From: Polynucleobacter ibericus
Lineage (GTDB): Bacteria; Pseudomonadota; Gammaproteobacteria; Burkholderiales; Burkholderiaceae
Direction of reading: 5' to 3'
Length of the DNA stretch: 64,000 nucleotides
Assembly (NCBI RefSeq): GCF_018687955.1
Contig: NZ_CP061309.1
Coordinates: forward strand, 1,359,564-1,423,563
In this document: one piece after another, positions 1 through 64,000 of the stretch
Numbering within the stretch: the stretch's first letter is position 1
How the letters are laid out: every line of letters starts with the position of its first letter
Program-made: the position numbers and the translations under genes
Notes under the pieces: model-generated
The model's input: only the letters and a program-made list of their open reading frames with translations
The model's database searches: none
Told to the model about the DNA's origin: nothing

Positions 1-864
1 GAAAGTATTCGGTGTCGTAGCAGAGTCAAAGTAATAAATCATATTTTGGTGATCTGTAACTGTGCGCCAAATAGTAGATGAGACATTAGGCTTGCCAGGG
101 GTGGTAATACCCAAGGGGGTACTTGCACTTCTCATGATTCCCATAACAGAAGCAACGGCTTGATATTGCATTTTTTGTTCTGGGACGGCAGAGATGTAGT
201 TCTTATCTATAGACTTTGGAACGACTCCTACAAAATAAGAAGCTCTAGCAAAGCGATCTGCTGCGCTAATTGTTCCAGGCAAGAACTCATCGCCCATGGT
301 CTTCCAATATGCATTGAGAGCAAGCTGCTGATCAAAGACGGGGGAGTTGGTCATCACTTGGTATTCTCTACCATGATGAATGGTCAATTTTCCCTCAATG
401 TATTCTAAAATTGCAGAGTCGCCACTTGGATCAGACAGCGACAAGTGCAAGCTCGCTGCACGGCCATTAGGCAAGATTGGGGATATAACTCTAAATGGCT
501 CTAGCTCTAGTCCGGCAACGGCCTCGGCAACAGTTGCATAGTTATCAAATGCATATTGAGCCCATAAGGTAATAGAGACGGGGGCCTTACCATTCAACGT
601 CCCGTAATCAGATTCCGCCAGATAGAGTAAATTACCAACTAGGCCTTTTTCGTTAACCCCGTCCGCCGTTCCGATGTTGTAACCAGAAACAATCAGGCTG
701 CCATATTTTGAAGTCCATTCCAGCGAACCTGCGCCACAAGCGCCATTGCGAGCCATACCTGCTGGGAATACCCATAGATCGCTCTGCATATCTTCACCCC
801 AATCCATTGAGCGGCCAGTTACAACTAAATTATTGTCGCCAAGGTAAGTAACTCTTGTACACAT
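1..864 (-). CDS. Ntn-hydrolase amidase, choloylglycine hydrolase / penicillin V acylase family (3' end cut by window edge)
   Basis: The reading frame is open from the ATG at 864 to the left edge, giving 288 codons without a stop, so the C-terminus lies outside the window. The protein begins MCTR. Removal of Met exposes a catalytic Cys1, and Arg17 and Asp20 (motif TGRSMDW) fall exactly where this family has them. A later TNSPVFDQQ motif matches the family's conserved Asn region. These enzymes cleave linear C-N amide bonds, for example in bile-acid conjugates, penicillin V or N-acyl homoserine lactones; the substrate here is unknown. No signal peptide is visible, so it is probably cytoplasmic. 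A Shine-Dalgarno TAGGAG lies about 6 bases upstream of the ATG and supports this start. It is the last gene seen of a six-gene minus-strand run. Confidence 0.85.
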   Translation of the reverse strand, partial: MCTRVTYLGDNNLVVTGRSMDWGEDMQSDLWVFPAGMARNGACGAGSLEWTSKYGSLIVSGYNIGTADGVNEKGLVGNLLYLAESDYGTLNGKAPVSITLWAQYAFDNYATVAEAVAGLELEPFRVISPILPNGRAASLHLSLSDPSGDSAILEYIEGKLTIHHGREYQVMTNSPVFDQQLALNAYWKTMGDEFLPGTISAADRFARASYFVGVVPKSIDKNYISAVPEQKMQYQAVASVMGIMRSASTPLGITTPGKPNVSSTIWRTVTDHQNMIYYFDSATTPNTF

Positions 865-925
865 GCGAATCTCCTATAAAGGTTTAGTCAAAATATTACG
901 CATTTAATTGCTGTTTAAAATAAAG

Positions 926-1894
926 CTAATTATTAGCTTCAACTATCGTTGGGGCATTGCTATTCTGTAGGGCAATAAAAACAATCTTGCTATGTGGCAT
1001 TTGCATACCCCAGTTGCCAGCTGGCTCTACTTTTGCATTTTTACCTACTAGTTGAAAGACAAATTTTGAATCTGGATATTCTTTCAAATACAGAAAGCCT
1101 TTACCTCGAACGGTTTCAGATGGTAGCTCGTTTAATAGTTTTTGAAATTCTGCCTCCGTAGTAGGGGTCGCAGATTCAAAGATCCAACTACGAAAGAGCT
1201 CTTCCGCCTTAGGAACCTGCATTTGCAACCCATCTAAAATTAAACTACTACCTTGCTGACCAAGTGTCCTAGTGCTTGCTCCCAAAAGAAATTCAAGATT
1301 AATTTGGCCAGATAACTCATTGAATAGCAGCACTCTCGGATTAACGCTACTCACAAAACCCTCTGCTGCAACTCGTGCATCCCCAGGTAATGAGAGAGAC
1401 TTAGATAAAAAAACAATATTAGAATAAGTTAGTTGCAACTTAATTAGCTTTAATTCTTCTGGTGTGTAAGTGGGCAATCTTTCGCAATCTAGCAAAGTAA
1501 CAACTATTTCAAGAGCAGCATAGTCTTGCATTGCGCTGTCACTTAAGATTCTTAGAACTTCACCTGGATTGGATGCGCCAGAAGCTTCGATGATGATGGC
1601 ATCTGGACGTTGCTCACGTTTTAAAACTTTGAAGATTGCGCCTTGTAAACCTGAAGCAATCGAACAGCAAATGCAACCGTTTTGTAATGCAATTACTCCA
1701 TCAACAGCCCCATCGATTAAATTAGCATCGATATTTATAGCGCCAAAATCATTAACTAAAATAGCCAGCCTTTGGCCTTGGGCTTCGGAGAGTAGGCGAT
1801 TAAGAAATGTAGTTTTGCCAGATCCAAGATAGCCCGCAATCAGAATGATTGGGATTGCGTATACCACTGTAGTATTGCCTTTATTCTCAGTCAT
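926..1894 (-). CDS. CobW/COG0523-family GTPase, putative metal chaperone
   Basis: This 322-residue protein has the P-loop GYLGSGKTT near residues 21-29 and the family's diagnostic metal-binding CxCC motif (GCICC) near residue 74. A C-terminal CobW_C-type domain follows. COG0523 GTPases hand metals, often zinc, to client metalloenzymes. It starts 13 bases after the stop of a metal-dependent amidohydrolase gene and precedes an amidase gene, so the likely clients are the metallo-amidohydrolases of this cluster; that link is inference. It lacks a His-rich tail. The family assignment is firm, and the metal and client are not known. Confidence 0.88.
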   Translation of the reverse strand: MTENKGNTTVVYAIPIILIAGYLGSGKTTFLNRLLSEAQGQRLAILVNDFGAINIDANLIDGAVDGVIALQNGCICCSIASGLQGAIFKVLKREQRPDAIIIEASGASNPGEVLRILSDSAMQDYAALEIVVTLLDCERLPTYTPEELKLIKLQLTYSNIVFLSKSLSLPGDARVAAEGFVSSVNPRVLLFNELSGQINLEFLLGASTRTLGQQGSSLILDGLQMQVPKAEELFRSWIFESATPTTEAEFQKLLNELPSETVRGKGFLYLKEYPDSKFVFQLVGKNAKVEPAGNWGMQMPHSKIVFIALQNSNAPTIVEANN

Positions 1895-1907
1895 TACCTA
1901 GAGCATA

Positions 1908-3416
1908 TTAGGCAGCAATTGGTCGTCGCACTGGACGACCTGGGCGCACCTTCACATCCAAATTTCCATTCTCAATAAGTAGAGTCCCGTTCACTATTAC
2001 ATGAACCATCCCAGTCGATACCTGGTTTGGCTTCACAAACGTACCACGGTCCTCCACTTGGTTCAGATCGAACACCACAATATCAGCATCAGCCCCTACC
2101 TTGAGGCGCCCTTTTTGGGTCATTTGAGGCGTAGATTTTTCAAGAATTTGCGCTGGAATCAAAGACGTCTTACGAATAGCTTCTAGCAATGGAATGCTCT
2201 TGGCATCGCGAACATACATTTTAATAAATCTCGCAAAAGTGCCACAACTTCTTGGATGAGAATAGGCATCATCTGGTAAAGGCCATACCCCCTCCTCAAT
2301 AAATGTAGGAACTTTAACGTCGGGCCCCGATGTCATCCATGGCATTGCATCGCTAGCGATTGCACCACCCGGAAATAGAACAGATTTTGCCAAATCGTCA
2401 GCATCTTGAGGATTGGTTTCAGGGCGTAAAAAATGGCAGACAATAATATTGCCAGGGTCTGCCTTCTGCATTGCCGGCAACGAATTATCGTTTAGCGGAA
2501 GACCGTTATATTCAATATCGTTGGCTTGCAGACCGCCTAATCTTTCTGCCCAGTTAGGCAACATCAAGAATGCAGCGCCAACTACCGTACTGAAAGCACC
2601 GTATGGATATGCTTCAACAGAAATATTGGCGCCATTTTTCTTGGCTTCAGAGACCATATTCTCAATATCACCAATATCGCGCATTGATACGCTATTCAAG
2701 TGGCAAATATGCATATGAGCGCCGGGGTTGAATGAAAGGCCAATTAGCTCTTCAATCGCTTGAAATGTGCTTTCAGGTTCACTGGTACTAAAGTAACGTA
2801 CATGCGTAAATGTGGGCACATCGTATTTTTTAGCAAGCTCAGCTAATTGATAGTATTCCTTGTAACCTAAACCCGGAGCATAGCCAGCATTAACGCCGAT
2901 TCCAATTCCGCCATCTTTAAGGCCCTGCTCAACTTCACTTAGAATAGTTTTAAGTTGATCGGCTGTTGCAATGTCATATTGCCAGTCGCTTTTATCCATG
3001 GACTCAAGAGCCCAGCCTAGAGTTGGTTGTGGAACCTCCTTTTCGAAGGCGCTAACACGAGCCATCACACAGGAGGCTGAGGCACCGTAATTTAGTGGCC
3101 GCCCTTCTTTTTGAAGGTTTTCATAGTATTGCGCAATGGGCAGCATCCCTAACTCCAACTCTAAGGCTGTTGTAACCCCATCAAATGCTTGCATCCAGTT
3201 AGCGCTAGTAAATTGCCCATGAGCATGCAAGTCAATAAATCCAGGAGCTACAAATAACCCAGTAGCATCAATTGTTTTTACACCCTTAAGCGGATCCTTC
3301 GATATTGCAGCAATTTTCCCTTGATTAACCCCCACATTACCCAGTCCATCCCATCCAGAATCTGGATCAACAATATGGCCATTGCAAATTACCAAATCAA
3401 AATTAGTGTTAGTCAT
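1908..3416 (-). CDS. N-acyl-D-amino-acid deacylase (D-aminoacylase) family amidohydrolase
   Basis: A 502-residue cytoplasmic metal-dependent hydrolase of the amidohydrolase superfamily. Visible landmarks in order are the first metal motif HAH in GFIDLHAHGQ (about residue 63), a THVRY histidine, the HICHLNS histidine, the catalytic aspartate in IASDAMPW, and the SHPRSCGTFARF segment that marks the D-aminoacylase (COG3653) branch. The C-terminal segment GADADIVVFDLNQV is the usual beta-sandwich closing element. Members remove N-acyl groups from D-amino acids or open related amides and hydantoin-like rings. It sits between marC and cobW in a tight same-strand run. Exact substrate is not predictable. 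Confidence 0.85.
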   Translation of the reverse strand: MTNTNFDLVICNGHIVDPDSGWDGLGNVGVNQGKIAAISKDPLKGVKTIDATGLFVAPGFIDLHAHGQFTSANWMQAFDGVTTALELELGMLPIAQYYENLQKEGRPLNYGASASCVMARVSAFEKEVPQPTLGWALESMDKSDWQYDIATADQLKTILSEVEQGLKDGGIGIGVNAGYAPGLGYKEYYQLAELAKKYDVPTFTHVRYFSTSEPESTFQAIEELIGLSFNPGAHMHICHLNSVSMRDIGDIENMVSEAKKNGANISVEAYPYGAFSTVVGAAFLMLPNWAERLGGLQANDIEYNGLPLNDNSLPAMQKADPGNIIVCHFLRPETNPQDADDLAKSVLFPGGAIASDAMPWMTSGPDVKVPTFIEEGVWPLPDDAYSHPRSCGTFARFIKMYVRDAKSIPLLEAIRKTSLIPAQILEKSTPQMTQKGRLKVGADADIVVFDLNQVEDRGTFVKPNQVSTGMVHVIVNGTLLIENGNLDVKVRPGRPVRRPIAA

Positions 3417-3483
3417 GTCCGTGTCTTTCTTAAAATTAGTTAATTGATATATATGTTCAAGTTATTGGTAATGGGTTATTCAA

Positions 3484-4173
3484 TTAATGAGCATGAAGCG
3501 AACTAAATACCTCAGTCGAGAAACCCTGTACTCCACCTATGAAAATTTGGACACCAATTGCAAGCAATATGAATGCAAAAAGGCGCATGATTGCATTTGT
3601 GCCTGCGGGACCCAATACTCTCTGAATGAGGGAGGATTCTCGATAAATCACATAAATCACTAGAGAAAGAGCAAATAAAGCAAGTACCGTTCCAACTACT
3701 GCGGGCATTTCCTTAAAAAGATCTAGGGATCTACCATCTTGATAGCCAGCTACCAAAGAAATTGATGTTGCGATGGACCCGGGTCCAGCTGTCAGAGGAA
3801 GAGTTAGTGGGAAAAAGGCATTACTACTTGCATTAGCATCTGTGATTCCAGCAGAATCATCATCACCTTTACTTGAGCTTTTCTGATTAAGTAAGCCCCA
3901 CCCCATTCCAATGACAACCGCACCACCTGCTAACTTTAGGGCTGGCAACGAAATCCCAAAGAACATCAGTAACTGAGTTCCAATTAGCATTGAAGTTAGC
4001 AATAAGATGAAACAATAAATACTTACACTAAGCGCCAATCTATTCTTAACCTCTTTAGAACAACCTTGAACCATATTAAGAAAAATTGGCCCATCACCCA
4101 ATGGGTTAATTACTGGGAATAAGGCTGTAAAAACAGCTATAAAACTTCCAAAAGCAACTGGAATCATTTCCAT
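3484..4173 (-). CDS. MarC-family integral membrane protein
   Basis: A 229-residue protein with about six hydrophobic segments and the MarC signature region near the N-terminus (FPVINPLGDGPIFL) and a GPGSIATSI repeat-like segment in the second half. MarC proteins are inner-membrane proteins of unsettled function; the related SnatA/YchE proteins have been linked to amino-acid transport. The usual length is 200-230 residues, so the gene is intact. It lies 28 bases downstream of a putative outer-membrane barrel gene and 67 bases upstream of the D-aminoacylase-like gene. In this context a role in moving amino acids released by the hydrolases is possible but unproven. Confidence 0.85.
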   Translation of the reverse strand: MEMIPVAFGSFIAVFTALFPVINPLGDGPIFLNMVQGCSKEVKNRLALSVSIYCFILLLTSMLIGTQLLMFFGISLPALKLAGGAVVIGMGWGLLNQKSSSKGDDDSAGITDANASSNAFFPLTLPLTAGPGSIATSISLVAGYQDGRSLDLFKEMPAVVGTVLALFALSLVIYVIYRESSLIQRVLGPAGTNAIMRLFAFILLAIGVQIFIGGVQGFSTEVFSSLHAH

Positions 4174-4201
4174 TCAAAGTATCCCTAACTGTAACTAATT
4201 T

Positions 4202-5011
4202 TTAAAAGTTAAAAGTTGCCGCCAATTGCGGGCCCTTCATAGTTGTTTTTTGCAAAAGACCGTTATTACTCATGTCGTAATACAAAGCACGATAGGCCAA
4301 GGAAACGTCTATCCATTTGTCAAAAGTCTTGCCTACGCCAATCATTCCCTGCCAAGTCATATTGGTTGTGCCACCTCCTCCACCAATATCGGCATATAAA
4401 GGGATATACCAAGTAGAGTCAGCTAAGCGATATCTACCTTTGAAGCCGACAATTGGATCAACTGTTGAGGTTGATTTTGAGTCGCTAGCATTTAATGAGG
4501 TTCCATCCAAAACCAAGCCAAGAGTTGCAGTAATGGCAATACTTCGTACGCCAACCAATCCATCAAAATAGGCATCTTTATTGCTAATGACTGTATATGT
4601 TGCGGCACCAGTCAGAATAGTCTGTTGCAGGGTTGCACTGGTAGCAAACTTTGCTGGAACGGCCCCTTGAGCTGTGGGCACCGTAGTACTGATGGTTTGA
4701 TTTTGATGCAACGTTGCAGAAACTAAATCACCCATAATGCCCCAATTGCCATAGTGGGCCTCTGCTGAGATCATGCCGCCAGATTTTAGATCTCCAAGTA
4801 CATTACTAGATGACAACGCTGCTGTATTTAAATATTTGTCGTTAAAAAATAATGTCGAGTTAATTCCAGGAGCCCATAGGTATGGAGTGACTTCAAAACG
4901 CCAATGATCAGACACTTTTGGAATTGGAGAGCCATCTGACTGGGCATAAGCGCCAGACATCAAAAAACTCATAGTAGTGGCGCTAACGATCTTGAATAAT
5001 TTGTGTTTCAT
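4202..5011 (-). CDS. Putative outer-membrane beta-barrel protein
   Basis: A 269-residue protein with an N-terminal signal peptide ending at AYAQ (about residue 24). The mature part is rich in alternating aromatic and hydrophobic residues (WRFEVTPYLWAPG) with Gly- and Ser-rich loops. It ends in Phe (AATFNF), the usual C-terminal insertion signature of outer-membrane barrels. It resembles uncharacterised proteobacterial outer-membrane proteins found beside catabolic genes. Its position between a periplasmic amidohydrolase and MarC suggests a substrate channel or surface component; that role is inferred. Confidence 0.7.
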   Translation of the reverse strand: MKHKLFKIVSATTMSFLMSGAYAQSDGSPIPKVSDHWRFEVTPYLWAPGINSTLFFNDKYLNTAALSSSNVLGDLKSGGMISAEAHYGNWGIMGDLVSATLHQNQTISTTVPTAQGAVPAKFATSATLQQTILTGAATYTVISNKDAYFDGLVGVRSIAITATLGLVLDGTSLNASDSKSTSTVDPIVGFKGRYRLADSTWYIPLYADIGGGGGTTNMTWQGMIGVGKTFDKWIDVSLAYRALYYDMSNNGLLQKTTMKGPQLAATFNF

Positions 5012-5106
5012 TTAAATTAGGGCTTAATTGGAATTTAATTTCGATCAGGTGGTTTATATCCAGAAGCCCTCAACTTGAAGACTTCTGAGTAGATTCAATT
5101 TTTAGC

Positions 5107-6438
5107 TTACAAAGTGTTCTTAAAAATCTTGCCGTCTTTCATAATGACGCGAAAGTTTTTAGCAGGATCTGCAACGATCTCTAGATTCACTGTAGGATCG
5201 CCGTCCACCAAGAGCAAGTCTGCATAAGCACCCTCTTGAACTACGCCCAACTTACCCTCTGTATAAGGATTGCGTGGACCAGATAAGGCAAATAACTGCG
5301 CATTATCATGAGTAACCATTTTGAGCGCTCTTGCTGGCGTCATCCACTTCTTCATTTTGGATAGCTGGATATTTTGGACAACTCCATCAGGCTGGAAGAA
5401 AAAGTCAGTACCCCAAGCTAATTTGATGTTGTTTTGAAGCGCCCATTTAAATACATTGCTCTCACCCATCACAACTTGATGCTCTTTATGGATTTGAAAT
5501 GGGGTATATGGGGCGCTGAATTCCTCAAAATTCTGAGTGCTTAACCATATGTTCTTATTCTTTAGGTACTTAATAGTTGGTTCATCAAGTAACTGGCCAT
5601 GCTCAATTACTTTGACCCCTGCTTCTACTGATCTGCGTACTGATTCAATGTTGTAAGCGTGCACTGAAACATAAGTACCAAAATCTGATGCTGCCTCTAC
5701 TGCTGCCTTGATTTCATCAGCAGTAAATTCATGCACTGTAGGTGTATCTGCCGGTGAAGAAACGCCGCCACTAGTAGCCAACTTAATTTGGGTTGCTCCA
5801 TTGCGAAGATTGAAACGGGTTGCCGTTAATACTTGAGCTCTACCATCGACCACCGAAGAAATACGGAGCTGCTCACCAATAGATAGAGGGCCGCCAAGGC
5901 TTCTTGGAAGAGCTTCTGGCGCACTAAAATCTCCGTGACCAGATGTTTGGGTAATCATGGTGCCGCTTGGATAGATGCGCGGGCCAATAGTCTTGCCCGA
6001 ATCGATATCACTTTTCAGCTGAAATACAGGTCCAGCCATATCTCTTACAGTAGTCCAACCATTCATCAGCATGCTTTTTGCTGTTGCAGAGGCTGCCGCA
6101 TTCAATTGCTTGACATCACCTTTGAGAATTTCATCCATAGTTGGTGTTAACCAGATATGAGTATGTGCATCACTTAGACCAGGCATCAGCGTACGACCAC
6201 CACCAGCAATCACAGTAGCAGTTGTACCTGCTGGAATCTGAATGGGCTTGGCAGAAATTGTTTTGATGAGATTATTCACAACCAACACATTGGTTGGGGG
6301 CGTTAGCTTTTCTGAAGTTCCATCAAAAACACGGACATTTTCATAAAGCGTTGCTACTTGAGGGTCGGGTTGAGCAAATGCCAACGATGCATTAAATACT
6401 ATAGATAGAATTAAAAAAGGTTTGATTGAAAGTTTCAT
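5107..6438 (-). CDS. Exported amidohydrolase (imidazolonepropionase / Xaa-Pro dipeptidase-like)
   Basis: A 443-residue protein with a clear signal peptide (residues 1-22, ending ASLAFAQ), so it is likely periplasmic. It carries the binuclear amidohydrolase landmarks: HTH in DAHTHIW, a lysine likely carbamylated in TQIKLATSGG, a histidine in VSVHAYN, a histidine in IEHGQ, and the catalytic aspartate in WGTDFFF. Related enzymes of this branch hydrolyse Xaa-Pro or Xaa-Arg dipeptides and other amides. It is the first gene of the minus-strand run and faces the two-component system across a promoter region with a large dyad, so it is a natural target for that regulator. Confidence 0.82.
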   Translation of the reverse strand: MKLSIKPFLILSIVFNASLAFAQPDPQVATLYENVRVFDGTSEKLTPPTNVLVVNNLIKTISAKPIQIPAGTTATVIAGGGRTLMPGLSDAHTHIWLTPTMDEILKGDVKQLNAAASATAKSMLMNGWTTVRDMAGPVFQLKSDIDSGKTIGPRIYPSGTMITQTSGHGDFSAPEALPRSLGGPLSIGEQLRISSVVDGRAQVLTATRFNLRNGATQIKLATSGGVSSPADTPTVHEFTADEIKAAVEAASDFGTYVSVHAYNIESVRRSVEAGVKVIEHGQLLDEPTIKYLKNKNIWLSTQNFEEFSAPYTPFQIHKEHQVVMGESNVFKWALQNNIKLAWGTDFFFQPDGVVQNIQLSKMKKWMTPARALKMVTHDNAQLFALSGPRNPYTEGKLGVVQEGAYADLLLVDGDPTVNLEIVADPAKNFRVIMKDGKIFKNTL

Positions 6439-6499
6439 TCTTAATTGACATTTGATTGCGATGTGAGAAAAATAACAGCGCTATCAATAAAGAAATACA

Positions 6500-6539
6500 C
6501 CATAAAGTACTATGTACTAAAGTATGTAGTACTTTATGG
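6500..6539. promoter_or_regulatory. 40-bp inverted repeat, candidate operator between amidohydrolase and kinase genes
   Basis: Outer arms CCATAAAGTACTA and TAGTACTTTATGG are perfect 13-base complements. The inner 14 bases continue the dyad imperfectly around a central AA. The element contains repeated AGTAC/GTACT half-sites. It lies 62 bases upstream of the minus-strand amidohydrolase start and 150 bases upstream of the plus-strand kinase start, where a LuxR-type response regulator could control both. There is no adjacent T-run, so a terminator is unlikely. Confidence 0.55.
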
Positions 6540-6601
6540 CTTATAAAATGGAGCATTGTTTTCAAGTTAATATCTAATTAAGCTCAATTAGATATACCTC
6601 T

Positions 6602-6614
6602 CCCCAAATTGGGG
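6602..6614. promoter_or_regulatory. Short palindrome CCCCAAATTGGGG upstream of kinase gene
   Basis: A perfect 6-base inverted repeat around one central base, 75 bases upstream of the kinase start. A near-identical element occurs at 36288-36300 upstream of the metal-efflux operon, and both are followed by CA. It could be an operator; the function is unknown. Confidence 0.3.
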
Positions 6615-6688
6615 CACTATTCATTCACACAGGATTGATGTGGTTGAAATTGGATTTGAAATAGGCACTTTAAAAGGAAAACGGCTTC

Positions 6689-8125
6689 ATGCAACCCATT
6701 AGCGTGCTGATTATCATCTATAGCTTCATTACTCTTGGTACAGCAGCAACACTTTACTTCACATTTAGAGGGAAGTTTGATACTTCGGCAATGCTCTTTC
6801 TCGCGGTAGAGATATTGATGCTCGGAGTTGTCGGTCTTAATTTTTTAGCAAGACAAAATCCAAATTACGCTGTGCCATGGCTATTTTTTCTGTCTAATTT
6901 TCTAGTCATCACCTCTGAAATTGTGCTCATTTTTAGTATCTATGGACTTGATCGCAAAGTAAATTTTACAAAGCTATATCTTTTAATTTTTCTTAGTGCT
7001 ATCTACTGCATTTTTATGGAATACGCGCGGGTTAATTTAGGTGCCACTTCACCAATTGCATTCCAGTGTAGCGTCTCTGCTTTACTTGCTTTTATTGCTG
7101 CTTACGTCTGTAGGACAAGTATTGATGTAGATTTGAAGCGTAACCAGTTTCTTAAATTAATTTCCTATTTACAAATTGGCGTAGGCTTAATATCCATGAT
7201 TCGCTTTATTAGCTTCTTCACCTCAGATCCTATCGCCCCAAGAAACCCCAATGTTACAAGCCCCATCGTTATATTTTTTGCGATCTACTTAACGTTAAAT
7301 GTATTTCGCTACATTACCTACCAGTCCTTACGTATAAGCTGGGTTAGTATGGGCAATACAGGTATTAACTTCTTAAATAGGAACCTTTTTAATTTAATTC
7401 ATGAGAAAGAGCAGTTGCTCCAAAATCTCATAAACTCCAACAGGATGATCGGAGTTAGCGCACTTGCATCCTCACTCTCACATGAACTTAGCCAGCCACT
7501 AACAAGTATCGCCCTTCAAACTGAGGCCGTTAAAAGAGATCTCAGCATCAACACAGATAATACGAGATCCATAAAGTCGCTCGATAACATCGGCTCACAG
7601 ATTAATAGACTATCTGTTTTAGTCAAAAACCTGAGGCAACTATTTAAATCTCAGAATAGCCAATTAGCTTCTGTTGATCTGGCTAGCATTACAGATGAGC
7701 TCATTGAAATCCTAAATTTCAATCTTCATTCTCCAAAAATTACTTTAACTAAAAATTATCAATCTAAGCCGATAATTGATGCGGATCCAATTCAGATTCA
7801 GCAAGTACTAATTAATCTCTTGAATAATTCTATTGAATCGATTTCTGAAACTAACTTACCTAATAAAGAAATCACTATTTCAATATGGCAAGATGATAAA
7901 AATGCAATGGTATCTGTTCATGATACGGGTATAGGAATTAGGAGCGAGCTGTTACCAATCATTTTTGACTTATATAAATCCTCAAAAGGATCCGGACTTG
8001 GAATTGGCTTGTGGCTCTCTAAGACCATCATAGATAAACATAAGGGTACTATTGCTGCATCGAACAACTCCGGTGGAGGCGCAAATTTCACTATCGCCAT
8101 CCCCTTATCCCAAGTTAAATCATGA
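6689..8125 (+). CDS. Membrane sensor histidine kinase
   Basis: A 478-residue kinase. Residues 1-215 form about seven hydrophobic membrane segments without a large periplasmic domain. A dimerisation/phosphoacceptor domain follows with His265 in SHELSQPL, then an ATPase domain with the N box (QVLINLLNNSIES), G1 box (VHDTGIGI) and G2 box (GSGLGIGLWLSKTI). The output partner is the response regulator starting 4 bases inside its end (ATGA overlap), which shows translational coupling. The membrane-embedded sensor suggests detection of a hydrophobic or membrane signal. It is divergent from the amide-hydrolysis genes. Base composition is visibly AT-rich. Confidence 0.9.
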   Translation: MQPISVLIIIYSFITLGTAATLYFTFRGKFDTSAMLFLAVEILMLGVVGLNFLARQNPNYAVPWLFFLSNFLVITSEIVLIFSIYGLDRKVNFTKLYLLIFLSAIYCIFMEYARVNLGATSPIAFQCSVSALLAFIAAYVCRTSIDVDLKRNQFLKLISYLQIGVGLISMIRFISFFTSDPIAPRNPNVTSPIVIFFAIYLTLNVFRYITYQSLRISWVSMGNTGINFLNRNLFNLIHEKEQLLQNLINSNRMIGVSALASSLSHELSQPLTSIALQTEAVKRDLSINTDNTRSIKSLDNIGSQINRLSVLVKNLRQLFKSQNSQLASVDLASITDELIEILNFNLHSPKITLTKNYQSKPIIDADPIQIQQVLINLLNNSIESISETNLPNKEITISIWQDDKNAMVSVHDTGIGIRSELLPIIFDLYKSSKGSGLGIGLWLSKTIIDKHKGTIAASNNSGGGANFTIAIPLSQVKS

Positions 8126-8790
8126 AAAATTGCAGAGTTTTAGTCGTTGATGACGACAAAGAGGTGAGACGTGGGTTGTTTGAATGGCTCTCTTATGACT
8201 ATGAAGTGCAATGCTTTGATTCAGCTAAGTCAATATTGTCAGCAATAAACCAACTCGCATTTGAAAATGGGCCTCCAACTTGTATTTTGCTTGATTTACA
8301 AATGCCAGATATGAATGGCATGGAGCTATTGAATCAACTTCAGCAGCTAAAGATTATCCACCCCATTATTTTTATGAGCGGCAACGCAAATCAGGCCGAT
8401 ATCATTGAAGCCTGGCATGGGGGCGCCGTTGACTTTGTTCTAAAACCATTTAGTGCGGCACAAATTAGCTCAACACTAAAATCTTTATTCACTGAAATAG
8501 CAGAAATAAGGGATGAAGATTCATCAGGCTCTTCAGCAGGTAAACATCCTGATACTCCAATTCCCATCACTAGTAGAGAAGCGCAAGTCTTACTTTTGCT
8601 TGGAAAGGGGCATAAGCAAATAGAAGTGGCGCAAATGCTAGGGATATCCATAAGCACCGTCAAGATGTATAGAAATTTCTTAAAAAATAAACTTAATCTC
8701 AATACACTTGTTGAGTTAGCATTATTCTGTGATGAGCATCGCCAGTCAATCTCTGCTTTAGTCAATACTAAAGCTGAAAATCAGGATTAG
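8122..8790 (+). CDS. Response regulator, FixJ/NarL type (REC plus LuxR HTH)
   Basis: A 222-residue two-domain regulator. The receiver domain (about residues 4-120) has the acidic pocket DDD (10-12), phosphoacceptor Asp58 in LLDLQMPDMNG, Ser86 and Lys108 in LKPF. A linker with a Ser-rich patch leads to a LuxR-type helix-turn-helix (about 145-205, ITSREAQVLLLLGKGHKQIEVAQMLG in part). It overlaps the kinase gene by 4 bases. The likely targets are the kinase promoter and the divergent amidohydrolase gene through the dyad at 6500-6539; this is inferred from position. Confidence 0.9.
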   Translation: MKNCRVLVVDDDKEVRRGLFEWLSYDYEVQCFDSAKSILSAINQLAFENGPPTCILLDLQMPDMNGMELLNQLQQLKIIHPIIFMSGNANQADIIEAWHGGAVDFVLKPFSAAQISSTLKSLFTEIAEIRDEDSSGSSAGKHPDTPIPITSREAQVLLLLGKGHKQIEVAQMLGISISTVKMYRNFLKNKLNLNTLVELALFCDEHRQSISALVNTKAENQD

Positions 8791-9003
8791 GATTCACCAA
8801 TCGCCGACAGTAACCATTCTAAGATGTCGGTTAACCCGACAAAACCAGTGTCTCGAAACACGACACTCCAACTTGGTATTGTCGAAGCTATTTGAATTCC
8901 AACAGTTCATATCCGGCACCAGGAGACGACCCGCCGATATCGCGGTACTTTCTTGGCAGGTTTAAAACAATGTCTAAGTTACTGTTTTAGAACAATTTTA
9001 TTT
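8791..9003. other. Gene-free stretch upstream of tRNA-Lys fragment copy 1
   Basis: No open frame with a start and Shine-Dalgarno is evident. Short self-complementary pieces occur, for example GTCGG/CCGAC and GTGTC/GACAC near 8833-8870. The 5' half of tRNA-Lys (acceptor GGGTCGG, D-arm) is absent here, so the tRNA fragment that follows is not a gene. Confidence 0.5.
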
Positions 9004-9048
9004 CTTTTAATCCGTTGGTCGCGAGTTCGAATCTCGCCCGACCCACCA
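9004..9048 (+). repeat. tRNA-Lys(UUU) 3'-half fragment, att-like repeat copy 1
   Basis: The 45 bases read as the anticodon loop CTTTTAA, the 3' anticodon stem, variable loop, T-arm GCGAG-TTCGAAT-CTCGC, the 3' acceptor strand CCGACCC, discriminator A and CCA. No matching 5' half lies upstream, so it cannot make a tRNA. Bases 9012-9048 are repeated exactly at 9995-10031. Such 3' tRNA fragments are the usual scar at the far end of an element integrated into a tRNA gene. Confidence 0.85.
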
Positions 9049-9056
9049 GCATTACT

Positions 9057-9081
9057 AAGCCTCGCTTATGCGGGGCTTTTT
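9057..9081 (+). terminator. Rho-independent terminator after tRNA-Lys fragment 1
   Basis: The arms AGCCTCGC and GCGGGGCT form an 8-bp stem (one G-T pair) with loop TTAT, followed by a run of T. Confidence 0.8.
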
Positions 9082-9137
9082 ATTAATTACGATACCCTTC
9101 AAAAATAGCTCTTTAAACCCCGTTTTAGCGCCATTTT

Positions 9138-9166
9138 TTGACTAGGAAATCCACCTTAAATCTATT
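9138..9166 (+). promoter_or_regulatory. Putative promoter of the Fic toxin-antitoxin genes
   Basis: A -35-like TTGACT (9138-9143) is separated by 17 bases from TCTATT (9161-9166). The start codon of the antitoxin at 9178 follows almost at once and no Shine-Dalgarno is seen, so a leaderless or near-leaderless transcript is possible. The partial dyad CTATTAAAATAG overlaps the -10 region and could be an autoregulatory site. Confidence 0.4.
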
Positions 9167-9177
9167 AAAATAGTAGT

Positions 9178-9375
9178 ATGCCGATTAAGCTTGCCACCCA
9201 ATCTCAGGTACGCCAATACAACGTTTCTAATGCTGTAGCGTCTGCTCGTATTGAAGGCGTTGTTCCAACTAAGCAGTTAGAGCAAAACCTTACTGACTAT
9301 ATTTCTGGCAAAAAGAGTATTGCGCAATTAGTGGAAGAAACTAAACAACGTTATGTCACGCTACGACGCGGATGA
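9178..9375 (+). CDS. VbhA-like antitoxin of a class I Fic module
   Basis: A 65-residue protein with the class I Fic inhibitory motif S/T-xxx-E-G/N, here Ser22-ARI-Glu26-Gly27. In this family the Glu inserts into the Fic active site and blocks productive ATP binding. The length and position match VbhA-type antitoxins. It overlaps the following fic gene by 23 bases in another frame, so the two are translationally coupled. The pair sits alone between two tRNA-Lys 3' repeats. The start is the first ATG, with no recognisable ribosome binding site. Confidence 0.8.
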   Translation: MPIKLATQSQVRQYNVSNAVASARIEGVVPTKQLEQNLTDYISGKKSIAQLVEETKQRYVTLRRG

Positions 9376-9946
9376 CACTTACTGCTACCCAGGTACAGAC
9401 GTACTTCGAAACAAAGCAGAAATTACTAACGCACAAGATTTAGACTCCTACGAAGGGGAGCTATCCACTCTGCGTTCAATTGAAATTCTAGAAAATCCTG
9501 TAGCTGGTCAATTTGATCTTGCCCATCTTCAACGCATTCATCTAGCCCTCTTTCAGGATGTATATGATTGGGCCGGAAAGATCCGCACAGTAGATATTAG
9601 TCGCGGCAATAGTCGTTTTGCCAATGTGCGCTTTATTGAATCAGCCGCAAACGATATCTTCAATAAATTAGCCCGTGAAAACTGGCTTAAGGGGCTGGAT
9701 GCTGACACCCTGTCAAAAAGACTGGCTCACTACCTATCAGAGATCAACGCCCTACACCCTTTTCGAGAGGGGAATGGTCGCGTACAACGCATATTTATCT
9801 CCCAACTTAGTCAATCAGCAGGCTATCAACTCGACTACTCCGACCTGGAGCAGGAGCAAATTTATCGAGCAATGGAGCTAGCCTTTAATGGCGATGAACT
9901 CATTCTTGCCAATCTCATTCTTGAGCGACTAGAGAAAAGCCAATAG
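9353..9946 (+). CDS. fic: Fic-domain protein adenylyltransferase (toxin)
   Basis: A 197-residue protein consisting of essentially one Fic domain. It has the complete catalytic motif HPFREGNGRVQR at residues 135-146, including the catalytic His135, so it should transfer AMP from ATP to target proteins. It lacks an N-terminal inhibitory helix of its own, which fits class I, where inhibition comes from the separate antitoxin encoded just upstream with a 23-base overlap. Known VbhT/FicT toxins modify type II topoisomerases; the target here is not known. The module fills nearly all of the space between two tRNA-Lys repeats. Confidence 0.9.
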   Translation: MSRYDADDTYCYPGTDVLRNKAEITNAQDLDSYEGELSTLRSIEILENPVAGQFDLAHLQRIHLALFQDVYDWAGKIRTVDISRGNSRFANVRFIESAANDIFNKLARENWLKGLDADTLSKRLAHYLSEINALHPFREGNGRVQRIFISQLSQSAGYQLDYSDLEQEQIYRAMELAFNGDELILANLILERLEKSQ

Positions 9947-9994
9947 GCTTGCGCAAGTTGCAACCCTGTCTGAGCCAATTAAATCTCTTTAAGC

Positions 9995-10031
9995 CCGTTG
10001 GTCGCGAGTTCGAATCTCGCCCGACCCACCA
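9995..10031 (+). repeat. tRNA-Lys 3'-end fragment, att-like repeat copy 2
   Basis: These 37 bases are identical to 9012-9048: the end of the anticodon stem, variable loop, T-arm, acceptor strand and CCA. Identity stops at the anticodon loop, where copy 2 reads CTTTAAG. No 5' half of the tRNA precedes it. With copy 1 it brackets the Fic module, and with the degraded copy 3 it brackets the selenium gene cluster. Confidence 0.88.
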
Positions 10032-10038
10032 ATTATGC

Positions 10039-10071
10039 AAAGGGATCACAGCAATGTGGTCCCTTTTCTTT
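10039..10071 (+). terminator. Terminator after tRNA-Lys fragment 2
   Basis: A 12-bp stem (AAAGGGATCACA with TGTGGTCCCTTT, one G-T pair) closes a GCAA tetraloop and is followed by TTTTCTTTT. It may also act on the converging MFS gene, which ends at 10140. Confidence 0.8.
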
Positions 10072-10139
10072 TGGCTGAATGGAATGGATTATTGAAGGTA
10101 TCCATTTCTACTTCTACTATAGAGATTTGGCGCTGGGAC

Positions 10140-11315
10140 TTAAGTCTCTTTTTTATAGTCCACCCAAAAGGCCATTAATACAAAAGCTACTAACGCACAA
10201 CTGCCTGAGAACATGAATGCATAAATCGGCGCTACCGATTCGTATATCCAACCAAAGAAAAATGAGGCTGGGAAAAGCATTAATCCCGTGATTAAATTAA
10301 ACCAACCAAAAGCTGTACCAGCCAATCCCTTGGGGGCCATATCTGCTACCAACGCTTTCTCAACCCCTTCTGTAGCCGCCTTAAATAGACCATAAATGCC
10401 AAAGAGTGCAAATATTTGGTAGGTGGTGAGCCCAGGTAAACCCATGCATATGTAGAAAAAAGCAAAAGCAATCCAAGCAATCAGAATAAATAGCTTTCGC
10501 CCAAATCGATCAGACAAAGCCGATAAAGGTGTTCCAAATAAAGTAGTGATGAGGGAGATTGCGGCCCATAAAAGCGGAATTTGCTCTTGAGGAACCCCTG
10601 CCTCTCTCGCCCTTAACAACAAAAACATATCTGAAGAATTGGCCAAAGCAAAGATTCCAGCTACTACTAAATACCTTTTAAATTGATCTGGCATGCCTTT
10701 CAGAGACCAGCTAAATTTACTGGCTTGCGGGTTGGCCTCCCTCTGCGGTTCTTTAATGCACAAAGCAAGAGTCACTGTAATGACTGCCGGCACGATTGCC
10801 CAAAGAAAGATATCTTTAAGCGGAACACCCATGGATAAAAATAAAGCAGCCAACAGGGGGCCAATTACAGCGCCTGCGTTGTCCATCGAGCGATGTAAAC
10901 CAAATGTAACGCCGCGTTGATTCTCATTGACTGTTTCAGCCAGCAGAGCATCTCTCGGAGAACTGCGCAGACCTTTACCCATGCGATCTGTAAAACGAAT
11001 CGCCAAAACCCATAACCATGAGTTAGCAATCGCAATGAGCGGTCTCCCAATACCTGCTAGCGTGTAACCCAGAACAATCCAAGGCTTTGCTTTTTTAGTG
11101 CGATCAACAATGACGCCTGAAACTAATTTAAAAATACTAGAAGTTGCTTCAGCAATTCCTTCGATGATACCCAGCGCTTTAGGCCCTGCCATTAATACTG
11201 AAGCTAGGTATAAAGGCATTAGCGGATAAAGCATCTCGCTAGCCGAATCATTTACTAGGCTAATAAGTCCAATCAGCCAAACGGTGCGAGGAAGGGCGAG
11301 GATGGTTTTAAGCAT
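10140..11315 (-). CDS. Major facilitator superfamily transporter
   Basis: A 391-residue membrane protein with about twelve hydrophobic segments and the MFS loop motifs (DRTKKAKP after helix 2, DRFGRK in the second half at ALSDRFGRKLF). The branch resembles uncharacterised MFS proteins often annotated as multidrug or sugar-phosphate-like permeases. The substrate is unknown. It is the first gene inside the cassette bounded by tRNA-Lys repeats 2 and 3, transcribed away from the selenium genes. A role in export or import of a pathway product is only a guess. Confidence 0.85.
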   Translation of the reverse strand: MLKTILALPRTVWLIGLISLVNDSASEMLYPLMPLYLASVLMAGPKALGIIEGIAEATSSIFKLVSGVIVDRTKKAKPWIVLGYTLAGIGRPLIAIANSWLWVLAIRFTDRMGKGLRSSPRDALLAETVNENQRGVTFGLHRSMDNAGAVIGPLLAALFLSMGVPLKDIFLWAIVPAVITVTLALCIKEPQREANPQASKFSWSLKGMPDQFKRYLVVAGIFALANSSDMFLLLRAREAGVPQEQIPLLWAAISLITTLFGTPLSALSDRFGRKLFILIAWIAFAFFYICMGLPGLTTYQIFALFGIYGLFKAATEGVEKALVADMAPKGLAGTAFGWFNLITGLMLFPASFFFGWIYESVAPIYAFMFSGSCALVAFVLMAFWVDYKKET

Positions 11316-11348
11316 TACAGACTCAATTTAGCACCATAGTCTCATTTT

Positions 11349-11376
11349 TTGTCGTTTTAAATGGCACTCCTATAAT
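11349..11376 (+). promoter_or_regulatory. Putative sigma70 promoter of the DUF3147 gene
   Basis: A -35-like TTGTCG (11349-11354) is 16 bases from a consensus -10 TATAAT (11371-11376). The start codon at 11406 lies 30 bases downstream. Confidence 0.55.
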
Positions 11377-11405
11377 GGGGTAACCCTTCAACAACAAAGG
11401 CTGAG

Positions 11406-11756
11406 ATGACTTGGATCATTACAAAATATCTATTAACAGCCGGAATGGTTGTATTCATCTCTGAAGTGGCCAAGAGAAGCGATAGGTTAGGCGGCTTTAT
11501 AGCGGCTTTGCCCTTAATGACGCTTTTAACACTCGTATGGCTGTACGTAGAAAATCAGCCCGAAGAAAAAATTGCTAATCACGCTTATTACACCTTCTGG
11601 TATGTGATTCCGACATTACCTATGTTTCTATTGTTTCCATACCTGCTTCCAAGACTAGGCTTCTGGCTAACGATGGGGGCAAGTGTTATGGCTACAGTAA
11701 TCTGCTTTAGCTTGTTTACTGTGCTGATGAAGAGCTTTGGAATTAATTTGGTCTAA
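11406..11756 (+). CDS. DUF3147-family small membrane protein
   Basis: A 116-residue protein with four hydrophobic segments and short charged loops (EVAKRSDRLGGFIAALPL), resembling the DUF3147 family of unknown function. It is preceded by a good promoter and lies between the MFS gene and the EgtB-like gene. It may be the first gene transcribed in the direction of the selenium cluster, although 129 bases separate it from the next gene. Confidence 0.65.
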   Translation: MTWIITKYLLTAGMVVFISEVAKRSDRLGGFIAALPLMTLLTLVWLYVENQPEEKIANHAYYTFWYVIPTLPMFLLFPYLLPRLGFWLTMGASVMATVICFSLFTVLMKSFGINLV

Positions 11757-11885
11757 ATAAAAACCATCTGAATGGGGTTTTGGTGATTCTTGAAGTCTAT
11801 AGGCGAATAGAAGCCCCCACAAAAGGATTCTTATTTCTCGGCCCCCTATTTCCAATTAAAAACTAAAGATTGCGTAAAATAATTT

Positions 11886-13037
11886 ATGCCTAATTCTTCG
11901 GCCAACGATTACCTACTTTATTTTCCTTATCCAACAGCGTCAACGTTGTCGGAGTGGCTAGAAGAAAGTAATGGCATTACACGCCATATTCTCGAGAATA
12001 TGCCAGCGGCAGATCATGTAGTTCCCCAGCTCAATATTTTGAACCCTCCCCTTTGGGAATTTGGTCACTTAACTTGGTTTCATGAATTCTGGATTCATCG
12101 TGATGGCCAAGTAGACCGAGCCTCATACCTGAAGGATGCTGATTACTTATTTAATTCTTCAGAGATTGCGCATCAAGATCGCTGGACAACTCCAATGCCA
12201 TCACTCGAAAGTCTTCTGGAGTACAACCACAACATTATTAGCAGCACCCAAGAATTGCTGTGTAAACCAATTGACAATAAAACCGCCTACTTTGTTCAAC
12301 TAGCGATCTTGCATCAGGATATGCACAATGAAGCATTTGCTTATATGTGGCAAACCATGGGACGCTCCAAGCCCTTCGAAGCATTCTCCAAGTCAAGCAA
12401 GCCTCTAGCCAATGCGCAGACCTGGATCCATTTTCCAGAATCTTCAGTTGAAGCTGGCTCTCAACAGGGCTCTGGATTTATTTTTGATAATGAAAAATGG
12501 CTGCACTCCATTCATCTTCCCGCCTTTGATATTTCGAGCAGGCCAGTTATCAATGGCGACTACCTAGAATTTATAGAGTCGCCAGCGAACAAATCTGGCA
12601 TCAAAACTGTTGCGCCACCATCTCACTGGAAAAAGGATGGGGATATTTGGCTTGAGCGTTTCTTTAATGAATGGCTTCCTTTAAACCCTGCATCAACATT
12701 ACGCCACGTTAGCTACCTCGATGCCTTACGCTTTTGTGAACATCATCAAGTACGCTTACCCAACGAACATGAGCTCAGCCAGTTAATGAGACAACCAGGA
12801 ATAGCTTGGCACGCCTCAAACCTATGGGAGTGGACTAGCAGTACATTTGCTCCCTTCCCTGGATTTAGCACTGATCCCTATGTCGACTATTCACAACCCT
12901 GGTTTGATGGCACCTATCAAGTCCTAAAAGGGGGTAGCCCATTTACACCTGATCGCCTTAAGAGAATAGGGTTTCGTAACTTTTATCAAGGCCACAGAAG
13001 CGATCATTTTTGCGGCTTTCGCACGTGTTTACTCTAA
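11886..13037 (+). CDS. senA: SenA-like selenoneine synthase (EgtB-family non-haem iron enzyme)
   Basis: A 383-residue protein of the EgtB superfamily. The N-terminal DinB-like domain carries the three iron ligands, His61 in NPPLWEFGHLTWF and His143/His147 in LHQDMHNEAF. The C-terminal sulfatase-modifying-factor (FGE) domain ends in GFRNFYQGHRSDHFCGFRTC. EgtB forms a C-S bond on hercynine; its paralogue SenA forms a C-Se bond with a selenosugar (established in the senABC pathway). I choose SenA because a selD/senC gene follows 59 bases later and a SenB-like gene and egtD lie in the same cassette, while no egtC, egtA or egtE is present. By sequence alone EgtB cannot be excluded. Confidence 0.78.
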   Translation: MPNSSANDYLLYFPYPTASTLSEWLEESNGITRHILENMPAADHVVPQLNILNPPLWEFGHLTWFHEFWIHRDGQVDRASYLKDADYLFNSSEIAHQDRWTTPMPSLESLLEYNHNIISSTQELLCKPIDNKTAYFVQLAILHQDMHNEAFAYMWQTMGRSKPFEAFSKSSKPLANAQTWIHFPESSVEAGSQQGSGFIFDNEKWLHSIHLPAFDISSRPVINGDYLEFIESPANKSGIKTVAPPSHWKKDGDIWLERFFNEWLPLNPASTLRHVSYLDALRFCEHHQVRLPNEHELSQLMRQPGIAWHASNLWEWTSSTFAPFPGFSTDPYVDYSQPWFDGTYQVLKGGSPFTPDRLKRIGFRNFYQGHRSDHFCGFRTCLL

Positions 13038-13096
13038 ATTGGGTAAGCTCATGATCTTATGTCGATTTTCAACTTTAAATAGATTATTCACTTCTT

Positions 13097-14143
13097 ATGA
13101 CTACACCTTATAACGGCCGCCTCACCTCTTTATCACATGGCGGAGGATGTGGCTGTAAGATTGCGCCCGGCGTCTTAAGCGACATTCTAAAAACTTCGCC
13201 GATGCGCAATATACCCGCCGCCCTTTTAGCAGGTTCTGATAACAACGAAGATGCTGCTGTATATCAGATTAATGAAAATCAGGCGATTGTTGCTACCACT
13301 GATTTTTTTATGCCAATTGTGGATGATCCGTTTGAGTTTGGACGCATCGCTGCAACAAATGCGATCTCTGACATTTATGCAATGGGCGCACAACCCCTTT
13401 TTGCACTCGCGCTACTCGGTATGCCAATTCAAGTTTTACCATTAGAAGTAATACAGCAAGTCACTGCTGGCGGCGAATCGGTCTGTAATGATGCTGGCAT
13501 CATGATTGCTGGTGGTCACTCCATTGATACAGTAGAACCTATTTACGGATTGGTAGCGATCGGCATAGTCGATCCAAAAAATCTGAAACGCAATAATGGC
13601 GCTCGTGCTGGAGACAGTATTATTTTAAGTAAACCATTAGGTGTGGGCATACTATCAGCAGCCCTGAAAAAAGAAGTTCTCTCAGAGGCTGGCTACAAGC
13701 AGATGATCGCTCTGACTACCAAGTTAAACAAGCCCGGTGTTGCGCTCTCTCGACTCGAGGGTGTGCACGCGCTCACGGATGTTACTGGCTTTGGTTTGGC
13801 TGGACACCTTTTGGAGATGGCCAGGGGCTCTCACTTGCAGGCTCAGTTAAATTGGAATGCTATTCCAGTAGTGCAAGAAGCTATTGAACACGTCAAAGCA
13901 GACATCTTTACAGGCGCATCCACACGGAATTGGGCGGGTTACAGCAATGAAGTTGAGCTAGCAAGCCCCCTTGGGCTGTGGCAACAAAATGTATTAACCG
14001 ATCCACAAACCAGCGGTGGTTTATTAATTGCTTGCGCGCCAGAACAAGAGGCCGAAGTCCTATCTATCCTAAATGCCGATGGATTTACAAGTGCCAGTAA
14101 GATAGGTCACTTTGCTACGGGTTCCGGCCTGACTGTTGCTTAA
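13097..14143 (+). CDS. selD: Selenophosphate synthetase (SelD / SenC)
   Basis: A 348-residue ATP-dependent enzyme making selenophosphate from selenide. The N-terminal active-site loop GGGCGCK gives Cys18 and Lys21, matching the essential Cys17 and Lys20 of E. coli SelD. The Cys is not replaced by selenocysteine. The TDFFMPIVDDP and GGHSIDTVEPIYG motifs bind metal and ATP. No selA, selB, tRNA-Sec or mnmH/ybbB is in the window. Its place between senA and a PhnDCEE-like importer points to service in selenoneine synthesis, for which the paralogue is called SenC. Whether it also serves selenocysteine elsewhere in the genome cannot be seen. Confidence 0.93.
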   Translation: MTTPYNGRLTSLSHGGGCGCKIAPGVLSDILKTSPMRNIPAALLAGSDNNEDAAVYQINENQAIVATTDFFMPIVDDPFEFGRIAATNAISDIYAMGAQPLFALALLGMPIQVLPLEVIQQVTAGGESVCNDAGIMIAGGHSIDTVEPIYGLVAIGIVDPKNLKRNNGARAGDSIILSKPLGVGILSAALKKEVLSEAGYKQMIALTTKLNKPGVALSRLEGVHALTDVTGFGLAGHLLEMARGSHLQAQLNWNAIPVVQEAIEHVKADIFTGASTRNWAGYSNEVELASPLGLWQQNVLTDPQTSGGLLIACAPEQEAEVLSILNADGFTSASKIGHFATGSGLTVA

Positions 14144-14176
14144 TTATTCTTTTAATCCTAACCAAAAGATCATTCC

Positions 14177-15058
14177 ATGAAATTCCTACAAATTACTCTT
14201 CTCAAAAAATTCTCTGCACTATTGCTAGCATTTGGTTTTGCTTGCAGCATCAGCACTGGAGTCTTAGCCCAGGATGTCTTGCGTATCTCAGCTATTCCTG
14301 ATGAGTCGCCTACAGAGCTACAGCGCAAATTTAAACCGCTTGGCGACTACCTCTCCAAAGAAACTGGCATGAAAGTGGAATTCACCCCGGTGACTGACTA
14401 TGCTGCAGTTGTAGAGGCTTTAGCAACCAAGAAGATTGATATGGCTTGGCTAGGTGGGTTTACTTATGTGCAGACCAAAATTAGAACAAATGGCACAGCT
14501 ATTCCGATTATTCAGCGTGTTGAAGATGAAAAATTTACGAGCGTCTTTATCGTGCCTGCTGATAGCACATTAAAAACGCTAGGCGAATTAAAAGGTAAAA
14601 CGATGGCCTTTGGTTCCCCCTCTTCCACTTCGGGTCACTTAATGCCACGTTATTTTTTAATGCAAGCCGGCATTAACCCAGATAAAGACTTTAAGAACAT
14701 CGCCTTTTCAGGAGCGCATGATGCAACAGTAGCCTTTGTAGCTAGCGGCAAAGCTGATGTTGGAGCACTTAACGCCTCGGTATGGACAAAATTGAACGAG
14801 GCTAAAAATCCGAATGCACTCAAATCAAAAGTACTCTCTACAACGCCCCCTTATTTTGATTACAACTGGACGGTACGGGGAGATTTAGATCCAGCTTTAG
14901 TAAAGAAGATTACTGATGCTTTCTTAAAGCTCGATGCAAGCAATCCTAACTACAAAGAATTGATGGATCTTCAACGTGCAAGCAAATATGTAACAACCAA
15001 ATCATCGAATTACGACGATATTGAAAAAGCTGCTCGCTCAGCTGGATTAATTAAGTAG
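14177..15058 (+). CDS. Periplasmic binding protein of a PhnD-like ABC importer, putative selenium oxyanion transporter
   Basis: A 293-residue protein with a signal peptide (cleavage after VLAQ, about residue 32). Its mature part begins DVLRISAIPDESPTELQRKFKPL, typical of the phosphate/phosphite/phosphonate (PhnD) binding-protein superfamily. No lipobox is present. The gene follows selD by 33 bases and heads a binding protein-ATPase-permease-permease set. A branch of this family that neighbours selD genes has been named putative selenate-binding (TIGR04553, from memory). No phosphonate-degradation gene (phnGHIJKLM, phnX, phnW) is nearby. The selenium assignment is therefore from context; phosphite or phosphonate remains the alternative. 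Confidence 0.75.
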   Translation: MKFLQITLLKKFSALLLAFGFACSISTGVLAQDVLRISAIPDESPTELQRKFKPLGDYLSKETGMKVEFTPVTDYAAVVEALATKKIDMAWLGGFTYVQTKIRTNGTAIPIIQRVEDEKFTSVFIVPADSTLKTLGELKGKTMAFGSPSSTSGHLMPRYFLMQAGINPDKDFKNIAFSGAHDATVAFVASGKADVGALNASVWTKLNEAKNPNALKSKVLSTTPPYFDYNWTVRGDLDPALVKKITDAFLKLDASNPNYKELMDLQRASKYVTTKSSNYDDIEKAARSAGLIK

Positions 15059-15062
15059 TCTC

Positions 15063-15842
15063 GTGGGATTTTCCTTACAACAACTGAGCTTTAAGCACAG
15101 CAATGGCACACCCGCACTAAGCCAAGTATCTTTAGCAGCTAGTGCCGGTGAGTGCATTGCCATTATTGGACCTTCTGGCTCAGGTAAGACAACGCTTTTG
15201 AACATCCTCGCTACTGCTTTAAAGCCAACTCATGGAAGCACTGAAATACTGGGAGCCAATCCCTGGAGTCTATCGAAATCATCCCTCAGAAAATTACGGT
15301 CAACCATTGGTTTAGTCCATCAAGCACCACCGATTCCTTTGAGACAACGCGTCATCACTGCCATTCTTGCAGGTCGGCTCGGGCAATGGCCTCTATGGAA
15401 ATCAATTTTGTCATTAATTTATCCGGTGGATATTATTGGTCCGCAGTCCTGTCTTGAGCGCTTAGATCTCACTGATAAGCTATTTGATCGGTGCGATTGT
15501 CTATCGGGCGGCCAACTACAACGTGTCGGCGTTGCCAGAGTGATGTATCAAGAGCCGCAACTGATTCTTGCTGACGAGCCAGTATCTGCAATGGATCCTG
15601 TACTGTCTGATCTCACTATTAGCGTCTTGATTGCCGAGACCAAGAAACGAAATGCCACCTTAGTCTCAAGCCTTCATGCAGTAGATATTGCCCTGCGCTG
15701 GTTTCCACGCATTATTGGAATTCGAGATGGTCAAGTCATGTTTGACTTACCCTCCAGTGAAGTTGGCGAGGCCATATTGAAAGAACTCTATGCATCAGAA
15801 CTCGGCGGTCTCCCGATGCAAACCAACCATCCTATGCTCTAA
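15063..15842 (+). CDS. PhnC-like ABC transporter ATPase (putative selenium importer)
   Basis: A 259-residue ABC ATPase starting with GTG 4 bases after the binding-protein stop, so coupled translation is likely. It shows Walker A GPSGSGKTT, a Q-loop in VHQAPP, the signature LSGGQLQRVGVARV and Walker B LILADEP. The layout matches PhnC of phosphonate importers. It powers the two permeases encoded next. The unusual Asp/His region SLHAVDIAL follows the family's H-loop. Confidence 0.88.
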   Translation: MGFSLQQLSFKHSNGTPALSQVSLAASAGECIAIIGPSGSGKTTLLNILATALKPTHGSTEILGANPWSLSKSSLRKLRSTIGLVHQAPPIPLRQRVITAILAGRLGQWPLWKSILSLIYPVDIIGPQSCLERLDLTDKLFDRCDCLSGGQLQRVGVARVMYQEPQLILADEPVSAMDPVLSDLTISVLIAETKKRNATLVSSLHAVDIALRWFPRIIGIRDGQVMFDLPSSEVGEAILKELYASELGGLPMQTNHPML

Positions 15843-15875
15843 CGGCATCTAGGCGCACTCCTTTTTCAATTCGCA

Positions 15876-16703
15876 ATGCTGCTAAAAAGCACTCCTAGAG
15901 ACCCTGCAACACCCTATCGTTTTTTTGGACTGGTAGTTGCTATTTGTATTCTATGGCCCATGTTACAACTGGCTCAGTTTGAGCCCATGCTCTTGATTGA
16001 TCCTAACAACACTAAAGTCATGGGTGACTTTTTAGAGCAATTTTTTCCACCCAATATTCAGCCAGATTTTTTATCGCTTGTTCTAAAAGCTACTGTTGAA
16101 ACTTTAGCCATGGCGACTGCAGGAATAGCCTTAGCAATGATCATTGCCATTCCACTTGGCTTAATCATTTCTTATAACTTATCAATTTCAAGAATTGGCC
16201 CAAGTTCTGATCATCAGCTTGCTCAATTTGTAAGATTTCTTGCGCGTACTTTGATGTTAGTGCTACGAGGCATTCCAGAAATTGTATGGGCGCTTTTGCT
16301 AGTCAGAGTATTTGGCCTGGGTCCTATTGCGGGTGTTTTGGCTATTGCTATCACCTATGGCGGCATGTTGGCAAAGGTCTACTCTGAAATTCTAGAATCT
16401 GGCAACACCCTGCCCGCTAGAGCACTCATTCTTACTGGAAGCGGACGCATAGCCTCATTTCTATATGGTCTACTACCAAGCTCAGCCCAAGAGCTTGCCT
16501 CTTACACCGTCTATCGCTGGGAGTGCGCTGTTAGGGCCTCTGTAGTCATGGGATTTGTAGGCGCGGGTGGACTGGGTCAACTCATGGATCAATCTATGAA
16601 AATGCTCAATGGTGGAGAAGTTTCTACTATCTTGATTGTTTTCTTGGGTTTGGTATTACTGGCTGACTATATTAGCTTGGTAATCAGAAAGCAGTTAGCA
16701 TGA
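15876..16703 (+). CDS. PhnE-like ABC transporter permease 1
   Basis: A 275-residue permease with about six membrane segments and the PhnE-type coupling region (ALILTGSGRIASFLYGLLPSSAQ in part), then RWECAVRASVVMGFVGAGGLGQ. It is 33 bases downstream of the ATPase gene and overlaps the second permease gene by 4 bases. The two permeases are clearly paralogous and would form a heterodimeric channel. Confidence 0.88.
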   Translation: MLLKSTPRDPATPYRFFGLVVAICILWPMLQLAQFEPMLLIDPNNTKVMGDFLEQFFPPNIQPDFLSLVLKATVETLAMATAGIALAMIIAIPLGLIISYNLSISRIGPSSDHQLAQFVRFLARTLMLVLRGIPEIVWALLLVRVFGLGPIAGVLAIAITYGGMLAKVYSEILESGNTLPARALILTGSGRIASFLYGLLPSSAQELASYTVYRWECAVRASVVMGFVGAGGLGQLMDQSMKMLNGGEVSTILIVFLGLVLLADYISLVIRKQLA

Positions 16704-17506
16704 GCAGGCCTATTAGCATTCAACCAGCTCGTCAATTTTGCTTGAAGTGTCTTCTCATGCTGTTGATTATTTTTGGCGTAACCATTAGCAGCTTTATTTA
16801 TCTATCGCTAAATCCAGCCGATCTATTTACCTTCCAGGCCATGAAAAATATGGCGGAGTTTATTGGACGATTTTTCCCACCAGATCTCAGCGTTGATTTT
16901 TTAGAAAAAATTTGGCAAGGCATTCTCCAAACACTGGCTATCTCGGCTTTAGCAACACTCATCGCTGCGGCACTCAGCATTCTGATTTCACTTCCTGTAT
17001 CAGGCAGATTTGGGGCTATCGCTAAATGGCTATCGCGCTTCTTCTGTAACTTCCTAAGATCTGTGCCAGAGCTCGTTTGGGCAGCATTAATGGTTCTCGC
17101 TGTTGGCTTAGGACCGTTTGCAGGAACCTTAGCCTTAACACTTCACACCACAGGCGTTTTAGGAAGATTATTTGGAGAAACTTTAGAAAACAATCCAATA
17201 GCCGCGAGCAATGCATTGGTTCTGGGTGGCTCCGGAAGAATCGCCTCCTTTTTATATGGCACCTTGCCTGGCATTGCACCCCAACTACTCTCATATAGCC
17301 TTTATCGCTGGGAAATGAATATTCGCATGGCAACTATTTTGGGGTTTGTAGGCGCTGGTGGCCTTGGACAGATGTTGTATTACGAACTCTCACTCCTTAG
17401 AGAGGCACAAGCATCCACCGTGATTATTGCTATGCTGTTATTGGTAATACTAGTAGATCTCATCAGCACCAAACTTCGCCGTATTCAGATGCACAATTTA
17501 GGCTAG
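16700..17506 (+). CDS. PhnE-like ABC transporter permease 2
   Basis: A 268-residue permease paralogous to the preceding one, with matching motifs (LVLGGSGRIASFLYGTLPG and RWEMNIRMATILGFVGAGGLGQ). It begins with ATGA overlapping the stop of permease 1. Together with the binding protein and ATPase it completes one importer. The gene for EgtD follows after 32 bases, so transporter and methyltransferase are probably in one transcript with senA and selD. Confidence 0.88.
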   Translation: MSRPISIQPARQFCLKCLLMLLIIFGVTISSFIYLSLNPADLFTFQAMKNMAEFIGRFFPPDLSVDFLEKIWQGILQTLAISALATLIAAALSILISLPVSGRFGAIAKWLSRFFCNFLRSVPELVWAALMVLAVGLGPFAGTLALTLHTTGVLGRLFGETLENNPIAASNALVLGGSGRIASFLYGTLPGIAPQLLSYSLYRWEMNIRMATILGFVGAGGLGQMLYYELSLLREAQASTVIIAMLLLVILVDLISTKLRRIQMHNLG

Positions 17507-17538
17507 ATATCCTGATCCTCTTATAGACCATCGCCCTC

Positions 17539-18480
17539 ATGAAACAGAAATTAACTCAAGAATTACTGCTTAGCCTTACTGCCGATACACCATCGATATC
17601 GCCAAAGTTTTTCTATGATGAGATAGGCTCACATCTATTTGAAGTGATTACGCTCCTGGACGAATACTATCCAACTCGTACTGAAAAGTGGATTATGGAT
17701 AACTATCAAAGCGAGATTGCTAATGCAGTAGGTTCTTGCGATGCCCTCCTTGATCTTGGGGCGGGTAATTGCATAAAGGCTAGCCAGCTTTTTAATAGCA
17801 TTAAACCCAAGCAATACCATGCATTAGATATTTCAAAAGAGTTTTTAGAGACGGCTGTCGCTGATTTACGAAAGCAGTTTCCACAGATCAGCATGTCTGC
17901 CCATGCAGTTGATTTGAGCCAAACATTCACATTTCCTACTTTGCAAAACTTAAGGAAAATATTTTTCTTTCCGGGATCTTCAATTGGCAACTACGACCCC
18001 GACAAAGCAGATGCATTTTTTAGTAATCTAGCTATTCAGTGCAATGATGATGGTGGATTACTGATTGGCGTTGATTTAGTCAAGGATGTTCAGACTCTAA
18101 ATTGCGCCTACAACGATGCTTTGGGCGTTACAGCTGCATTTAATCTGAATGCCCTACTGAACATAAACAAGTTGATTGGTAGTAACTTTAATCCGGTGAA
18201 CTGGGAGCATTACGCTTTTTTCAACACATCCCTGTCTCGTATTGAAATGCATCTGCGAGCCCGCGATGATGTGAAAGTGACTATTCCGGAGTTGGGCTCA
18301 AAAGATCATGTTCTTACATTTAAAGCAGGTGATTTAATTCATACTGAAAATAGCTACAAATATACTCAAGATGATTTTGTAGAAAAACTCCGTTCCGCTG
18401 GATTTGAGAATATCCACTCTTGGACTGATCCTCAAAATCACTTCCTAGTCTGCTTCGTAAATGCAAGAAAGATTTCTTAA
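17539..18480 (+). CDS. egtD: L-histidine N-alpha-methyltransferase EgtD
   Basis: A 313-residue SAM-dependent enzyme that trimethylates histidine to hercynine, the shared precursor of ergothioneine and selenoneine. Family signatures are SPKFFYDEIGSHLFE near residue 20, the SAM loop LLDLGAGN, the FFPGSSIGNYDP asparagine region and the histidine-binding TENSYKY near the C-terminus. Length is normal (about 320). It follows the importer genes and converges on senB with a 4-base overlap of coding ends. In a cluster lacking egtA and egtC it supplies hercynine to SenA. Confidence 0.93.
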   Translation: MKQKLTQELLLSLTADTPSISPKFFYDEIGSHLFEVITLLDEYYPTRTEKWIMDNYQSEIANAVGSCDALLDLGAGNCIKASQLFNSIKPKQYHALDISKEFLETAVADLRKQFPQISMSAHAVDLSQTFTFPTLQNLRKIFFFPGSSIGNYDPDKADAFFSNLAIQCNDDGGLLIGVDLVKDVQTLNCAYNDALGVTAAFNLNALLNINKLIGSNFNPVNWEHYAFFNTSLSRIEMHLRARDDVKVTIPELGSKDHVLTFKAGDLIHTENSYKYTQDDFVEKLRSAGFENIHSWTDPQNHFLVCFVNARKIS

Positions 18481-19505
18481 AACTGCCTGCTCATTAGCTT
18501 ATTCAGTAATTTTTGAATTGATTCTTGCTCTTGCTGTGGGCTAATGAGATGCTTGCGAGCCTCGATACACTTTTTCAGTGCAGAGTAAAAATGTGCATCC
18601 GTTTCTGCTTGATGTATCAGAGTTGCAAGTGCAGCTTCATCGGCAACTGGGTAATAACCAGGGTAGTCGTCTCCAAGCAAACCTCGGTTACCCGCTATAT
18701 CCGATGCAATGATCGGAACACCTAACGCTATCGCCTCAGAGACAACATGTGCCCCACCCTCCATGCGACTAGAAATCACCATTAAGCGACTTTCAGAAAG
18801 AATCCTCATGGCTTCCTCATGGCTTAACTCGCCCATCCATCGATAGCGATCAAGTTTGTTGCTGTAGTCCTTAGCTGCACGCTCCATTTCAGGATTCATA
18901 GCCTTACCCATATGCAAGACATGCGCTTGAGAATCAGCAGGCATAAGAAATTGGCTACGGGCAATACAGAACGGATCTTTCTCCTCCCTCAGATGACCAA
19001 TTACCGCCACCTGAAAACCTGACCCCGTATTTTGACTATGAGCGCCCACCTCTACCGATTGAAAAATGACTTCAGCCTTATGTCGCAAGTTGGGCGGAAT
19101 AGAACCCAAGGCAGTTGATTGTAAAACTACCAAGGCATCTGCTAAATTCATTGATTGCAGTACTTCATCATGGATAGCCATATCTCGATATAGATCGGTG
19201 CCCGTCAAAACAAGTGCAACCGGCCTATCGGGATATTGCCTCTTAAATTGCAAAATAGATTGGTAACTACGGTAGGCATGCAGTGTAATGAGCAAACCAG
19301 CATCTCCGCCGGACCATGATTCAGTTACCCTAGAAACGTAACCCAGATCCCGTAAAAATACCTGCCAGCGCATAGCCGTCATACGGTTGCCATGCAGACT
19401 ACCAGGCGGTGCTGGTGTCACGATTTCAATAATAGGTTTGATAGGGAGCCTTACAGTAATTCTCCCAATATTAAACAAAATTGATACTTTTTTCCTGCTG
19501 CTCAA
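18477..19505 (-). CDS. senB: SenB-like selenosugar synthase (glycosyltransferase fold)
   Basis: A 342-residue GT-B-type protein. It has the opening IIEIVTPAPPGSLHGNRMTA, which I recognise from the family formerly called TIGR04348 and now known as SenB, the enzyme joining selenophosphate with a UDP-sugar to give a selenosugar. The second half has the donor-binding ISSRMEGGAHVVSEAIALGVPIIAS region. The start codon is TTG at 19505, supported by GGGAG 7 bases upstream. An internal start nearer RLPIKPIIEI is possible. It is transcribed toward egtD, and their ends overlap by 4 bases. Confidence 0.8.
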   Translation of the reverse strand: MSSRKKVSILFNIGRITVRLPIKPIIEIVTPAPPGSLHGNRMTAMRWQVFLRDLGYVSRVTESWSGGDAGLLITLHAYRSYQSILQFKRQYPDRPVALVLTGTDLYRDMAIHDEVLQSMNLADALVVLQSTALGSIPPNLRHKAEVIFQSVEVGAHSQNTGSGFQVAVIGHLREEKDPFCIARSQFLMPADSQAHVLHMGKAMNPEMERAAKDYSNKLDRYRWMGELSHEEAMRILSESRLMVISSRMEGGAHVVSEAIALGVPIIASDIAGNRGLLGDDYPGYYPVADEAALATLIHQAETDAHFYSALKKCIEARKHLISPQQEQESIQKLLNKLMSRQF

Positions 19506-19729
19506 TTAAACACTCCCATCAATTGATGGCTATCAATGCAAAAAGTATTTAGGATTGAGCTTTGGATCACAAGTAAGATGAAAAACGTCATGGGCTACAC
19601 CTATGCAAGATACGGCTAAGGCCATATAACTTCAGGTACAGAATCAAGCTTTAGGCAAATATGCAATCACTCAGTCAATTTTTGATCCTATAGGCCATTG
19701 ATTTGTATAGGATTTTAGGGCTGATACTT
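19506..19729. other. Gene-free stretch between senB and tRNA-Lys fragment copy 3
   Basis: The 224 bases contain the senB Shine-Dalgarno (near 19513-19517) and presumably its promoter. I see no further open frame with a plausible start and no integrase remnant. Confidence 0.45.
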
Positions 19730-19796
19730 CTTTGAATCCGTTAGTCGCGAGTTCAAAAACGAAGTTTCGACGCAGTCAATCTCGCCCGACCTACCA
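19730..19796 (+). repeat. Degenerate tRNA-Lys 3'-half fragment, att-like repeat copy 3
   Basis: It reads CTTTGAATCCGTTAGTCGCGAGTTC, then 23 foreign bases (19755-19777), then AATCTCGCCCGACCTACCA. Against copy 1 it has three substitutions, and the single G of the T-loop is replaced by the 23 bases. It cannot form a tRNA and marks the right boundary of the cassette with the selenium genes. Confidence 0.8.
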
Positions 19797-19803
19797 ATAA
19801 TAC

Positions 19804-19833
19804 AAAAGCCACCCTAGGGTGGCTTTATCTTTT
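19804..19833 (+). terminator. Terminator after tRNA-Lys fragment 3
   Basis: AAAGCCACCCT and AGGGTGGCTTT form a perfect 11-bp inverted repeat with no spacer (19805-19826), followed by a T-rich tract. It may also serve the converging minus-strand gene ending at 19841. Confidence 0.7.
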
Positions 19834-19840
19834 AGCAAAA

Positions 19841-20173
19841 TTATTGCGCCCTTCTGCCTCCAGGCCTATATCGATCCATCACCTGATCGAGACTACCATT
19901 AGTGATACTGGGATTTGCTTTTTGTAGACAGCTTAATAAAACAGCCTTGTTAGCATGTTTTTGATTTCCCTCTGGCATAGCTCCACGAGGCGCTGGATTG
20001 ACATTGCTAAAGCAAATTCTGAATTGTTCCGGCGTTATACCAAGATCTTTACTAATTGCATTTACCGGTCTGTTTGGATCATCTCGCAAGACACCTGTCG
20101 CAGTGAGCGGGGGCTGAGAAAAGGCGTAGCCTGAAGTAATGTTAGCCGCCAGAAAAAACCAGAATGCTTTCAT
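19841..20173 (-). CDS. Small exported protein of unknown function
   Basis: A 110-residue protein with a signal peptide ending near YAFSQ. The mature part has two cysteines spaced about 29 residues apart (RICFSNVNP and LLSCLQKANPSI), which could form a disulfide, and a Pro/Gly/Arg-rich end. It looks like a conserved periplasmic protein, but I do not recognise a named family. It lies 39 bases after another exported-protein gene on the same strand. Confidence 0.6.
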   Translation of the reverse strand: MKAFWFFLAANITSGYAFSQPPLTATGVLRDDPNRPVNAISKDLGITPEQFRICFSNVNPAPRGAMPEGNQKHANKAVLLSCLQKANPSITNGSLDQVMDRYRPGGRRAQ

Positions 20174-20212
20174 TTCTAACTTATTTCTTTGGCGGCAATA
20201 GAGGCTTTGGAA

Positions 20213-20671
20213 TTATTTGCGTGTCACTTCATGACAATCTGCAACTGGTCCAGCATCTTTGTTCTTGGGAGCAGTGGTAGTTGTAGCAAAACAAACAGCA
20301 AGTTGATTAGGATTGAGTACTTTAAAACTATAAGTACCGTCTTGATCTGCCATAGCACCACTCACCATGTCAGCGCTTATAGAGCCCACGATGGGTACTG
20401 TATGACTGGCAATAGTAAAGGTGCCTGAAAATGCACGATTCTTTTGTTGGTCAAACTTATAAGTCACTACCGACTTTAAGAATCGAATTTCTCCAGCCTT
20501 ACCATTTGGATAGTGAGTGCCCGCACCAATAACAGCATCATTGGTTTCCCCTACCCAAGTACCAACTAAATTAGGCACTTGTTGAGCCCAACTTGGCTGA
20601 CAGATCAGTAATGTGCCAACAATAAGTGGGGATGCAAATAATTTAGTCACAGTAGAAAAGCTAGCTTTCAT
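20213..20671 (-). CDS. Exported protein of unknown function
   Basis: A 152-residue protein with a signal peptide ending at PSWAQQ (about residue 30). The mature part begins VPNLVGTWVGETNDAV and has alternating beta-like stretches, resembling small lipocalin-like or avidin-like periplasmic folds; this is only an impression. Two cysteines (AVCFATT and VADCHEV) near the end may pair. It is followed closely by the 110-residue exported-protein gene. Confidence 0.6.
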   Translation of the reverse strand: MKASFSTVTKLFASPLIVGTLLICQPSWAQQVPNLVGTWVGETNDAVIGAGTHYPNGKAGEIRFLKSVVTYKFDQQKNRAFSGTFTIASHTVPIVGSISADMVSGAMADQDGTYSFKVLNPNQLAVCFATTTTAPKNKDAGPVADCHEVTRK

Positions 20672-20941
20672 GGGGCACCTTTATGTAAATTTTGAGCTCT
20701 TTGGGAACTAATGCCCAAAGTATGGAATCGATAATATCAAGCCTAAGAAGATTTGCAATCTTTCGATCGTAGGATTGAGTTTTGAGCCAATTTCGACCCA
20801 AAACTGCTAATTACAAGCCCAAATAATAAACCCCCTCTCTGGACTCTCGGGGGTAACTTAAACCATATGTTGGTCTGGCAAAGATTGCTTTACCAAAACG
20901 CTCCTCGGGTAGCCTTTTCTTTTAGCTCTCTATCGGAATCA

Positions 20942-21493
20942 TTATGGTGCAACCCATTGCTTCTTGAGCACCCTTCTCACGATTGGATCAAATGTAGATA
21001 GAGGCTCATTTTTGTAATTAGGGTCAAAAGAAATTTCATCGTACTTGGCGCAAAACTCTACTGTTTGCTCATAGGCTGGATCAGATTTGTATTGATCACG
21101 TGCATTAGGATCCAAACCGAGCTTATTGCCATAAAAATAGGTCTGAAATAAGCCATGCTGAACAAGCATCCAATAGTTATTTCTAGAAATGAAGGGGTGC
21201 AGGATTGATGCGATAACTTCACCGTGGTTGAAGGGGGCTAAGGGTTCGGCAATATCGTGGAACAAAGCAACCACAACATACTCATCGTCACGATTATCAC
21301 GTAACGCTCTTGTGGCTGTTTGGAGGCAGTGATCCTTACGCGTGATGTTATAGGCAGTATCTTTAGCCAGATCTTCTAAGAGACTAAATAATTTATCAGG
21401 AAGATTGGCTAAGGTTTTTTCATGAACCTCTTTCATGACATCAAAGTCCGCTACAGTTCCTTGGTCCATTCTTGTAAAGTGCATTTTGTCCAT
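20942..21493 (-). CDS. HD-domain protein, predicted phosphohydrolase or di-iron oxygenase
   Basis: A 183-residue protein from the ATG at 21493, which has GGAAGG 6 bases upstream. An in-frame TTG at 21511 is less likely. The HD landmarks are DHCLQTATRA, the HD pair in FHDIAEPL, the NHGEVIA histidine and a VQHGLFQ histidine. The family includes predicted HD phosphohydrolases, and the spacing also recalls PhnZ/MIOX-like mixed-valent di-iron oxygenases. It stands alone, so context does not decide. Confidence 0.65.
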   Translation of the reverse strand: MDKMHFTRMDQGTVADFDVMKEVHEKTLANLPDKLFSLLEDLAKDTAYNITRKDHCLQTATRALRDNRDDEYVVVALFHDIAEPLAPFNHGEVIASILHPFISRNNYWMLVQHGLFQTYFYGNKLGLDPNARDQYKSDPAYEQTVEFCAKYDEISFDPNYKNEPLSTFDPIVRRVLKKQWVAP

Positions 21494-21669
21494 GAGGGGC
21501 CTTCCAAGCAAAAGAATTGATTGTAAGCAATATATCTAAATTTAATCCTCTTGAGGAAAATTTGATATTTAAACCTCTAAGCCCATTAGCTATCAATAAG
21601 CCATCTTCGAGTGAACCATTCTTTTGGCCCAGGATCACCGTATTCAGAGAGGCAAAATTAGGTTAATGT

Positions 21670-22158
21670 ATGCCTGAGATTAAATACTTCGCTTGGGTAA
21701 AAGTGTCCTATAAAAAATTACTATGCATTAGCTTCTTCATGTTCATTGCTGGATGCCAAAATGCGCCGGTAATCGTTCCGCCAATAAAGAATCCCGGTGG
21801 AGACGTAAGCCTCATTTTTAGTCGAGAAAATAAAGTTCTAGCTGGCCGAGAAAATGCAAGAGTTTATGTGGATGATATTGAGGTGTGCACCATTCCCAAT
21901 GGGGATAGTTGCCAGATTAATATCTCATCAGGCACGCATGCTCTCAAAGTAGATAATCCTTGGTCTTATTCATTTGGGATGTTTCTGAAGAGTTACGCAT
22001 TTTCAAGCGGCAAAACCTATCGATTTATGATCGTACCGAACAGTACAGACATACTTCTCAACATCGCCGACACCGGAAATCTTATCTATTACGAAGCCAA
22101 TAGGACCGCCGCAACCAGCGACAATGGCGACTTCACAATGAGGCTTTCTGGAGAATAA
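21670..22158 (+). CDS. Putative lipoprotein
   Basis: A 162-residue protein with an N-terminal hydrophobic segment ending in the lipobox FIAGC (Cys28), so a diacylated membrane-anchored lipoprotein is expected. The mature part has a segment like PEGA/DUF2846 domains (ENARVYVDDIEVCTIPNGDSC, then SSGTHALKV), which form small surface-exposed beta-sandwiches. It is divergent from the HD-domain gene. A shorter start inside the first 12 residues is possible. Confidence 0.65.
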   Translation: MPEIKYFAWVKVSYKKLLCISFFMFIAGCQNAPVIVPPIKNPGGDVSLIFSRENKVLAGRENARVYVDDIEVCTIPNGDSCQINISSGTHALKVDNPWSYSFGMFLKSYAFSSGKTYRFMIVPNSTDILLNIADTGNLIYYEANRTAATSDNGDFTMRLSGE

Positions 22159-22259
22159 AAAATAGGTGGTCAGCAATTTTTGCCTGATCCACCAAAATTC
22201 TTAAGAGCTTGAAGAGGAAAATGCTTTCGAGACTTTTTCTTTTAAAGCCTTGCTATTAA

Positions 22260-22673
22260 CTACTCACAAAGCCCTGTTAACAGTTGACTCCCTGAAAAGA
22301 AACCAAAGGGCTTCATTTTTCCATTTGCAAATTCATCAATGCTTAAGTAATCCACAAAAGCACCGTTTTTGCTTGCAGCCTTCTGTACCCAAATCACTTT
22401 ATAGGCATTTTTCTCGCTTCCCAGTGCAGCAACCTTAGGGTTTCTTAAGCTATCCATGATGTCGCCTATCACTTCACCAGTCTTCTTGACCACAGTAAAT
22501 TTCTGCCCAATCCTGGAGCTCTCCTTGATTAAATCTAGAGTTCCATCTGCCTTAACATAAGAATCGCTCACAACCTCACACACGTAAGCATTGGGAGCTG
22601 CATAGGCCTGCAAGGAAGTAAGCGCTGCAAACACAGCAAGCAGCATGAATGAGAAGAAATTTGTAGCGCGCAT
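22260..22673 (-). CDS. Exported protein of unknown function
   Basis: A 137-residue protein with a signal peptide ending at AYAA (about residue 26). The mature part starts PNAYVCEVVSDSYV and ends TGLCE, so two terminal cysteines may form a disulfide. No named family is recognised. It lies 33 bases downstream of the iron-binding-protein gene on the same strand and could share its transcript. Confidence 0.55.
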   Translation of the reverse strand: MRATNFFSFMLLAVFAALTSLQAYAAPNAYVCEVVSDSYVKADGTLDLIKESSRIGQKFTVVKKTGEVIGDIMDSLRNPKVAALGSEKNAYKVIWVQKAASKNGAFVDYLSIDEFANGKMKPFGFFSGSQLLTGLCE

Positions 22674-22706
22674 AAGACCTCTTTTTACTCTATTTTATCC
22701 AAGAAC

Positions 22707-23765
22707 TTATTTATACCCAGCACGATCTAACAACCTTTGGGCTGCAACTTGATTTTTACCAATCGCTGCGACAGATATATTCTCCGCTTTGAATGGTCCT
22801 AATAACTTTAGTCCTTCATTATTAATCTTGACGGACTTGACTACCGGCCACTCATTATTACCGTCGGCAAAATATTCTTGGGCAGAGTCACTCGCCAGGT
22901 ATTCTAAAAACTGGACGGCCGCCTGGGGATGGGGTGCATTTTTAGCAACACCGCCACCAGCGATATTGATATGGGTACCAGTGGTTTTTTGATTAGGCCA
23001 GACAAAACCGATCTTAGATACCAGTTCTTGATCCTCTGGTTTGGTTGACCTTAGCAGCCTTACTAAGTAGTAGGAATTTGTCAGAGCTACGCCGCACTCA
23101 CCAGAAGCTACCGCCTTGATTTGATCCGTATCGCCACCTCTTGGTGGTCTAGCCATATTGGCTACCATTCCTTTAGCCCATGCTTCTGTGGCAGTCTCAC
23201 CACGTCGCTCAATCATGGCGCCAATTAATGACAGCATGTAAGGATGTGCGCCAGAGCGCGTACATACCTTACCTTTATTCATCGGCTCAGCCAACTTCTC
23301 ATAGGTATCTACATCTTGAGGACTTACCTTGGCTTTGTTATAAACCACGAGGCGCGCTCTCGTTGAAAAGCCAAACCAAGTAGAACCCTCTGCTTCAGGC
23401 TTAGAGCGTAAGTTAGCCGGAATACGACTCTCTAAATATTTTGATTGGATAGGTTTAAAAAAGCCATCAATCTGAGCGCGCCATAATCTTGCAGCATCGA
23501 CCATCAAGATGACATCAGCCGAACTATTGGCGCCCTCGCTTTTGATTCTTTCTGCCAAAGCATTGTCATCCGCTTCAATGCGATTAATTTTGATGCCAGT
23601 CTTTTTAGTGAAGTCACTATAGAGCGCCTCATCGGTTTGGTAATGACGGGCAGAATATAAATTTAATTCTTTATCGCCTGTTTGGGCTTGAACTGATCCC
23701 ATGCAGCAAAACATTGCCAGCAGAAAAGGGATGCCGAGTTTTGTGAAGCATTGTTGCTGAGTCAT
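22707..23765 (-). CDS. fbpA: Ferric iron ABC transporter periplasmic binding protein FbpA/AfuA
   Basis: A 352-residue protein from the ATG at 23765; an upstream in-frame ATG at 23825 would add a non-signal-like leader that overlaps the Fur box. The signal peptide ends at SVQAQ. The mature start KELNLYSARHYQTDEALYSDF is the classic FbpA/Idi opening, and the Tyr pair near LTNSYYLVRLL fits the Fe(III)-binding tyrosines. It delivers ferric iron to FbpB/FbpC encoded next to it. A Fur box 45 bases upstream indicates iron repression. Confidence 0.9.
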   Translation of the reverse strand: MTQQQCFTKLGIPFLLAMFCCMGSVQAQTGDKELNLYSARHYQTDEALYSDFTKKTGIKINRIEADDNALAERIKSEGANSSADVILMVDAARLWRAQIDGFFKPIQSKYLESRIPANLRSKPEAEGSTWFGFSTRARLVVYNKAKVSPQDVDTYEKLAEPMNKGKVCTRSGAHPYMLSLIGAMIERRGETATEAWAKGMVANMARPPRGGDTDQIKAVASGECGVALTNSYYLVRLLRSTKPEDQELVSKIGFVWPNQKTTGTHINIAGGGVAKNAPHPQAAVQFLEYLASDSAQEYFADGNNEWPVVKSVKINNEGLKLLGPFKAENISVAAIGKNQVAAQRLLDRAGYK

Positions 23766-23796
23766 AGTGCATAAATGATTAAAAGAGAGATATCTC

Positions 23797-23825
23797 AATT
23801 TATCATAAATGCGAATGATTATCAA
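23797..23825 (-). promoter_or_regulatory. Promoter with overlapping Fur box upstream of fbpA
   Basis: On the minus strand a -35-like TTGATA (23825-23820) and a TAAATT -10 (23802-23797) are 17 bases apart. Bases 23810-23824 match the 7-1-7 Fur consensus TGATAATnATTATCA at 12 of 14 positions and cover the -35 side. The site abuts the stop codon of fbpB, so fbpA can be transcribed independently of fbpB under iron control. Confidence 0.65.
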
Positions 23826-25391
23826 TTAAGATTTTGCAATCACCCTGGAGAGCAGTAGAACAGGGATAAGCCCTGCTAAAACAATGGTTAAGGAAGGTAA
23901 TGCTAGCTCTGCTAAGCGCTCATCGGCAGCCAATTGGTAGGTCGCAACCGCCAAGGTATCAAAATTAAATGGGCGTAACAGCAGTGTTGCTGGCAACTCT
24001 TTCATCACATCTACAAAGACAAATAGACCGGCTGTCATGAGGCTGCGCTTTAGCAGGGGGATGTGCACCCTCCTCAGAATCTGCGGCTTGGATAAACCTA
24101 GTAAAGCGGCTGAACCGTCCATGGATGGCGTAATTCTGGAAAGGCCTGCCTCAACACTTTGTAAGCTGGAAGATAAAAATCGGACTAAATAGGCATATAC
24201 CAAGACTAGCAAGCTCGCTGACATCCACCAAGCTAGCTGAAAAATCTCCAAGAACGACAAAATACCGATTGCCAATACAGCTCCCGGTAATGCATAGCCA
24301 AAACTGAGTAAGCGGTTAACCCAATGGAGTTTTGAATGCACTCGCACTGAATAGGCAAAAAAGATTGCCAGCGCCACAGAGATAACAGCAGTAATGAAAG
24401 ATACTGACAATGAATTGGTTAGCCAACCAAAATAACGAATATCTACATTCAGTCCCTGCTGATATAAAAGCTGCAAGAGCGCAAAGGCTGGTAGTAAGAA
24501 GCCACACAGCAAGGTGCCCCCGCAAAATATAAACGCAAGAGAGGCTTTCTTTCCAGATAAGCGTTTTGTAACAGACTTCGCTTGAGAGGATGAAGCGTAG
24601 CGTAATTTTGAACGGCTACTTTGCTCTATAAAAAAGATGAGCAAAATGAAACTCAGCAAGCCCAAAGCCAATTGGACTGCGGCCAAGCGATCGCCAAAAG
24701 AAAGCCAGGCCTTGAAAATTCCAGTAGCAAACGTTTGGACACCAAAGTAAGAAACTGCACCGAAATCTGCCAAGACTTCCATCAATGCTAATGCCATACC
24801 CGCAAAGATAGCTGGTCTTGCCATGGGGAGCACGAGGTTAATAAAACCTTGCCATGGGCTATAGCCAAGTGTTTCAGAAACTTCAATCAGACGTCGACTA
24901 CGCTCTATAAATGCAGTGCGCGTAATGAGGTACACATAAGGAAATAAACAAAAAGAGAAAGACCAAATTGCTCCAGCCATTGATCTCGGGTCAGGGAAAA
25001 ACCATAAAGTATCAACACCAAGTAATGTGCGTATTACTGTTTGTATAGGGCCGGAGAATTGGAGGAGATCTACAAAAAGATAGGCCATGACATAAGTTGG
25101 TACAGCCAGCGGCAGAATTAAAGCCCACTCAAAGATCTTTTTTCCAGGAAAGTCATAACTTGCAATGATCCAGGCATTACCCACTCCCAGAATAAATACC
25201 CCTACCCCGACACCAAAGATTAAGACCAAAGTGGAGGCAATGTATCCGCCTAGAACATAGTTCCATAAATGACTCAGCGTACTTGTAGCCAATACATCGA
25301 CACCTACCCCCGCCGGGAAAAGGAATGGCGCAACCAAGCCGAATAGCGGCAAAAATAGAAACACGGCAAGGGGTACCACAATAGGTTTCAT
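23826..25391 (-). CDS. fbpB: Ferric iron ABC transporter permease FbpB
   Basis: A 521-residue fused double permease with about twelve membrane segments and two binding-protein-dependent transport domains, each with an EAA-type loop (SETLGYSPWQGFINLVLPMAR and ALLGLSKPQILRRVHIPLL, shown in part). This is the FbpB/SfuB layout. It lies upstream of fbpA on the same strand with a 60-base gap that carries a Fur box, and divergent from fbpC. The order permease then binding protein, with a separate divergent ATPase, is less common than fbpABC. Confidence 0.9.
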   Translation of the reverse strand: MKPIVVPLAVFLFLPLFGLVAPFLFPAGVGVDVLATSTLSHLWNYVLGGYIASTLVLIFGVGVGVFILGVGNAWIIASYDFPGKKIFEWALILPLAVPTYVMAYLFVDLLQFSGPIQTVIRTLLGVDTLWFFPDPRSMAGAIWSFSFCLFPYVYLITRTAFIERSRRLIEVSETLGYSPWQGFINLVLPMARPAIFAGMALALMEVLADFGAVSYFGVQTFATGIFKAWLSFGDRLAAVQLALGLLSFILLIFFIEQSSRSKLRYASSSQAKSVTKRLSGKKASLAFIFCGGTLLCGFLLPAFALLQLLYQQGLNVDIRYFGWLTNSLSVSFITAVISVALAIFFAYSVRVHSKLHWVNRLLSFGYALPGAVLAIGILSFLEIFQLAWWMSASLLVLVYAYLVRFLSSSLQSVEAGLSRITPSMDGSAALLGLSKPQILRRVHIPLLKRSLMTAGLFVFVDVMKELPATLLLRPFNFDTLAVATYQLAADERLAELALPSLTIVLAGLIPVLLLSRVIAKS

Positions 25392-25459
25392 GAATTCGAC
25401 AATCCGTTTAGACTCTAGCTATGCATTAAACCATTAGCACTGATGAGAAAATTATAGTA

Positions 25460-26524
25460 ATGAAATCCACGCACGCACTTTTATCCATACAAGGACTTGA
25501 AATCGACTATCCCAGCCGGGATGGCAACAAGAGTGTGATCGCCGTCAAAAACCTGAATCTTGATCTCATGCCTGGTGAGATAGGTTGCCTGCTCGGATCC
25601 TCCGGCTGTGGAAAGTCCACTGTTCTGAGGGCGATTTGTGGTTTTGAACCCCCCAAATCTGGTGAAATCTTCTTACGTAACACGCTAGTCAGCTCGCCAT
25701 CGATCCTTCTACCACCAGGCCAAAGACGAATTGGCATGGTCTTTCAGGACTTTGCCCTCTTTCCTCACCTTAACGTATTAGAAAACGTCAGCTTTGGATT
25801 GCAGCATCTCCCAACCCAGCAAAGAGCTATTGTTGCAATGGATTGGCTCAAGAGAGTTTCTCTCTCAGATAAAGCGAACGCCTATCCCCATGAACTCAGC
25901 GGCGGCCAACAGCAGCGCGTGGCGCTTGCCAGGGCAATGGCACCGGAACCCGATTTAATTCTGCTCGATGAACCATTCTCCAGCTTGGATGTGGAATTAC
26001 GTGAGCGACTTGCTGGTGAAATGCGAGACATTCTCAAGATAAATAACATTACTGCCCTACTAGTTACTCACGATCAGATTGAAGCATTTGCCATTGCTGA
26101 CAAAGTGGGTGTCATGGCTGAAGGCAAGGTACTTCAATGGGATGAACCCTACGAGCTTTATCACCAGCCAGCCTCCCGCTATGTTGCGGACTTTATTGGT
26201 CGCGGCGTTTTTGTCAAAGGTCTAGTCCTGCCCGGAAATATGGTCAAGATTGAAATCGGTGAACTTCCCTTAGATCAAGGGCACCATGTGACTATTGGCC
26301 AAGAAATCGATGTGCTAATAAGAGCGGATGATATTCAGCATGATGACAATAGTCCTATGCAAGCAGAAGTAGTTCGCAAAACATTTAGGGGTGCAGATTT
26401 TTTATATTCTCTAAAACTACAATCTGGTGTAGAAGTATTAGCTCTTGTACCGAGCCATCACAACCATGCGGTAGGTGAAAAAATTGGCATCACCCTCGCC
26501 TTAGATCACGTGGTGACTTTTTAA
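25460..26524 (+). CDS. fbpC: Ferric iron ABC transporter ATPase FbpC
   Basis: A 354-residue ABC ATPase. Walker A GSSGCGKST, Q-loop VFQDFALFPH, signature LSGGQQQRVALARA, Walker B LILLDEPFSSLD and the switch VTHDQ are all present. A C-terminal TOBE-like regulatory region (about residues 260-354) matches FbpC and PotA-type ATPases. It faces fbpB across a 68-base divergent region and completes the importer. Confidence 0.9.
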   Translation: MKSTHALLSIQGLEIDYPSRDGNKSVIAVKNLNLDLMPGEIGCLLGSSGCGKSTVLRAICGFEPPKSGEIFLRNTLVSSPSILLPPGQRRIGMVFQDFALFPHLNVLENVSFGLQHLPTQQRAIVAMDWLKRVSLSDKANAYPHELSGGQQQRVALARAMAPEPDLILLDEPFSSLDVELRERLAGEMRDILKINNITALLVTHDQIEAFAIADKVGVMAEGKVLQWDEPYELYHQPASRYVADFIGRGVFVKGLVLPGNMVKIEIGELPLDQGHHVTIGQEIDVLIRADDIQHDDNSPMQAEVVRKTFRGADFLYSLKLQSGVEVLALVPSHHNHAVGEKIGITLALDHVVTF

Positions 26525-26547
26525 AGTACCCGCTCTAGCAGTAACAC

Positions 26548-26940
26548 CTAAATAAATACTGATATTTCAATCAGGTTTTGGTCCGGATCCCGGACATAGA
26601 CAGAATGAATCTTTTGGGTGGCGCCTGTGCGGATAACAGGACCTTCAATAATTGGCCAATTCTCTGATTTCAGCTTTTCAATAACTTGCTCTAGTGGGCG
26701 ATCTGCAATAAAACACAGGTCAAGTGCCCCAGGCGTCGGAATGTCAGCCTTAGGCTCAAACTCTTTGCCCTTGATGTGTAAATTTATTTTTTGATTGCCA
26801 AACTTAAATGCTTTGCGCTCTACTGGTGGCGTGCCTCCAATAAAAGATTCCAGCCTCATTCCCATTACGCGGGTATAAAAATCAACGCACTCTACTTCCT
26901 TGGCAGTGGTAAGTACCAAATGATCTAAATGGTCGATCAT
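26548..26940 (-). CDS. VOC (glyoxalase/bleomycin resistance) superfamily protein
   Basis: A 130-residue single VOC protein with paired beta-alpha-beta-beta-beta modules. It opens with DHLDHLVLTT, where the second His is a typical metal ligand, and closes with VYVRDPDQNLIEIS, where the Glu is the second-module ligand. Members include dioxygenases, isomerases and fosfomycin-type enzymes, so the reaction is open. It is 22 bases downstream of the lyase gene on the same strand and may act in the same pathway. Confidence 0.8.
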   Translation of the reverse strand: MIDHLDHLVLTTAKEVECVDFYTRVMGMRLESFIGGTPPVERKAFKFGNQKINLHIKGKEFEPKADIPTPGALDLCFIADRPLEQVIEKLKSENWPIIEGPVIRTGATQKIHSVYVRDPDQNLIEISVFI

Positions 26941-26962
26941 GCTGATCTCCTTCTATTAAAAA

Positions 26963-27898
26963 TTATTGAGCGCGGCGTAACTCATCAACATAGTTAGGCT
27001 CAGGATGAAGCGTACAGGTGCTACCAGCCTTAGCAACTTGCCCTGGAACCTCATGTCCAACTATCTTTGGCAACTCCCTGGCAAGTGCAATTAACTTCGA
27101 AATGTTCATGCCAGTGTCATAACCCATTGCATCGAGCATATGAATCGCATCTTCACTTGAAACATTTCCGCTGGCACCTGGTGCATATGGGCAGCCACCT
27201 AATCCACCCAAGGAGCCATCAAAGCGCACAATGCCAGATTGCACGGCAGCCAAGATATTGGCCAGACCCATTCCTCTGGTGTTATGGAAGTGCAATGTTA
27301 GTTGCAGGTTAGGAAATTGCTTTTGAAATGCATCGCACATCTTCTTTACTTGATCTGGGTTAGCCATACCCGTGGTATCGCAAATGGTTACACCTCGCAC
27401 CCCAAGGTCTGCAAAGCGCTGCACAAATCTCTCCACCACTGCCTGGGGAACATCTCCTTCCATAGGGCAGCCAAAGCTAGTAGATAGCGAAACATTGATC
27501 GGCGTTCTGCCATCAACATAGCGAATGACTTCTGCTAATCCGGAAAAACTCTTTTCTCGCCCCATTCTCAGATTGGCCAAATTATGAGTTTCTGAAGTGG
27601 ACATCACCAAATTAAATTCATCAGCCCTAGACTCAAAAGCACGCTCTGCACCACGCAAATTCGGAACTAGTACTGTGTACTCAACTCCCGGCACTCGACG
27701 AATTCTCCCCATGACCTCCTCAGCATCTCGCAGCATCGGAATAGCCTTAGGGGAAGTAAATGAAGTCACTTCAATTTTGGCAAAACCACAGTCGCTGAGT
27801 TCATCAATCAATCTCACCTTATCGTCCGTAGGAATAAAGTTCGGCTCGATCTGAAAACCATCTCTGGTGACAACATCGTTGAAATAAATTCTGGTCAT
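26963..27898 (-). CDS. Hydroxymethylglutaryl-CoA lyase family enzyme
   Basis: A 311-residue TIM-barrel lyase. The ATG at 27898 is preceded by AAAGAG and gives the normal N-terminus MTRIYFNDVVTRDGFQIE, so the longer in-frame extension to 27952 is rejected. It has the RDG.Q catalytic opening, the metal-binding HFHNTRG and the GCPYAPGASGN loop with the active-site cysteine. These enzymes split 3-hydroxy-3-methylglutaryl-CoA or similar branched hydroxyacyl-CoAs. The neighbouring CoA-transferase would make the CoA substrate, suggesting a two-step breakdown of a hydroxy-dicarboxylic acid; the exact acid is unknown. Confidence 0.85.
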   Translation of the reverse strand: MTRIYFNDVVTRDGFQIEPNFIPTDDKVRLIDELSDCGFAKIEVTSFTSPKAIPMLRDAEEVMGRIRRVPGVEYTVLVPNLRGAERAFESRADEFNLVMSTSETHNLANLRMGREKSFSGLAEVIRYVDGRTPINVSLSTSFGCPMEGDVPQAVVERFVQRFADLGVRGVTICDTTGMANPDQVKKMCDAFQKQFPNLQLTLHFHNTRGMGLANILAAVQSGIVRFDGSLGGLGGCPYAPGASGNVSSEDAIHMLDAMGYDTGMNISKLIALARELPKIVGHEVPGQVAKAGSTCTLHPEPNYVDELRRAQ

Positions 27899-27935
27899 AG
27901 TCTGCTCTTTATTGATCTTCTGTCTAGATTTTGTA

Positions 27936-29129
27936 TCATTTTTTAAATGCAATGCCGCGCTCTTTTAAGGAGGTGATTTGAGATGCATTTAAGCCAATGC
28001 TCTTTAAGATCTCATCGGTATTCTCACCAATATCAGGGGCTAGGGTCTTAATAGAACCTGGTGTGCGCGATAGTTTTGGAATGACTCCCGGCACCTCCAG
28101 CTGACTACCATCATGCATCTGAATCGTTTGAATATTCTCTCGGGCTTTGTAATGTGGATCGCATGCAATATCAGCAACGGTATAAATTCGGCCGGCTGGA
28201 ACAGCAACAGAATCTAGTGCCTCTAAAGCCTTATCCGTGCTCACTGTTTTAGCCCATTCACCAATCGCTTGATCAAGCTCGACCACCCGCTTCACTCGAC
28301 CATCGTTATTCTCTAACTTTGGATCACTCCCCAGATCATCACGACCAATCACTGTCATCAGGCGCTTAAAAATACTATCGCCATTACCGGCTACCAGCAC
28401 GTAGCCACCATCGGCACACTGATAGGCATTGGTTGGGGCAATGCCAGGTAATGCACTGCCAGCAGCTTGACGCACTTCACCAAAAGCGCTGTATTCAGGA
28501 AGTAAACTTTCCATACAGTTAAATACTGCTTCATATAGTGCGATATCAATAATCTGCCCTTTACCGCTGTGATGTCGCTCTTGCAGTGCGAGCAAAATGC
28601 CAATCACACCATGTAAAGAGGCTAAGGTGTCGCCAATACTAATGCCCACACGCACTGGCACTCTGCCTGGCTCAGCGGTCAGATGACGTAAGCCGCCCAT
28701 CGCCTCAGCAACCACACCAAAACCAGGCTTATCTTTGTATGGGCCAGTCTGACCGTAACCACTAATGCGAAGAACAATTAATTTTGGATTGAGTTCTAAT
28801 AACTTTTCCGGATCAAGACCCCAACCCTCCAATGTGCCAGGGCGAAAGTTTTCAATCAGAACATCCGCTTCTTGAATTAATGTTCTGACAATCTCTTGCG
28901 CCTCTGATTGCCTTAAATCCAAAGAGAGTGATTTTTTATTCCGTGACTGCACCTGCCACCAAATAGATGTGCCATCTTTTAGTAGTCGCCACTTACGTAA
29001 TGCATCACCTACTTTCGGTGGCTCAATCTTAATAACTTCAGCACCAAAGTCGGCCAATGTTTTGGCGGCAAATGGTCCGGCAATGAGTTGCCCCATTTCC
29101 ACAACCTTCAACTCTGCTAACGGTTCCAT
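27936..29129 (-). CDS. Class III (CaiB/BaiF) CoA-transferase
   Basis: A 397-residue family III CoA-transferase. It has the opening LKVVEMGQLIAGPFAAKTLADFGAEVIKIE (in part), NKKSLSLDLR, a catalytic-Asp region GISIGDTLASLHG and the final GENTDEIL motif. Family members move CoA between carboxylic acids. It is first in a three-gene minus-strand run with an HMG-CoA-lyase-like enzyme (37 bases) and a VOC protein, a combination that suggests activation then cleavage of an organic acid. Confidence 0.88.
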   Translation of the reverse strand: MEPLAELKVVEMGQLIAGPFAAKTLADFGAEVIKIEPPKVGDALRKWRLLKDGTSIWWQVQSRNKKSLSLDLRQSEAQEIVRTLIQEADVLIENFRPGTLEGWGLDPEKLLELNPKLIVLRISGYGQTGPYKDKPGFGVVAEAMGGLRHLTAEPGRVPVRVGISIGDTLASLHGVIGILLALQERHHSGKGQIIDIALYEAVFNCMESLLPEYSAFGEVRQAAGSALPGIAPTNAYQCADGGYVLVAGNGDSIFKRLMTVIGRDDLGSDPKLENNDGRVKRVVELDQAIGEWAKTVSTDKALEALDSVAVPAGRIYTVADIACDPHYKARENIQTIQMHDGSQLEVPGVIPKLSRTPGSIKTLAPDIGENTDEILKSIGLNASQITSLKERGIAFKK

Positions 29130-29352
29130 GACATCCCCTGGAATATGTCTTTATACGAAATTACCCTTCTTCACGAGGGTTATTAATGATTATATTAAGC
29201 ATTCACAGGGTAGTTAATAGTAAATATCCATAAACTACCACTCATGGCAATGAATTCATTCTTAATCCGCCCATATTGAGTAAGAATTCAGACTATATTA
29301 CTCAAGCACTCATTTAAATGACGTAGATTTGAAATAAGCATAGTATGAATGT

Positions 29353-29589
29353 ATGACTATCCTTCTTCTATTACTTTCTCCAGCATTATTTGGACTATTT
29401 TGGATCATTCGATTTCAGATATGTAGCGCACGTCGCAGACGTCTAATAGAAACCTATGGAATTGACTCAAAGAAATTACGGAAGATGAGCTGTAAAGAGG
29501 TTGGCAAACTCAGGAAGAGCATTCAAGAGATGCAAGACAAGGATGATGCCTATGGTCTTGAATCTGTTATCAGACCATATAGACCATAA
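29353..29589 (+). CDS. Small membrane-anchored hypothetical protein
   Basis: A 78-residue frame with one strong N-terminal hydrophobic helix (residues 2-19) followed by a basic, probably cytoplasmic tail (SARRRRLIETYGIDSKKLRKM). The coding pattern looks real, but there is no recognisable family and no strong Shine-Dalgarno. It precedes the universal stress gene by 78 bases. Confidence 0.45.
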   Translation: MTILLLLLSPALFGLFWIIRFQICSARRRRLIETYGIDSKKLRKMSCKEVGKLRKSIQEMQDKDDAYGLESVIRPYRP

Positions 29590-29667
29590 AACAATGATTG
29601 TTCACTTGCTATATTTGTCTTAAACTCAAAATATGCAGTACTAAATAAAGAAAGGGTAAAAAAACCA

Positions 29668-30093
29668 ATGAAAATACTACTACCTATAGATGGCTCAAAA
29701 TCCTCACTGAATGCCGTCAAGTATGCTGTAAAGCTGGCTAAGAATTCTCGTAGCCCTGCTAATGTCACTTTGGTCAGCGTCCATGATGACATCGGCCTAA
29801 GCCATGTAAAGCAATTTGTATCTAAAAGCGTAGTTGATGACTACTTGCGTGAAATCAGCGAAAAAGAATTAAAACCAGCTCAGAAGGTATTGGATGCCGC
29901 TGGGGTTAAACACAATATGGCCATTAGACGCGGTCATATCTCCGAAGAGATTATTGCCCTAGCCAATAAAGACAAAGTTGACATGATTGTGATGGGCGCT
30001 AAAGGACGCAGTGGTTTGCTGGATGTCTTGATGGGCTCAGTAGCGCAACGTGTTTCGAGTTCAGCTAAACAACCTGTTTTATTAGTGAAATAG
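29668..30093 (+). CDS. Universal stress protein (UspA family)
   Basis: A 141-residue single Usp domain beginning MKILLPIDGSKSSLNAVKYA. The ATP-binding signature G-2x-G-9x-G(S/T) is intact in MGAKGRSGLLDVLMGSVAQRV, so it belongs to the ATP-binding class. AAAGGG lies 10-15 bases before the ATG. Such proteins support survival under stress. The downstream space to the converging PII gene holds a perfect palindrome. Confidence 0.92.
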   Translation: MKILLPIDGSKSSLNAVKYAVKLAKNSRSPANVTLVSVHDDIGLSHVKQFVSKSVVDDYLREISEKELKPAQKVLDAAGVKHNMAIRRGHISEEIIALANKDKVDMIVMGAKGRSGLLDVLMGSVAQRVSSSAKQPVLLVK

Positions 30094-30127
30094 TTCCGGA
30101 CATTTTTTCAGGGTTTCAGAAGTATTT

Positions 30128-30158
30128 TTGAGTTGGTCACCAGTGGTGACCAACTCAA
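30128..30158. repeat. Perfect 31-bp palindrome between convergent genes
   Basis: Arms TTGAGTTGGTCACCA and TGGTGACCAACTCAA (15 bp each) flank one central G. In RNA it would be a strong hairpin for both convergent transcripts, but neither strand has a T-run directly after it, so it is not a standard intrinsic terminator. A protein-binding site is the alternative. Confidence 0.6.
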
Positions 30159-30192
30159 CTGATCAGCTCAAGGCTGTCTTACATTTTGCCAA

Positions 30193-30516
30193 CTAAGCAG
30201 ATGTCTTAGCAATAAAGAATGCTCTTGGCACTTCGGTGCACCAAACCACACCATCACCCACTTGGCCCGTCTGGCAGACCGTCACAATTTTATCCATGAG
30301 TACCTCAGCAACCTCATCGTTGCAAACGATCTCCACTCTTACCTTAGCTGAATAATCGGTTAGCTCATCTTTAATATTGGCTTTGCTCGTTTTAGCAGGC
30401 GCACTACAACCCTCAACTTTAGCAACCGTCATCCCCGGAAAACCAGGAGTCTCCATGAGAGCCGTTCTGAGAGCGGGTAATTTATTGGGGCGAATAACCG
30501 CCTTCACTTCCATCAT
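30193..30516 (-). CDS. PII-like signalling protein of a heavy-metal RND operon
   Basis: A 107-residue PII-superfamily protein (MMEVKAVIRPNKLPALRTALMETPG opening in part, ending GDGVVWCTEVPRAFFI). The T-loop region differs from GlnB/GlnK and lacks their uridylylation Tyr51 context. It overlaps the RND pump gene by 4 bases, so it is coupled to efflux rather than to nitrogen genes. A PII subgroup linked to metal RND operons (PII-NG) is described, and I place it there. Ligand and partner are unknown. Confidence 0.8.
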   Translation of the reverse strand: MMEVKAVIRPNKLPALRTALMETPGFPGMTVAKVEGCSAPAKTSKANIKDELTDYSAKVRVEIVCNDEVAEVLMDKIVTVCQTGQVGDGVVWCTEVPRAFFIAKTSA

Positions 30517-33500
30517 GCTTCCACCTCTTTCTCTTCAAACCATCTATACAGGACGGGTAGTACCAATAATGTCAGGGCTGTTGAGGTGATTAAACCAGCA
30601 ATCACCACAGCCGCAAGGGGACGAGTTACTTCTGAGCCAGGCCCACCCGAGAACAACATTGGCACGAGCGCCAGCATCGCTACCGAAGCAGTCATCATCA
30701 CCGGTCTAAATCGATGATTACACCCGTGCAATAGCGCATCCTCCATGCTGTAGCCATCCTCGCGCAACTGCTTAATAAAGGAAATCAACACAACTCCATT
30801 GAGCACTGCAATACCCCACAGATTAATAAATCCGACAGCTGCTGGCACTGAAAGATATTCACCTGAAATGAATAAGCCAAATACGCCACCTATGGATGCA
30901 AACGGCAATACAAGAATAATTAAACCCGCGAGCCTGACAGACTTGAACAGCATAAACAGCAAAAAGAAGATAGCTAGGATCGTGAGCGGAATAATGATCA
31001 TCAGACGCGCCATCGCTCTTTGCATATTTTCAAACTGACCACCCCACTGCAATGTATAGCCCTGGGGTAATTCGACATTCTTAGCAATCAACTCTTGGGC
31101 TTCTTGTACAAAACCACCCAAGTCACGTCCTTCCACGTTGACACCTACGACTAAACGTCGTCTACCAGACTCACGAGAGATTTGAGCAGGACCCTCAACC
31201 AAGGTGATTTCTGCTAAATCTCGCATCAGCACTTGAGCACCTTCTGGTGAATGCAAAATGATGTTCTCGATTGCATCAATATTATTTCGGTATGGGCCTG
31301 GATAACGCAAGACTAGTGGGAAACGACGCTCCCCTTCATAAATAGTACTTGCTTGCTTGCCACCAATGGCCGTTTCAATAACCTCATTGACATCAGAAAC
31401 ATTAATGCCGTAACGAGCAATAGCATCACGGTTAATTTTGATGTTGAGATAGTTTTGGCCGGAAGCTTGTTCAATACGTAAGTCATTGCTCCCCTTCATC
31501 TTGGTCAGAATCTGTCCGATTTGCGAGCCTAGCTTTTGTAAAACCGCTAAATCTTCACCAAAAATTTTGACAGCTACTTGTGATCGCACACCAGAGACCA
31601 TCTCATCGACCCTAGCTGCAATCGGTTGAGAAATAGCCAATTCAATACCAGGTAAGGTTTTGAGCTTTTCACGAATTTGTTGGGCGATCTCTTCCTGACT
31701 TAATTTGCGTTCGCTTTGAGGCTTCAGGGTCACGATCGGATCGGACTCATTCGGTTGACCAGGATCTGCGGGCGATTCACCTTTACCCAAACGAGATACC
31801 GCCATCTCCACGCCCGGAATAGTCATGATGCGTTTGATCGCCTCAAACTCCAACTTAATGGACTCATCCAATGAAATATTGGGTGCGCGCACAATCACTG
31901 GAGTAATAGAACCTTCTTGCATCACCGGAATAAATGCCTTACCTAACAACACAAATCCAACTAAGCTAATTCCCAAGGCAATCAAGGAGCGCTTCACGAC
32001 CAACTTCGGATTTGCCAAACTCCAATGCAACCAACGCTCGTAGGGAGCACGCATTTTCTTGACAATCTTCGTATCGTCCTCGCCACCACCCTTCAGGATG
32101 TATGAACATAGAACAGGTGATAAGGTAAAAGACAAGATCAGGGAAATAGTTAAAGCAATGGCAATCGTAATAGCCATTGGAGCAAACATCTTGCCTTCCA
32201 TTCCCTCTAGCGAGAGGAGTGGCATAAACACCAAAATGATGATGCCCACACCAAAGAGTACTGGTGTACCCACTTCAGATGCTGCTTCTAAGATGATCCT
32301 ATTTTTAGATTCGCCTGACTTGAGGCGCTCACCCAATTTGGCAAACGTGTTCTCCACTACCACCACGGAGCCGTCAACCATAATGCCAATTGCAATCGCA
32401 AGACCGCCTAATGACATGAGATTCGCTGAAATGCCATAGCGATTCATGACTAAGAAGGTAAGTAGTGGCGTTAGTAACAAGGTAGCCACCACAATCAGAG
32501 AGGAGCGCACGTCACCCAAGAAAAGGAATAGCAAAATAATGACGAGAATGACGCCTTCAATCAGCACCTTGGCCACGTTAAACATGGCAGCATTGACCAA
32601 ATCAGTGCGGTCATAAAAAGGCACAATCTGCAAACCATCTGGCAGTAACTTGCCTTCATTAATTTCTTCAACCTTGAGCTTGATGCGGTTGACCACATCA
32701 CGCGCATTACCGCCACGAATCATCTGAATAATGCCGGCAACACTTTCGGTATAGCCATTCTTAATGGCTGCGCCCTGTCGAATTTCACTACCAATAGTGA
32801 CCTCAGCAACGTTTTTGACATAGATTGGCGTTCCCTTCACTTCCTTGAGAATGATCTTGCCAATATCTTCCGGTTTAGTAATTAAACCTAGACCACGAAT
32901 TAAATAGCGCTCTGCATAACTCGGTAATTGACCACCTCCAGAATTAGCATTGTTTCTAGCTAAAGCTTGATAGACTTCATGCAAACTAATTTGGTAATGA
33001 CGTAAGCGCTCTGGATTTACCAATACTTGATACTCTCTTGCGTATCCGCCTTGCGTATTAATCTCAGCAACCCCAGGGATAGAGCGCAACATCGGCCGCA
33101 CGATCCAGTCTTGAACAGCACGGCGATCCGAGAGATCATCTACAGAAAGCTCACGATGACGATCTGAAGGATGATCTAAGGTGTACTGATAAACCTCACC
33201 CAAGCCTGTAGACGGAGGGGCTAAAACAGGAGTAATGCCGACCGGCATTTTTGAGGCAACTTCAATCAGTCGCTCAGTGACCAATTGACGCGCAAAGTAA
33301 ATATCGGTCTTTTCAGTAAACACCAAGGTAATTACAGAGATGCCGTTACGATTTAAAGAACGCATCTCAGTGAGACCAGGCAAGCCGGTCATTCCCAATT
33401 CAATTGGGATGGTGACAAATCGCTCTACTTCTTCTGGAGATTTACCGGGTGCCTCTGCGGCGATCTGTACCTGTACGTTGGTTACGTCTGGAAAAGCATC

Positions 33501-33608
33501 CACAGATAATCGCTTAGTTGCCAATAATCCAGCAACGAGCAGTACGATGGCAATAATGACCACCAATAGGCGTTGCTGTAGAGATAGGCGAACGATTCTT
33601 TCAATCAT
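30513..33608 (-). CDS. Heavy-metal efflux RND pump, CzcA/CusA family
   Basis: A 1031-residue inner-membrane proton/metal antiporter with twelve membrane segments and two large periplasmic domains. The HME-type opening MIERIVRLSLQQRLLVVIIA and PFVEELR-free N-terminus are typical of the class. The fourth helix reads AIGIMVDGSVVVVEN, so it keeps the Asp and Glu of the CzcA proton-relay motif but lacks the first Asp of the CzcA DFG version. Metal specificity (Zn/Co/Cd/Ni or Cu/Ag) cannot be fixed. It lies 3 bases after the adaptor gene and overlaps the PII gene. Confidence 0.92.
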   Translation of the reverse strand: MIERIVRLSLQQRLLVVIIAIVLLVAGLLATKRLSVDAFPDVTNVQVQIAAEAPGKSPEEVERFVTIPIELGMTGLPGLTEMRSLNRNGISVITLVFTEKTDIYFARQLVTERLIEVASKMPVGITPVLAPPSTGLGEVYQYTLDHPSDRHRELSVDDLSDRRAVQDWIVRPMLRSIPGVAEINTQGGYAREYQVLVNPERLRHYQISLHEVYQALARNNANSGGGQLPSYAERYLIRGLGLITKPEDIGKIILKEVKGTPIYVKNVAEVTIGSEIRQGAAIKNGYTESVAGIIQMIRGGNARDVVNRIKLKVEEINEGKLLPDGLQIVPFYDRTDLVNAAMFNVAKVLIEGVILVIILLFLFLGDVRSSLIVVATLLLTPLLTFLVMNRYGISANLMSLGGLAIAIGIMVDGSVVVVENTFAKLGERLKSGESKNRIILEAASEVGTPVLFGVGIIILVFMPLLSLEGMEGKMFAPMAITIAIALTISLILSFTLSPVLCSYILKGGGEDDTKIVKKMRAPYERWLHWSLANPKLVVKRSLIALGISLVGFVLLGKAFIPVMQEGSITPVIVRAPNISLDESIKLEFEAIKRIMTIPGVEMAVSRLGKGESPADPGQPNESDPIVTLKPQSERKLSQEEIAQQIREKLKTLPGIELAISQPIAARVDEMVSGVRSQVAVKIFGEDLAVLQKLGSQIGQILTKMKGSNDLRIEQASGQNYLNIKINRDAIARYGINVSDVNEVIETAIGGKQASTIYEGERRFPLVLRYPGPYRNNIDAIENIILHSPEGAQVLMRDLAEITLVEGPAQISRESGRRRLVVGVNVEGRDLGGFVQEAQELIAKNVELPQGYTLQWGGQFENMQRAMARLMIIIPLTILAIFFLLFMLFKSVRLAGLIILVLPFASIGGVFGLFISGEYLSVPAAVGFINLWGIAVLNGVVLISFIKQLREDGYSMEDALLHGCNHRFRPVMMTASVAMLALVPMLFSGGPGSEVTRPLAAVVIAGLITSTALTLLVLPVLYRWFEEKEVEA

Positions 33609-33611
33609 GCG

Positions 33612-34958
33612 TTATCCACCACTCAATTGACGTTTACGTTCAGTGTTTAGATGATATGCACCTTCAGTAGCAATTTCTTGACCTTCTTTTAAGCCGGAGA
33701 TCACTGGACGGAAGCCTTTGCCCTCAGGGCCTAGTTTGACGGGCACCATACGATAAGTATCGTCATCCAATCTCACGAAGACGTGATCATGATTATCTTC
33801 TCGTACGATGGCACCCAAAGGCACTACCAATCTATCGACTGGCTGACTCTCAATAAGCATAGTTGCCAACATGCCAGGCTTAATCTGACCTTCTTTATTG
33901 GCAAGCTCCATGCGCACAACAACCGTACGCGTTTGTGGATTGACAATGGAATCCACATGAGCGACTACGCCATCAATCTCTTGATTACGTAGGGCTGGAA
34001 TAATCAAAGATGCCTTTTGACCCTTATGAATCAAATAAGAATTACTCTCTGGAACTTCAGAAATCGCCCATAAAGTGCTCAGGTCTGCCACTGTAAACAA
34101 CGCATCCGCAGGCTGAACAACCTGGCCTTTATTAATCTTGCGCTCTACGATTTCACCAGGAATTGTTGCAACAACATTGTTGATAGATTCAATCACGCCC
34201 GTTTTAGCTAATTTATCAATGCTGACCTGATCCATCCCCTGTACTCTGAGTTGATCATTTGCAGCACGGAACTCTGCTTTTGCGCTACTCGCCTCAGCCT
34301 CGCGCCGCTGTAATTCTGCCAAGGCAATCACATCTTCCTTGTATAAAATTTTGGCTCGATTGGCTGCTTGATCCGCAAGCTGGCTCGCGCTCTTGGCTTT
34401 TAAATAAGCTAACTGTGATTGAGTTAATTCAGTAGAGGTAATTTTGGCTAAAACATCACCCTGCTTGACCATCTGACCAGGCACAGCCAAGATTTCAGAA
34501 ACACGCCCCGTGACGTTTGCACCAATCCGAGATAAGTTGAGCTCATTAAAATCAATTCGACCTGAAGCACGCAGCTCTTCTACGAATGGTGAAGTCTGAG
34601 CCTTACCATCAGCGATCATTTTGTGTAAATCTTCATTCACCACGACGACGTTGGGATCTTGTACAGACTTAATAGCCGGACTTCTATCGAAGACGTTGAA
34701 GTAATTCAAAATAATGATGAATGCGCAAAACCAAGGTAGATAAAAAATCCCTTTTTTAAACCATGGCGGTGTTTTGTCATAGCGACCACTGACTGCAGGA
34801 ACATGCTCTGCGATCCATTGATGCGCTTGAGCGTATAACTGGTTTTGGGTTTGGATGACCTGTCCAACCAATTCTTTCTTGTGGAATTTAATCTTTCGAA
34901 CCAAAAAGGTTTTCCAGACCTTTACCTTTTTCAGTAATGTCGCTAATTCTGGGTTCAT
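33612..34958 (-). CDS. RND efflux membrane-fusion (adaptor) protein, CzcB/CusB-like
   Basis: A 448-residue adaptor from the ATG at 34958, which overlaps the stop of the outer-membrane-factor gene as ATGA; a longer start at 34988 is unnecessary. An unusually long N-terminal cytoplasmic stretch (about 75 residues, rich in Lys) precedes one membrane helix (GIFYLPWFCAFIIILNYFN region). Then come the barrel-sandwich, a coiled-coil hairpin (TELTQSQLAYLKAKSASQLADQ region) and beta-barrel domains. No His-rich metal domain is visible. Confidence 0.88.
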   Translation of the reverse strand: MNPELATLLKKVKVWKTFLVRKIKFHKKELVGQVIQTQNQLYAQAHQWIAEHVPAVSGRYDKTPPWFKKGIFYLPWFCAFIIILNYFNVFDRSPAIKSVQDPNVVVVNEDLHKMIADGKAQTSPFVEELRASGRIDFNELNLSRIGANVTGRVSEILAVPGQMVKQGDVLAKITSTELTQSQLAYLKAKSASQLADQAANRAKILYKEDVIALAELQRREAEASSAKAEFRAANDQLRVQGMDQVSIDKLAKTGVIESINNVVATIPGEIVERKINKGQVVQPADALFTVADLSTLWAISEVPESNSYLIHKGQKASLIIPALRNQEIDGVVAHVDSIVNPQTRTVVVRMELANKEGQIKPGMLATMLIESQPVDRLVVPLGAIVREDNHDHVFVRLDDDTYRMVPVKLGPEGKGFRPVISGLKEGQEIATEGAYHLNTERKRQLSGG

Positions 34959-36220
34959 TGCATTCCACTTTCTATCTTCGCCAGCCATTCAGGGCTCGCT
35001 CTCAATCTCTGAATCTCGGTCACTACAGAAGCTAAATCAAAACGGGCTTTAATTAAATCGTTTCTAGCGGCACGAAAAGTTCTTTGTGCATCTAAGTACT
35101 CGAGCATGCCGCGCTCACCATAACGATAAGAAACCTCAGCTATCCGTTGAGCGCTAGCAGCCAATTGCACTACCTCTTGGCTCAGTACCTTTACTTGATA
35201 GCTGGTCATTTGATATAACTTATAAGCAGTTTCCATTTGCTGATCCAAGGTTTGACTTTGAGCATTCAATTGATTTTTAGCCTTTGAGGCATTTGCTTCA
35301 GCCTCAGCCACTTGCCCACCCCTGAAATCCCAAATGGGAATACTGACCTGCAAGCCGTAGAGGCGATCAGTGAAGTTAGGGTCGTTATATTGAGATGCTT
35401 TAAAGGCTAGACGAGGTAAGCGAGAGTTTTTCTCAAAACTCAATTTAGATTCGGTAGCCTCTACTTCCGCCTTCGCCTTCTGCATTTCAGGACTTTGAGA
35501 CTGCACCTCATTTAACAAAACAGTTAATGAAGGCAAGACCTCAGTCTTGGGCTGCTCAACAACGACGATGAAGTCTGCAGGCAATTGATGGCCCACTGCT
35601 TGACGTAGTTGACTGCGCGCTTGCTCTACACGCAACTTACTAGACTCCGCTGCAATTTGTGCATTGAGGAATTCAGTTTGAACTCGGATGAGTTCGAAGC
35701 GCGCCGTTTCACCAACATCGTAACGAATTTGCATACGATCACGAATCTGTTTAGTTAGACTCATATCCTCTTCTGCTGCCTTTTGCTCTGCTTCACGACG
35801 CATCAATTCATAAAAGCGTTGCTGTACCCTGGAAATCGTTTCCACTTCAAATGCAATTCGGGTTGCCTCGGCAGCGCGTAAATTGGCCTCAGCAGCATTG
35901 ACTCTAGGGAAGCGGGTGTAAGGCATATCCAATGGTTGCGTCACAGACCAGGATGAAACATTGCCAACGGTTAATGGTCCAGTCACAGATCGCTGTTGAC
36001 CAGTACTCACCTCAAATTCTGGGTTTGGAATTGCCCTGGCGCTTGATAGCTGCCCTTTAATTACTTTTGACTGATCTCTTGCAGCAAGGACCTGCGGGCT
36101 AGACTCCAAAGAGATGGAGATTAAGTCATTAATTGTGAATGACTTTTTAGTCTGTGCACTAGCGTTTGCCACCACGAAGGTGCCAACAAAAACAAAAGCT
36201 AGTAAACGGTACAGCCTCAT
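34955..36220 (-). CDS. Outer membrane factor (TolC/CzcC-like) of the RND efflux system
   Basis: A 421-residue TolC-family protein from the ATG at 36220, which begins a proper signal peptide (MRLYRLLAFVFVGTFVVANASAQ in part). An in-frame extension to 36352 would bury it. Two repeats of long helices follow with Ala/Gln/Glu-rich coiled coil. It is first in the four-gene operon for outer factor, adaptor, pump and PII protein, all overlapping or separated by at most 3 bases. Confidence 0.88.
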   Translation of the reverse strand: MRLYRLLAFVFVGTFVVANASAQTKKSFTINDLISISLESSPQVLAARDQSKVIKGQLSSARAIPNPEFEVSTGQQRSVTGPLTVGNVSSWSVTQPLDMPYTRFPRVNAAEANLRAAEATRIAFEVETISRVQQRFYELMRREAEQKAAEEDMSLTKQIRDRMQIRYDVGETARFELIRVQTEFLNAQIAAESSKLRVEQARSQLRQAVGHQLPADFIVVVEQPKTEVLPSLTVLLNEVQSQSPEMQKAKAEVEATESKLSFEKNSRLPRLAFKASQYNDPNFTDRLYGLQVSIPIWDFRGGQVAEAEANASKAKNQLNAQSQTLDQQMETAYKLYQMTSYQVKVLSQEVVQLAASAQRIAEVSYRYGERGMLEYLDAQRTFRAARNDLIKARFDLASVVTEIQRLRASPEWLAKIESGMQ

Positions 36221-36287
36221 ACGCCCAACTTGTGAAGTATCTAAACGTGAATTATCCAGCCAGCTTAATAGAGGGGCAAAAAACCGT

Positions 36288-36300
36288 CCCCATTTTGGGG
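36288..36300. promoter_or_regulatory. Short palindrome CCCCATTTTGGGG upstream of efflux operon
   Basis: An inverted repeat CCCCA/TGGGG lies 68 bases upstream of the outer-factor start. It matches the element at 6602-6614 in arms and in the following CA. Bases 36221-36516 otherwise hold no gene that I can support. No MerR-type 19/20-bp spacer promoter was recognised. Confidence 0.3.
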
Positions 36301-36516
36301 CATAGGGTCGTAAAAACATGCTAGAACCGCGAATTTTGATGAAGAGAGTCAATATTTAGCCATTTATTCAATAGTAAATGGTCTTGCCTTAAAAAATTAC
36401 CCACATACCGGACCAGGTGGCCGTAATGACGATATATGAGACCCATTGCTGGGCAGGCTACTCCCCGTTTATTCATTCAATTAGATCACAGTTAAATTGA
36501 AACGCTGGTTTCTAGG

Positions 36517-36852
36517 CTAAACATGCACTTGCCGAGATAAGCGGCCATATTTTTGTGCTTTATGAAAAGCCTTTTGCATGTGTTTGTAAGCTTTTTTCAA
36601 ACCCATCTCCAAAGCAGTCCGTCGATCTCTTGCAGTAAAGCTCACCTCAATCTGGCGGTTATCAAAGGTTTGCAACTCAATGCTGCAATGGTGGTTACAG
36701 CCAGTCTTTACCTGAGTTACCAAGGAATACCTCACTTTGATTTTTCGCACTAACCAAAATAATCTTTTAAGTGAAAACTTCACGCGATTCTCTGTAAATG
36801 TTTTGAACTCTGTCTCAATTGGCTCTTTAGCTTCTAAAACGACATCCATCAT
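36517..36852 (-). CDS. HPF/RaiA-like ribosome-associated protein
   Basis: A 111-residue protein with the beta-alpha-beta-beta-beta-alpha pattern of ribosome hibernation factors and many basic residues in the last helix (SFTARDRRTALEMGLKKAYKHMQKAFHKAQ region). The classical HPF sequence is only weakly matched, so the assignment is by pattern. AAAGGAGA lies just before the start. The gene stands alone between the efflux operon and the terC fusion. Confidence 0.55.
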   Translation of the reverse strand: MMDVVLEAKEPIETEFKTFTENRVKFSLKRLFWLVRKIKVRYSLVTQVKTGCNHHCSIELQTFDNRQIEVSFTARDRRTALEMGLKKAYKHMQKAFHKAQKYGRLSRQVHV

Positions 36853-36957
36853 TCATCTCCTTTGATAAACACTACATGCGTAATATAGAGAAATATTCAT
36901 TCTGAATAAAGCAGACATAAATTGATATAAATTCTGTTATTTACTGAGTATTAGAGT

Positions 36958-36981
36958 AAAAAATGCCCTCCAAAGGAGGGC
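36958..36981 (-). terminator. Rho-independent terminator of the terC-usp gene
   Basis: On the minus strand GCCCTCC-TTT-GGAGGGC is followed by ATTTTTT. It lies 34 bases past the stop of the gene at 37015. Confidence 0.85.
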
Positions 36982-37014
36982 AAAAGAGAACAGCAGGATT
37001 TACAACACTTAAAT

Positions 37015-38283
37015 CTAGTCAATAACAGCTGCCATTAGGGCAGTCGCCGCGCTGGCGCCAACCGCAGGGATACCCCAACGTTCTAAGGTAGACAAAGACT
37101 TGCCAGTAATCACCTCAACCGGAATATCGCTGATTTCAAGCAATTTAGCGGTAGTGGAGTTCTCAAATAAGCGGCTCAAGGTATTTTTCTTTGCCGTACC
37201 AATCACAATACGACTGCAATCCAAACGCTGAGCTTCGTCACGCAATGCTTCGCCTTTGTCGCCAGTTGCATAGGAGAAAGAGAAGTTCACGCCCGCTTTT
37301 TCAAGAAAATCTGTAGCAGACTGGGCTGCCATCTTTGCACGCTCTTCTTGCCACTCAGCAATTGTTTTCTTATTTAAAAATTTACGGATATGGGTATGAA
37401 GCGTCGGCTGCACATTACAAATATGAAAGTGCGCCTCAGGATCTCCGCCATAAGCATTGACCGCATGTTTAAGCGCCATCATTGAATTGCTGGACTCATC
37501 TACTGGAACAAGAATCTTATTCATTACACTACCTCCTAGGATTTGTGACTGCTCGTCAGGCAGCGTTTGAGATACAACGGGTTCCACTTCAGCTGGCGCA
37601 ATGATTTCTTCAAGAGCTAGCTTGCTTCTAATAAAGCCGCCAAACAAAACACCTAATATGACAACTGCTTGTACTGCATAGTCAAAAACAGGGTTCTGAA
37701 ATACCTGCAACTCGCGAACAAAAGGCTCTGAGATCATCATCTTGGCAGCCGTCCATGCCAGTACGCCAGCACCTAAATAGGTGATCGACGGATAACGCTC
37801 AACCAGCTTCAGAATCTGGGTTGAACCCCAAATTACCACTGGAATACTGATCAGCAGACCCAGCACTACAAGAAGATAACTACCATGGGATGCACCAGCT
37901 ACCGCCAATACATTATCTAAACCCATTACTGCATCAGCGATCACAATAGTTTTCATTGCACCCCAAAAACTAGTGGACGCATGATCCTTGCCATCCTCTC
38001 CTTCGTTAGCCGGATTAAGTAACTTGTAGGCGATCCACACTAAAAGCAGGCCACCAACCAACATCAAGCCTGGAATATTCAGTAGATACACCACTACAAG
38101 CGTCATTGCACTTCTCACCGCAATCGCACCTACTGCACCCCAGACAATTGCTTTCTTCTGAAGATGGGCGGGCAGATTTTTTGCTGCCATCGCAATCACA
38201 ATAGCGTTATCTCCGGCCAAAACCAGATCAATTACTATGATTGCTAGTAGCGCGGAAAAAAACTCAGGGCTAAATAGTTCCAA
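37015..38283 (-). CDS. TerC-family membrane protein fused to a universal-stress-like domain
   Basis: I choose the TTG at 38283 because AGGAGGTGA stands 5 bases before it and the product then starts LELFSPEFFSALLAIIVIDL, the normal TerC N-terminus; the ATG at 38346 would add an odd leader. Residues 1-about 225 form seven membrane helices with the TerC acidic motifs (DLVLAGDNAIVIA and DAVMGLDNVLAV), used by MntX/Alx/TerC metal exporters. Residues 254-390 form a Usp domain (MNKILVPVDESS) whose ATP-binding glycine motif is degenerate. A hydrophobic tail ends the protein. The Usp part has its own start signals. Confidence 0.85.
   Translation of the reverse strand: MELFSPEFFSALLAIIVIDLVLAGDNAIVIAMAAKNLPAHLQKKAIVWGAVGAIAVRSAMTLVVVYLLNIPGLMLVGGLLLVWIAYKLLNPANEGEDGKDHASTSFWGAMKTIVIADAVMGLDNVLAVAGASHGSYLLVVLGLLISIPVVIWGSTQILKLVERYPSITYLGAGVLAWTAAKMMISEPFVRELQVFQNPVFDYAVQAVVILGVLFGGFIRSKLALEEIIAPAEVEPVVSQTLPDEQSQILGGSVMNKILVPVDESSNSMMALKHAVNAYGGDPEAHFHICNVQPTLHTHIRKFLNKKTIAEWQEERAKMAAQSATDFLEKAGVNFSFSYATGDKGEALRDEAQRLDCSRIVIGTAKKNTLSRLFENSTTAKLLEISDIPVEVITGKSLSTLERWGIPAVGASAATALMAAVID
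37524..37537 (-). promoter_or_regulatory. Internal Shine-Dalgarno and in-frame ATG for the Usp domain
   Basis: Within the fusion gene AGGAGGT (37537-37531) precedes an in-frame ATG (37524) by 6 bases, exactly at the start of the Usp domain (MNKILVPVDE). Translation from here would give a 169-residue soluble protein ending at 37015. Confidence 0.65.
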
Positions 38284-38420
38284 TTGAATCACCTCCTTTT
38301 TATAAAAACATTGAAGAAAAAGTGCATGAATTCCATGACTTTCCATGGGGCTAATTTAGAAGTATTTGTGTTTAGCTAAAAGCAGAGATATATTGATAAT
38401 AATTTCGTAAAAAACTGAAT

Positions 38421-39299
38421 ATGACCAATTCCTATAACTATCGCCACCTTTACTATTTCTGGGTTGTAGCCAAAGAGGGCAGCATGTCTAAAGCAGCGGA
38501 GAGGCTAGATATGGCCATCCAAACAATTAGCGCCCAAGTACATGAACTGGAAAAATCGCTTGGATATCTGTTGTTCAAGCCCGCGGGTCGGGGAATCACC
38601 CTCACAGAATCTGGGTTTGTGGCCTTAGAAATCGCTGATCAAATCTTTTCCATTGGTGAAAAACTACCGGAGGCGATAAGAGATGCCGCCAAATCCCCAA
38701 AAATAAAAATATCTGTTGGAGTTTCTGATGGTTTACCAAAATTTGTGACCAGGCAATTAATGGAGCCCGTTCTAAAAAATAAGAATGTACAGCTGATAGC
38801 ACATGAAGGAGAGTTTGAAGATTTATTGGCAGACCTTGCCCTGCATCGCCTGGATATTGTTTTAGCTGACCGGCCTGCTCCTAACAATAAAAATCTGAAT
38901 GTTTATAGCCAAGAGCTCACTAAAACTGAAATTGCTTGGTACATGCCTAAGCAACTCATCAAGAAAAGTAAAGACAAATTTCCTGATTGCCTCAACGATC
39001 TTCCAATGCTGCTGCCTACACCACACTCCACCGTGCGATCATTAATTGACCAGTGGTTAAGTAAAAATGGCATCACCCCGAATATTGTGGGCGAGTTTGA
39101 AGACAGCGCCTTAATGAAGACCTTTGCAGCCAGCGGACTTGGTATCTTTCCAGCAGGAAAACTAATCGAAAAGGACTTAAAGGATATCTATGGAAGTGAG
39201 TTACTAGGTATCTGTGACAACATATACGAGTACTTCTATGCCATTCGTTCAGAAAAGAAAATTCAGCACCCTCTAATACAAGCCATCATCGATCAATAA
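38421..39299 (+). CDS. LysR-family transcriptional regulator, NhaR-like
   Basis: A 292-residue regulator. The winged helix-turn-helix is at residues 8-66 (NYRHLYYFWVVAKEGSMSKAAERLDMAIQTISAQV, in part), with the NhaR-type opening YYFW. A periplasmic-binding-like effector domain follows (about residues 95-290). It is divergent from the terC-usp gene over a 137-base region, so that gene is its likely target. NhaR activates sodium/proton antiporter genes in E. coli; the signal here is not known. Confidence 0.88.
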   Translation: MTNSYNYRHLYYFWVVAKEGSMSKAAERLDMAIQTISAQVHELEKSLGYLLFKPAGRGITLTESGFVALEIADQIFSIGEKLPEAIRDAAKSPKIKISVGVSDGLPKFVTRQLMEPVLKNKNVQLIAHEGEFEDLLADLALHRLDIVLADRPAPNNKNLNVYSQELTKTEIAWYMPKQLIKKSKDKFPDCLNDLPMLLPTPHSTVRSLIDQWLSKNGITPNIVGEFEDSALMKTFAASGLGIFPAGKLIEKDLKDIYGSELLGICDNIYEYFYAIRSEKKIQHPLIQAIIDQ

Positions 39300-39336
39300 G
39301 TTAAGTGGTCGATTTAATAAAGACTAAGAAGATTTA

Positions 39337-39972
39337 TTAATCAACCCAACTTGAGTATTTATGCATCACTGAGTTAAATAACTCAGACTCCAAATGTTTA
39401 ATCAGCCACTTTTTGGTAGCAGGTATAGGTAGTTGCTCAAATCGCCTTGGATCAACCATCGAGAACTGTCGAATGAATGGAAAGATAGCCACGTCTATCC
39501 AAGTCATGCTGCTTCCGAGCAAATATGGATGTGCTTGCAGTGATTTTTCCATCGGCAACAGCATCAACTCCAATGCATCCTGTAGAACCGCTTCTTGATT
39601 TAACTCAGGAAATCGATTGGGATATTTGTATTGGTCCAATAAAGTCTTGAATGGGCCATCGTTTTTCTCAATCCAAACTTGGGCGATGGCATCATCCACC
39701 TCTCCCCAGTCATCTAGATCAGACCTCTTGATTGCCCAGTGCATGATGTCAATACTTTGATCCAAGACTAAGTCACCCACACAGAGGACGGGGACAGTTC
39801 CCTTGGGGGATGCCTGCAACATGGATTGAGGCTTATTGCGCAACTCAATCTCACGGTGCTCAAGCTCAATACCGGCATATTTCAAAGCCATACGAGCCCT
39901 CATAGCATAGGGGCATCTACGATAAGAATACAAAATCACTGACGATGGACTTATAGACTCTGAATGCATCAT
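39337..39972 (-). CDS. Glutathione S-transferase-like protein
   Basis: A 211-residue protein with a thioredoxin-fold N-terminal domain containing a glutaredoxin-type YRRCPYAMRARMAL motif, a cis-Pro region GTVPVLCVGDLVLDQS, and an all-helical C-terminal domain (WIDVAIFPFIRQF). The Cys active site resembles Omega- or Grx2-like GSTs. The start at 39972 (ATGATG, second ATG 39969) leaves 7 bases after the DUF2256 stop; an in-frame start at 40008 would overlap that gene. It ends the photolyase operon. Confidence 0.8.
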   Translation of the reverse strand: MMHSESISPSSVILYSYRRCPYAMRARMALKYAGIELEHREIELRNKPQSMLQASPKGTVPVLCVGDLVLDQSIDIMHWAIKRSDLDDWGEVDDAIAQVWIEKNDGPFKTLLDQYKYPNRFPELNQEAVLQDALELMLLPMEKSLQAHPYLLGSSMTWIDVAIFPFIRQFSMVDPRRFEQLPIPATKKWLIKHLESELFNSVMHKYSSWVD

Positions 39973-39979
39973 CTCAATA

Positions 39980-40138
39980 CTATGGGAGCTTTTTCTTCCG
40001 GCAGGCATCTGAACAGTATTTAATGGATTCCCAGTTCTTTTCCCAGGATTTTCTCCAAGTCATCTCTTTTTTGCAAACAACACAAATCTTGCTTGGTAAA
40101 AAACTTTTATTGCCCTTAAATGATGTTTTCATTTTCAT
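39980..40138 (-). CDS. DUF2256 small zinc-ribbon-like protein
   Basis: A 52-residue frame not usually called because of its size. It begins MKMKTSFKGNKSFLPSKICV and has the family's pattern CVVCKK, then TWRKSWEKNWESIKYCSDAC with two Cys pairs that can bind zinc. The start overlaps the photolyase stop by one base (TGATG), so translation is coupled. DUF2256 proteins are typically found beside this photolyase class. Function unknown. A second in-frame ATG at 40132 is possible. Confidence 0.88.
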   Translation of the reverse strand: MKMKTSFKGNKSFLPSKICVVCKKEMTWRKSWEKNWESIKYCSDACRKKKLP

Positions 40139-41685
40139 CAGAGATCATCAAGTTGACTCAGTATCTTTTTTGAGTGAAGCGTAATTGCTTTTTGGTCTTC
40201 GTCACTGATTCTTTTGAGGTTTGCAGTCATTAATCTAGTTCTTGGACTAGCTTCAAATTGCTCTCGATGCTTGATCAAGAAATTCCAGTACAAGGTAGTC
40301 ACGGGACAAGCCTCTTCGCCATAACGAACCTCAGGCTTATATTTGCAGGAGCCGCAATAATTACTCATTCGCTTGATGTAGGCGCCACTGGCTATATAAG
40401 GCTTACTCGTAAACCTGCCACCATTTGCGAATAAAGCCATACCTGCAGTGTTTGGTAGCTCAACCCATTCGATAGCGTCTACATAAACCGCCAAATACCA
40501 AGCGCAGACCTCTTGTGGCAATATTTCTGCTAGAAGTGCAAAGTTACCGGTAACCATTAAGCGCTGGATATGATGAGCATAGCCGTATTCCAGCGTTTGG
40601 CCAACGGCGTCTTTCATACATGCCATCTGCGTCTTTCCAGTCCAATACCATTTCGGTAAAGCATTCTGGTGCTGATAAAAATTGTCCTGCGCCATCTGTG
40701 GCATATCAAGGTAATACATCCCCCGCACAAACTCACGCCAGCCTAATATCTGCCGGATGAATCCCTCGATAGTCGAAATATCTAAAGCATACTTTTTCCA
40801 GGCGATCAAAACTGCATCTATCACCTCACGAGGATTCAGTAACTTTAAGTTAAGAGCAGAAGACAAAATAGAATGCCAGCCGAATGGAGTATCTGTCCAC
40901 ATAGCATCTTGATATACACCAAAGTTTCTCAAACGATATTCAACAAAATATTCGAGCGCTTGCACTGCTTGCTCTCTAGTGACTGGCCAATTAAATGACT
41001 CTAATGACCCAGGGTGATCTGGGTAAGTCTTCGTCACAAACGCTAACACCTCTTGGGTTATGGAATCCACTTCAAAGGCAGCTGGGGCATCAATAATGCC
41101 AGGACCCTTTTTGGGATAAGGCTTGCGATTATCTTGATCAAAATTCCACTGACCACCCTCGGGATTGCCTTCGGAATCCAATAAAATATTGTGCTTCTTG
41201 CGCATCAAGCGGTAAAAATACTCCAATCGGAGCTCTTTCTTATTAGCAGCCCACTCCATAAATTCTTGGCGCGAGCAAAAGAAGTGATCGTCCTCACGCA
41301 TCTCCAGTTGAATATTGAGGTCTTTTGCTAAAGCTGCAATGTCCTGCTTTAAACGCCACTCACCTGGCTCAACACAAACTAGGGTCTTTACTTTTGTCTG
41401 CAGAATCCGCTCTTTGAGAGCCTCAACGATCGACAGCGGAGAGCTAGTGATATAGGTGAGCGGATAGCCTAGTTTTTCTATTGCATTGGCAAAGTGACGC
41501 ATTGCACTCAGAAATAAAGCAATCTTGGCCTTATGAGTCCAAACATACTGCGCCTCGTTGGCTGACTCAACCATGATGATTTCATCTGATTGAGGATCAA
41601 AGTCTCGTAAGGCGCTGCTTTGTAAATCGAGCTGATCGCCAAGAATCAGAACTAAACGTTTAGGATGTCCCGCTGGATGCTTCAT
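40138..41685 (-). CDS. Iron-sulfur bacterial cryptochrome/(6-4) photolyase family protein
   Basis: A 515-residue photolyase-related flavoprotein of the FeS-BCP/PhrB class. It has the opening KRLVLILGDQLD and a C-terminal FAD domain with NTAGMALFANGGRF. The cysteine set for a 4Fe-4S cluster includes EVCAWYL, then YCGSCKYKP and EEACPV. PhrB members repair UV (6-4) photoproducts using FAD and a lumazine antenna. It overlaps the upstream TIGR03643-like gene by 4 bases and the downstream DUF2256 gene by one. Confidence 0.92.
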   Translation of the reverse strand: MKHPAGHPKRLVLILGDQLDLQSSALRDFDPQSDEIIMVESANEAQYVWTHKAKIALFLSAMRHFANAIEKLGYPLTYITSSPLSIVEALKERILQTKVKTLVCVEPGEWRLKQDIAALAKDLNIQLEMREDDHFFCSRQEFMEWAANKKELRLEYFYRLMRKKHNILLDSEGNPEGGQWNFDQDNRKPYPKKGPGIIDAPAAFEVDSITQEVLAFVTKTYPDHPGSLESFNWPVTREQAVQALEYFVEYRLRNFGVYQDAMWTDTPFGWHSILSSALNLKLLNPREVIDAVLIAWKKYALDISTIEGFIRQILGWREFVRGMYYLDMPQMAQDNFYQHQNALPKWYWTGKTQMACMKDAVGQTLEYGYAHHIQRLMVTGNFALLAEILPQEVCAWYLAVYVDAIEWVELPNTAGMALFANGGRFTSKPYIASGAYIKRMSNYCGSCKYKPEVRYGEEACPVTTLYWNFLIKHREQFEASPRTRLMTANLKRISDEDQKAITLHSKKILSQLDDL

Positions 41686-41951
41686 TTGTTTTTATATTGC
41701 GTTGGGCAATAAGCACGGGTCACTTCTTCACTGCGCAAGGCCGAATGTTTAGTCGCTCTTCCGGCAACCCTTTTACGCCAGAGTTCAAAGGAGCTGCGCT
41801 TGAGCTCTCTACGCATAATAGCAATCACCTGAGGCTCACCAAGGCCGAAGCTTTTCTCAATGGCATCAAAGGGTGTGCGATCTTCCCAGGCCATCTCAAT
41901 GAGACGTGACAACTCTGGTTCGGCGAGGGTTTTAGGATTCTGTTTTGGCAC
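41682..41951 (-). CDS. TIGR03643-family protein
   Basis: An 89-residue basic protein with helical segments LSRLIEMAWEDRTPFDAIE and FGLGEPQVIAIMRRELK, resembling a helix-turn-helix (TIGR03643 family, function unknown). It is first in the operon, 4 bases overlapping the photolyase gene. The three-gene order TIGR03643-photolyase-DUF2256 recurs in bacteria, so a shared role in light repair or sensing is likely. DNA binding is only inferred from the helix pattern. Confidence 0.82.
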   Translation of the reverse strand: MPKQNPKTLAEPELSRLIEMAWEDRTPFDAIEKSFGLGEPQVIAIMRRELKRSSFELWRKRVAGRATKHSALRSEEVTRAYCPTQYKNK

Positions 41952-42027
41952 CCTGCAAGTTTAAGACTTATTCAATAAACTGGTTTGAGCCCGCTACATT
42001 GACCGACTACATACCTAAACGCACCTC

Positions 42028-42369
42028 ATGATTGGAAAAATTCGCCAAAAACTGATTGTTTTGAATCAATCATTCTCGAGACAAGCTACGGAAATCATTT
42101 GCCCAATTTGCGATCGGGCCATTCCGGACTCGCAGAAAGATGCCCACCACCTTATACCCAAATCCAAAGGTGGAAAAACTACTGAGTATCTTCACCGCAT
42201 TTGCCACAAGCAAATTCATGCTCTTTTTACTGAAACTGAATTAGCGCAGCAATACCATCATGCCCAGATCCTCAGAGAGCATCCAGAGATGATGAAATTT
42301 ATCCAGTGGATTAAGAGTAAGCCCAACGCTTTTTATGAAAAAACACGGAAAAGTGCCCGACTAAAGTAA
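42028..42369 (+). CDS. HNH endonuclease-like protein
   Basis: A 113-residue protein with a CPICDR zinc knuckle, the HNH-like core DAHHLIPKSKGGKTTEYLHRICH (in part) with a second zinc ligand pair C/H, then KQIHALF. A helical tail follows. Small stand-alone HNH proteins of this type are common in proteobacteria and often lack a known target. No phage or restriction genes adjoin it. It is divergent from the TIGR03643-photolyase operon. Confidence 0.8.
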   Translation: MIGKIRQKLIVLNQSFSRQATEIICPICDRAIPDSQKDAHHLIPKSKGGKTTEYLHRICHKQIHALFTETELAQQYHHAQILREHPEMMKFIQWIKSKPNAFYEKTRKSARLK

Positions 42370-42555
42370 CTGAATTATTCAAATCCCTGCACCCTTTAAG
42401 TGCAAATTCTGCTTCCTGATTTCAATGGGGTATGTAATTCCCGCTGTGTTCATGAGCAGCAAAGGGTTTCCGATGCAAACACCCAAATGGTGCAAATTAT
42501 TTGGATTTTGTGCAAAACGAAATATCGTTCTAATTATTAAAACTTAAGATGTGTC

Positions 42556-42774
42556 ATGCGCATCAAAATCACAAAGAGCCTGGTATTGCCAGCCCAAATA
42601 CTCGAGACAGAATGTATTCCTGGGGCACTTTTTCCCGAAGGGGATTATCTGGCTAACCTCACTCCCGACGGAAAAATTGAGGTGATTAACACAAAGAGGA
42701 TAAAAGCCCTATTCTCATTTTCTCAATTTAGAGAAAAAGTATCGCTAGGGGAATTTGTAGTTACGGAGGCTTAG
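42556..42774 (+). CDS. Small hypothetical protein
   Basis: A 72-residue frame with mixed charged and hydrophobic sequence and no cysteine pair, signal or membrane segment. No family is recognised. The upstream 186 bases carry four TGCAAA copies and a short AACGA/TCGTT dyad. Its end lies 8 bases from the converging 125-residue gene. Confidence 0.5.
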   Translation: MRIKITKSLVLPAQILETECIPGALFPEGDYLANLTPDGKIEVINTKRIKALFSFSQFREKVSLGEFVVTEA

Positions 42775-42782
42775 TCCAAATT

Positions 42783-43160
42783 TTAGTGGGCTAAATCTAG
42801 ACTCACTACTACGGCTGCCAATGCTGCAACAGATTCGAATGCTTTTGAATTCGCTCCATTGGTATCAACATCTTCCCAGTTAAATTCAAGAGAAAAGTGG
42901 GCAGACTCCACTATTAACTCGTAACTCGTTAAGACTTTATTGCCCTGACCGCTCAAAGACTCTTCACTGACGGGCACTCTTAAAGACTCAATGGCAGCAA
43001 TCAAAGCACCTACCTCGTTCCCCGTTAGATCTCGTGTACGCAGAACATCATCTGTACGTTTGATGGAAATCTTGGATGCCTCATCGATCGTCACCTCATA
43101 TTGATTGAGACCGAGATCTTCCCAAACGGTTAATTCCAGTGCAATAGGGTACGTTTTCAT
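42783..43160 (-). CDS. Conserved hypothetical protein
   Basis: A 125-residue acidic protein (IALELTVWEDLGLNQYEVTIDEASKI) with alternating beta and helix pattern and no signal peptide. Not recognised. Its start shares one base with the stop of the upstream 75-residue gene (TAATG), so the two are translated together. Confidence 0.55.
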   Translation of the reverse strand: MKTYPIALELTVWEDLGLNQYEVTIDEASKISIKRTDDVLRTRDLTGNEVGALIAAIESLRVPVSEESLSGQGNKVLTSYELIVESAHFSLEFNWEDVDTNGANSKAFESVAALAAVVVSLDLAH

Positions 43161-43387
43161 TAATCTACCTCGTCAACATGAAGTTCATCAAAATGTGTCT
43201 GATGAGGCCTGAGCTTTGCTTCCATTTGCGTCCATTTACTTTGATGGATTCGGTAATCGCAATGTTCAGCGTGATTCTCGAGCAACCCAAAAATGATTGT
43301 GGTCGGAATTTTGCAATGAAGGCAGCGGTAAGCATGCTGGTGCTCTTCAATTTTCTCTTGGGGATAGTCGATATAAAACGGCTTCAT
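43160..43387 (-). CDS. Small zinc-binding-like hypothetical protein
   Basis: A 75-residue protein with YRCLHCKIPT, then HAEHCDYRIHQSK, a CxxC plus H/C arrangement that may bind zinc. The rest is charged. Coupled to the 125-residue gene by a one-base overlap. No named family is recognised. Confidence 0.55.
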   Translation of the reverse strand: MKPFYIDYPQEKIEEHQHAYRCLHCKIPTTIIFGLLENHAEHCDYRIHQSKWTQMEAKLRPHQTHFDELHVDEVD

Positions 43388-43472
43388 TACGCCCCTCCCT
43401 AACTAGATCAATTCAATGAAACGATCTTACACCTGAGTTCGATGGAAATGGGATTCATTTAAGGGCATTTAC

Positions 43473-44702
43473 CTAGCTGTCTAATTCGCCTTCCCATTTA
43501 GAGATCACGGCGGTTGCTAAACCATTACCCAATACATTGGTTGCTGAGCGTGCCATATCCAAGAAATGATCCACCCCAAGAATTAATAAAACCCCCGCCT
43601 CCGGGAGATTAAATTGCGATAAGGTTGCAGCAATCACCACTAATGAGGCACGCGGCACTCCAGCTATCCCTTTGGAGGTAATCATGAGCACCAACAACAT
43701 TAAGAGCTGCTGACTCAACTCCATTTCAATGCCATATACCTGCGCAATAAAGATGGCGGCAAATGTGCAATACATCATCGAGCCATCTAAATTAAATGAG
43801 TACCCCACAGGCAAAACAAAAGAAGCAATTTTGTTTTTACAACCAAAGCGTTCAACTCTCTCTAAAGTCATTGGATAAGCCGCTTCAGAACTTGCGGTTG
43901 TAAAAGCAAGTAAGGCTGGTTCACGCAACATCTTGACTAAAGTCCAAGTACGATTTTTCAGCACTAAAGAACTAATCAGAATAATGACTATCCATAAGGT
44001 GAAAATTGCAGCATAAAAACTCAGCATGAATTTTCCATAGGTCATCAATATACTGACGCCATTCTCAGCAATAACGGAGGACACCGCGGCAAATACTGCT
44101 ACAGGGGCTAGCTTCATCACTGCTGTTGTAATCTTCAGCATGATGTGTGAAAGCATATCTAAATTGCGAATGAACTCATCCGCCCGCGCGCCCATACCTG
44201 CCGCGCCAACGCCGAAGAAAACAGCAAACACTACGATTTGTAAGATTTCATTTTTAGCCATCGCATCAAAGATGCTTACTGGAAAAATGTGTCTGACAAA
44301 CTCTGGAAGATTCAAGCTAGCCTTACTAAGGCCAGTGCTTGCCTCAATTGCAGGCAAGGTTAATTCCACACCAATACCCGGCTTCAGAATATTGACCATC
44401 ACCAAGCCGAGCAGCAAAGAGACAAGTGACATGGAGATAAACCAGGCAAAGGTTTTTAAGCCAACTCGACCGATAGTTGAAGCATCTCCCATTTTGGCTA
44501 TACCCACAACTAAGGTGGCAAATACCAAGGGGGCAATGATCATTTTGATCAATCGCAAAAACACATCTGTCAGGATGGAGATGTACAGCACGTACTGGTC
44601 AGGAAAAGGCGTTCCTGCGCCATAGAGATTCACAAGATAACCAACCAGCACGCCCAAGACCATCGCCCCCAAAATAAAGTTAGTTAGCTTTGTAGAGTTC
44701 AT
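43473..44702 (-). CDS. Dicarboxylate/amino-acid:cation symporter (DAACS, DctA/GltP family)
   Basis: A 409-residue symporter with eight membrane helices and two re-entrant loops. Key family motifs are the serine-rich hairpin TTASSEAAYPMTLERV, the ion-binding SFNLDGSMMY, the second hairpin GIAGVPRAS and the substrate helix DHFLDMARSATNVLGN. The Arg in the last helix favours acidic substrates such as C4-dicarboxylates or glutamate. It stands alone on the minus strand, facing the esterase gene. Confidence 0.92.
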   Translation of the reverse strand: MNSTKLTNFILGAMVLGVLVGYLVNLYGAGTPFPDQYVLYISILTDVFLRLIKMIIAPLVFATLVVGIAKMGDASTIGRVGLKTFAWFISMSLVSLLLGLVMVNILKPGIGVELTLPAIEASTGLSKASLNLPEFVRHIFPVSIFDAMAKNEILQIVVFAVFFGVGAAGMGARADEFIRNLDMLSHIMLKITTAVMKLAPVAVFAAVSSVIAENGVSILMTYGKFMLSFYAAIFTLWIVIILISSLVLKNRTWTLVKMLREPALLAFTTASSEAAYPMTLERVERFGCKNKIASFVLPVGYSFNLDGSMMYCTFAAIFIAQVYGIEMELSQQLLMLLVLMITSKGIAGVPRASLVVIAATLSQFNLPEAGVLLILGVDHFLDMARSATNVLGNGLATAVISKWEGELDS

Positions 44703-44832
44703 TGATGGCCTATAGAAATGGGGTTTATTTGAGGATTCTAACCACCTTTAGACCCGTTCAGACTTCAAACCACTATTAGGGAGCATGGATGAGTCGATAA
44801 TGCTGGAATGACATCCTATAGAGAGAATAAAT

Positions 44833-45498
44833 ATGCTCCCTTGTATTGAACTAGAAACCACCCCAAACCCAAGCGCGGCCGTTATTTGGTTGCATGGCCT
44901 TGGCGCTGATGGAAATGACTTTGTGCCGATTGTCCCCGAACTAAAGCTGAGTGGGTGCCCCGGCATTCGTTTTGTATTTCCGAGTGCCCCGAGCATGCCT
45001 GTGACCGTCAATGGTGGGTATGTGATGCCAGCCTGGTATGACATCATCGGCAGAGATCTCATGAATCAAGAAGATGCAGCTGGTATTCAGAAATCAGCAG
45101 CGGCAATCATGGAGCTAATTGAAAAAGAAGCAAGTCGCGGTATTGCCTACAACAAGATTGTCTTAGCAGGCTTTTCACAAGGCTGCGCAATGGCTCTGCA
45201 TATCGGCCTCCGTTTTCCACATAAGCTTGCTGGGATCATTGCGCTATCGGGCTACTTACCACTGGCATTAACCACCAATATCGAAAAGCACTCAGCCAAT
45301 ACTCATACGCCTATCTTTATGGCGCACGGCACCTATGATCCGGTAGTGATGCTTGATCGCGCTCAAGCATCACATGCCCTATTAGAAAAAATGGGCTATC
45401 AAGTAGATTGGAATGAATACCCTATGGAGCACTCTGTCAATCATGAAGAGCTCATGGATATATCGCGCTTCTTGCAAGAAGTATTAGGGGCTAAATAA
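44833..45498 (+). CDS. Carboxylesterase/phospholipase (alpha/beta hydrolase)
   Basis: A 221-residue hydrolase of the acyl-protein-thioesterase-like carboxylesterase group. The nucleophile elbow GFSQG lies near residue 118, the acid is in GTYDPVV and the base His in EHSVNHEE. WLHGLGADGNDF is the oxyanion-hole region. Members cleave short-chain esters or lysophospholipids. No operon partner. GAGAG lies 9 bases ahead of the ATG. Confidence 0.9.
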   Translation: MLPCIELETTPNPSAAVIWLHGLGADGNDFVPIVPELKLSGCPGIRFVFPSAPSMPVTVNGGYVMPAWYDIIGRDLMNQEDAAGIQKSAAAIMELIEKEASRGIAYNKIVLAGFSQGCAMALHIGLRFPHKLAGIIALSGYLPLALTTNIEKHSANTHTPIFMAHGTYDPVVMLDRAQASHALLEKMGYQVDWNEYPMEHSVNHEELMDISRFLQEVLGAK

Positions 45499-45662
45499 GA
45501 CCATCTGTAATTAATTTGATACTGGCTATCAGCAAATCCAAATAGGCATAAGGACCCAACTTTTCAAAATTGATGAATGTAAAAAAGATTCCTAATGTCG
45601 AGGTGTAGACCATCGGCAAGAGTTTCTCCCTCAACATATATACCGTCAAACGTAGGCTCATC

Positions 45663-45697
45663 AAAAAATAATAGGGCTCACTAGGAGCCCTATTATT
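45663..45697 (-). terminator. Terminator of the TRAP binding-protein gene
   Basis: A 13-bp stem (AATAATAGGGCTC with GAGCCCTATTATT) and 5-base loop lies 15 bases past the stop at 45712. On the minus strand it is followed by TTTTTTG. Confidence 0.85.
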
Positions 45698-45711
45698 ACG
45701 ATGCCACACTA

Positions 45712-46803
45712 TCACAACTTTTTATTAAAGCTGTACTGTGCAAATGCTTGTTCAGCGACGTTAAACCACTGCGCTTCCATATTTCGGAATGCGCGATAGT
45801 CATCAAAAATCTTTTTAAACTGTGCATTTTTTGCAGATTCTTCCGCATACGTTTCTTGACTGGCTTTAAAGCAAGCATCCAACACCGAGGCATTGAACTT
45901 ACGTAGGACCGCGCCATTCTGCAGTAAGCGCTGTAATGCGGGTGGATTGAGTGCGTCGTACTTCGCGCACATATCCACATGCGCCTCATAGCAGGCCGCC
46001 TCCCAAGCCGCCTGGTAAGCAGGCGGCAAAGCATCCCACTGCTTCTTATTAACTAAGAAAGAGAGTCCGGCAGCACCCTCCCAAAAAGCAGGATAGTAGT
46101 AATTTTTTGCTACCTTAGCTAAGCCTAATTTCTCATCATCATATGGTCCAACAAATTCAGCGGCATCAATGGTGCCTTTTTCTAATGCAGAATAAATCTC
46201 ACCCGCAGGAAGTTGCTGTGGGACAACACCAAGCTTAGCAAGTACTTGCCCAGCAAAACCAGCAATGCGGAATTTCAACCCCTTAAGATCTTCTGGAGAT
46301 TTAATTTCCTTACGAAACCAGCCACCCATTTGTGTGCCAGTCTGGCCGCCCATAAAATTAACAATGTTGTAGCTGGCATAGAGTTCACGCATCAACTTCA
46401 TCCCGTTACCATGCAACATCCATGCTGCCTGTTGACGAGCAGTCATACCAAATGGTGCGGCAGTATCAAAAATGAATGCGCTGTTTTTACCTAGATAGTA
46501 GTAACTCGCAGTGTGTCCGCACTCCACCGTACCGTTCTGCACCGCATCCAAAACCTGAAGCGCTGGAACCACCTCACCTGCCGCAAATACCTTGACATTA
46601 AATTTACCGTCTGTGGCCTTGCGTAAGGCACTAGCAAAAATTTCTGGTGTGCCAAATAAGGTGTCTAAGGATTTTGGGAAACTCGATACCAAGCGCCAGT
46701 TTAGAGTTGGGAGACTTTGTGCAATTGACGGAGCAGCCAAAGCTGCAGCGCCAGCACCAATAGTGGCTTTCTTTAAAAATGAACGTCTTTGCATTACCGT
46801 CAC
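45712..46803 (-). CDS. TRAP transporter substrate-binding protein (DctP family)
   Basis: A 363-residue periplasmic protein with a Tat signal (QRRSFLKKATIGAGAAALAAPSIAQ in part). The body matches DctP/TakP-type proteins of TRAP transporters for organic acids (MGGQTGTQMGGWFRKEI and YDDEKLGLAKVA). The conserved Arg in KGLKFRIAGFAGQ binds the carboxylate. No dctQM membrane subunits are adjacent, so they are elsewhere or outside the window. It follows pmbA by 59 bases containing an unusual repeated leader. Confidence 0.88.
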   Translation of the reverse strand: MTVMQRRSFLKKATIGAGAAALAAPSIAQSLPTLNWRLVSSFPKSLDTLFGTPEIFASALRKATDGKFNVKVFAAGEVVPALQVLDAVQNGTVECGHTASYYYLGKNSAFIFDTAAPFGMTARQQAAWMLHGNGMKLMRELYASYNIVNFMGGQTGTQMGGWFRKEIKSPEDLKGLKFRIAGFAGQVLAKLGVVPQQLPAGEIYSALEKGTIDAAEFVGPYDDEKLGLAKVAKNYYYPAFWEGAAGLSFLVNKKQWDALPPAYQAAWEAACYEAHVDMCAKYDALNPPALQRLLQNGAVLRKFNASVLDACFKASQETYAEESAKNAQFKKIFDDYRAFRNMEAQWFNVAEQAFAQYSFNKKL

Positions 46804-46821
46804 TCCCTTTAAAAAATTAAG

Positions 46822-46864
46822 TCTGTTTTTTACCTCTGTTTTTGCTTCTGTTTTTTCTGTTTTT
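46822..46864 (-). repeat. Four short TCTGTTTTT repeats in the TRAP gene leader
   Basis: Copies begin at 46822, 46835, 46847 and 46856 (plus-strand reading). On the minus strand this is AAAAACAGA repeated between pmbA and the TRAP gene. It may be slipped-strand expansion or a leader-binding site. Confidence 0.45.
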
Positions 46865-48209
46865 ATTTTCCACCAACTGTCATAGAGCCCAGCAAAATGG
46901 ATCCCGTTTCTTTGGTGCCACGGATTAGGGTATCGCTACCTATCAACTGAATATCCATCAACATATCGCGCAAGTTACCGGCAATCGTTACTTCTTCAAC
47001 GGGATATTGAATTTCACCATTCTCAACCCAGTAACCAAATGCACCGCGTGAATAATCGCCGGTTACGTAATTGACGCCCTGGCCCATTAATTCCGTTACT
47101 AACAAGCCAGTACCCATCTCTTTCAATAAAGCAGGTAAACCACCTTTTGGCGTTTTCTTGCTTTTGAGCGTAAGGTGATGAGAGCCGCCAGCATTGCCGG
47201 TAGTTTTCATTCCTAACTTGCGTGCGGAATAGGTGGATAAGAAATAACCTTCTAGGATGCCTTTATCCACCACTGTTCTTGCAGAAGTTTTAACACCTTC
47301 TTCATCAAATGGAGCACTACCAGTCATTGATTTTAAGTGTGGGTCTTCAAACAAGCTAATGTGTTTTGGTAATACCTGTTTACCTAAGCTATCTAGAAGA
47401 AAGCTGGAGCGACGATATAAAGCACCGCCGGATACTGCTTGTACTAAGCCACCCAATAAACCCGCAGCCAAGGGCGCTTCAAAGATCACTGGGCAACGCC
47501 GAGTCGTCAACGATCTTGCCTTGAGACGTGACAGGGCTCGCTGCGCTGCATACACTCCAATTGCAGCGGGATCAGCCAACTCTTCAGGAATCCGCGAGCT
47601 GGAATACCAATCATCGCGCTGCATATGCGCCTTCTTGCCACCTGAGCTTGCAATCGGTGCGCACGAAATATAGTGACGAGAAAATGGGTAGCCGCCCATA
47701 AACCCATGAGATGTTCCCATCATGAAATGCGCATGATGGGCTGATACTGATGCACCATCACTATTTTGTATTTGCTTACTCACTGCAAAAGCTGCACCCT
47801 CGGAAACGCGGGCAATTTCTACAGCACGTGCAGCATCCAGATTCCACGGATGAAACAAATCTAGGTCAAGGGGATTTTTTTCTAGGAGCTCACGTTCAGC
47901 AGGACCCGCGCATAAATCTTCTGCGGTATGTTGCGCAATGTGATAAGCCGCATCTACCGTTGCCTTCAAAGACTCTTTAGAAAAATCACTCGTACTGGCA
48001 TTGCCGCGATGGTGCCCTAAAAACACAGTCACACCCACTTGCTTGTCTAAGCTTTGCTCGATCGTCTCGACTTCACCTTTGCGAACTGTGACGGACAAAC
48101 CTTGCCCCTCGGAAATCTCCGCTATTGCATCTGAGGCTCCTCTCCTTTTGGCCTCTTTGAGCATGAAATCGATGATTTCTTGAAACTGGTTAGATGTGTA
48201 TGTAAACAT
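46863..48209 (-). CDS. pmbA: Metalloprotease-like protein PmbA/TldE
   Basis: A 448-residue protein of the TldD/PmbA family. It has the N-terminal domain opening GASDAIAEISEGQGLSVTVRKGEVETIEQ (in part) and the C-terminal GNAGGSHHLTL and QGVNYVTGDYSRGAFGYWVENG motifs. PmbA (TldE) pairs with TldD in a heterodimer that degrades unfolded peptides; TldE lacks the HExxxH metal site, as here. No tldD is in the window. Length is normal (about 450). Confidence 0.92.
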   Translation of the reverse strand: MFTYTSNQFQEIIDFMLKEAKRRGASDAIAEISEGQGLSVTVRKGEVETIEQSLDKQVGVTVFLGHHRGNASTSDFSKESLKATVDAAYHIAQHTAEDLCAGPAERELLEKNPLDLDLFHPWNLDAARAVEIARVSEGAAFAVSKQIQNSDGASVSAHHAHFMMGTSHGFMGGYPFSRHYISCAPIASSGGKKAHMQRDDWYSSSRIPEELADPAAIGVYAAQRALSRLKARSLTTRRCPVIFEAPLAAGLLGGLVQAVSGGALYRRSSFLLDSLGKQVLPKHISLFEDPHLKSMTGSAPFDEEGVKTSARTVVDKGILEGYFLSTYSARKLGMKTTGNAGGSHHLTLKSKKTPKGGLPALLKEMGTGLLVTELMGQGVNYVTGDYSRGAFGYWVENGEIQYPVEEVTIAGNLRDMLMDIQLIGSDTLIRGTKETGSILLGSMTVGGK

Positions 48210-48235
48210 GCCCTAATAATAGCTAGAATAGAAAC

Positions 48236-48862
48236 ATGAAGCATACCGAAGCCCTAAAGCGAAATAGCCCAAATGAGGTCAAAATTGGCCTCATTTCCAT
48301 CTCCGATCGCGCCAGTAAAGGTGTTTACCAGGATGAAGGCATTCCAGCCTTACAAACCTGGCTTACGAGAGCCATTAGCAATCCCTGTGTTTTCCATGAG
48401 CGTCTGATTGCCGATGAATCCGAAGTCATTACTGAGACCATCGTAGAGCTCGTAGATGAACTAGGATGCGACCTGGTCCTCACCACGGGCGGCACAGGAC
48501 CCTCTAGACGAGACGTCACCCCTGAGGCAACACTTGATGCCGGAACCCGTGAAATGCCCGGTTTTGGCGAGCAGATGCGTCAAATTAGCCTCAACTTTGT
48601 ACCCACTGCAATTTTGTCCCGACAAACTGCCGTACTCAGGGAGATCGATAGCCATGCTGCCTTAGTGATCAACTTACCCGGACAACCGAAGGCGATTGCG
48701 GAAACGCTGGAAGGTCTTAAAGATGAAAATGGCAAATCTATGGTTCCCGGAATTTTTGCTGCAGTACCTTACTGTATTGACCTGATTGGCGGCCCGTACA
48801 TAGAAACCGACGAAGCGGTGATTAAGGTCTTTCGACCAAAGAGTGCTATTAAGAAATCCTGA
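48236..48862 (+). CDS. mog: Molybdopterin adenylyltransferase (Mog family)
   Basis: A 208-residue protein with the MoCF signature LVLTTGGTGPSRRDVTPEATL (in part) and the opening KIGLISISDRASKG. Mog adenylates molybdopterin before molybdate insertion. The C-terminal KSMVPGIFAAVPYCIDLIGGPYIET is typical for this longer Mog. It is divergent from pmbA, with a 26-base gap. No other moa/moe genes are in the window. Confidence 0.9.
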   Translation: MKHTEALKRNSPNEVKIGLISISDRASKGVYQDEGIPALQTWLTRAISNPCVFHERLIADESEVITETIVELVDELGCDLVLTTGGTGPSRRDVTPEATLDAGTREMPGFGEQMRQISLNFVPTAILSRQTAVLREIDSHAALVINLPGQPKAIAETLEGLKDENGKSMVPGIFAAVPYCIDLIGGPYIETDEAVIKVFRPKSAIKKS

Positions 48863-48880
48863 GATCCACTGACTTGAACT

Positions 48881-48908
48881 AAAAAGGTCCGCACTGCGGA
48901 CCTTTTCT
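48881..48908. terminator. Bidirectional terminator between mog and orn
   Basis: AAAAAGGTCCGC-ACT-GCGGACCTTTTC forms a stem with A-run on one side and T-run on the other, between convergent stops at 48862 and 48933. Confidence 0.85.
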
Positions 48909-48932
48909 TTTCTTGTGATGACTGTTTGGCCA

Positions 48933-49529
48933 CTACTGAGGAAGCGGCACAATAAATTTCTCACGGTAATACTTTAACTCTTCAATGGATTCTTCAATGT
49001 CAGCCAAGGCCGTATGAGCTTGATTCTTAGTGAAGCCTTTCACCAACTCAGGATGCCAGCGCTTACACAGCTCTTTTAATGTAGATACATCAATATTTCG
49101 ATAATGAAAGTACGCCTCTAACTTTGGCATGTACTTTGCCATGAAGCGTCGGTCTTGACCAATCGTATTGCCACACATTGGCGCAATACCCGCCTTAATA
49201 TATTTTTTCAAAAAGGCAATACATTCTGCTTCAACAGTAGCCTCATCCACAGTGGATGCCTTTACTTTATCAATCAAACCAGAGCGGCCATGAGTTCCCT
49301 TATTCCAGGCATCCATCGCGTCCAAAACTGCATCTTCTTGATGCACTACCCAAACCGGTGCTGTAGCGATGGTATTAAGGTGAGCGTCGGTCACAATAAT
49401 GGCAATTTCCAGAATCCGCTCGGTTTCTGGGTTTAAACCCGACATTTCCATATCCACCCAAATGAGGTGTTCATTGGCTGGCGCCATCTTGCTTACTGGG
49501 GTTGCTGTAATGTTAGTTTGCTCGCTCAT
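48933..49529 (-). CDS. orn: Oligoribonuclease
   Basis: A 198-residue DEDDh 3'-5' exonuclease that finishes RNA decay by degrading 2-5-mers, including pGpG. It has Exo I DMEMSGL (Asp, Glu), Exo II around GRSGLIDKV and [13 protein letters not shown], and Exo [20 protein letters not shown] with His and Asp. Start at 49529. The divergent M48 gene begins 15 bases away at 49545, so the two promoters overlap the opposing coding ends. Confidence 0.95.
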
Positions 49530-49544
49530 ATCTATAATGATCTC

Positions 49545-50798
49545 ATGACATTCACAATTATTTTCCTAATCGCCTTTATCGCTAGTTTTGGCTTACGCCA
49601 CTGGCTGTCCCAACGTCAAATTCGCTATGTAGCGGCTCATCGAGATACCGTCCCTGCAGATTTCGCTGAAAAAGTGACTTTAGCCGAACATCAAAAAGCG
49701 GCTGACTACACCATCGCTAAATTACGCCTAGGTATTTTAGAGAATGGGGTCAGCGCCATTATTTTAATTGGCTTTACCTTGCTGGGTGGATTGCAGATTT
49801 TGAACATGGCACTCCTCCAACTGTTGGGTATAGGCATTGCTCAGCAAATGGCCTTGCTCATTTCGATTGTGCTTATTTCCGGAGTACTGGATATTCCTTT
49901 CTCTTGGTACAAGCAGTTTCATCTTGAAGAGCGCTTTGGCTTTAATCGTATGGGAAAGAAACTATTTTTCTCCGATATGTTCAAAGGAATATCTGTAGGC
50001 GGTGCTATTGGTGTACCGCTCCTCTGGGTGATTTTGACCTTAATGGCTAAAGCGGGAGATTTCTGGTGGTTATGGGCATGGGCAGTATTAACTGTCTTTA
50101 GTTTGCTGATGCAGTGGATATTCCCTACATTTATCGCGCCCCTCTTTAATAAGTTTCAAGCCCTGGAAGATGGTCCTTTAAAAACTCAGATTGAAGCACT
50201 ACTTGCACGCTGTGATTTTGCAAGCCAGGGTTTGTTTGTTATGGATGGCAGCAAACGCAGCGCACATGGCAATGCCTTTTTTGCTGGCATGGGCAAAGCA
50301 AAGCGCATTGTATTTTTTGACACCTTGATTGAGAAACTTAATCCCGGCGAAGTAGAGGCTGTATTGGCACATGAGCTTGGTCATTACAAATGCAACCATA
50401 TCCGCAAGCGTTTGCTGGTTTCGTTTGCTTTGAGCTTTGGGATGTTTGCTCTTTTAGGCTGGGTCAGCACTCAGGTCTGGTTCTACACTGACCTAGGTGT
50501 GATGCCTAACCTCAACGGCTATAACGGTGGCTTGGCTTTAGCACTCTTCATGCTGGTATCACCGGTCTTTAGCTTTTTCTTCACACCACTCTCTAGTTTG
50601 GCATCTCGTAAACATGAGTATGAAGCCGATGGCTTTGCTGCTCAAAAGTCCTCTGCAAAAGATTTGATTACCGCGCTAGTGAAGTTATATCAAGATAATG
50701 CATCGACACTAACACCTGATCCGATCTATACCGCTTTTTATAGCTCACATCCCCCTGCTCCTTTACGCATTGCCAACCTACAACGGTTTAGCTCTTAA
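49545..50798 (+). CDS. M48 family integral-membrane metalloprotease (Ste24-like)
   Basis: A 417-residue protease from the ATG at 49545; an in-frame extension to 49467 would run into orn. It has several membrane helices and the zinc motif HELGH (in [12 protein letters not shown]), followed by the third ligand region [11 protein letters not shown]. This is the CAAX-prenyl-protease-like (Ste24) group used for membrane-protein quality control in bacteria. The stop overlaps the next gene's start by one base (TAATG), coupling it to rsgA. Confidence 0.9.
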
Positions 50799-51814
50799 TG
50801 ATGGAACGGTTTCATGCGCTACTCATTGCCTCCTATGGAAGGCACTATTTAGCGCAACGTTTGCTTGCTGATGCCAGTGGGCAAGAGTCACCTGATGGCC
50901 CACTCATTCAGGTGAGCACTCCAGCTAAGCAACATATCGGTGCTGTAGGCGATCGCATGCTATTGGAGATGACCTCAGCTGATCAAGCGCGAATCATCCA
51001 AATTGAGCCTCGAGAAAATCTGCTCTATCGCTCAGATGCATTCAAGAGCAAGTTAATAGCATCAAATGTTGATCAGATCTTAGTGGTGCTCGCAACACAA
51101 CCAGCTTTCTCACCGGACCTTTTAGGCAGAGCGGTCGTAGCAGCTGAAGCAAATCAAATCGGCCTACATATTTTGCTCAACAAGTGCGACCTCAAAGATA
51201 ACTTAGAGCAGGCTCGAAAAATCATTGCGCCCTACGCACGCATGGGCTATCCCGTGAGTGAAGTATCTGCCAAATTTGATCCAAGCTCGATTGATGCATT
51301 GCGAACAGCTCTGCAGGGTAAAGTCTCTGTTTTTGTAGGTCAGTCAGGCATGGGCAAGTCTAGCCTTTTAAATGCCTGGATACCAAATGCTGCTGCACTC
51401 ACCCAAGAATATTCAGTTCGTCTCGATACTGGCAAGCACACTACCACTGCCTGTCGTTACTTTGAATTACCGGAAGCCTGGGGTAGAGACGAAACAGGTA
51501 AGCTTGGCGCCCTCATTGATTCACCGGGCTTCCAAGAATTTGGTTTGGCGCACATGTCTGTGAGTGAATTACAGCATGCCTTTAGAGAATTCAAAGATCT
51601 TTTAGGGAAATGTCGCTTTCATAATTGCGCACATTTATCTGAGCCTGATTGCGCAGTGCGAGAAGCGGTAGATAGAAACGAAATAGCGCCAGAAAGACTG
51701 GCGCTATTTAGACAGCTGCACTCGGATTCAAAAACAGCCGATGTTCAAATTCAAGGAATTAGCCAAGCCAAAGAGCGATGGTCAGCATTAGCAACAAAGC
51801 CATCCAAGCGATAA
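50798..51814 (+). CDS. rsgA: Ribosome small-subunit-dependent GTPase RsgA
   Basis: A 338-residue circularly permuted GTPase that checks late 30S assembly. The order is an OB fold, then G4 LNKCDL, G1 GQSGMGKSS, G3 DSPGFQEFG and a zinc site CRFHNCAHLSEPDC. It follows the M48 protease, an order common in Burkholderiales. Its 3' end overlaps the converging CobD-like gene by 56 bases. A second ATG (MMERF) lets the start be one codon later. Confidence 0.95.
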   Translation: MMERFHALLIASYGRHYLAQRLLADASGQESPDGPLIQVSTPAKQHIGAVGDRMLLEMTSADQARIIQIEPRENLLYRSDAFKSKLIASNVDQILVVLATQPAFSPDLLGRAVVAAEANQIGLHILLNKCDLKDNLEQARKIIAPYARMGYPVSEVSAKFDPSSIDALRTALQGKVSVFVGQSGMGKSSLLNAWIPNAAALTQEYSVRLDTGKHTTTACRYFELPEAWGRDETGKLGALIDSPGFQEFGLAHMSVSELQHAFREFKDLLGKCRFHNCAHLSEPDCAVREAVDRNEIAPERLALFRQLHSDSKTADVQIQGISQAKERWSALATKPSKR

Positions 51815-52718
51815 CTAAGCGCCAGACTAAGCCCACTGCAGAGCGCATCGTACGCTCAGTAGGCTCAAGACCTACCTCATAAACTACTGGTTCACCTGCT
51901 TCAGCCATGCGCAATGCTTCATCACTATCAGGCTCGCTCATTGGCTCGCCCAAGCGAACACCCAATGCGCCACTACCTGCCGCCAAAATCACTGCAGACA
52001 AAGAGTCTGACCATTTTTGCGTAAGGTAACGCCAGCCGTACACAGCGCCTTCAAAATTACCAACAATGGCAAAGCCCATGGCAGTAATACGTGCAGGAAC
52101 CCAATCCAAAACATAGAAGAAATGACGAGCAGCCTCACTTAAATTGAAGTCGCCACGCTCAGACCAACGTTGAGATGCAATATCAGCCAAGCGATATAAC
52201 ACGACACCCGCAGGGCCCATTGGCATCATGAACCAGAACAATACTCCAAAGACATGGTGATGTGAACCAATGATGGCGCGCTCTAGTGCCAGGGAAATCA
52301 CTTCTGTCTCAGTCAGATTAGAAACATCAAACTCTGGACCGTACCACTCACCTAAGGCTGCACGAGCAGCAGGTAGATCATGCGCTTCAATTGCTTCGTG
52401 AACAGCAGTAAAAGAATGGCTGAACTGACGAAAGCCAAAGAACAAATAAGCAATAACGATGTTCCAAATGAAACCTAAGATTGGGTAAGTCACCATACAA
52501 GTGACATACACAATGAACACTAAAAAGGTTGGTAGCACGAAAGCTACTAAGCATGCCATACGAGCGCCTACCGGACTTGCACCTTCCTCTGTCTTGCCAC
52601 CGAACTCAGCGGCAATCCAATCTAACCAGCGAGCACATATGCGCGCAATCCAATGGCTTGAAGTTACCGGACGATATTGCTCGGCAATGAGGGCGAAGAG
52701 AATAGAAAAGAAAGTCAT
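51759..52718 (-). CDS. CobD/CbiB-family membrane protein
   Basis: A 319-residue protein with about five membrane helices and the CobD/CbiB-like pattern (FSILFALIAEQYRPV, then DLPAARAALGEWYG and HHHVFGVLFWFMMPMGPAGVVLYRLAD). CbiB makes adenosylcobinamide in B12 synthesis, but members without other cob genes nearby are often called AmpE-like. No B12 gene is near, so the B12 role is doubtful. It overlaps the NUDIX gene by 4 bases. Confidence 0.8.
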   Translation of the reverse strand: MTFFSILFALIAEQYRPVTSSHWIARICARWLDWIAAEFGGKTEEGASPVGARMACLVAFVLPTFLVFIVYVTCMVTYPILGFIWNIVIAYLFFGFRQFSHSFTAVHEAIEAHDLPAARAALGEWYGPEFDVSNLTETEVISLALERAIIGSHHHVFGVLFWFMMPMGPAGVVLYRLADIASQRWSERGDFNLSEAARHFFYVLDWVPARITAMGFAIVGNFEGAVYGWRYLTQKWSDSLSAVILAAGSGALGVRLGEPMSEPDSDEALRMAEAGEPVVYEVGLEPTERTMRSAVGLVWRLVIAWMALLLMLTIALWLG

Positions 52719-53452
52719 ACTTTTAATAGATGATAAAGGTTACGTAACATTCCCGCAGTAGCACCCCAAATAAAGCGGTTCTCATAAGGTATGGAATAAA
52801 AACGACGTCCACCCTGCTCACTTTGCCACACTCTAACTTGATGATTAGCAGGATCTAGCAAAAAACTCAGGGGCACTTCAAATACATCTGCTACCTCAAA
52901 CGCATCTAAGACATATTCTGCCTGAGCTTGTACCAATCCTACTACTGGAGTCACGCTATAGCCAGAAACAGTTAAATATTGGGGTAAGTGGCCAATAATC
53001 TCGACTCGACCAGACTCAAGACCAATTTCCTCTTTGCTCTCACGCAAAGCGGTGTCAACGGGACTTTGATCCTCGGTATCCATGCGACCACCCGGAAAGC
53101 TAATCTGTCCCGCATGATCATGCAAATGATTTGTTCTTTGCGTGAGCAAAACTGACAAACCATCCTCTTTTAGGATTAGCGGAATAAGCACTGCTGCTTT
53201 AGTCACCTTTCCAGCAGCCTGTCGCTTTGCAATTATGTCTGACGCAATCACATGACGATTTTCATCGGTGATTTCTGGCTGCCATGGTGGAGGTGACTGA
53301 AAACGTGCCCGTAACCCTGATGGCAAGAGCAACTCTGATGCCACCTTCTTCTCATGAGAACGGACCTCATGAATTGGTACAGCCTGTGCATCAAATCCTG
53401 GGGGCGCTGCAACATTCATCGCATAGTCTGCCGGATTTGGTGTCTTGGTCAT
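52715..53452 (-). CDS. NUDIX hydrolase, CoA pyrophosphatase (NudL-like)
   Basis: A 245-residue NUDIX protein. The Nudix box reads GGRMDTEDQSPVDTALRESKEEIGLE (in part), with RESKEEIG as catalytic core. The preceding LTQRTNHLHDHAGQISFPGG is the UPF0035 signature of CoA pyrophosphatases (NudL/PCD1). It likely hydrolyses CoA to phosphopantetheine and 3',5'-ADP. It is coupled by a 4-base overlap to the CobD-like gene. Confidence 0.9.
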   Translation of the reverse strand: MTKTPNPADYAMNVAAPPGFDAQAVPIHEVRSHEKKVASELLLPSGLRARFQSPPPWQPEITDENRHVIASDIIAKRQAAGKVTKAAVLIPLILKEDGLSVLLTQRTNHLHDHAGQISFPGGRMDTEDQSPVDTALRESKEEIGLESGRVEIIGHLPQYLTVSGYSVTPVVGLVQAQAEYVLDAFEVADVFEVPLSFLLDPANHQVRVWQSEQGGRRFYSIPYENRFIWGATAGMLRNLYHLLKV

Positions 53453-53471
53453 GTTGATATTCTAAGGCAAC

Positions 53472-53498
53472 AAAAAAGGCGACCGAGGCCGCCTTTTT
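53472..53498 (-). terminator. Terminator of the rpsP-rimM-trmD-rplS operon
   Basis: On the minus strand AAAAAGGCG and CGCCTTTTTT form a stem closed by an 8-base loop, 17 bases after the rplS stop at 53515. Confidence 0.85.
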
Positions 53499-53514
53499 GA
53501 TATCGAGCCGATAT

Positions 53515-53910
53515 TTATTCTGCGGCTGGAGCTGCCACTGCTGCCTTACGCGCAGGAAGCTTCTCTTTAATACGTGCAGACTTACCTGAACGATCGCGCA
53601 AGTAGTACAACTTCGCACGACGTACATCACCGCGACGCTTCACTTCAATGCTAGCGATCAATGGTGAGTAAGTTTGGAATGTACGCTCTACACCTTCGCC
53701 AGAAGAAATCTTACGAACGATAAAGCTGGAATTGAGTCCGCGATTACGCTTTGCAATCACAACACCTTCAAACGCCTGTGTACGCTTACGCGCACCTTCA
53801 ACAACGTTTACGCCAACAACAACTGTGTCGCCAGGAGCAAAGCTCGGCAAAACCTTGTTAGCACTTAAGCGAGCAATTTCTTCTTGCTCAATTTTTTCAA
53901 TTAAATTCAT
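53515..53910 (-). CDS. rplS: 50S ribosomal protein L19
   Basis: A 131-residue L19 with the typical [46 protein letters not shown] and [18 protein letters not shown] segments. The C-terminal 15 residues are Ala-rich and low complexity, as in Burkholderiales. It is the last gene of the S16-RimM-TrmD-L19 operon. Confidence 0.97.
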
Positions 53911-54045
53911 TTTTAATCCTTAAACATCATATTAGCGTTTAATCCCGAGATATAAATCAACGGACCTAATAGAGGATGCAGTTAAAACAATTTCACTAAA
54001 CCAAAAACTAAACACCCAATCACTACTGCACCCTACTAAAAGTAT

Positions 54046-54792
54046 TTACAGCGAGCGAAGAAATTGTTCATCTTCTCGGGTTAGCAACCCTTTGGTTCTG
54101 GCCGATTCAATTAAGTCCGGCCTTAACCTGAACGTCAGCTCTAAAGACTTCTGCCGACGCCAATCCGCTATTTTAGCGTGATGTCCGCCTAAAAGCACGT
54201 CTGGAACAGATAAATTTTCATATATTTCAGGGCGGGTGTAGTGTGGATAGTCCAAAAGACCATTCATAAAGCTATCCTGAGTGGCAGATTCGCCATCCCC
54301 GAGCGCCCCTGGAATGAGCCTAATCACCGCATCCATCATTGCCATAGCGGGAATTTCACCCCCAGAAAGCACAAAATCACCGATAGAAAGCTGTAAATCG
54401 ACGTTTCGGTCGACAAAACGCTGATCTACCGCCTCATACCGACCGCAAATAAAGCTTAAATTACCGTAATTGAGGATATCTGTCGCTATCTTCTGAGAAA
54501 AGCGCTCACCCTGGGGGGCTAATAAACAAATCGGACCACTTTTGATGCCTGCCGCCTGATGGGATGCCCTAATTCCGGCAACCGTATCTTCTAGGGGTTT
54601 AGCCATCATGACCATACCAGGACCGCCGCCATAAGCGCGATCATCTACCGTTTTGCGAGAATCCAAGCAAAAATCCCGAGGGTTCCAAAGGTGGACACTG
54701 GCGAGTGATTGTTCGCATGCGCGACCTGTAATGCCCCACTGCGTTAATGCAGAGAACATTTCTGGGAACAGTGTCACAACATCAAAGCGCAT
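54046..54792 (-). CDS. trmD: tRNA (guanine37-N1)-methyltransferase
   Basis: A 248-residue SPOUT methyltransferase making m1G37. It has the opening MRFDVVTLFPEMF, DDRAYGGGPGM and the knot loop LSGGEIPAMAMMDAVIRL (in part). It lies 41 bases after rimM in the conserved ribosomal operon. Length is normal (about 250). Confidence 0.97.
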   Translation of the reverse strand: MRFDVVTLFPEMFSALTQWGITGRACEQSLASVHLWNPRDFCLDSRKTVDDRAYGGGPGMVMMAKPLEDTVAGIRASHQAAGIKSGPICLLAPQGERFSQKIATDILNYGNLSFICGRYEAVDQRFVDRNVDLQLSIGDFVLSGGEIPAMAMMDAVIRLIPGALGDGESATQDSFMNGLLDYPHYTRPEIYENLSVPDVLLGGHHAKIADWRRQKSLELTFRLRPDLIESARTKGLLTREDEQFLRSL

Positions 54793-54833
54793 ATCAGTAA
54801 TTAATCTTGGAATTTATCTTTGCGTGCTTGCTC

Positions 54834-55400
54834 TTATTGCCAGTCAGACTGCCAATCAAGCGTAATCGTTTTATTTGGTAAATCGACGTTTTGTACGACT
54901 TCTTTTACAAACGGCACTAAGTATTTGATTGCTTTTGTTGCGACATCACCGATGGAGATAACACCATGGGCACCATTCTCGTTAACATCAATGACCTCAC
55001 CAAGTGCATCACCTTGCAAATTAATTGCACTGCATCCAATGAGATCTACCCAGTAATAGGAATCACTTTCCACTTTTGGAAAAGCATCACGCGCCACTAA
55101 GATGCGAGAACCTTTTAATGCCAAAGCTTGATCACGATCCGTCACACCTTCTAATGCCATCACCACATTACCGCTGTGCATCTTGGCGCTTTTGACTTTG
55201 TATTGTGTCAGTGAGGCTTGTTCTGCAGACGCAGCAACGCCAGCATCCCTGCGAGGAATGAGAGATAACCAAACGGATTTAGAAGAGAGTAGTGCAACAG
55301 GCTCTGATGAGTGAGGCCTAACCTTCACTTGGCCCTGCAAACCTTGCGCCTCAGAAATAGCGCCAAGCTCAATCAAACTATTTAGGGAGGGTGTACTCAT
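54834..55400 (-). CDS. rimM: 16S rRNA-processing protein RimM
   Basis: A 188-residue protein with the RimM N-terminal domain (IELGAISEAQGLQGQVKVRPHS, in part) and PRC-barrel (YYWVDLIGCSAINLQGDALGEV), ending LPNKTITLDWQSDWQ. It binds S19 during 30S maturation. Start at 55400 follows a 92-base gap after rpsP that contains a strong hairpin. Confidence 0.95.
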   Translation of the reverse strand: MSTPSLNSLIELGAISEAQGLQGQVKVRPHSSEPVALLSSKSVWLSLIPRRDAGVAASAEQASLTQYKVKSAKMHSGNVVMALEGVTDRDQALALKGSRILVARDAFPKVESDSYYWVDLIGCSAINLQGDALGEVIDVNENGAHGVISIGDVATKAIKYLVPFVKEVVQNVDLPNKTITLDWQSDWQ

Positions 55401-55449
55401 TTGTAAGACACCTTATTTTCCCAAAATAGAACTACTAAAAATTCTGTCA

Positions 55450-55482
55450 CTAAAAGCCTCATCAGATCGATGAAGCTTTTAG
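55450..55482 (-). other. Intra-operon hairpin between rpsP and rimM
   Basis: CTAAAAGC and GCTTTTAG (8 bp), one mismatch, then TCATC and GATGA (5 bp) around a 5-base loop. There is no immediate T-run on the minus strand; TTTTT appears only about 14 bases later. It may process or attenuate the transcript, so S16 can be made in excess of RimM and TrmD. Confidence 0.55.
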
Positions 55483-55492
55483 CAATTGAATA

Positions 55493-55738
55493 TTAAACAG
55501 CTGGATTGTTTTTGATCAAACGCACTACTGTTGGGGAGATTTGCGCACCAACACCAGTCCAGTAAGTCAAACGATCTTGAGCAATACGCATTGCTTGCTC
55601 AGTAGCGGCTGCCTGTGGATTGAAATAACCAATACGCTCGATAAAGTTCGAGTCACGACGGTTGCGCTTATCAGTAGCAACGATGCTGTAAAAAGGGCGC
55701 TTCTTAGAACCGCCGCGTGCCAGTCGAATGACGACCAT
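55493..55738 (-). CDS. rpsP: 30S ribosomal protein S16
   Basis: An 81-residue S16 ([20 protein letters not shown], then RIGYFNPQA and [13 protein letters not shown]). First gene of the operon; its promoter must lie in 55739-55962, the region shared with the divergent lipoprotein gene. Confidence 0.98.
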
Positions 55739-55962
55739 ACTTATTCCTTAAAATCTAAAATGAAAACAGGTTGATTACAACCCAATGAAATTTCTACTAA
55801 AAATCTTGGGCTCCAGATCACCGAACAAAGATACGGTGAAGCGGAAAACCTCATATTCTAGACGAAAACCCCTACTTCTTCCACCTATTTAAGCAGCTAA
55901 GACAGTAGAATAGAGCACGCACTTTAATAATAATTACTTTAAAAACAATAACTTAGATAAAT

Positions 55963-56493
55963 ATGCCCTTTAAATCAAGCCTTTCCGGCCTCATCAGAAA
56001 GCATTTAAATACGCTTTTTCTGATGCTTTCTTGCCTAGGTCTTGCGCTTTTAAATGGATGTGCAAATGTCATTCCTCCTTGTGGAGCCAAAATTAGCCCC
56101 CCAAGCAGTGAACTCAAAAATACCAAATGGGAGCTCACCCGCTGGAACTTGCCCCCCAATAGCAATGGAGAAGTCCGTGCTCGTCAAATTCCCCAAGGCG
56201 ATGCTAGCAACCCCATTCAAATCATTTTTGATGCCAACGGGCAGCGTCTTAGCGGCTCGACAGGATGTAATCGCTTTACCGCAACGCTTGATGAAGATGC
56301 CCGTGGTTTCTCCCTCAAACAAATTGCTAGCACCAAGATGGCTTGTAGCCCGCAGCGCATGGAATTAGAAAGTGATTTCCTTTACCAATTAAACGACTAT
56401 CGCAGCATTGTCCGTAATGGCGATCAATTACTGATGATCGGTACAGATCGTGAAGTCTTAAGCTTTACCCAAAAACCTATTGCTAATAAATAA
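55963..56493 (+). CDS. META/HslJ-domain lipoprotein
   Basis: A 176-residue lipoprotein with the lipobox LLNGC (Cys33). The META domain has STGCNRFTA and the FSLKQIASTKMACSPQRMELE segment, as in HslJ, an outer-membrane heat-shock protein linked to novobiocin resistance. It is 3 bases from the next gene, so the two form an operon. Divergent from rpsP. Confidence 0.85.
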   Translation: MPFKSSLSGLIRKHLNTLFLMLSCLGLALLNGCANVIPPCGAKISPPSSELKNTKWELTRWNLPPNSNGEVRARQIPQGDASNPIQIIFDANGQRLSGSTGCNRFTATLDEDARGFSLKQIASTKMACSPQRMELESDFLYQLNDYRSIVRNGDQLLMIGTDREVLSFTQKPIANK

Positions 56494-56496
56494 GCT

Positions 56497-56943
56497 ATGA
56501 AAAAATCTAAATTTCTATTTTGCGCACTTGGACTCATCCTCCCCGGCAGCGGTCTCAACTGTTTTTATCTGCAAGGACTTAAATCTTTTTGGGCATGGGT
56601 TCAGTTGTTTGCCCTTATAGGCGGGGTAGCAGGTTGGGTCATACTCAAAGGCGCCCACTTTCATTCTGCGCCAGGATGGGTGCTCGTTACATTTGGATTT
56701 ATCGCTATCGAAGCAAGCTGGTTAACCACAATTGCTTTCGGCCTGCGTCTTGATGAAAAATGGGATGCGCAATTTAACCCCGGCATTGAAGAACATCGTC
56801 GCAGCCGCTCTGGCTGGCCAGTGGTACTGACAGTAATTTTTTCTCTCGTCTTGGGTGCCGGAGTGATGATGACTTTTTTAGCAATCTCATTTGAGCAATT
56901 CTTTATCTCGCAGATTCATGAAGCAAAAAAGCTATCCCAATAA
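56497..56943 (+). CDS. Membrane protein of unknown function
   Basis: A 148-residue protein with about four hydrophobic helices. The opening ALGLILPGSGLNCFYLQGLKSFWAW resembles TM2-domain-like proteins, where a Gly-x-x-G-x-x-x-FY turn links two helices. A charged loop (RLDEKWDAQFNPGIEEHRRSR) separates the helix pairs. It is 3 bases after the META lipoprotein gene. Function unknown. Confidence 0.65.
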   Translation: MKKSKFLFCALGLILPGSGLNCFYLQGLKSFWAWVQLFALIGGVAGWVILKGAHFHSAPGWVLVTFGFIAIEASWLTTIAFGLRLDEKWDAQFNPGIEEHRRSRSGWPVVLTVIFSLVLGAGVMMTFLAISFEQFFISQIHEAKKLSQ

Positions 56944-56992
56944 TTGCGGATAGCTTTGCATTTGCAAGAGCCGCTCTTCGGAGCGGTTTTTT
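56930..56992 (+). terminator. Tandem hairpins with intrinsic terminator
   Basis: The first stem AGCTATCC/GGATAGCT (56930-56955) spans the stop codon. The second, CCGCTC-TTCG-GAGCGG (56971-56986), has a UUCG tetraloop and is followed by TTTTTT. Confidence 0.82.
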
Positions 56993-57012
56993 ATTTTCTT
57001 GAATAAAACTCT

Positions 57013-58800
57013 TTAGAACTGCTCGACCTCTAAAGCATTTGTGGAGTGGCCGCTTTCGACAATCGACGTTGCCAAGGCCTGCACTTGAGGCATGAGGTTT
57101 TCTGCAAAGAAGCGTGCTGTAGCAATCTTAGCGTCATAGAATTTTGGATCACCGTCACGCAAACGCTCTGCAGCTAAAAGTGCTCTAGCCATTTGCCAAC
57201 CACCTAATACTAAGCCAGATAAACGCAAGTAGGCGAAGCTACCTGCATAAACAGCCTTGATGTCTGTCTTCGCATTTGCCACGATGTAAGCAACAGCTTG
57301 TTCAAATGCAACCCGCGCCAAAGTCAGCTGCTTAAGCACTGCCTGAGCATCGGCACTGCCGCTTGCAGCCAAATCTTTTTCAGTAGCGGCAATTCTTTGT
57401 GAGAGCTCTTTTGCAATCGCTCCACCATCACGTACTGTTTTTCTACCAATCAGATCGTTTGCCTGAATTGCCGTAGTGCCCTCGTAAATCGTCAAGATGC
57501 GCGCATCACGGTAATGCTGTGCCGCGCCAGTCTCTTCGATAAAGCCCATGCCGCCATGCACTTGAACGCCCAAGCTGGCTACTTCAATCGACATTTCTGT
57601 GGAGAAGCCTTTGACGATAGGGACTAAAAATTCATAAATAGCTTGATTAGCTTTGCGAACGACCTCATCAGGCGCAGCATGCTGCGCATCATATGCAGAC
57701 GCTGCATAGTAAGCCAACGCACGTGATGCCTCTGTGTAGGCGCGCATCGTCATGAGCATGCGCTTCACATCAGGCTGATGAATAATCGCCACCGGACCAG
57801 GAGACCCAGCTAAGTCGCGGCTCTGAACACGATCTTTGGCGTACTGAACAGCTTTTTGATATGCGCGCTCTGCTACCGCAATACCTTGCATACCGACTGC
57901 AAAGCGAGCAGCGTTCATCATCACAAACATATATTCAAGACCGCGATTCTCTTCGCCCACCAGATAACCGACCGCTCCACCATGATCGCCAAATTGCAAA
58001 ACCGCAGTTGGGCTCGCCTTAATTCCGAGTTTATGTTCAATCGAAACACAGTGAACATCATTACGCTCACCTAATGAACCATCTTGGTTCACCAAAAATT
58101 TAGGTACTACAAATAATGAAATGCCCTTCACACCCTCTGGCGCATCCGGTGTTCTTGCTAACACTAAATGGATAATATTCTTAGCCATGTCGTGCTCACC
58201 ATAGGTGATATAAATCTTAGTGCCGAAAATTTTGTAAGTTCCATCACCCTCTGGCACGGCACGTGAACGAACCATCGATAAGTCTGAACCAGCTTGCGGC
58301 TCAGTCAAGCACATCGAGCCAGTCCACTCACCTGAAATCATCTGCGGGACAAAACGCTCTTGAAGCTCTGGATCTGCAGCAGTGAGGAGTGCCTCGATTG
58401 CACCGTCAGTCAACATGGGACATAAAGCAAATGACAGGCTAGCTGAGTGCACCATCTCAAAGCAAGCAGTCGCAATCAGCTTTGGCAAACCTTGCCCACC
58501 AAATTCTGCAGGATGTACAACGCCCTGCCAACCCGCTGCTCCAAATTGCTCAAACGCTTCTTTAAAGCCTGGAGTCGTGGTGACTATTCCGTCTTTTAGG
58601 GAACTGGGCTTCTGATCGCCAGTCCAATTGAGCGGTGCAACCACATCTTGGTTAAATTTTGCTGACTCTTCCAAAATGGCAGGAGCCAAATCAACATCAG
58701 CACCGGCATCCGCATAAGAAGGATAGGAAACAACCTCCGATAGTCCAGCGAGCTCATTCATGACAAACAGCATATCTTTCACTGGGGCTACGTATGGCAT
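57013..58800 (-). CDS. Acyl-CoA dehydrogenase, long (595-residue) class
   Basis: A 595-residue FAD-dependent dehydrogenase with N-terminal, middle (CLTEPQAGSDLS) and C-terminal (VHGGMGFIEETGAAQHYRDARILTIYEGTTAIQ in part) domains plus an extra C-terminal extension. This size class includes FadE5-like enzymes and DmdC, which oxidises methylmercaptopropionyl-CoA; the substrate here is unknown. The catalytic Glu is probably in IYEGTT. Electrons pass to the EtfAB pair encoded just upstream, and an acyl-CoA synthetase precedes those. Confidence 0.9.
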   Translation of the reverse strand: MPYVAPVKDMLFVMNELAGLSEVVSYPSYADAGADVDLAPAILEESAKFNQDVVAPLNWTGDQKPSSLKDGIVTTTPGFKEAFEQFGAAGWQGVVHPAEFGGQGLPKLIATACFEMVHSASLSFALCPMLTDGAIEALLTAADPELQERFVPQMISGEWTGSMCLTEPQAGSDLSMVRSRAVPEGDGTYKIFGTKIYITYGEHDMAKNIIHLVLARTPDAPEGVKGISLFVVPKFLVNQDGSLGERNDVHCVSIEHKLGIKASPTAVLQFGDHGGAVGYLVGEENRGLEYMFVMMNAARFAVGMQGIAVAERAYQKAVQYAKDRVQSRDLAGSPGPVAIIHQPDVKRMLMTMRAYTEASRALAYYAASAYDAQHAAPDEVVRKANQAIYEFLVPIVKGFSTEMSIEVASLGVQVHGGMGFIEETGAAQHYRDARILTIYEGTTAIQANDLIGRKTVRDGGAIAKELSQRIAATEKDLAASGSADAQAVLKQLTLARVAFEQAVAYIVANAKTDIKAVYAGSFAYLRLSGLVLGGWQMARALLAAERLRDGDPKFYDAKIATARFFAENLMPQVQALATSIVESGHSTNALEVEQF

Positions 58801-58853
58801 TACAACTCCTATTTATTCAGCTTAACTACTCAGTCAGTTACTCAGTCAGTCAA

Positions 58854-59789
58854 CTAACCAAGTGCTTTTGTTAACTCCGGTACAGCAGTATTCAGATCGG
58901 CAACCAACCCATAATCAGCAACGCCAAAAATCGGCGCTTCTGGATCTTTATTAATCGCAACGATGACCTTGGAATCTTTCATACCAGCCAAGTGCTGAAT
59001 AGCGCCTGAGATACCAACCGCAATATACAGTTGTGGGGCGACAATTTTGCCAGTCTGACCAACTTGATAATCGTTTGGTACATAGCCAGCATCCACTGCT
59101 GCACGTGATGCCCCTAAAGCAGCACCCAATTTATCGGCCAATGGCGCGATGAGCTCTTGATACTTTTCACCAGAGCCTAAACCACGACCACCAGAAACAA
59201 TAATCTTGGCAGCAGTCAGTTCTGGACGATCTGACTTGGTTAACTCGCGACCAACAAAAGAGGATTGAGCTTTGCTGTCAGCGACTGCCGCTTTCTCAAT
59301 AGCAGCAGAACCACCGGAAGCCGCTACTGGATCAAAGCCTGTCGTGCGCACAGTAATTACTTTTATAGGATCAGTGCTTTGCACTGTTGCAATTGCATTA
59401 CCTGCATAAATTGGACGCTCAAACGTATCAGCACTCAGGACTTTAGTGATATCGGATAACTGAGCAACATCGAGTTTGGCAGCAACGCGTGGGAGCACAT
59501 TTTTACCGTTAGCGGTAGCAGGTGCAAGGATATGGCTGTAGCCATTAGCGATCGATAAAATTTGGGCAGCCAAGGGCTCGGCCAATTGATCCGCCAAAGC
59601 AGGTGCATCAATTTGAATAACCTTGCGCACACCAGCAATTTGCGCAGCAGCTGATGCGGCAGCATCAGCGCTGCTACCAGCAACCAAAATATCTACCTCA
59701 GGGGAGCACTGCAAAGCAGCTGCTACAGCATTGAGTGTTGTCGCTTTTAAAGATTGATTGTCGTGTTCAGCAATAACAAGAGCAGCCAT
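58854..59789 (-). CDS. etfA: Electron transfer flavoprotein alpha subunit
   Basis: A 311-residue EtfA with the FAD-binding signature [14 protein letters not shown], then [50 protein letters not shown] (in part). It starts directly after the EtfB stop (59790), so translation is coupled. It transfers electrons from acyl-CoA dehydrogenases to the quinone pool via ETF-QO. Confidence 0.97.
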
Positions 59790-60539
59790 TTAGATCACCT
59801 TCGCTTCATTTTTGAGTTTTTCTACAAGGGCTGCTACATCAGCAACCATCACGCCCGCAGAGCGCTTAGGCGGCTCTTCAACTTTGAGAGTTTTGAGACG
59901 TGGGGCAATATCGACACCCAATTCTCCTGGCTTGACGATATCAATCGTTTTCTTCTTGGCCTTCATGATGTTGGGCAAAGTCACATAGCGTGGCTCATTC
60001 AAACGCAAGTCAGTAGTAATCACCGCTGGCAAAGATAGTGCAATCGTTTCTAGACCGCCATCCACCTCGCGAGTAACAGTAGCTTTGCCATCTGCTACTA
60101 CAACTTTAGATGCAAAGGTAGCTTGCGGAATATCTAAAAGACTTGCCAACATTTGGCCTGTTTGATTGCTATCGTCATCAATTGCTTGCTTACCGAGAAT
60201 GATGATTTGTGCTTGCTCTTTATCAGAAATGGCTTTCAGAATCTTTGCAACCGCCAAAGGTTGTAAGTCTGCATCAGTTTCCACCAAGATTGCACGGTCA
60301 GCACCAATAGCCAAAGCAGTACGCAGCGTTTCTTGGCACTGGGTCGCACCTGCAGTTACTACCACTACTTCAGTAGCTACGCCCGCTTCTTTAAGGCGCA
60401 CCGCCTCTTCTACTGCAATTTCATCAAAGGGGTTCATGCTCATTTTGACGTTAGCCAAATCAACGCCCGAGTTATCTGATTTCACCCGAATTTTGACGTT
60501 GTAATCAACAACGCGCTTTACAGCTACTAAGATTTTCAT
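59790..60539 (-). CDS. etfB: Electron transfer flavoprotein beta subunit
   Basis: A 249-residue EtfB with [38 protein letters not shown] (in part), the AMP-binding [17 protein letters not shown] and the recognition loop region [13 protein letters not shown]. It is adjacent to etfA with no gap. Confidence 0.97.
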
Positions 60540-60594
60540 TTGGAATTCTCAATAATGGTTAACGATCTATTTTATCCGCCCTAAGGGATTAGCC

Positions 60595-62247
60595 TTAGAC
60601 ATCAATAGCAGCAGCCGATCCAGCCTGCTTGCGCAACTCAAACTTCTGAATCTTGCCCGTCGAGGTCTTGGGTAGCTCGCAGAACACAATCGCCCTGGGA
60701 ACCTTAAATCCAGCTAAATGTTGCTTACAGTGGGCAATAATTTCTTCGGCCGTAACCTTTGAGCCTGGCTTAATTTCTAGGAATGCGCAGGGTGTTTCGC
60801 CCCACTTAGGATCAGGTTTAGCAACAACCGCAGCAGCATTGATTGCCGGGTGGCGGTACAGCACATCCTCCACTTCTACAGAGGAGATGTTTTCTCCTCC
60901 AGAAATAATAATGTCCTTACTGCGATCCTTCATCTTCACATAACCATCCGGGTTCATCACAGCCAAGTCCCCTGAATGGAACCAACCACCCTCAAATGCC
61001 TCTTGAGTCGCTTGTTCGTTCTTCAGATATCCCTTCATGGCGATATTGCCCTTGAACATAATTTCGCCCATAGTTTCTCCATCAGCCGGAACAGGCTGCA
61101 TGGTTTCTGGGTCAAGAACAGCAATCGCTTGTTGCATGTGATAGCGCACACCTTGACGCGCATTTAAACGCGCACGCTCGCCAATATCTAAATCATCCCA
61201 CTCGTCCTGCTTGACACATACAGCTGCTGGACCATACACCTCAGTCAGCCCGTATACATGGGTTAGGTCAAAGCCTAACTTTTCCATGCCCTCAATAATG
61301 GATGCGGGTGGTGCAGCGCCAGCAATCAAGCCTTTGACGCCGGTTGGAACACCCGCCTTCAACTCATCAGGCGCATTGACCAATAAGTTATGCACGATAG
61401 GCGCCGCACAATAGTGAGTTACACCATGCTCCTTAATAGCGGCAAAAATATGTTGTGCATCAACACGACGCAAGCACACATTCACTCCAGCACGAGCAGC
61501 GATCGTCCATGGGAAGCACCAGCCATTGCAATGGAACATGGGGAGCGTCCACAAATACACAGGGTGCTTATTAATATCCCAATCCAGCACATTCGATACG
61601 GCATTGATTGCAGCACCACGGTGGTGATACACCACGCCTTTAGGATTGCCGGTAGTGCCAGAGGTGTAGTTCAAGCAAATCGCTTGCCACTCATCCGCTG
61701 GCACTTGCCATGCAAAATGAGGATCACCTTCAGAAAGGAGTTGCTCGTAAGTGAGTTTGCCCAACTTTTCACCGGGCACGTCAAACTCGTTTTCTTCCAC
61801 ATCGATTACTAAGAGATCGCGGCCTGAATCTTTCTTAGCGATCTCAAGAGCTTTTTTCATGACTAGCGAAAACTCAGGATCAACAATGACTACTTTAGCT
61901 TCACCATGATTGAGCATGAAAGCAATTGACTCTGCGTCCAAGCGGGTATTAAGGGCGTTTAAGACTGCCCCTGCCATCGGAATGCCAAAGTGCGCCTCTA
62001 CCATAGGAGGAGTATTTGGCAGCATCACTGCCACTGTATCTCCCAAGCCAATACCGTGCTTTTGCAATGCACTCGCTAGGCGTCGGCAACGCTCATACGT
62101 TTGACTCCAAGTCTGGCGCAACTTTCCATGGATGATGGCAGTCTTGTTGGGATAAATTTCTGCTGAGCGCTCTAAAAATAATAGCGGGGTAATGGGGGTG
62201 TAATTGGCTGGATTACGATCCAAGCCTTGCTCATAAATATTGACCAT
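60595..62247 (-). CDS. Acyl-CoA synthetase (AMP-dependent ligase)
   Basis: A 550-residue member of the AMP-binding family. The P-loop-like YTSGTTGNPKGV, the A5 motif YGLTEVYGP, the GWFHSGDLAVMNPDGYV hinge and the catalytic Lys in PKTSTGKIQKFELR are intact. The length and motifs fit the medium-chain and DmdB-like group. It lies 55 bases upstream of etfB on the same strand and probably makes the acyl-CoA for the neighbouring dehydrogenase. Confidence 0.92.
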   Translation of the reverse strand: MVNIYEQGLDRNPANYTPITPLLFLERSAEIYPNKTAIIHGKLRQTWSQTYERCRRLASALQKHGIGLGDTVAVMLPNTPPMVEAHFGIPMAGAVLNALNTRLDAESIAFMLNHGEAKVVIVDPEFSLVMKKALEIAKKDSGRDLLVIDVEENEFDVPGEKLGKLTYEQLLSEGDPHFAWQVPADEWQAICLNYTSGTTGNPKGVVYHHRGAAINAVSNVLDWDINKHPVYLWTLPMFHCNGWCFPWTIAARAGVNVCLRRVDAQHIFAAIKEHGVTHYCAAPIVHNLLVNAPDELKAGVPTGVKGLIAGAAPPASIIEGMEKLGFDLTHVYGLTEVYGPAAVCVKQDEWDDLDIGERARLNARQGVRYHMQQAIAVLDPETMQPVPADGETMGEIMFKGNIAMKGYLKNEQATQEAFEGGWFHSGDLAVMNPDGYVKMKDRSKDIIISGGENISSVEVEDVLYRHPAINAAAVVAKPDPKWGETPCAFLEIKPGSKVTAEEIIAHCKQHLAGFKVPRAIVFCELPKTSTGKIQKFELRKQAGSAAAIDV

Positions 62248-62289
62248 CTTCAGCTTTCGATTTCGATTTACTAAACTACATTTACCGCA

Positions 62290-63210
62290 TTAAATATCTG
62301 CTAGCGCCTTGACATGAGCCACAACACTTCGACCCAATGCCGAGAGGTTATAGCCACCTTCCAAGCAACTGACTATTCGACCCTGTGCGTATTCATTTGC
62401 AATCTCTTTGAGGCGCTTCGTAATCCAAGCATAGTCATCCTCTACCAGACCCATCTGACCCAAATCATCCTCTCGATGGGCATCAAAGCCAGCTGAAATG
62501 ATAATGAGTTCAGGTTCAAAATTACGCAAGGCAGGCAGCCACCTTTCTTCAACGATCGAGCGCACTACGTCACCACGCGTGGCCGCAGGTAAAGGTACAT
62601 TTACCATATTGCTAGCATGATCCAAGCCGCTGTAAGGGTAAAAAGGATGTTGGAAGAAGCTACACATCAACACATTAGGATCGTTGAAAAAAGCAGCCTC
62701 CGTTCCATTGCCGTGATGCACATCAAAGTCAATGATGGCGACGCGTTCAATGCCATACGTTTCCATGGCATATCGCGCGGCAATTGCTACGTTGTCAAAC
62801 AAACAAAATCCCATAGAGCGCGTTGGCTCAGCATGATGTCCTGGCGGCCTTACTGCGCAAAAAACATTCTCAACCTCACCCTTCATCACAGCATCGACGC
62901 CAGCAATCGCTGCGCCTGCAGCTCTGAGTGCAACTCTGTAGGTATGAGGGTTCATGATAGTGTCGCCATCGAGCATGAAATACCCACTCTCAGGAGCGCG
63001 ATCCCGCACAAAAGAAACGTGATCTGGACTATGCACCAACTCCAACTGATCCTCAGTTGCCAATGGCGCATCCAAATGGTGTAATAAGCGATCCACTCCG
63101 CTACGGATCAATTGATCGTTAATCGCCTGAATTCGTTCTGGACACTCTGGGTGATGGCTTCCCATCTCATGTTTCAGAAAGTCTGGATGAGTTATGTATC
63201 CTGTTGTCAT
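62290..63210 (-). CDS. Histone-deacetylase-like amidohydrolase
   Basis: A 306-residue arginase/deacetylase-fold protein. The catalytic RPPGHHAEP His pair, FDVHHGNGTE (zinc ligands Asp and His) and ISAGFDAHREDD (zinc Asp) are intact. Bacterial members remove acetyl groups from acetylpolyamines or proteins. It lies 42 bases upstream of the acyl-CoA synthetase, an order often seen in Burkholderiales. Substrate unknown. Confidence 0.92.
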   Translation of the reverse strand: MTTGYITHPDFLKHEMGSHHPECPERIQAINDQLIRSGVDRLLHHLDAPLATEDQLELVHSPDHVSFVRDRAPESGYFMLDGDTIMNPHTYRVALRAAGAAIAGVDAVMKGEVENVFCAVRPPGHHAEPTRSMGFCLFDNVAIAARYAMETYGIERVAIIDFDVHHGNGTEAAFFNDPNVLMCSFFQHPFYPYSGLDHASNMVNVPLPAATRGDVVRSIVEERWLPALRNFEPELIIISAGFDAHREDDLGQMGLVEDDYAWITKRLKEIANEYAQGRIVSCLEGGYNLSALGRSVVAHVKALADI

Positions 63211-63293
63211 TACTCAAAATCCTTAATAGCCAATTTTTAATTTTTATAATCTAATAAAACGTGATCTACCTTCGAAAATCCAATACAGCCGGC

Positions 63294-64000
63294 ATGAACT
63301 TTCGCATCTCCTTCTTACTTTTTGCTCTTGCGCTGGCAGGGTGCTCCAGCACTCCAACGCAACCCACACAATCGCAACAACCCATCGTAAACCAGACTGA
63401 TGATGCAGTCACTGAGGCGCGCTTTAGCCAAAATCTCAGCGAACTACTAGGGCAAGTATCCCAAACTCAAGAAATCCCGCTCCCAGCCCTAGAAATGGGC
63501 TTTTTAGATGCTAAAACGGTTCCCTCCATTCGGAAATTGGTATTACCCCCATCGGGCACATTTAAGAAAAATTGGCTAGCCTACCGCAAACGCTTTATTG
63601 AACCCATTCGCCTGAAGGCCGGCAAGACTTTTTGGGAGCAAAACCAGGCGTTTTTAACCCAAACTGAACAAGACTATGGGGTGCCTGCAGAAATTATTGT
63701 GGCCATTATTGGCATCGAAACCATCTATGGTCGCCAAACCGGCAATTTCCGAGTAAAGGATGTGTTGTCGACCCTTGCCTTTAGTTATCCCGACACCCCT
63801 AATAAGCCAGCTAGAGAGCAGCTTTTTAAGGATCAACTTAAAGAATTGATTCTGATGTGCTGGACTGAGGCAGGCGGCAGACTGCCCTCCAAAAATACCA
63901 GCCAAGGCGTCAATAGTGGGCGCTTTAGCTCCTGCCTCAATCAGAACAGTTCATATGCAGGCGCTATCGGCCTTCCACAATTTATGCCCAGCAGTATTCG
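63294..64000 (+). CDS. mltB: Membrane-bound lytic murein transglycosylase B (3' end cut by window edge)
   Basis: The frame is open from the ATG at 63294 to the right edge (235 codons). It begins with a lipoprotein signal MNFRISFLLFALALAGC. The catalytic Glu is in IIGIETIYGRQTGNFRV and the MltB-type SYAGAIGLPQFMPSSIR ends the visible part. MltB cleaves peptidoglycan to 1,6-anhydromuropeptides. An in-frame GTG at 63261 is less likely. Divergent from the deacetylase-like gene. Confidence 0.93.
   Translation, partial: MNFRISFLLFALALAGCSSTPTQPTQSQQPIVNQTDDAVTEARFSQNLSELLGQVSQTQEIPLPALEMGFLDAKTVPSIRKLVLPPSGTFKKNWLAYRKRFIEPIRLKAGKTFWEQNQAFLTQTEQDYGVPAEIIVAIIGIETIYGRQTGNFRVKDVLSTLAFSYPDTPNKPAREQLFKDQLKELILMCWTEAGGRLPSKNTSQGVNSGRFSSCLNQNSSYAGAIGLPQFMPSSI

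Follow-up and report, generated by a model that had tools for sequence, protein, structure and literature searches.

The window, a stretch of 64,000 nucleotides from Polynucleobacter ibericus, contains a compact unit of eight genes (11886–19505) in which a full set of selenoneine enzymes is accompanied by a four-gene PhnCDE-like ABC importer, and it is probable that the unit combines selenoneine synthesis with the import of selenium, whichever selenium oxyanion is carried. By the families of its proteins the enzyme part is ordinary; it follows a known pathway and is one more selenoneine locus. The interesting part is the importer, which most likely serves selenium, as judged from which genomes keep it and which lose it.

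In the proposed pathway, the importer would take a selenium oxyanion, most likely selenite, inwards from the periplasm, after which selenite would be reduced to selenide by general cellular reductants, presumably encoded outside the locus. SelD would then provide selenophosphate, from which SenB would place selenium onto a UDP-sugar, giving a selenosugar. Meanwhile EgtD would trimethylate histidine to hercynine, and SenA, with iron and oxygen, would join hercynine and the selenosugar into a product that breaks down to selenoneine.

Table 1. Genes of the sen unit, with their positions in the window and the matches on which their assignments rest.
Gene and predicted product	Position	Strand	Evidence
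senA, selenoneine synthase (iron enzyme, joins hercynine and selenosugar)	11886..13037	+	NCBIfam SenA (NF041186) 379 bits, below cut-off 420; SenA clade
selD (senC), selenophosphate synthase, sole genome copy	13097..14143	+	TIGR00476 418 bits, cut-off 125
Periplasmic binding protein (SBP), predicted selenium oxyanion binder	14177..15058	+	TIGR04553 368 bits, cut-off 250; PhnD1 best PDB sequence match
ABC importer ATPase, GTG start	15063..15842	+	PhnC model 204 bits, under cut-off 266
ABC importer permease 1	15876..16703	+	PhnE model 208 bits, slightly under cut-off 217
ABC importer permease 2	16700..17506	+	PhnE model 236 bits, cut-off 217
egtD, histidine trimethyltransferase (hercynine-forming)	17539..18480	+	TIGR03438 341 bits, cut-off 290.9
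senB, selenosugar synthase	18477..19505 (start perhaps TTG at 19478)	-	TIGR04348 374 bits, cut-off 300

The gaps between the seven plus-strand genes are, in order, 59, 33, 4, 33, −4 and 32 bp, which fits an operon, and senB converges on egtD such that the ends of the two genes overlap by 4 bp. The senB gene may start at a TTG at either 19505 or 19478, and its family match begins at codon 26. No RNA switch or other Rfam element reaches the gathering score between 9000 and 21000 of the window. An earlier sequence-only reading had given positions for the enzyme genes, with a four-gene ABC importer between selD and egtD, and these are borne out by the open reading frame coordinates. Its span for the cluster, 10032–19796, does enclose the gene set but is too wide: at thresholds of E 1e-8, or 100 and 60 bits, neither the MFS gene (10140–11315, minus strand) nor the gene for a small membrane protein of 116 amino acids (11406–11756) finds a match in other stretches with sen or importer genes, so that the two do not appear to belong and the unit is taken as 11886–19505. 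None of the ten proteins examined in and around the cluster matches egtA, egtC or egtE, in keeping with that reading. The host is a small freshwater-type bacterium with a genome of a single contig of 1,904,269 bp. The unit is not a peculiarity of this strain, since relatives have it too: the closest named loci among the matches listed, three from Polynucleobacter (L183, L187 and L223), carry the identical eight genes in identical order.

The importer pairs a binding protein that scores above the TIGR04553 cut-off with genes for an ATPase and permeases, and the genome also encodes SelD. TIGR04553 is named ‘putative selenate’ and its model type is ‘hypoth_equivalog’; a literature search found no paper naming it and no ligand, binding or transport report for the importer's binding protein, and in titles and abstract openings there was no description of this importer together with sen genes. 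The best PDB match of the binding protein is PhnD1 (7s6g, 186 bits), which itself lies over the same cut-off with 338 bits. In structure alignment the two are 38–41% identical, and the residues of the PhnD1 pocket (Tyr, Ser-Thr-Ser, His, Asp and the capping Tyr) are kept. These contact residues are also identical in seven binding-protein rows below the cut-off; the pocket count leaves out locus L039, which has no such protein, and covers 13 of the 14 in that group. When the modelled binding protein is compared with known folds, the top rows are tied (ArrX 25.5, PtxB 25.3, PhnD1 25.2, HtxB 24.9), and they therefore show an oxyanion-binding fold rather than a cargo; confidence in the model is medium (pLDDT 79.8, falling under 50 in loop 148–152 with its Ser-Thr-Ser).

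What the pocket does offer is a prediction of which selenium oxyanion it might hold. The reported ligands of PhnD1 are phosphite, phosphate and methylphosphonate and, in the available parts of the papers concerned (PMC10284923, PMC5700983), its authors find no binding of hypophosphite, from which they deduce that three trigonal oxygens are needed while a tyrosine caps the fourth position. Selenite, without a fourth oxygen, would suit such a pocket and is the predicted cargo. A variant within the same explanation, in which the importer takes selenate or an organic seleninate, is improbable: selenate gains from the name of the NCBIfam model and from phosphate, an anion of four oxygens, fitting the related PhnD1 pocket in those same parts of the papers, yet the three trigonal oxygens and the capping tyrosine count against it, as they do, by our inference, against seleninates, which have two oxygens.

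Selenium as the cargo, in one form or another, is supported by the distribution of the importer. Within the genus, whose genomes are not independent of each other, all nine genomes that encode SenA, SenB and EgtD have the binding protein, as against none of the other 28; SelU, the selenouridine synthase, is present in all 37, so that selenouridine alone does not explain the pattern. One genome (G005), in which only selD and senB were found, has no importer. Moreover, there are two importer lineages, about 51% identical, the second of which occurs in G010, G030, G003 and G024; in G030 nothing of the importer lies between selD and egtD, and the other type is found at C1:1314929. Across 61 relatives, SenB is over its cut-off in 14/14 genomes with a binding protein over cut-off versus 4/47 without (Fisher 1.4e-10), and in the same 61 the binding protein does not track SelA (p 0.27). 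In a sample of the class, SelD is present in all 15 genomes with the binding protein, compared with 87/369 overall and with 0/7 for relatives of the binding protein below the cut-off. The selenium role that the sequence-only reading assumed for the importer is thus supported by co-occurrence, by co-absence and by a second, distant lineage being used.

The importer is not, however, restricted to selenoneine makers. It is missing from 13 of the 23 SenB genomes in the class sample and from two SenB relatives (G052 and G058), and its presence is probably no requirement for selenoneine synthesis. For named genomes the best 80 importer loci among the matches listed were considered, none titled as a cyanobacterium, all 80 with an ATPase match; in 34 of them selD, selA, selU or sen genes share the stretch with the importer, and in 46 the stretch has no selenium gene. 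(Some of these rows are not independent, L180 and L049 having contigs of equal length with identical gene positions and L198 and L164 apparently being one contig.) Six stretches around sub-cut-off binding proteins contain selenium genes in no case. Among the matches listed, SenB turns up in just 11 of a further 47 importer genomes, searched because they had no SenB nearby (G430 looks like G038 repeated, with SenB in the same place), which rules out an importer for selenoneine only. Also against such an importer are the Variovorax-titled loci, 8/13 of which have selD and selU in the stretch, among the matches listed. The P. kasalickyi locus (L184) has selD and the importer in a genome where SenB was not found, a pattern that points to selenium, not a selenoneine precursor, as the cargo. 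In the Comamonas neighbourhood L220 there is no selenium gene among the eight proteins scanned.

Since the pocket residues are shared by the binding protein, PhnD1 and the sub-cut-off rows, there is room for an explanation in which the enzymes make selenoneine while the cargo of the importer is phosphite, phosphate or a small phosphonate, and its place in the operon is fortuitous or serves phosphorus supply. The phosphorus oxyanions reported, in the available text, as PhnD1 ligands, the PhnC- and PhnE-like ATPase and permeases and the 46 loci without a selenium gene nearby all lend it something; it is nevertheless unlikely, given that the importer co-occurs with sen genes or SelD and is co-absent in G005, that four genomes have it in a second lineage, and that SelD accompanies the binding protein in every case in the class sample.

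The enzymes themselves agree with the complete SenA, SelD, EgtD and SenB set of the sequence-only reading in profile scores, tree and residues. The score of SenA below the NCBIfam cut-off is shared by the seven other full-length SenA proteins of the genus (372–398 bits) and by two SenA pieces in G003, and the cut-off is accordingly read as missing this branch. Against the EgtB model SenA reaches 194 bits (cut-off 360), and its best PDB match is SenA of V. paradoxus, at 191 bits versus at most 72 for EgtB. In a tree that left out PDB EgtB rows, rows shorter than 280 aa or under 70 bits and duplicate sequences, it falls with the characterised SenA 8ryz in a clade of 51 rows (support 100/100, branch length 2.48), opposite seven EgtB-type rows, and does not branch with egtB–egtD pairs. 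The SenA-diagnostic positions are kept 15/15, the window protein itself being among the rows used. His61, His143 and His147 are invariant in the aligned rows, and we take them, from EgtB, to be the iron ligands. No other EgtB/SenA-type match exists in the genome at E ≤ 1e-20. The tree and diagnostic residues rule out SenA as an EgtB, and support its prediction as a selenoneine synthase, a divergent member. An alternative that treats SenA as an EgtB, and ergothioneine as the product formed by the cluster from cysteine or gamma-glutamylcysteine, is, despite the sub-cut-off SenA score and the EgtB-type iron ligands, exceedingly improbable in view of the tree branch, the diagnostic residues, the PDB scores and the SenB and SelD of the cluster, and of seven other genus genomes where an egtB-type gene adjoins egtD and neither SenB nor the binding protein is over cut-off. 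Mutual exclusion between sen genes (nine genomes) and egtB-type genes (seven) is not claimed for the genus (overlap 0, p 0.12).

SelD contains the loop Cys18-Gly-Cys20-Lys21, the function of which is assumed to be that in E. coli SelD. It has one match in the whole genome and SelU is encoded elsewhere; necessarily, therefore, SelD must also supply selenouridine synthesis. In other words, the SelD of the cluster does not serve selenoneine alone. Selenocysteine use was rejected, SelA not being found in the source genome. Like selD, egtD has one copy. The best PDB matches of SenB are SenB structures (192–200 bits), and its active site is kept: 11 of the 13 residues studied in V. paradoxus SenB, with roles as given in the accessible text of PMC10891094, are identical (N20, T23, H58, D86, Q131, R155, K158, L209, E231, H235 and E239), and two differ (V157 to E, T214 to A).

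What the pattern of presence, absence and replacement provides is a specific candidate for a selenium importer, one with solved structural relatives. Going further, and tentatively, the TIGR04553 importer might be a dedicated high-affinity selenite transporter feeding SelD, which would make it the first to be identified in prokaryotes, and picocyanobacterial PhnD1 might perhaps be a selenium importer too, an idea based on the family score and the pocket residues. PhnD1, whose structures were solved with phosphorus ligands, is called paradoxical, in the text available, for its presence in picocyanobacterial strains without known genes for phosphite or phosphonate use; the importer reading, if true, would give a new view of this PhnDCE puzzle.

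Of the known systems, the closest is the senABC selenoneine cluster of Variovorax paradoxus, reportedly from Kayrouz et al. in 2022. The two have the SenA, SenB and SelD/SenC families and the predicted chemistry in common, the cluster and its enzyme chemistry being described, in the parts available, in PMC9814287, PMC10891094, PMC10903977 and PMC10702425. Here, in contrast, egtD and the four-gene importer are inside the cluster, senB is encoded on the other strand and converges on egtD, and SenA is divergent and below the NCBIfam cut-off. The egtB–egtD pairs of the genus likewise combine an EgtD with a member of the EgtB/SenA family, but SenA belongs to another clade, as seen for the one of the seven EgtB-type genes included in the tree (L097, in G001), which lies on the EgtB side. 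PhnD1 of the PhnDCE system of marine picocyanobacteria (7s6g, 5lq5, 5lq8) belongs to the same family as the binding protein here, from which it differs at the level of identity given above; the text of the PhnD1 paper, in its accessible part, contains no word starting ‘selen’, whereas the genes here lie in a selenium locus. As for the ‘putative selenate’ family itself, over whose cut-off the binding protein falls, the evidence points to selenium supply generally, and the pocket to selenite.

The importer and the enzymes form a unit (Table), in which all eight genes were found where a sequence-only reading had placed them. The seven forward-strand genes, spaced from a 4-bp overlap to a 59-bp gap, fit a single operon as judged from their arrangement, while senB is convergent with egtD, the two stop codons sharing 4 bp. 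The P. ibericus genome that contains the window is a single contig of 1.90 Mb. The span given in the earlier reading also takes in an upstream MFS gene and a small protein; at the thresholds used, neither has a match in the other sen or importer stretches compared, and the unit is therefore taken as 11886-19505. Among named loci (the best 80 of 580 confirmed), those nearest to the window that keep its gene order are from Polynucleobacter (L183, L187 and L223). Further upstream lies a Fic-type protein adenylyltransferase gene (9353-9946, forward strand), with VbhT/Fic model matches under their cut-offs, and at 22707-25391 on the reverse strand another ABC transporter (binding protein and permease) scores only weakly, under the cut-offs, with models for aminoethylphosphonate, thiamine and molybdate.

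Genes of the selenoneine and importer unit (window coordinates)
Gene	Position	Strand	Reader's placement
senA	11886-13037	+	confirmed
selD	13097-14143	+	confirmed
SBP (substrate-binding protein)	14177-15058	+	confirmed
ATPase	15063-15842	+	confirmed
permease 1	15876-16703	+	confirmed
permease 2	16700-17506	+	confirmed
egtD	17539-18480	+	confirmed
senB	18477-19505	-	confirmed

Among solved structures, the importer's SBP comes closest to PhnD1 from marine picocyanobacteria (PDB search: 7s6g, 186 bits; 5lq5, 177 bits). PhnD1, studied as a phosphite/phosphate protein, itself passes TIGR04553, the NCBIfam 'putative selenate' model (7s6g chain, 338 bits; cut-off 250). Its phosphate contacts, as described in passages of PMC10284923 (Tyr, Ser-Thr-Ser, His, Asp and a capping Tyr), all map by alignment onto the window SBP. 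Tyr75, Ser150, Thr151, Ser152, His181 and Tyr229 are kept in 107 of 107 rows over the cut-off and Asp228 in 100, the other seven having Asn; the second shell is more variable, Thr96 for instance being replaced by Ser in 10 of the 14 class rows. Since the PhnD1-type contacts are present also in seven sub-cut-off rows, they mark the size and shape of the anion and not selenium. Trp91, present in 107/107 rows over the cut-off versus 0/7 below it, marks the family, though not necessarily the pocket. The fold predicted for the SBP (pLDDT 79.8) resembles PhnD1, PtxB, HtxB, ArrX and AioX (Z 25.5 to 21.1), entries whose titles list oxyanions of phosphorus and arsenic as some of the ligands, and a phosphorus compound is a possible cargo. 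In the same passages, the authors infer that PhnD1 requires three oxygens in a trigonal arrangement and that the cap covers the fourth position, from which, by analogy, we predict selenite.

The distribution of the importer follows that of selenium genes. Among 61 relatives, the SBP exceeds the TIGR04553 cut-off in 14, all 14 of which have SenB over its own cut-off (p 1.4e-10), and it is absent from all 43 SenB-negative relatives. Four SenB-positive relatives are without it. Two of these genomes, G052 and G058, have SenA, SenB and EgtD and are real exceptions to the link; a third, G050, has no EgtD match and a SenA-type match of only 169 bits. In the fourth, G005, searches for SenA, EgtD and the SBP found none, and selD and senB stand alone (L050; C4:427372-429361), a pair that is perhaps a relic. 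Across the 37 genomes of the genus, it occurs in 9/9 genomes with SenA, SenB and EgtD, counting G003, whose SenA is in two pieces on two contigs, and in 0/28 others (p 8e-9), against a background of SelU (selenouridine synthase) in 37/37 and SelD in 36/37. Seven other members (G001, G007, G008, G019, G022, G025 and G036) have an EgtB-type gene of the ergothioneine type adjoining egtD; no genome of the 37 has both this pair and the sen genes of the nine, an exclusion that is not significant (p 0.12). In Polynucleobacter kasalickyi (L184, 8846-13298) the importer genes directly follow selD, and SenB was not found in the genome.

The gene order of the window recurs in four genus genomes (G018, G012, G021 and G011). 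In G010 the importer lies on the opposite side of senA, and in G030, G003 and G024 it lies away from the sen genes, the sen contig of G024 being only 5.8 kb and unable to reveal the distance. The SBPs of these last four genomes form a second lineage, those of G030, G003 and G024 being 78-80% identical to the G010 copy versus 50-52% to the window SBP. The SenA of G030 nests in the tree among window-type clusters; in this genome selD and egtD are direct neighbours, and the sole SBP match (E <= 1e-20) is of the second type (C1:1314929). These findings are most simply read as loss of the clustered importer from G030, with the second type taking over its role, and this apparent replacement is the strongest single argument for the importer being needed.

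A class sample of 369 genomes has 15 with the SBP and 23 with SenB. Ten have both (p 2.5e-10), and in 8 of the 10 the two lie within 17 kb. SelD accompanies the SBP in 15/15 genomes, compared with 87/369 overall (p 1.4e-10), and within those 87 the SBP still favours SenB (p 2e-4); seven sub-cut-off SBP relatives (E <= 1e-60) have SelD in 0/7. Among named importer loci (the best 80 of 580 confirmed), 34/80 have at least one of SelD, SenA, SenB, SelU and SelA (21/47 with full flanks), 17/80 have SenB, and 8/13 Variovorax-titled loci combine the importer with selD and selU. Against a tight link, however, no selenium gene is seen in 46 of these 80 stretches, and just 11/47 importer genomes searched, which correspond to 48 of the 63 loci without SenB nearby, gave a SenB match. 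On these data, the importer is assigned to selenium supply as a whole, its link to selenoneine being tight only among close relatives.

The P. ibericus genome has a single SelD, that of the cluster, a single SelU outside it (C1:753414-754325) and no match to SelA; selenium can thus go to both selenouridine and selenoneine, each supplied by the cluster SelD. In other words, the SelD identity proposed earlier stands, but its SenC label is functional and not exclusive. In the class sen clusters L147-L152, L168-L172, L174 and L175 the SelD frame is long; in the three scanned, a pyridine nucleotide-disulfide oxidoreductase domain (484-509 bits with TIGR03169; under the TIGR04369 cut-off) precedes SelD in a fusion that is probably the local SenC. 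SelD frames with one in-frame TGA (G041 C28:17953-18882, G048 C2:222109-223050 and one match each in G312, G391 and G194) are possible selenocysteine-containing SelDs.

SelD, EgtD and SenB of the window pass their NCBIfam cut-offs. SenA falls under its own (379 versus 420 bits), and so do all seven of the remaining SenA proteins of the genus that are full-length (372-398 bits); in the PDB it matches Variovorax paradoxus SenA at 191 bits, OvsA at 142-150 and EgtB at 72 at most. A maximum-likelihood tree of 58 rows places it with V. paradoxus SenA in a clade of 51. The branch between this clade and seven EgtB-type rows (which include one of the seven genus genes) has a length of 2.48 changes per site and 100/100 support. 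Three rows of the clade are labelled as without SenB. L090 is the window locus itself in a shortened stretch, L185 is truncated by the end of its contig, and L079 is a short locus from G038, a genome in which SenB is present. The only row with a SenB neighbour on the EgtB side is a second gene from L043 (G058), a stretch that holds egtD, an EgtB-clade gene, selD, senB and senA and perhaps makes both ergothioneine and selenoneine. The window SenA keeps 15/15 diagnostic positions (at least 90% conserved in SenA rows, itself included, and different in EgtB rows). The best matches of the window SenB are V. paradoxus SenB structures (192-200 bits, PDB search), and 11 of 13 residues examined in passages of PMC10891094 are identical. 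According to those passages, the change of T214 to Ala, found here, raises V. paradoxus SenB activity about 1.5-fold, and several replacements of V157, Glu not among them, are tolerated with lower activity; the window protein has Glu. The proposal of a selenoneine cassette was thus correct, and the cluster is a further selenoneine locus of the known kind.
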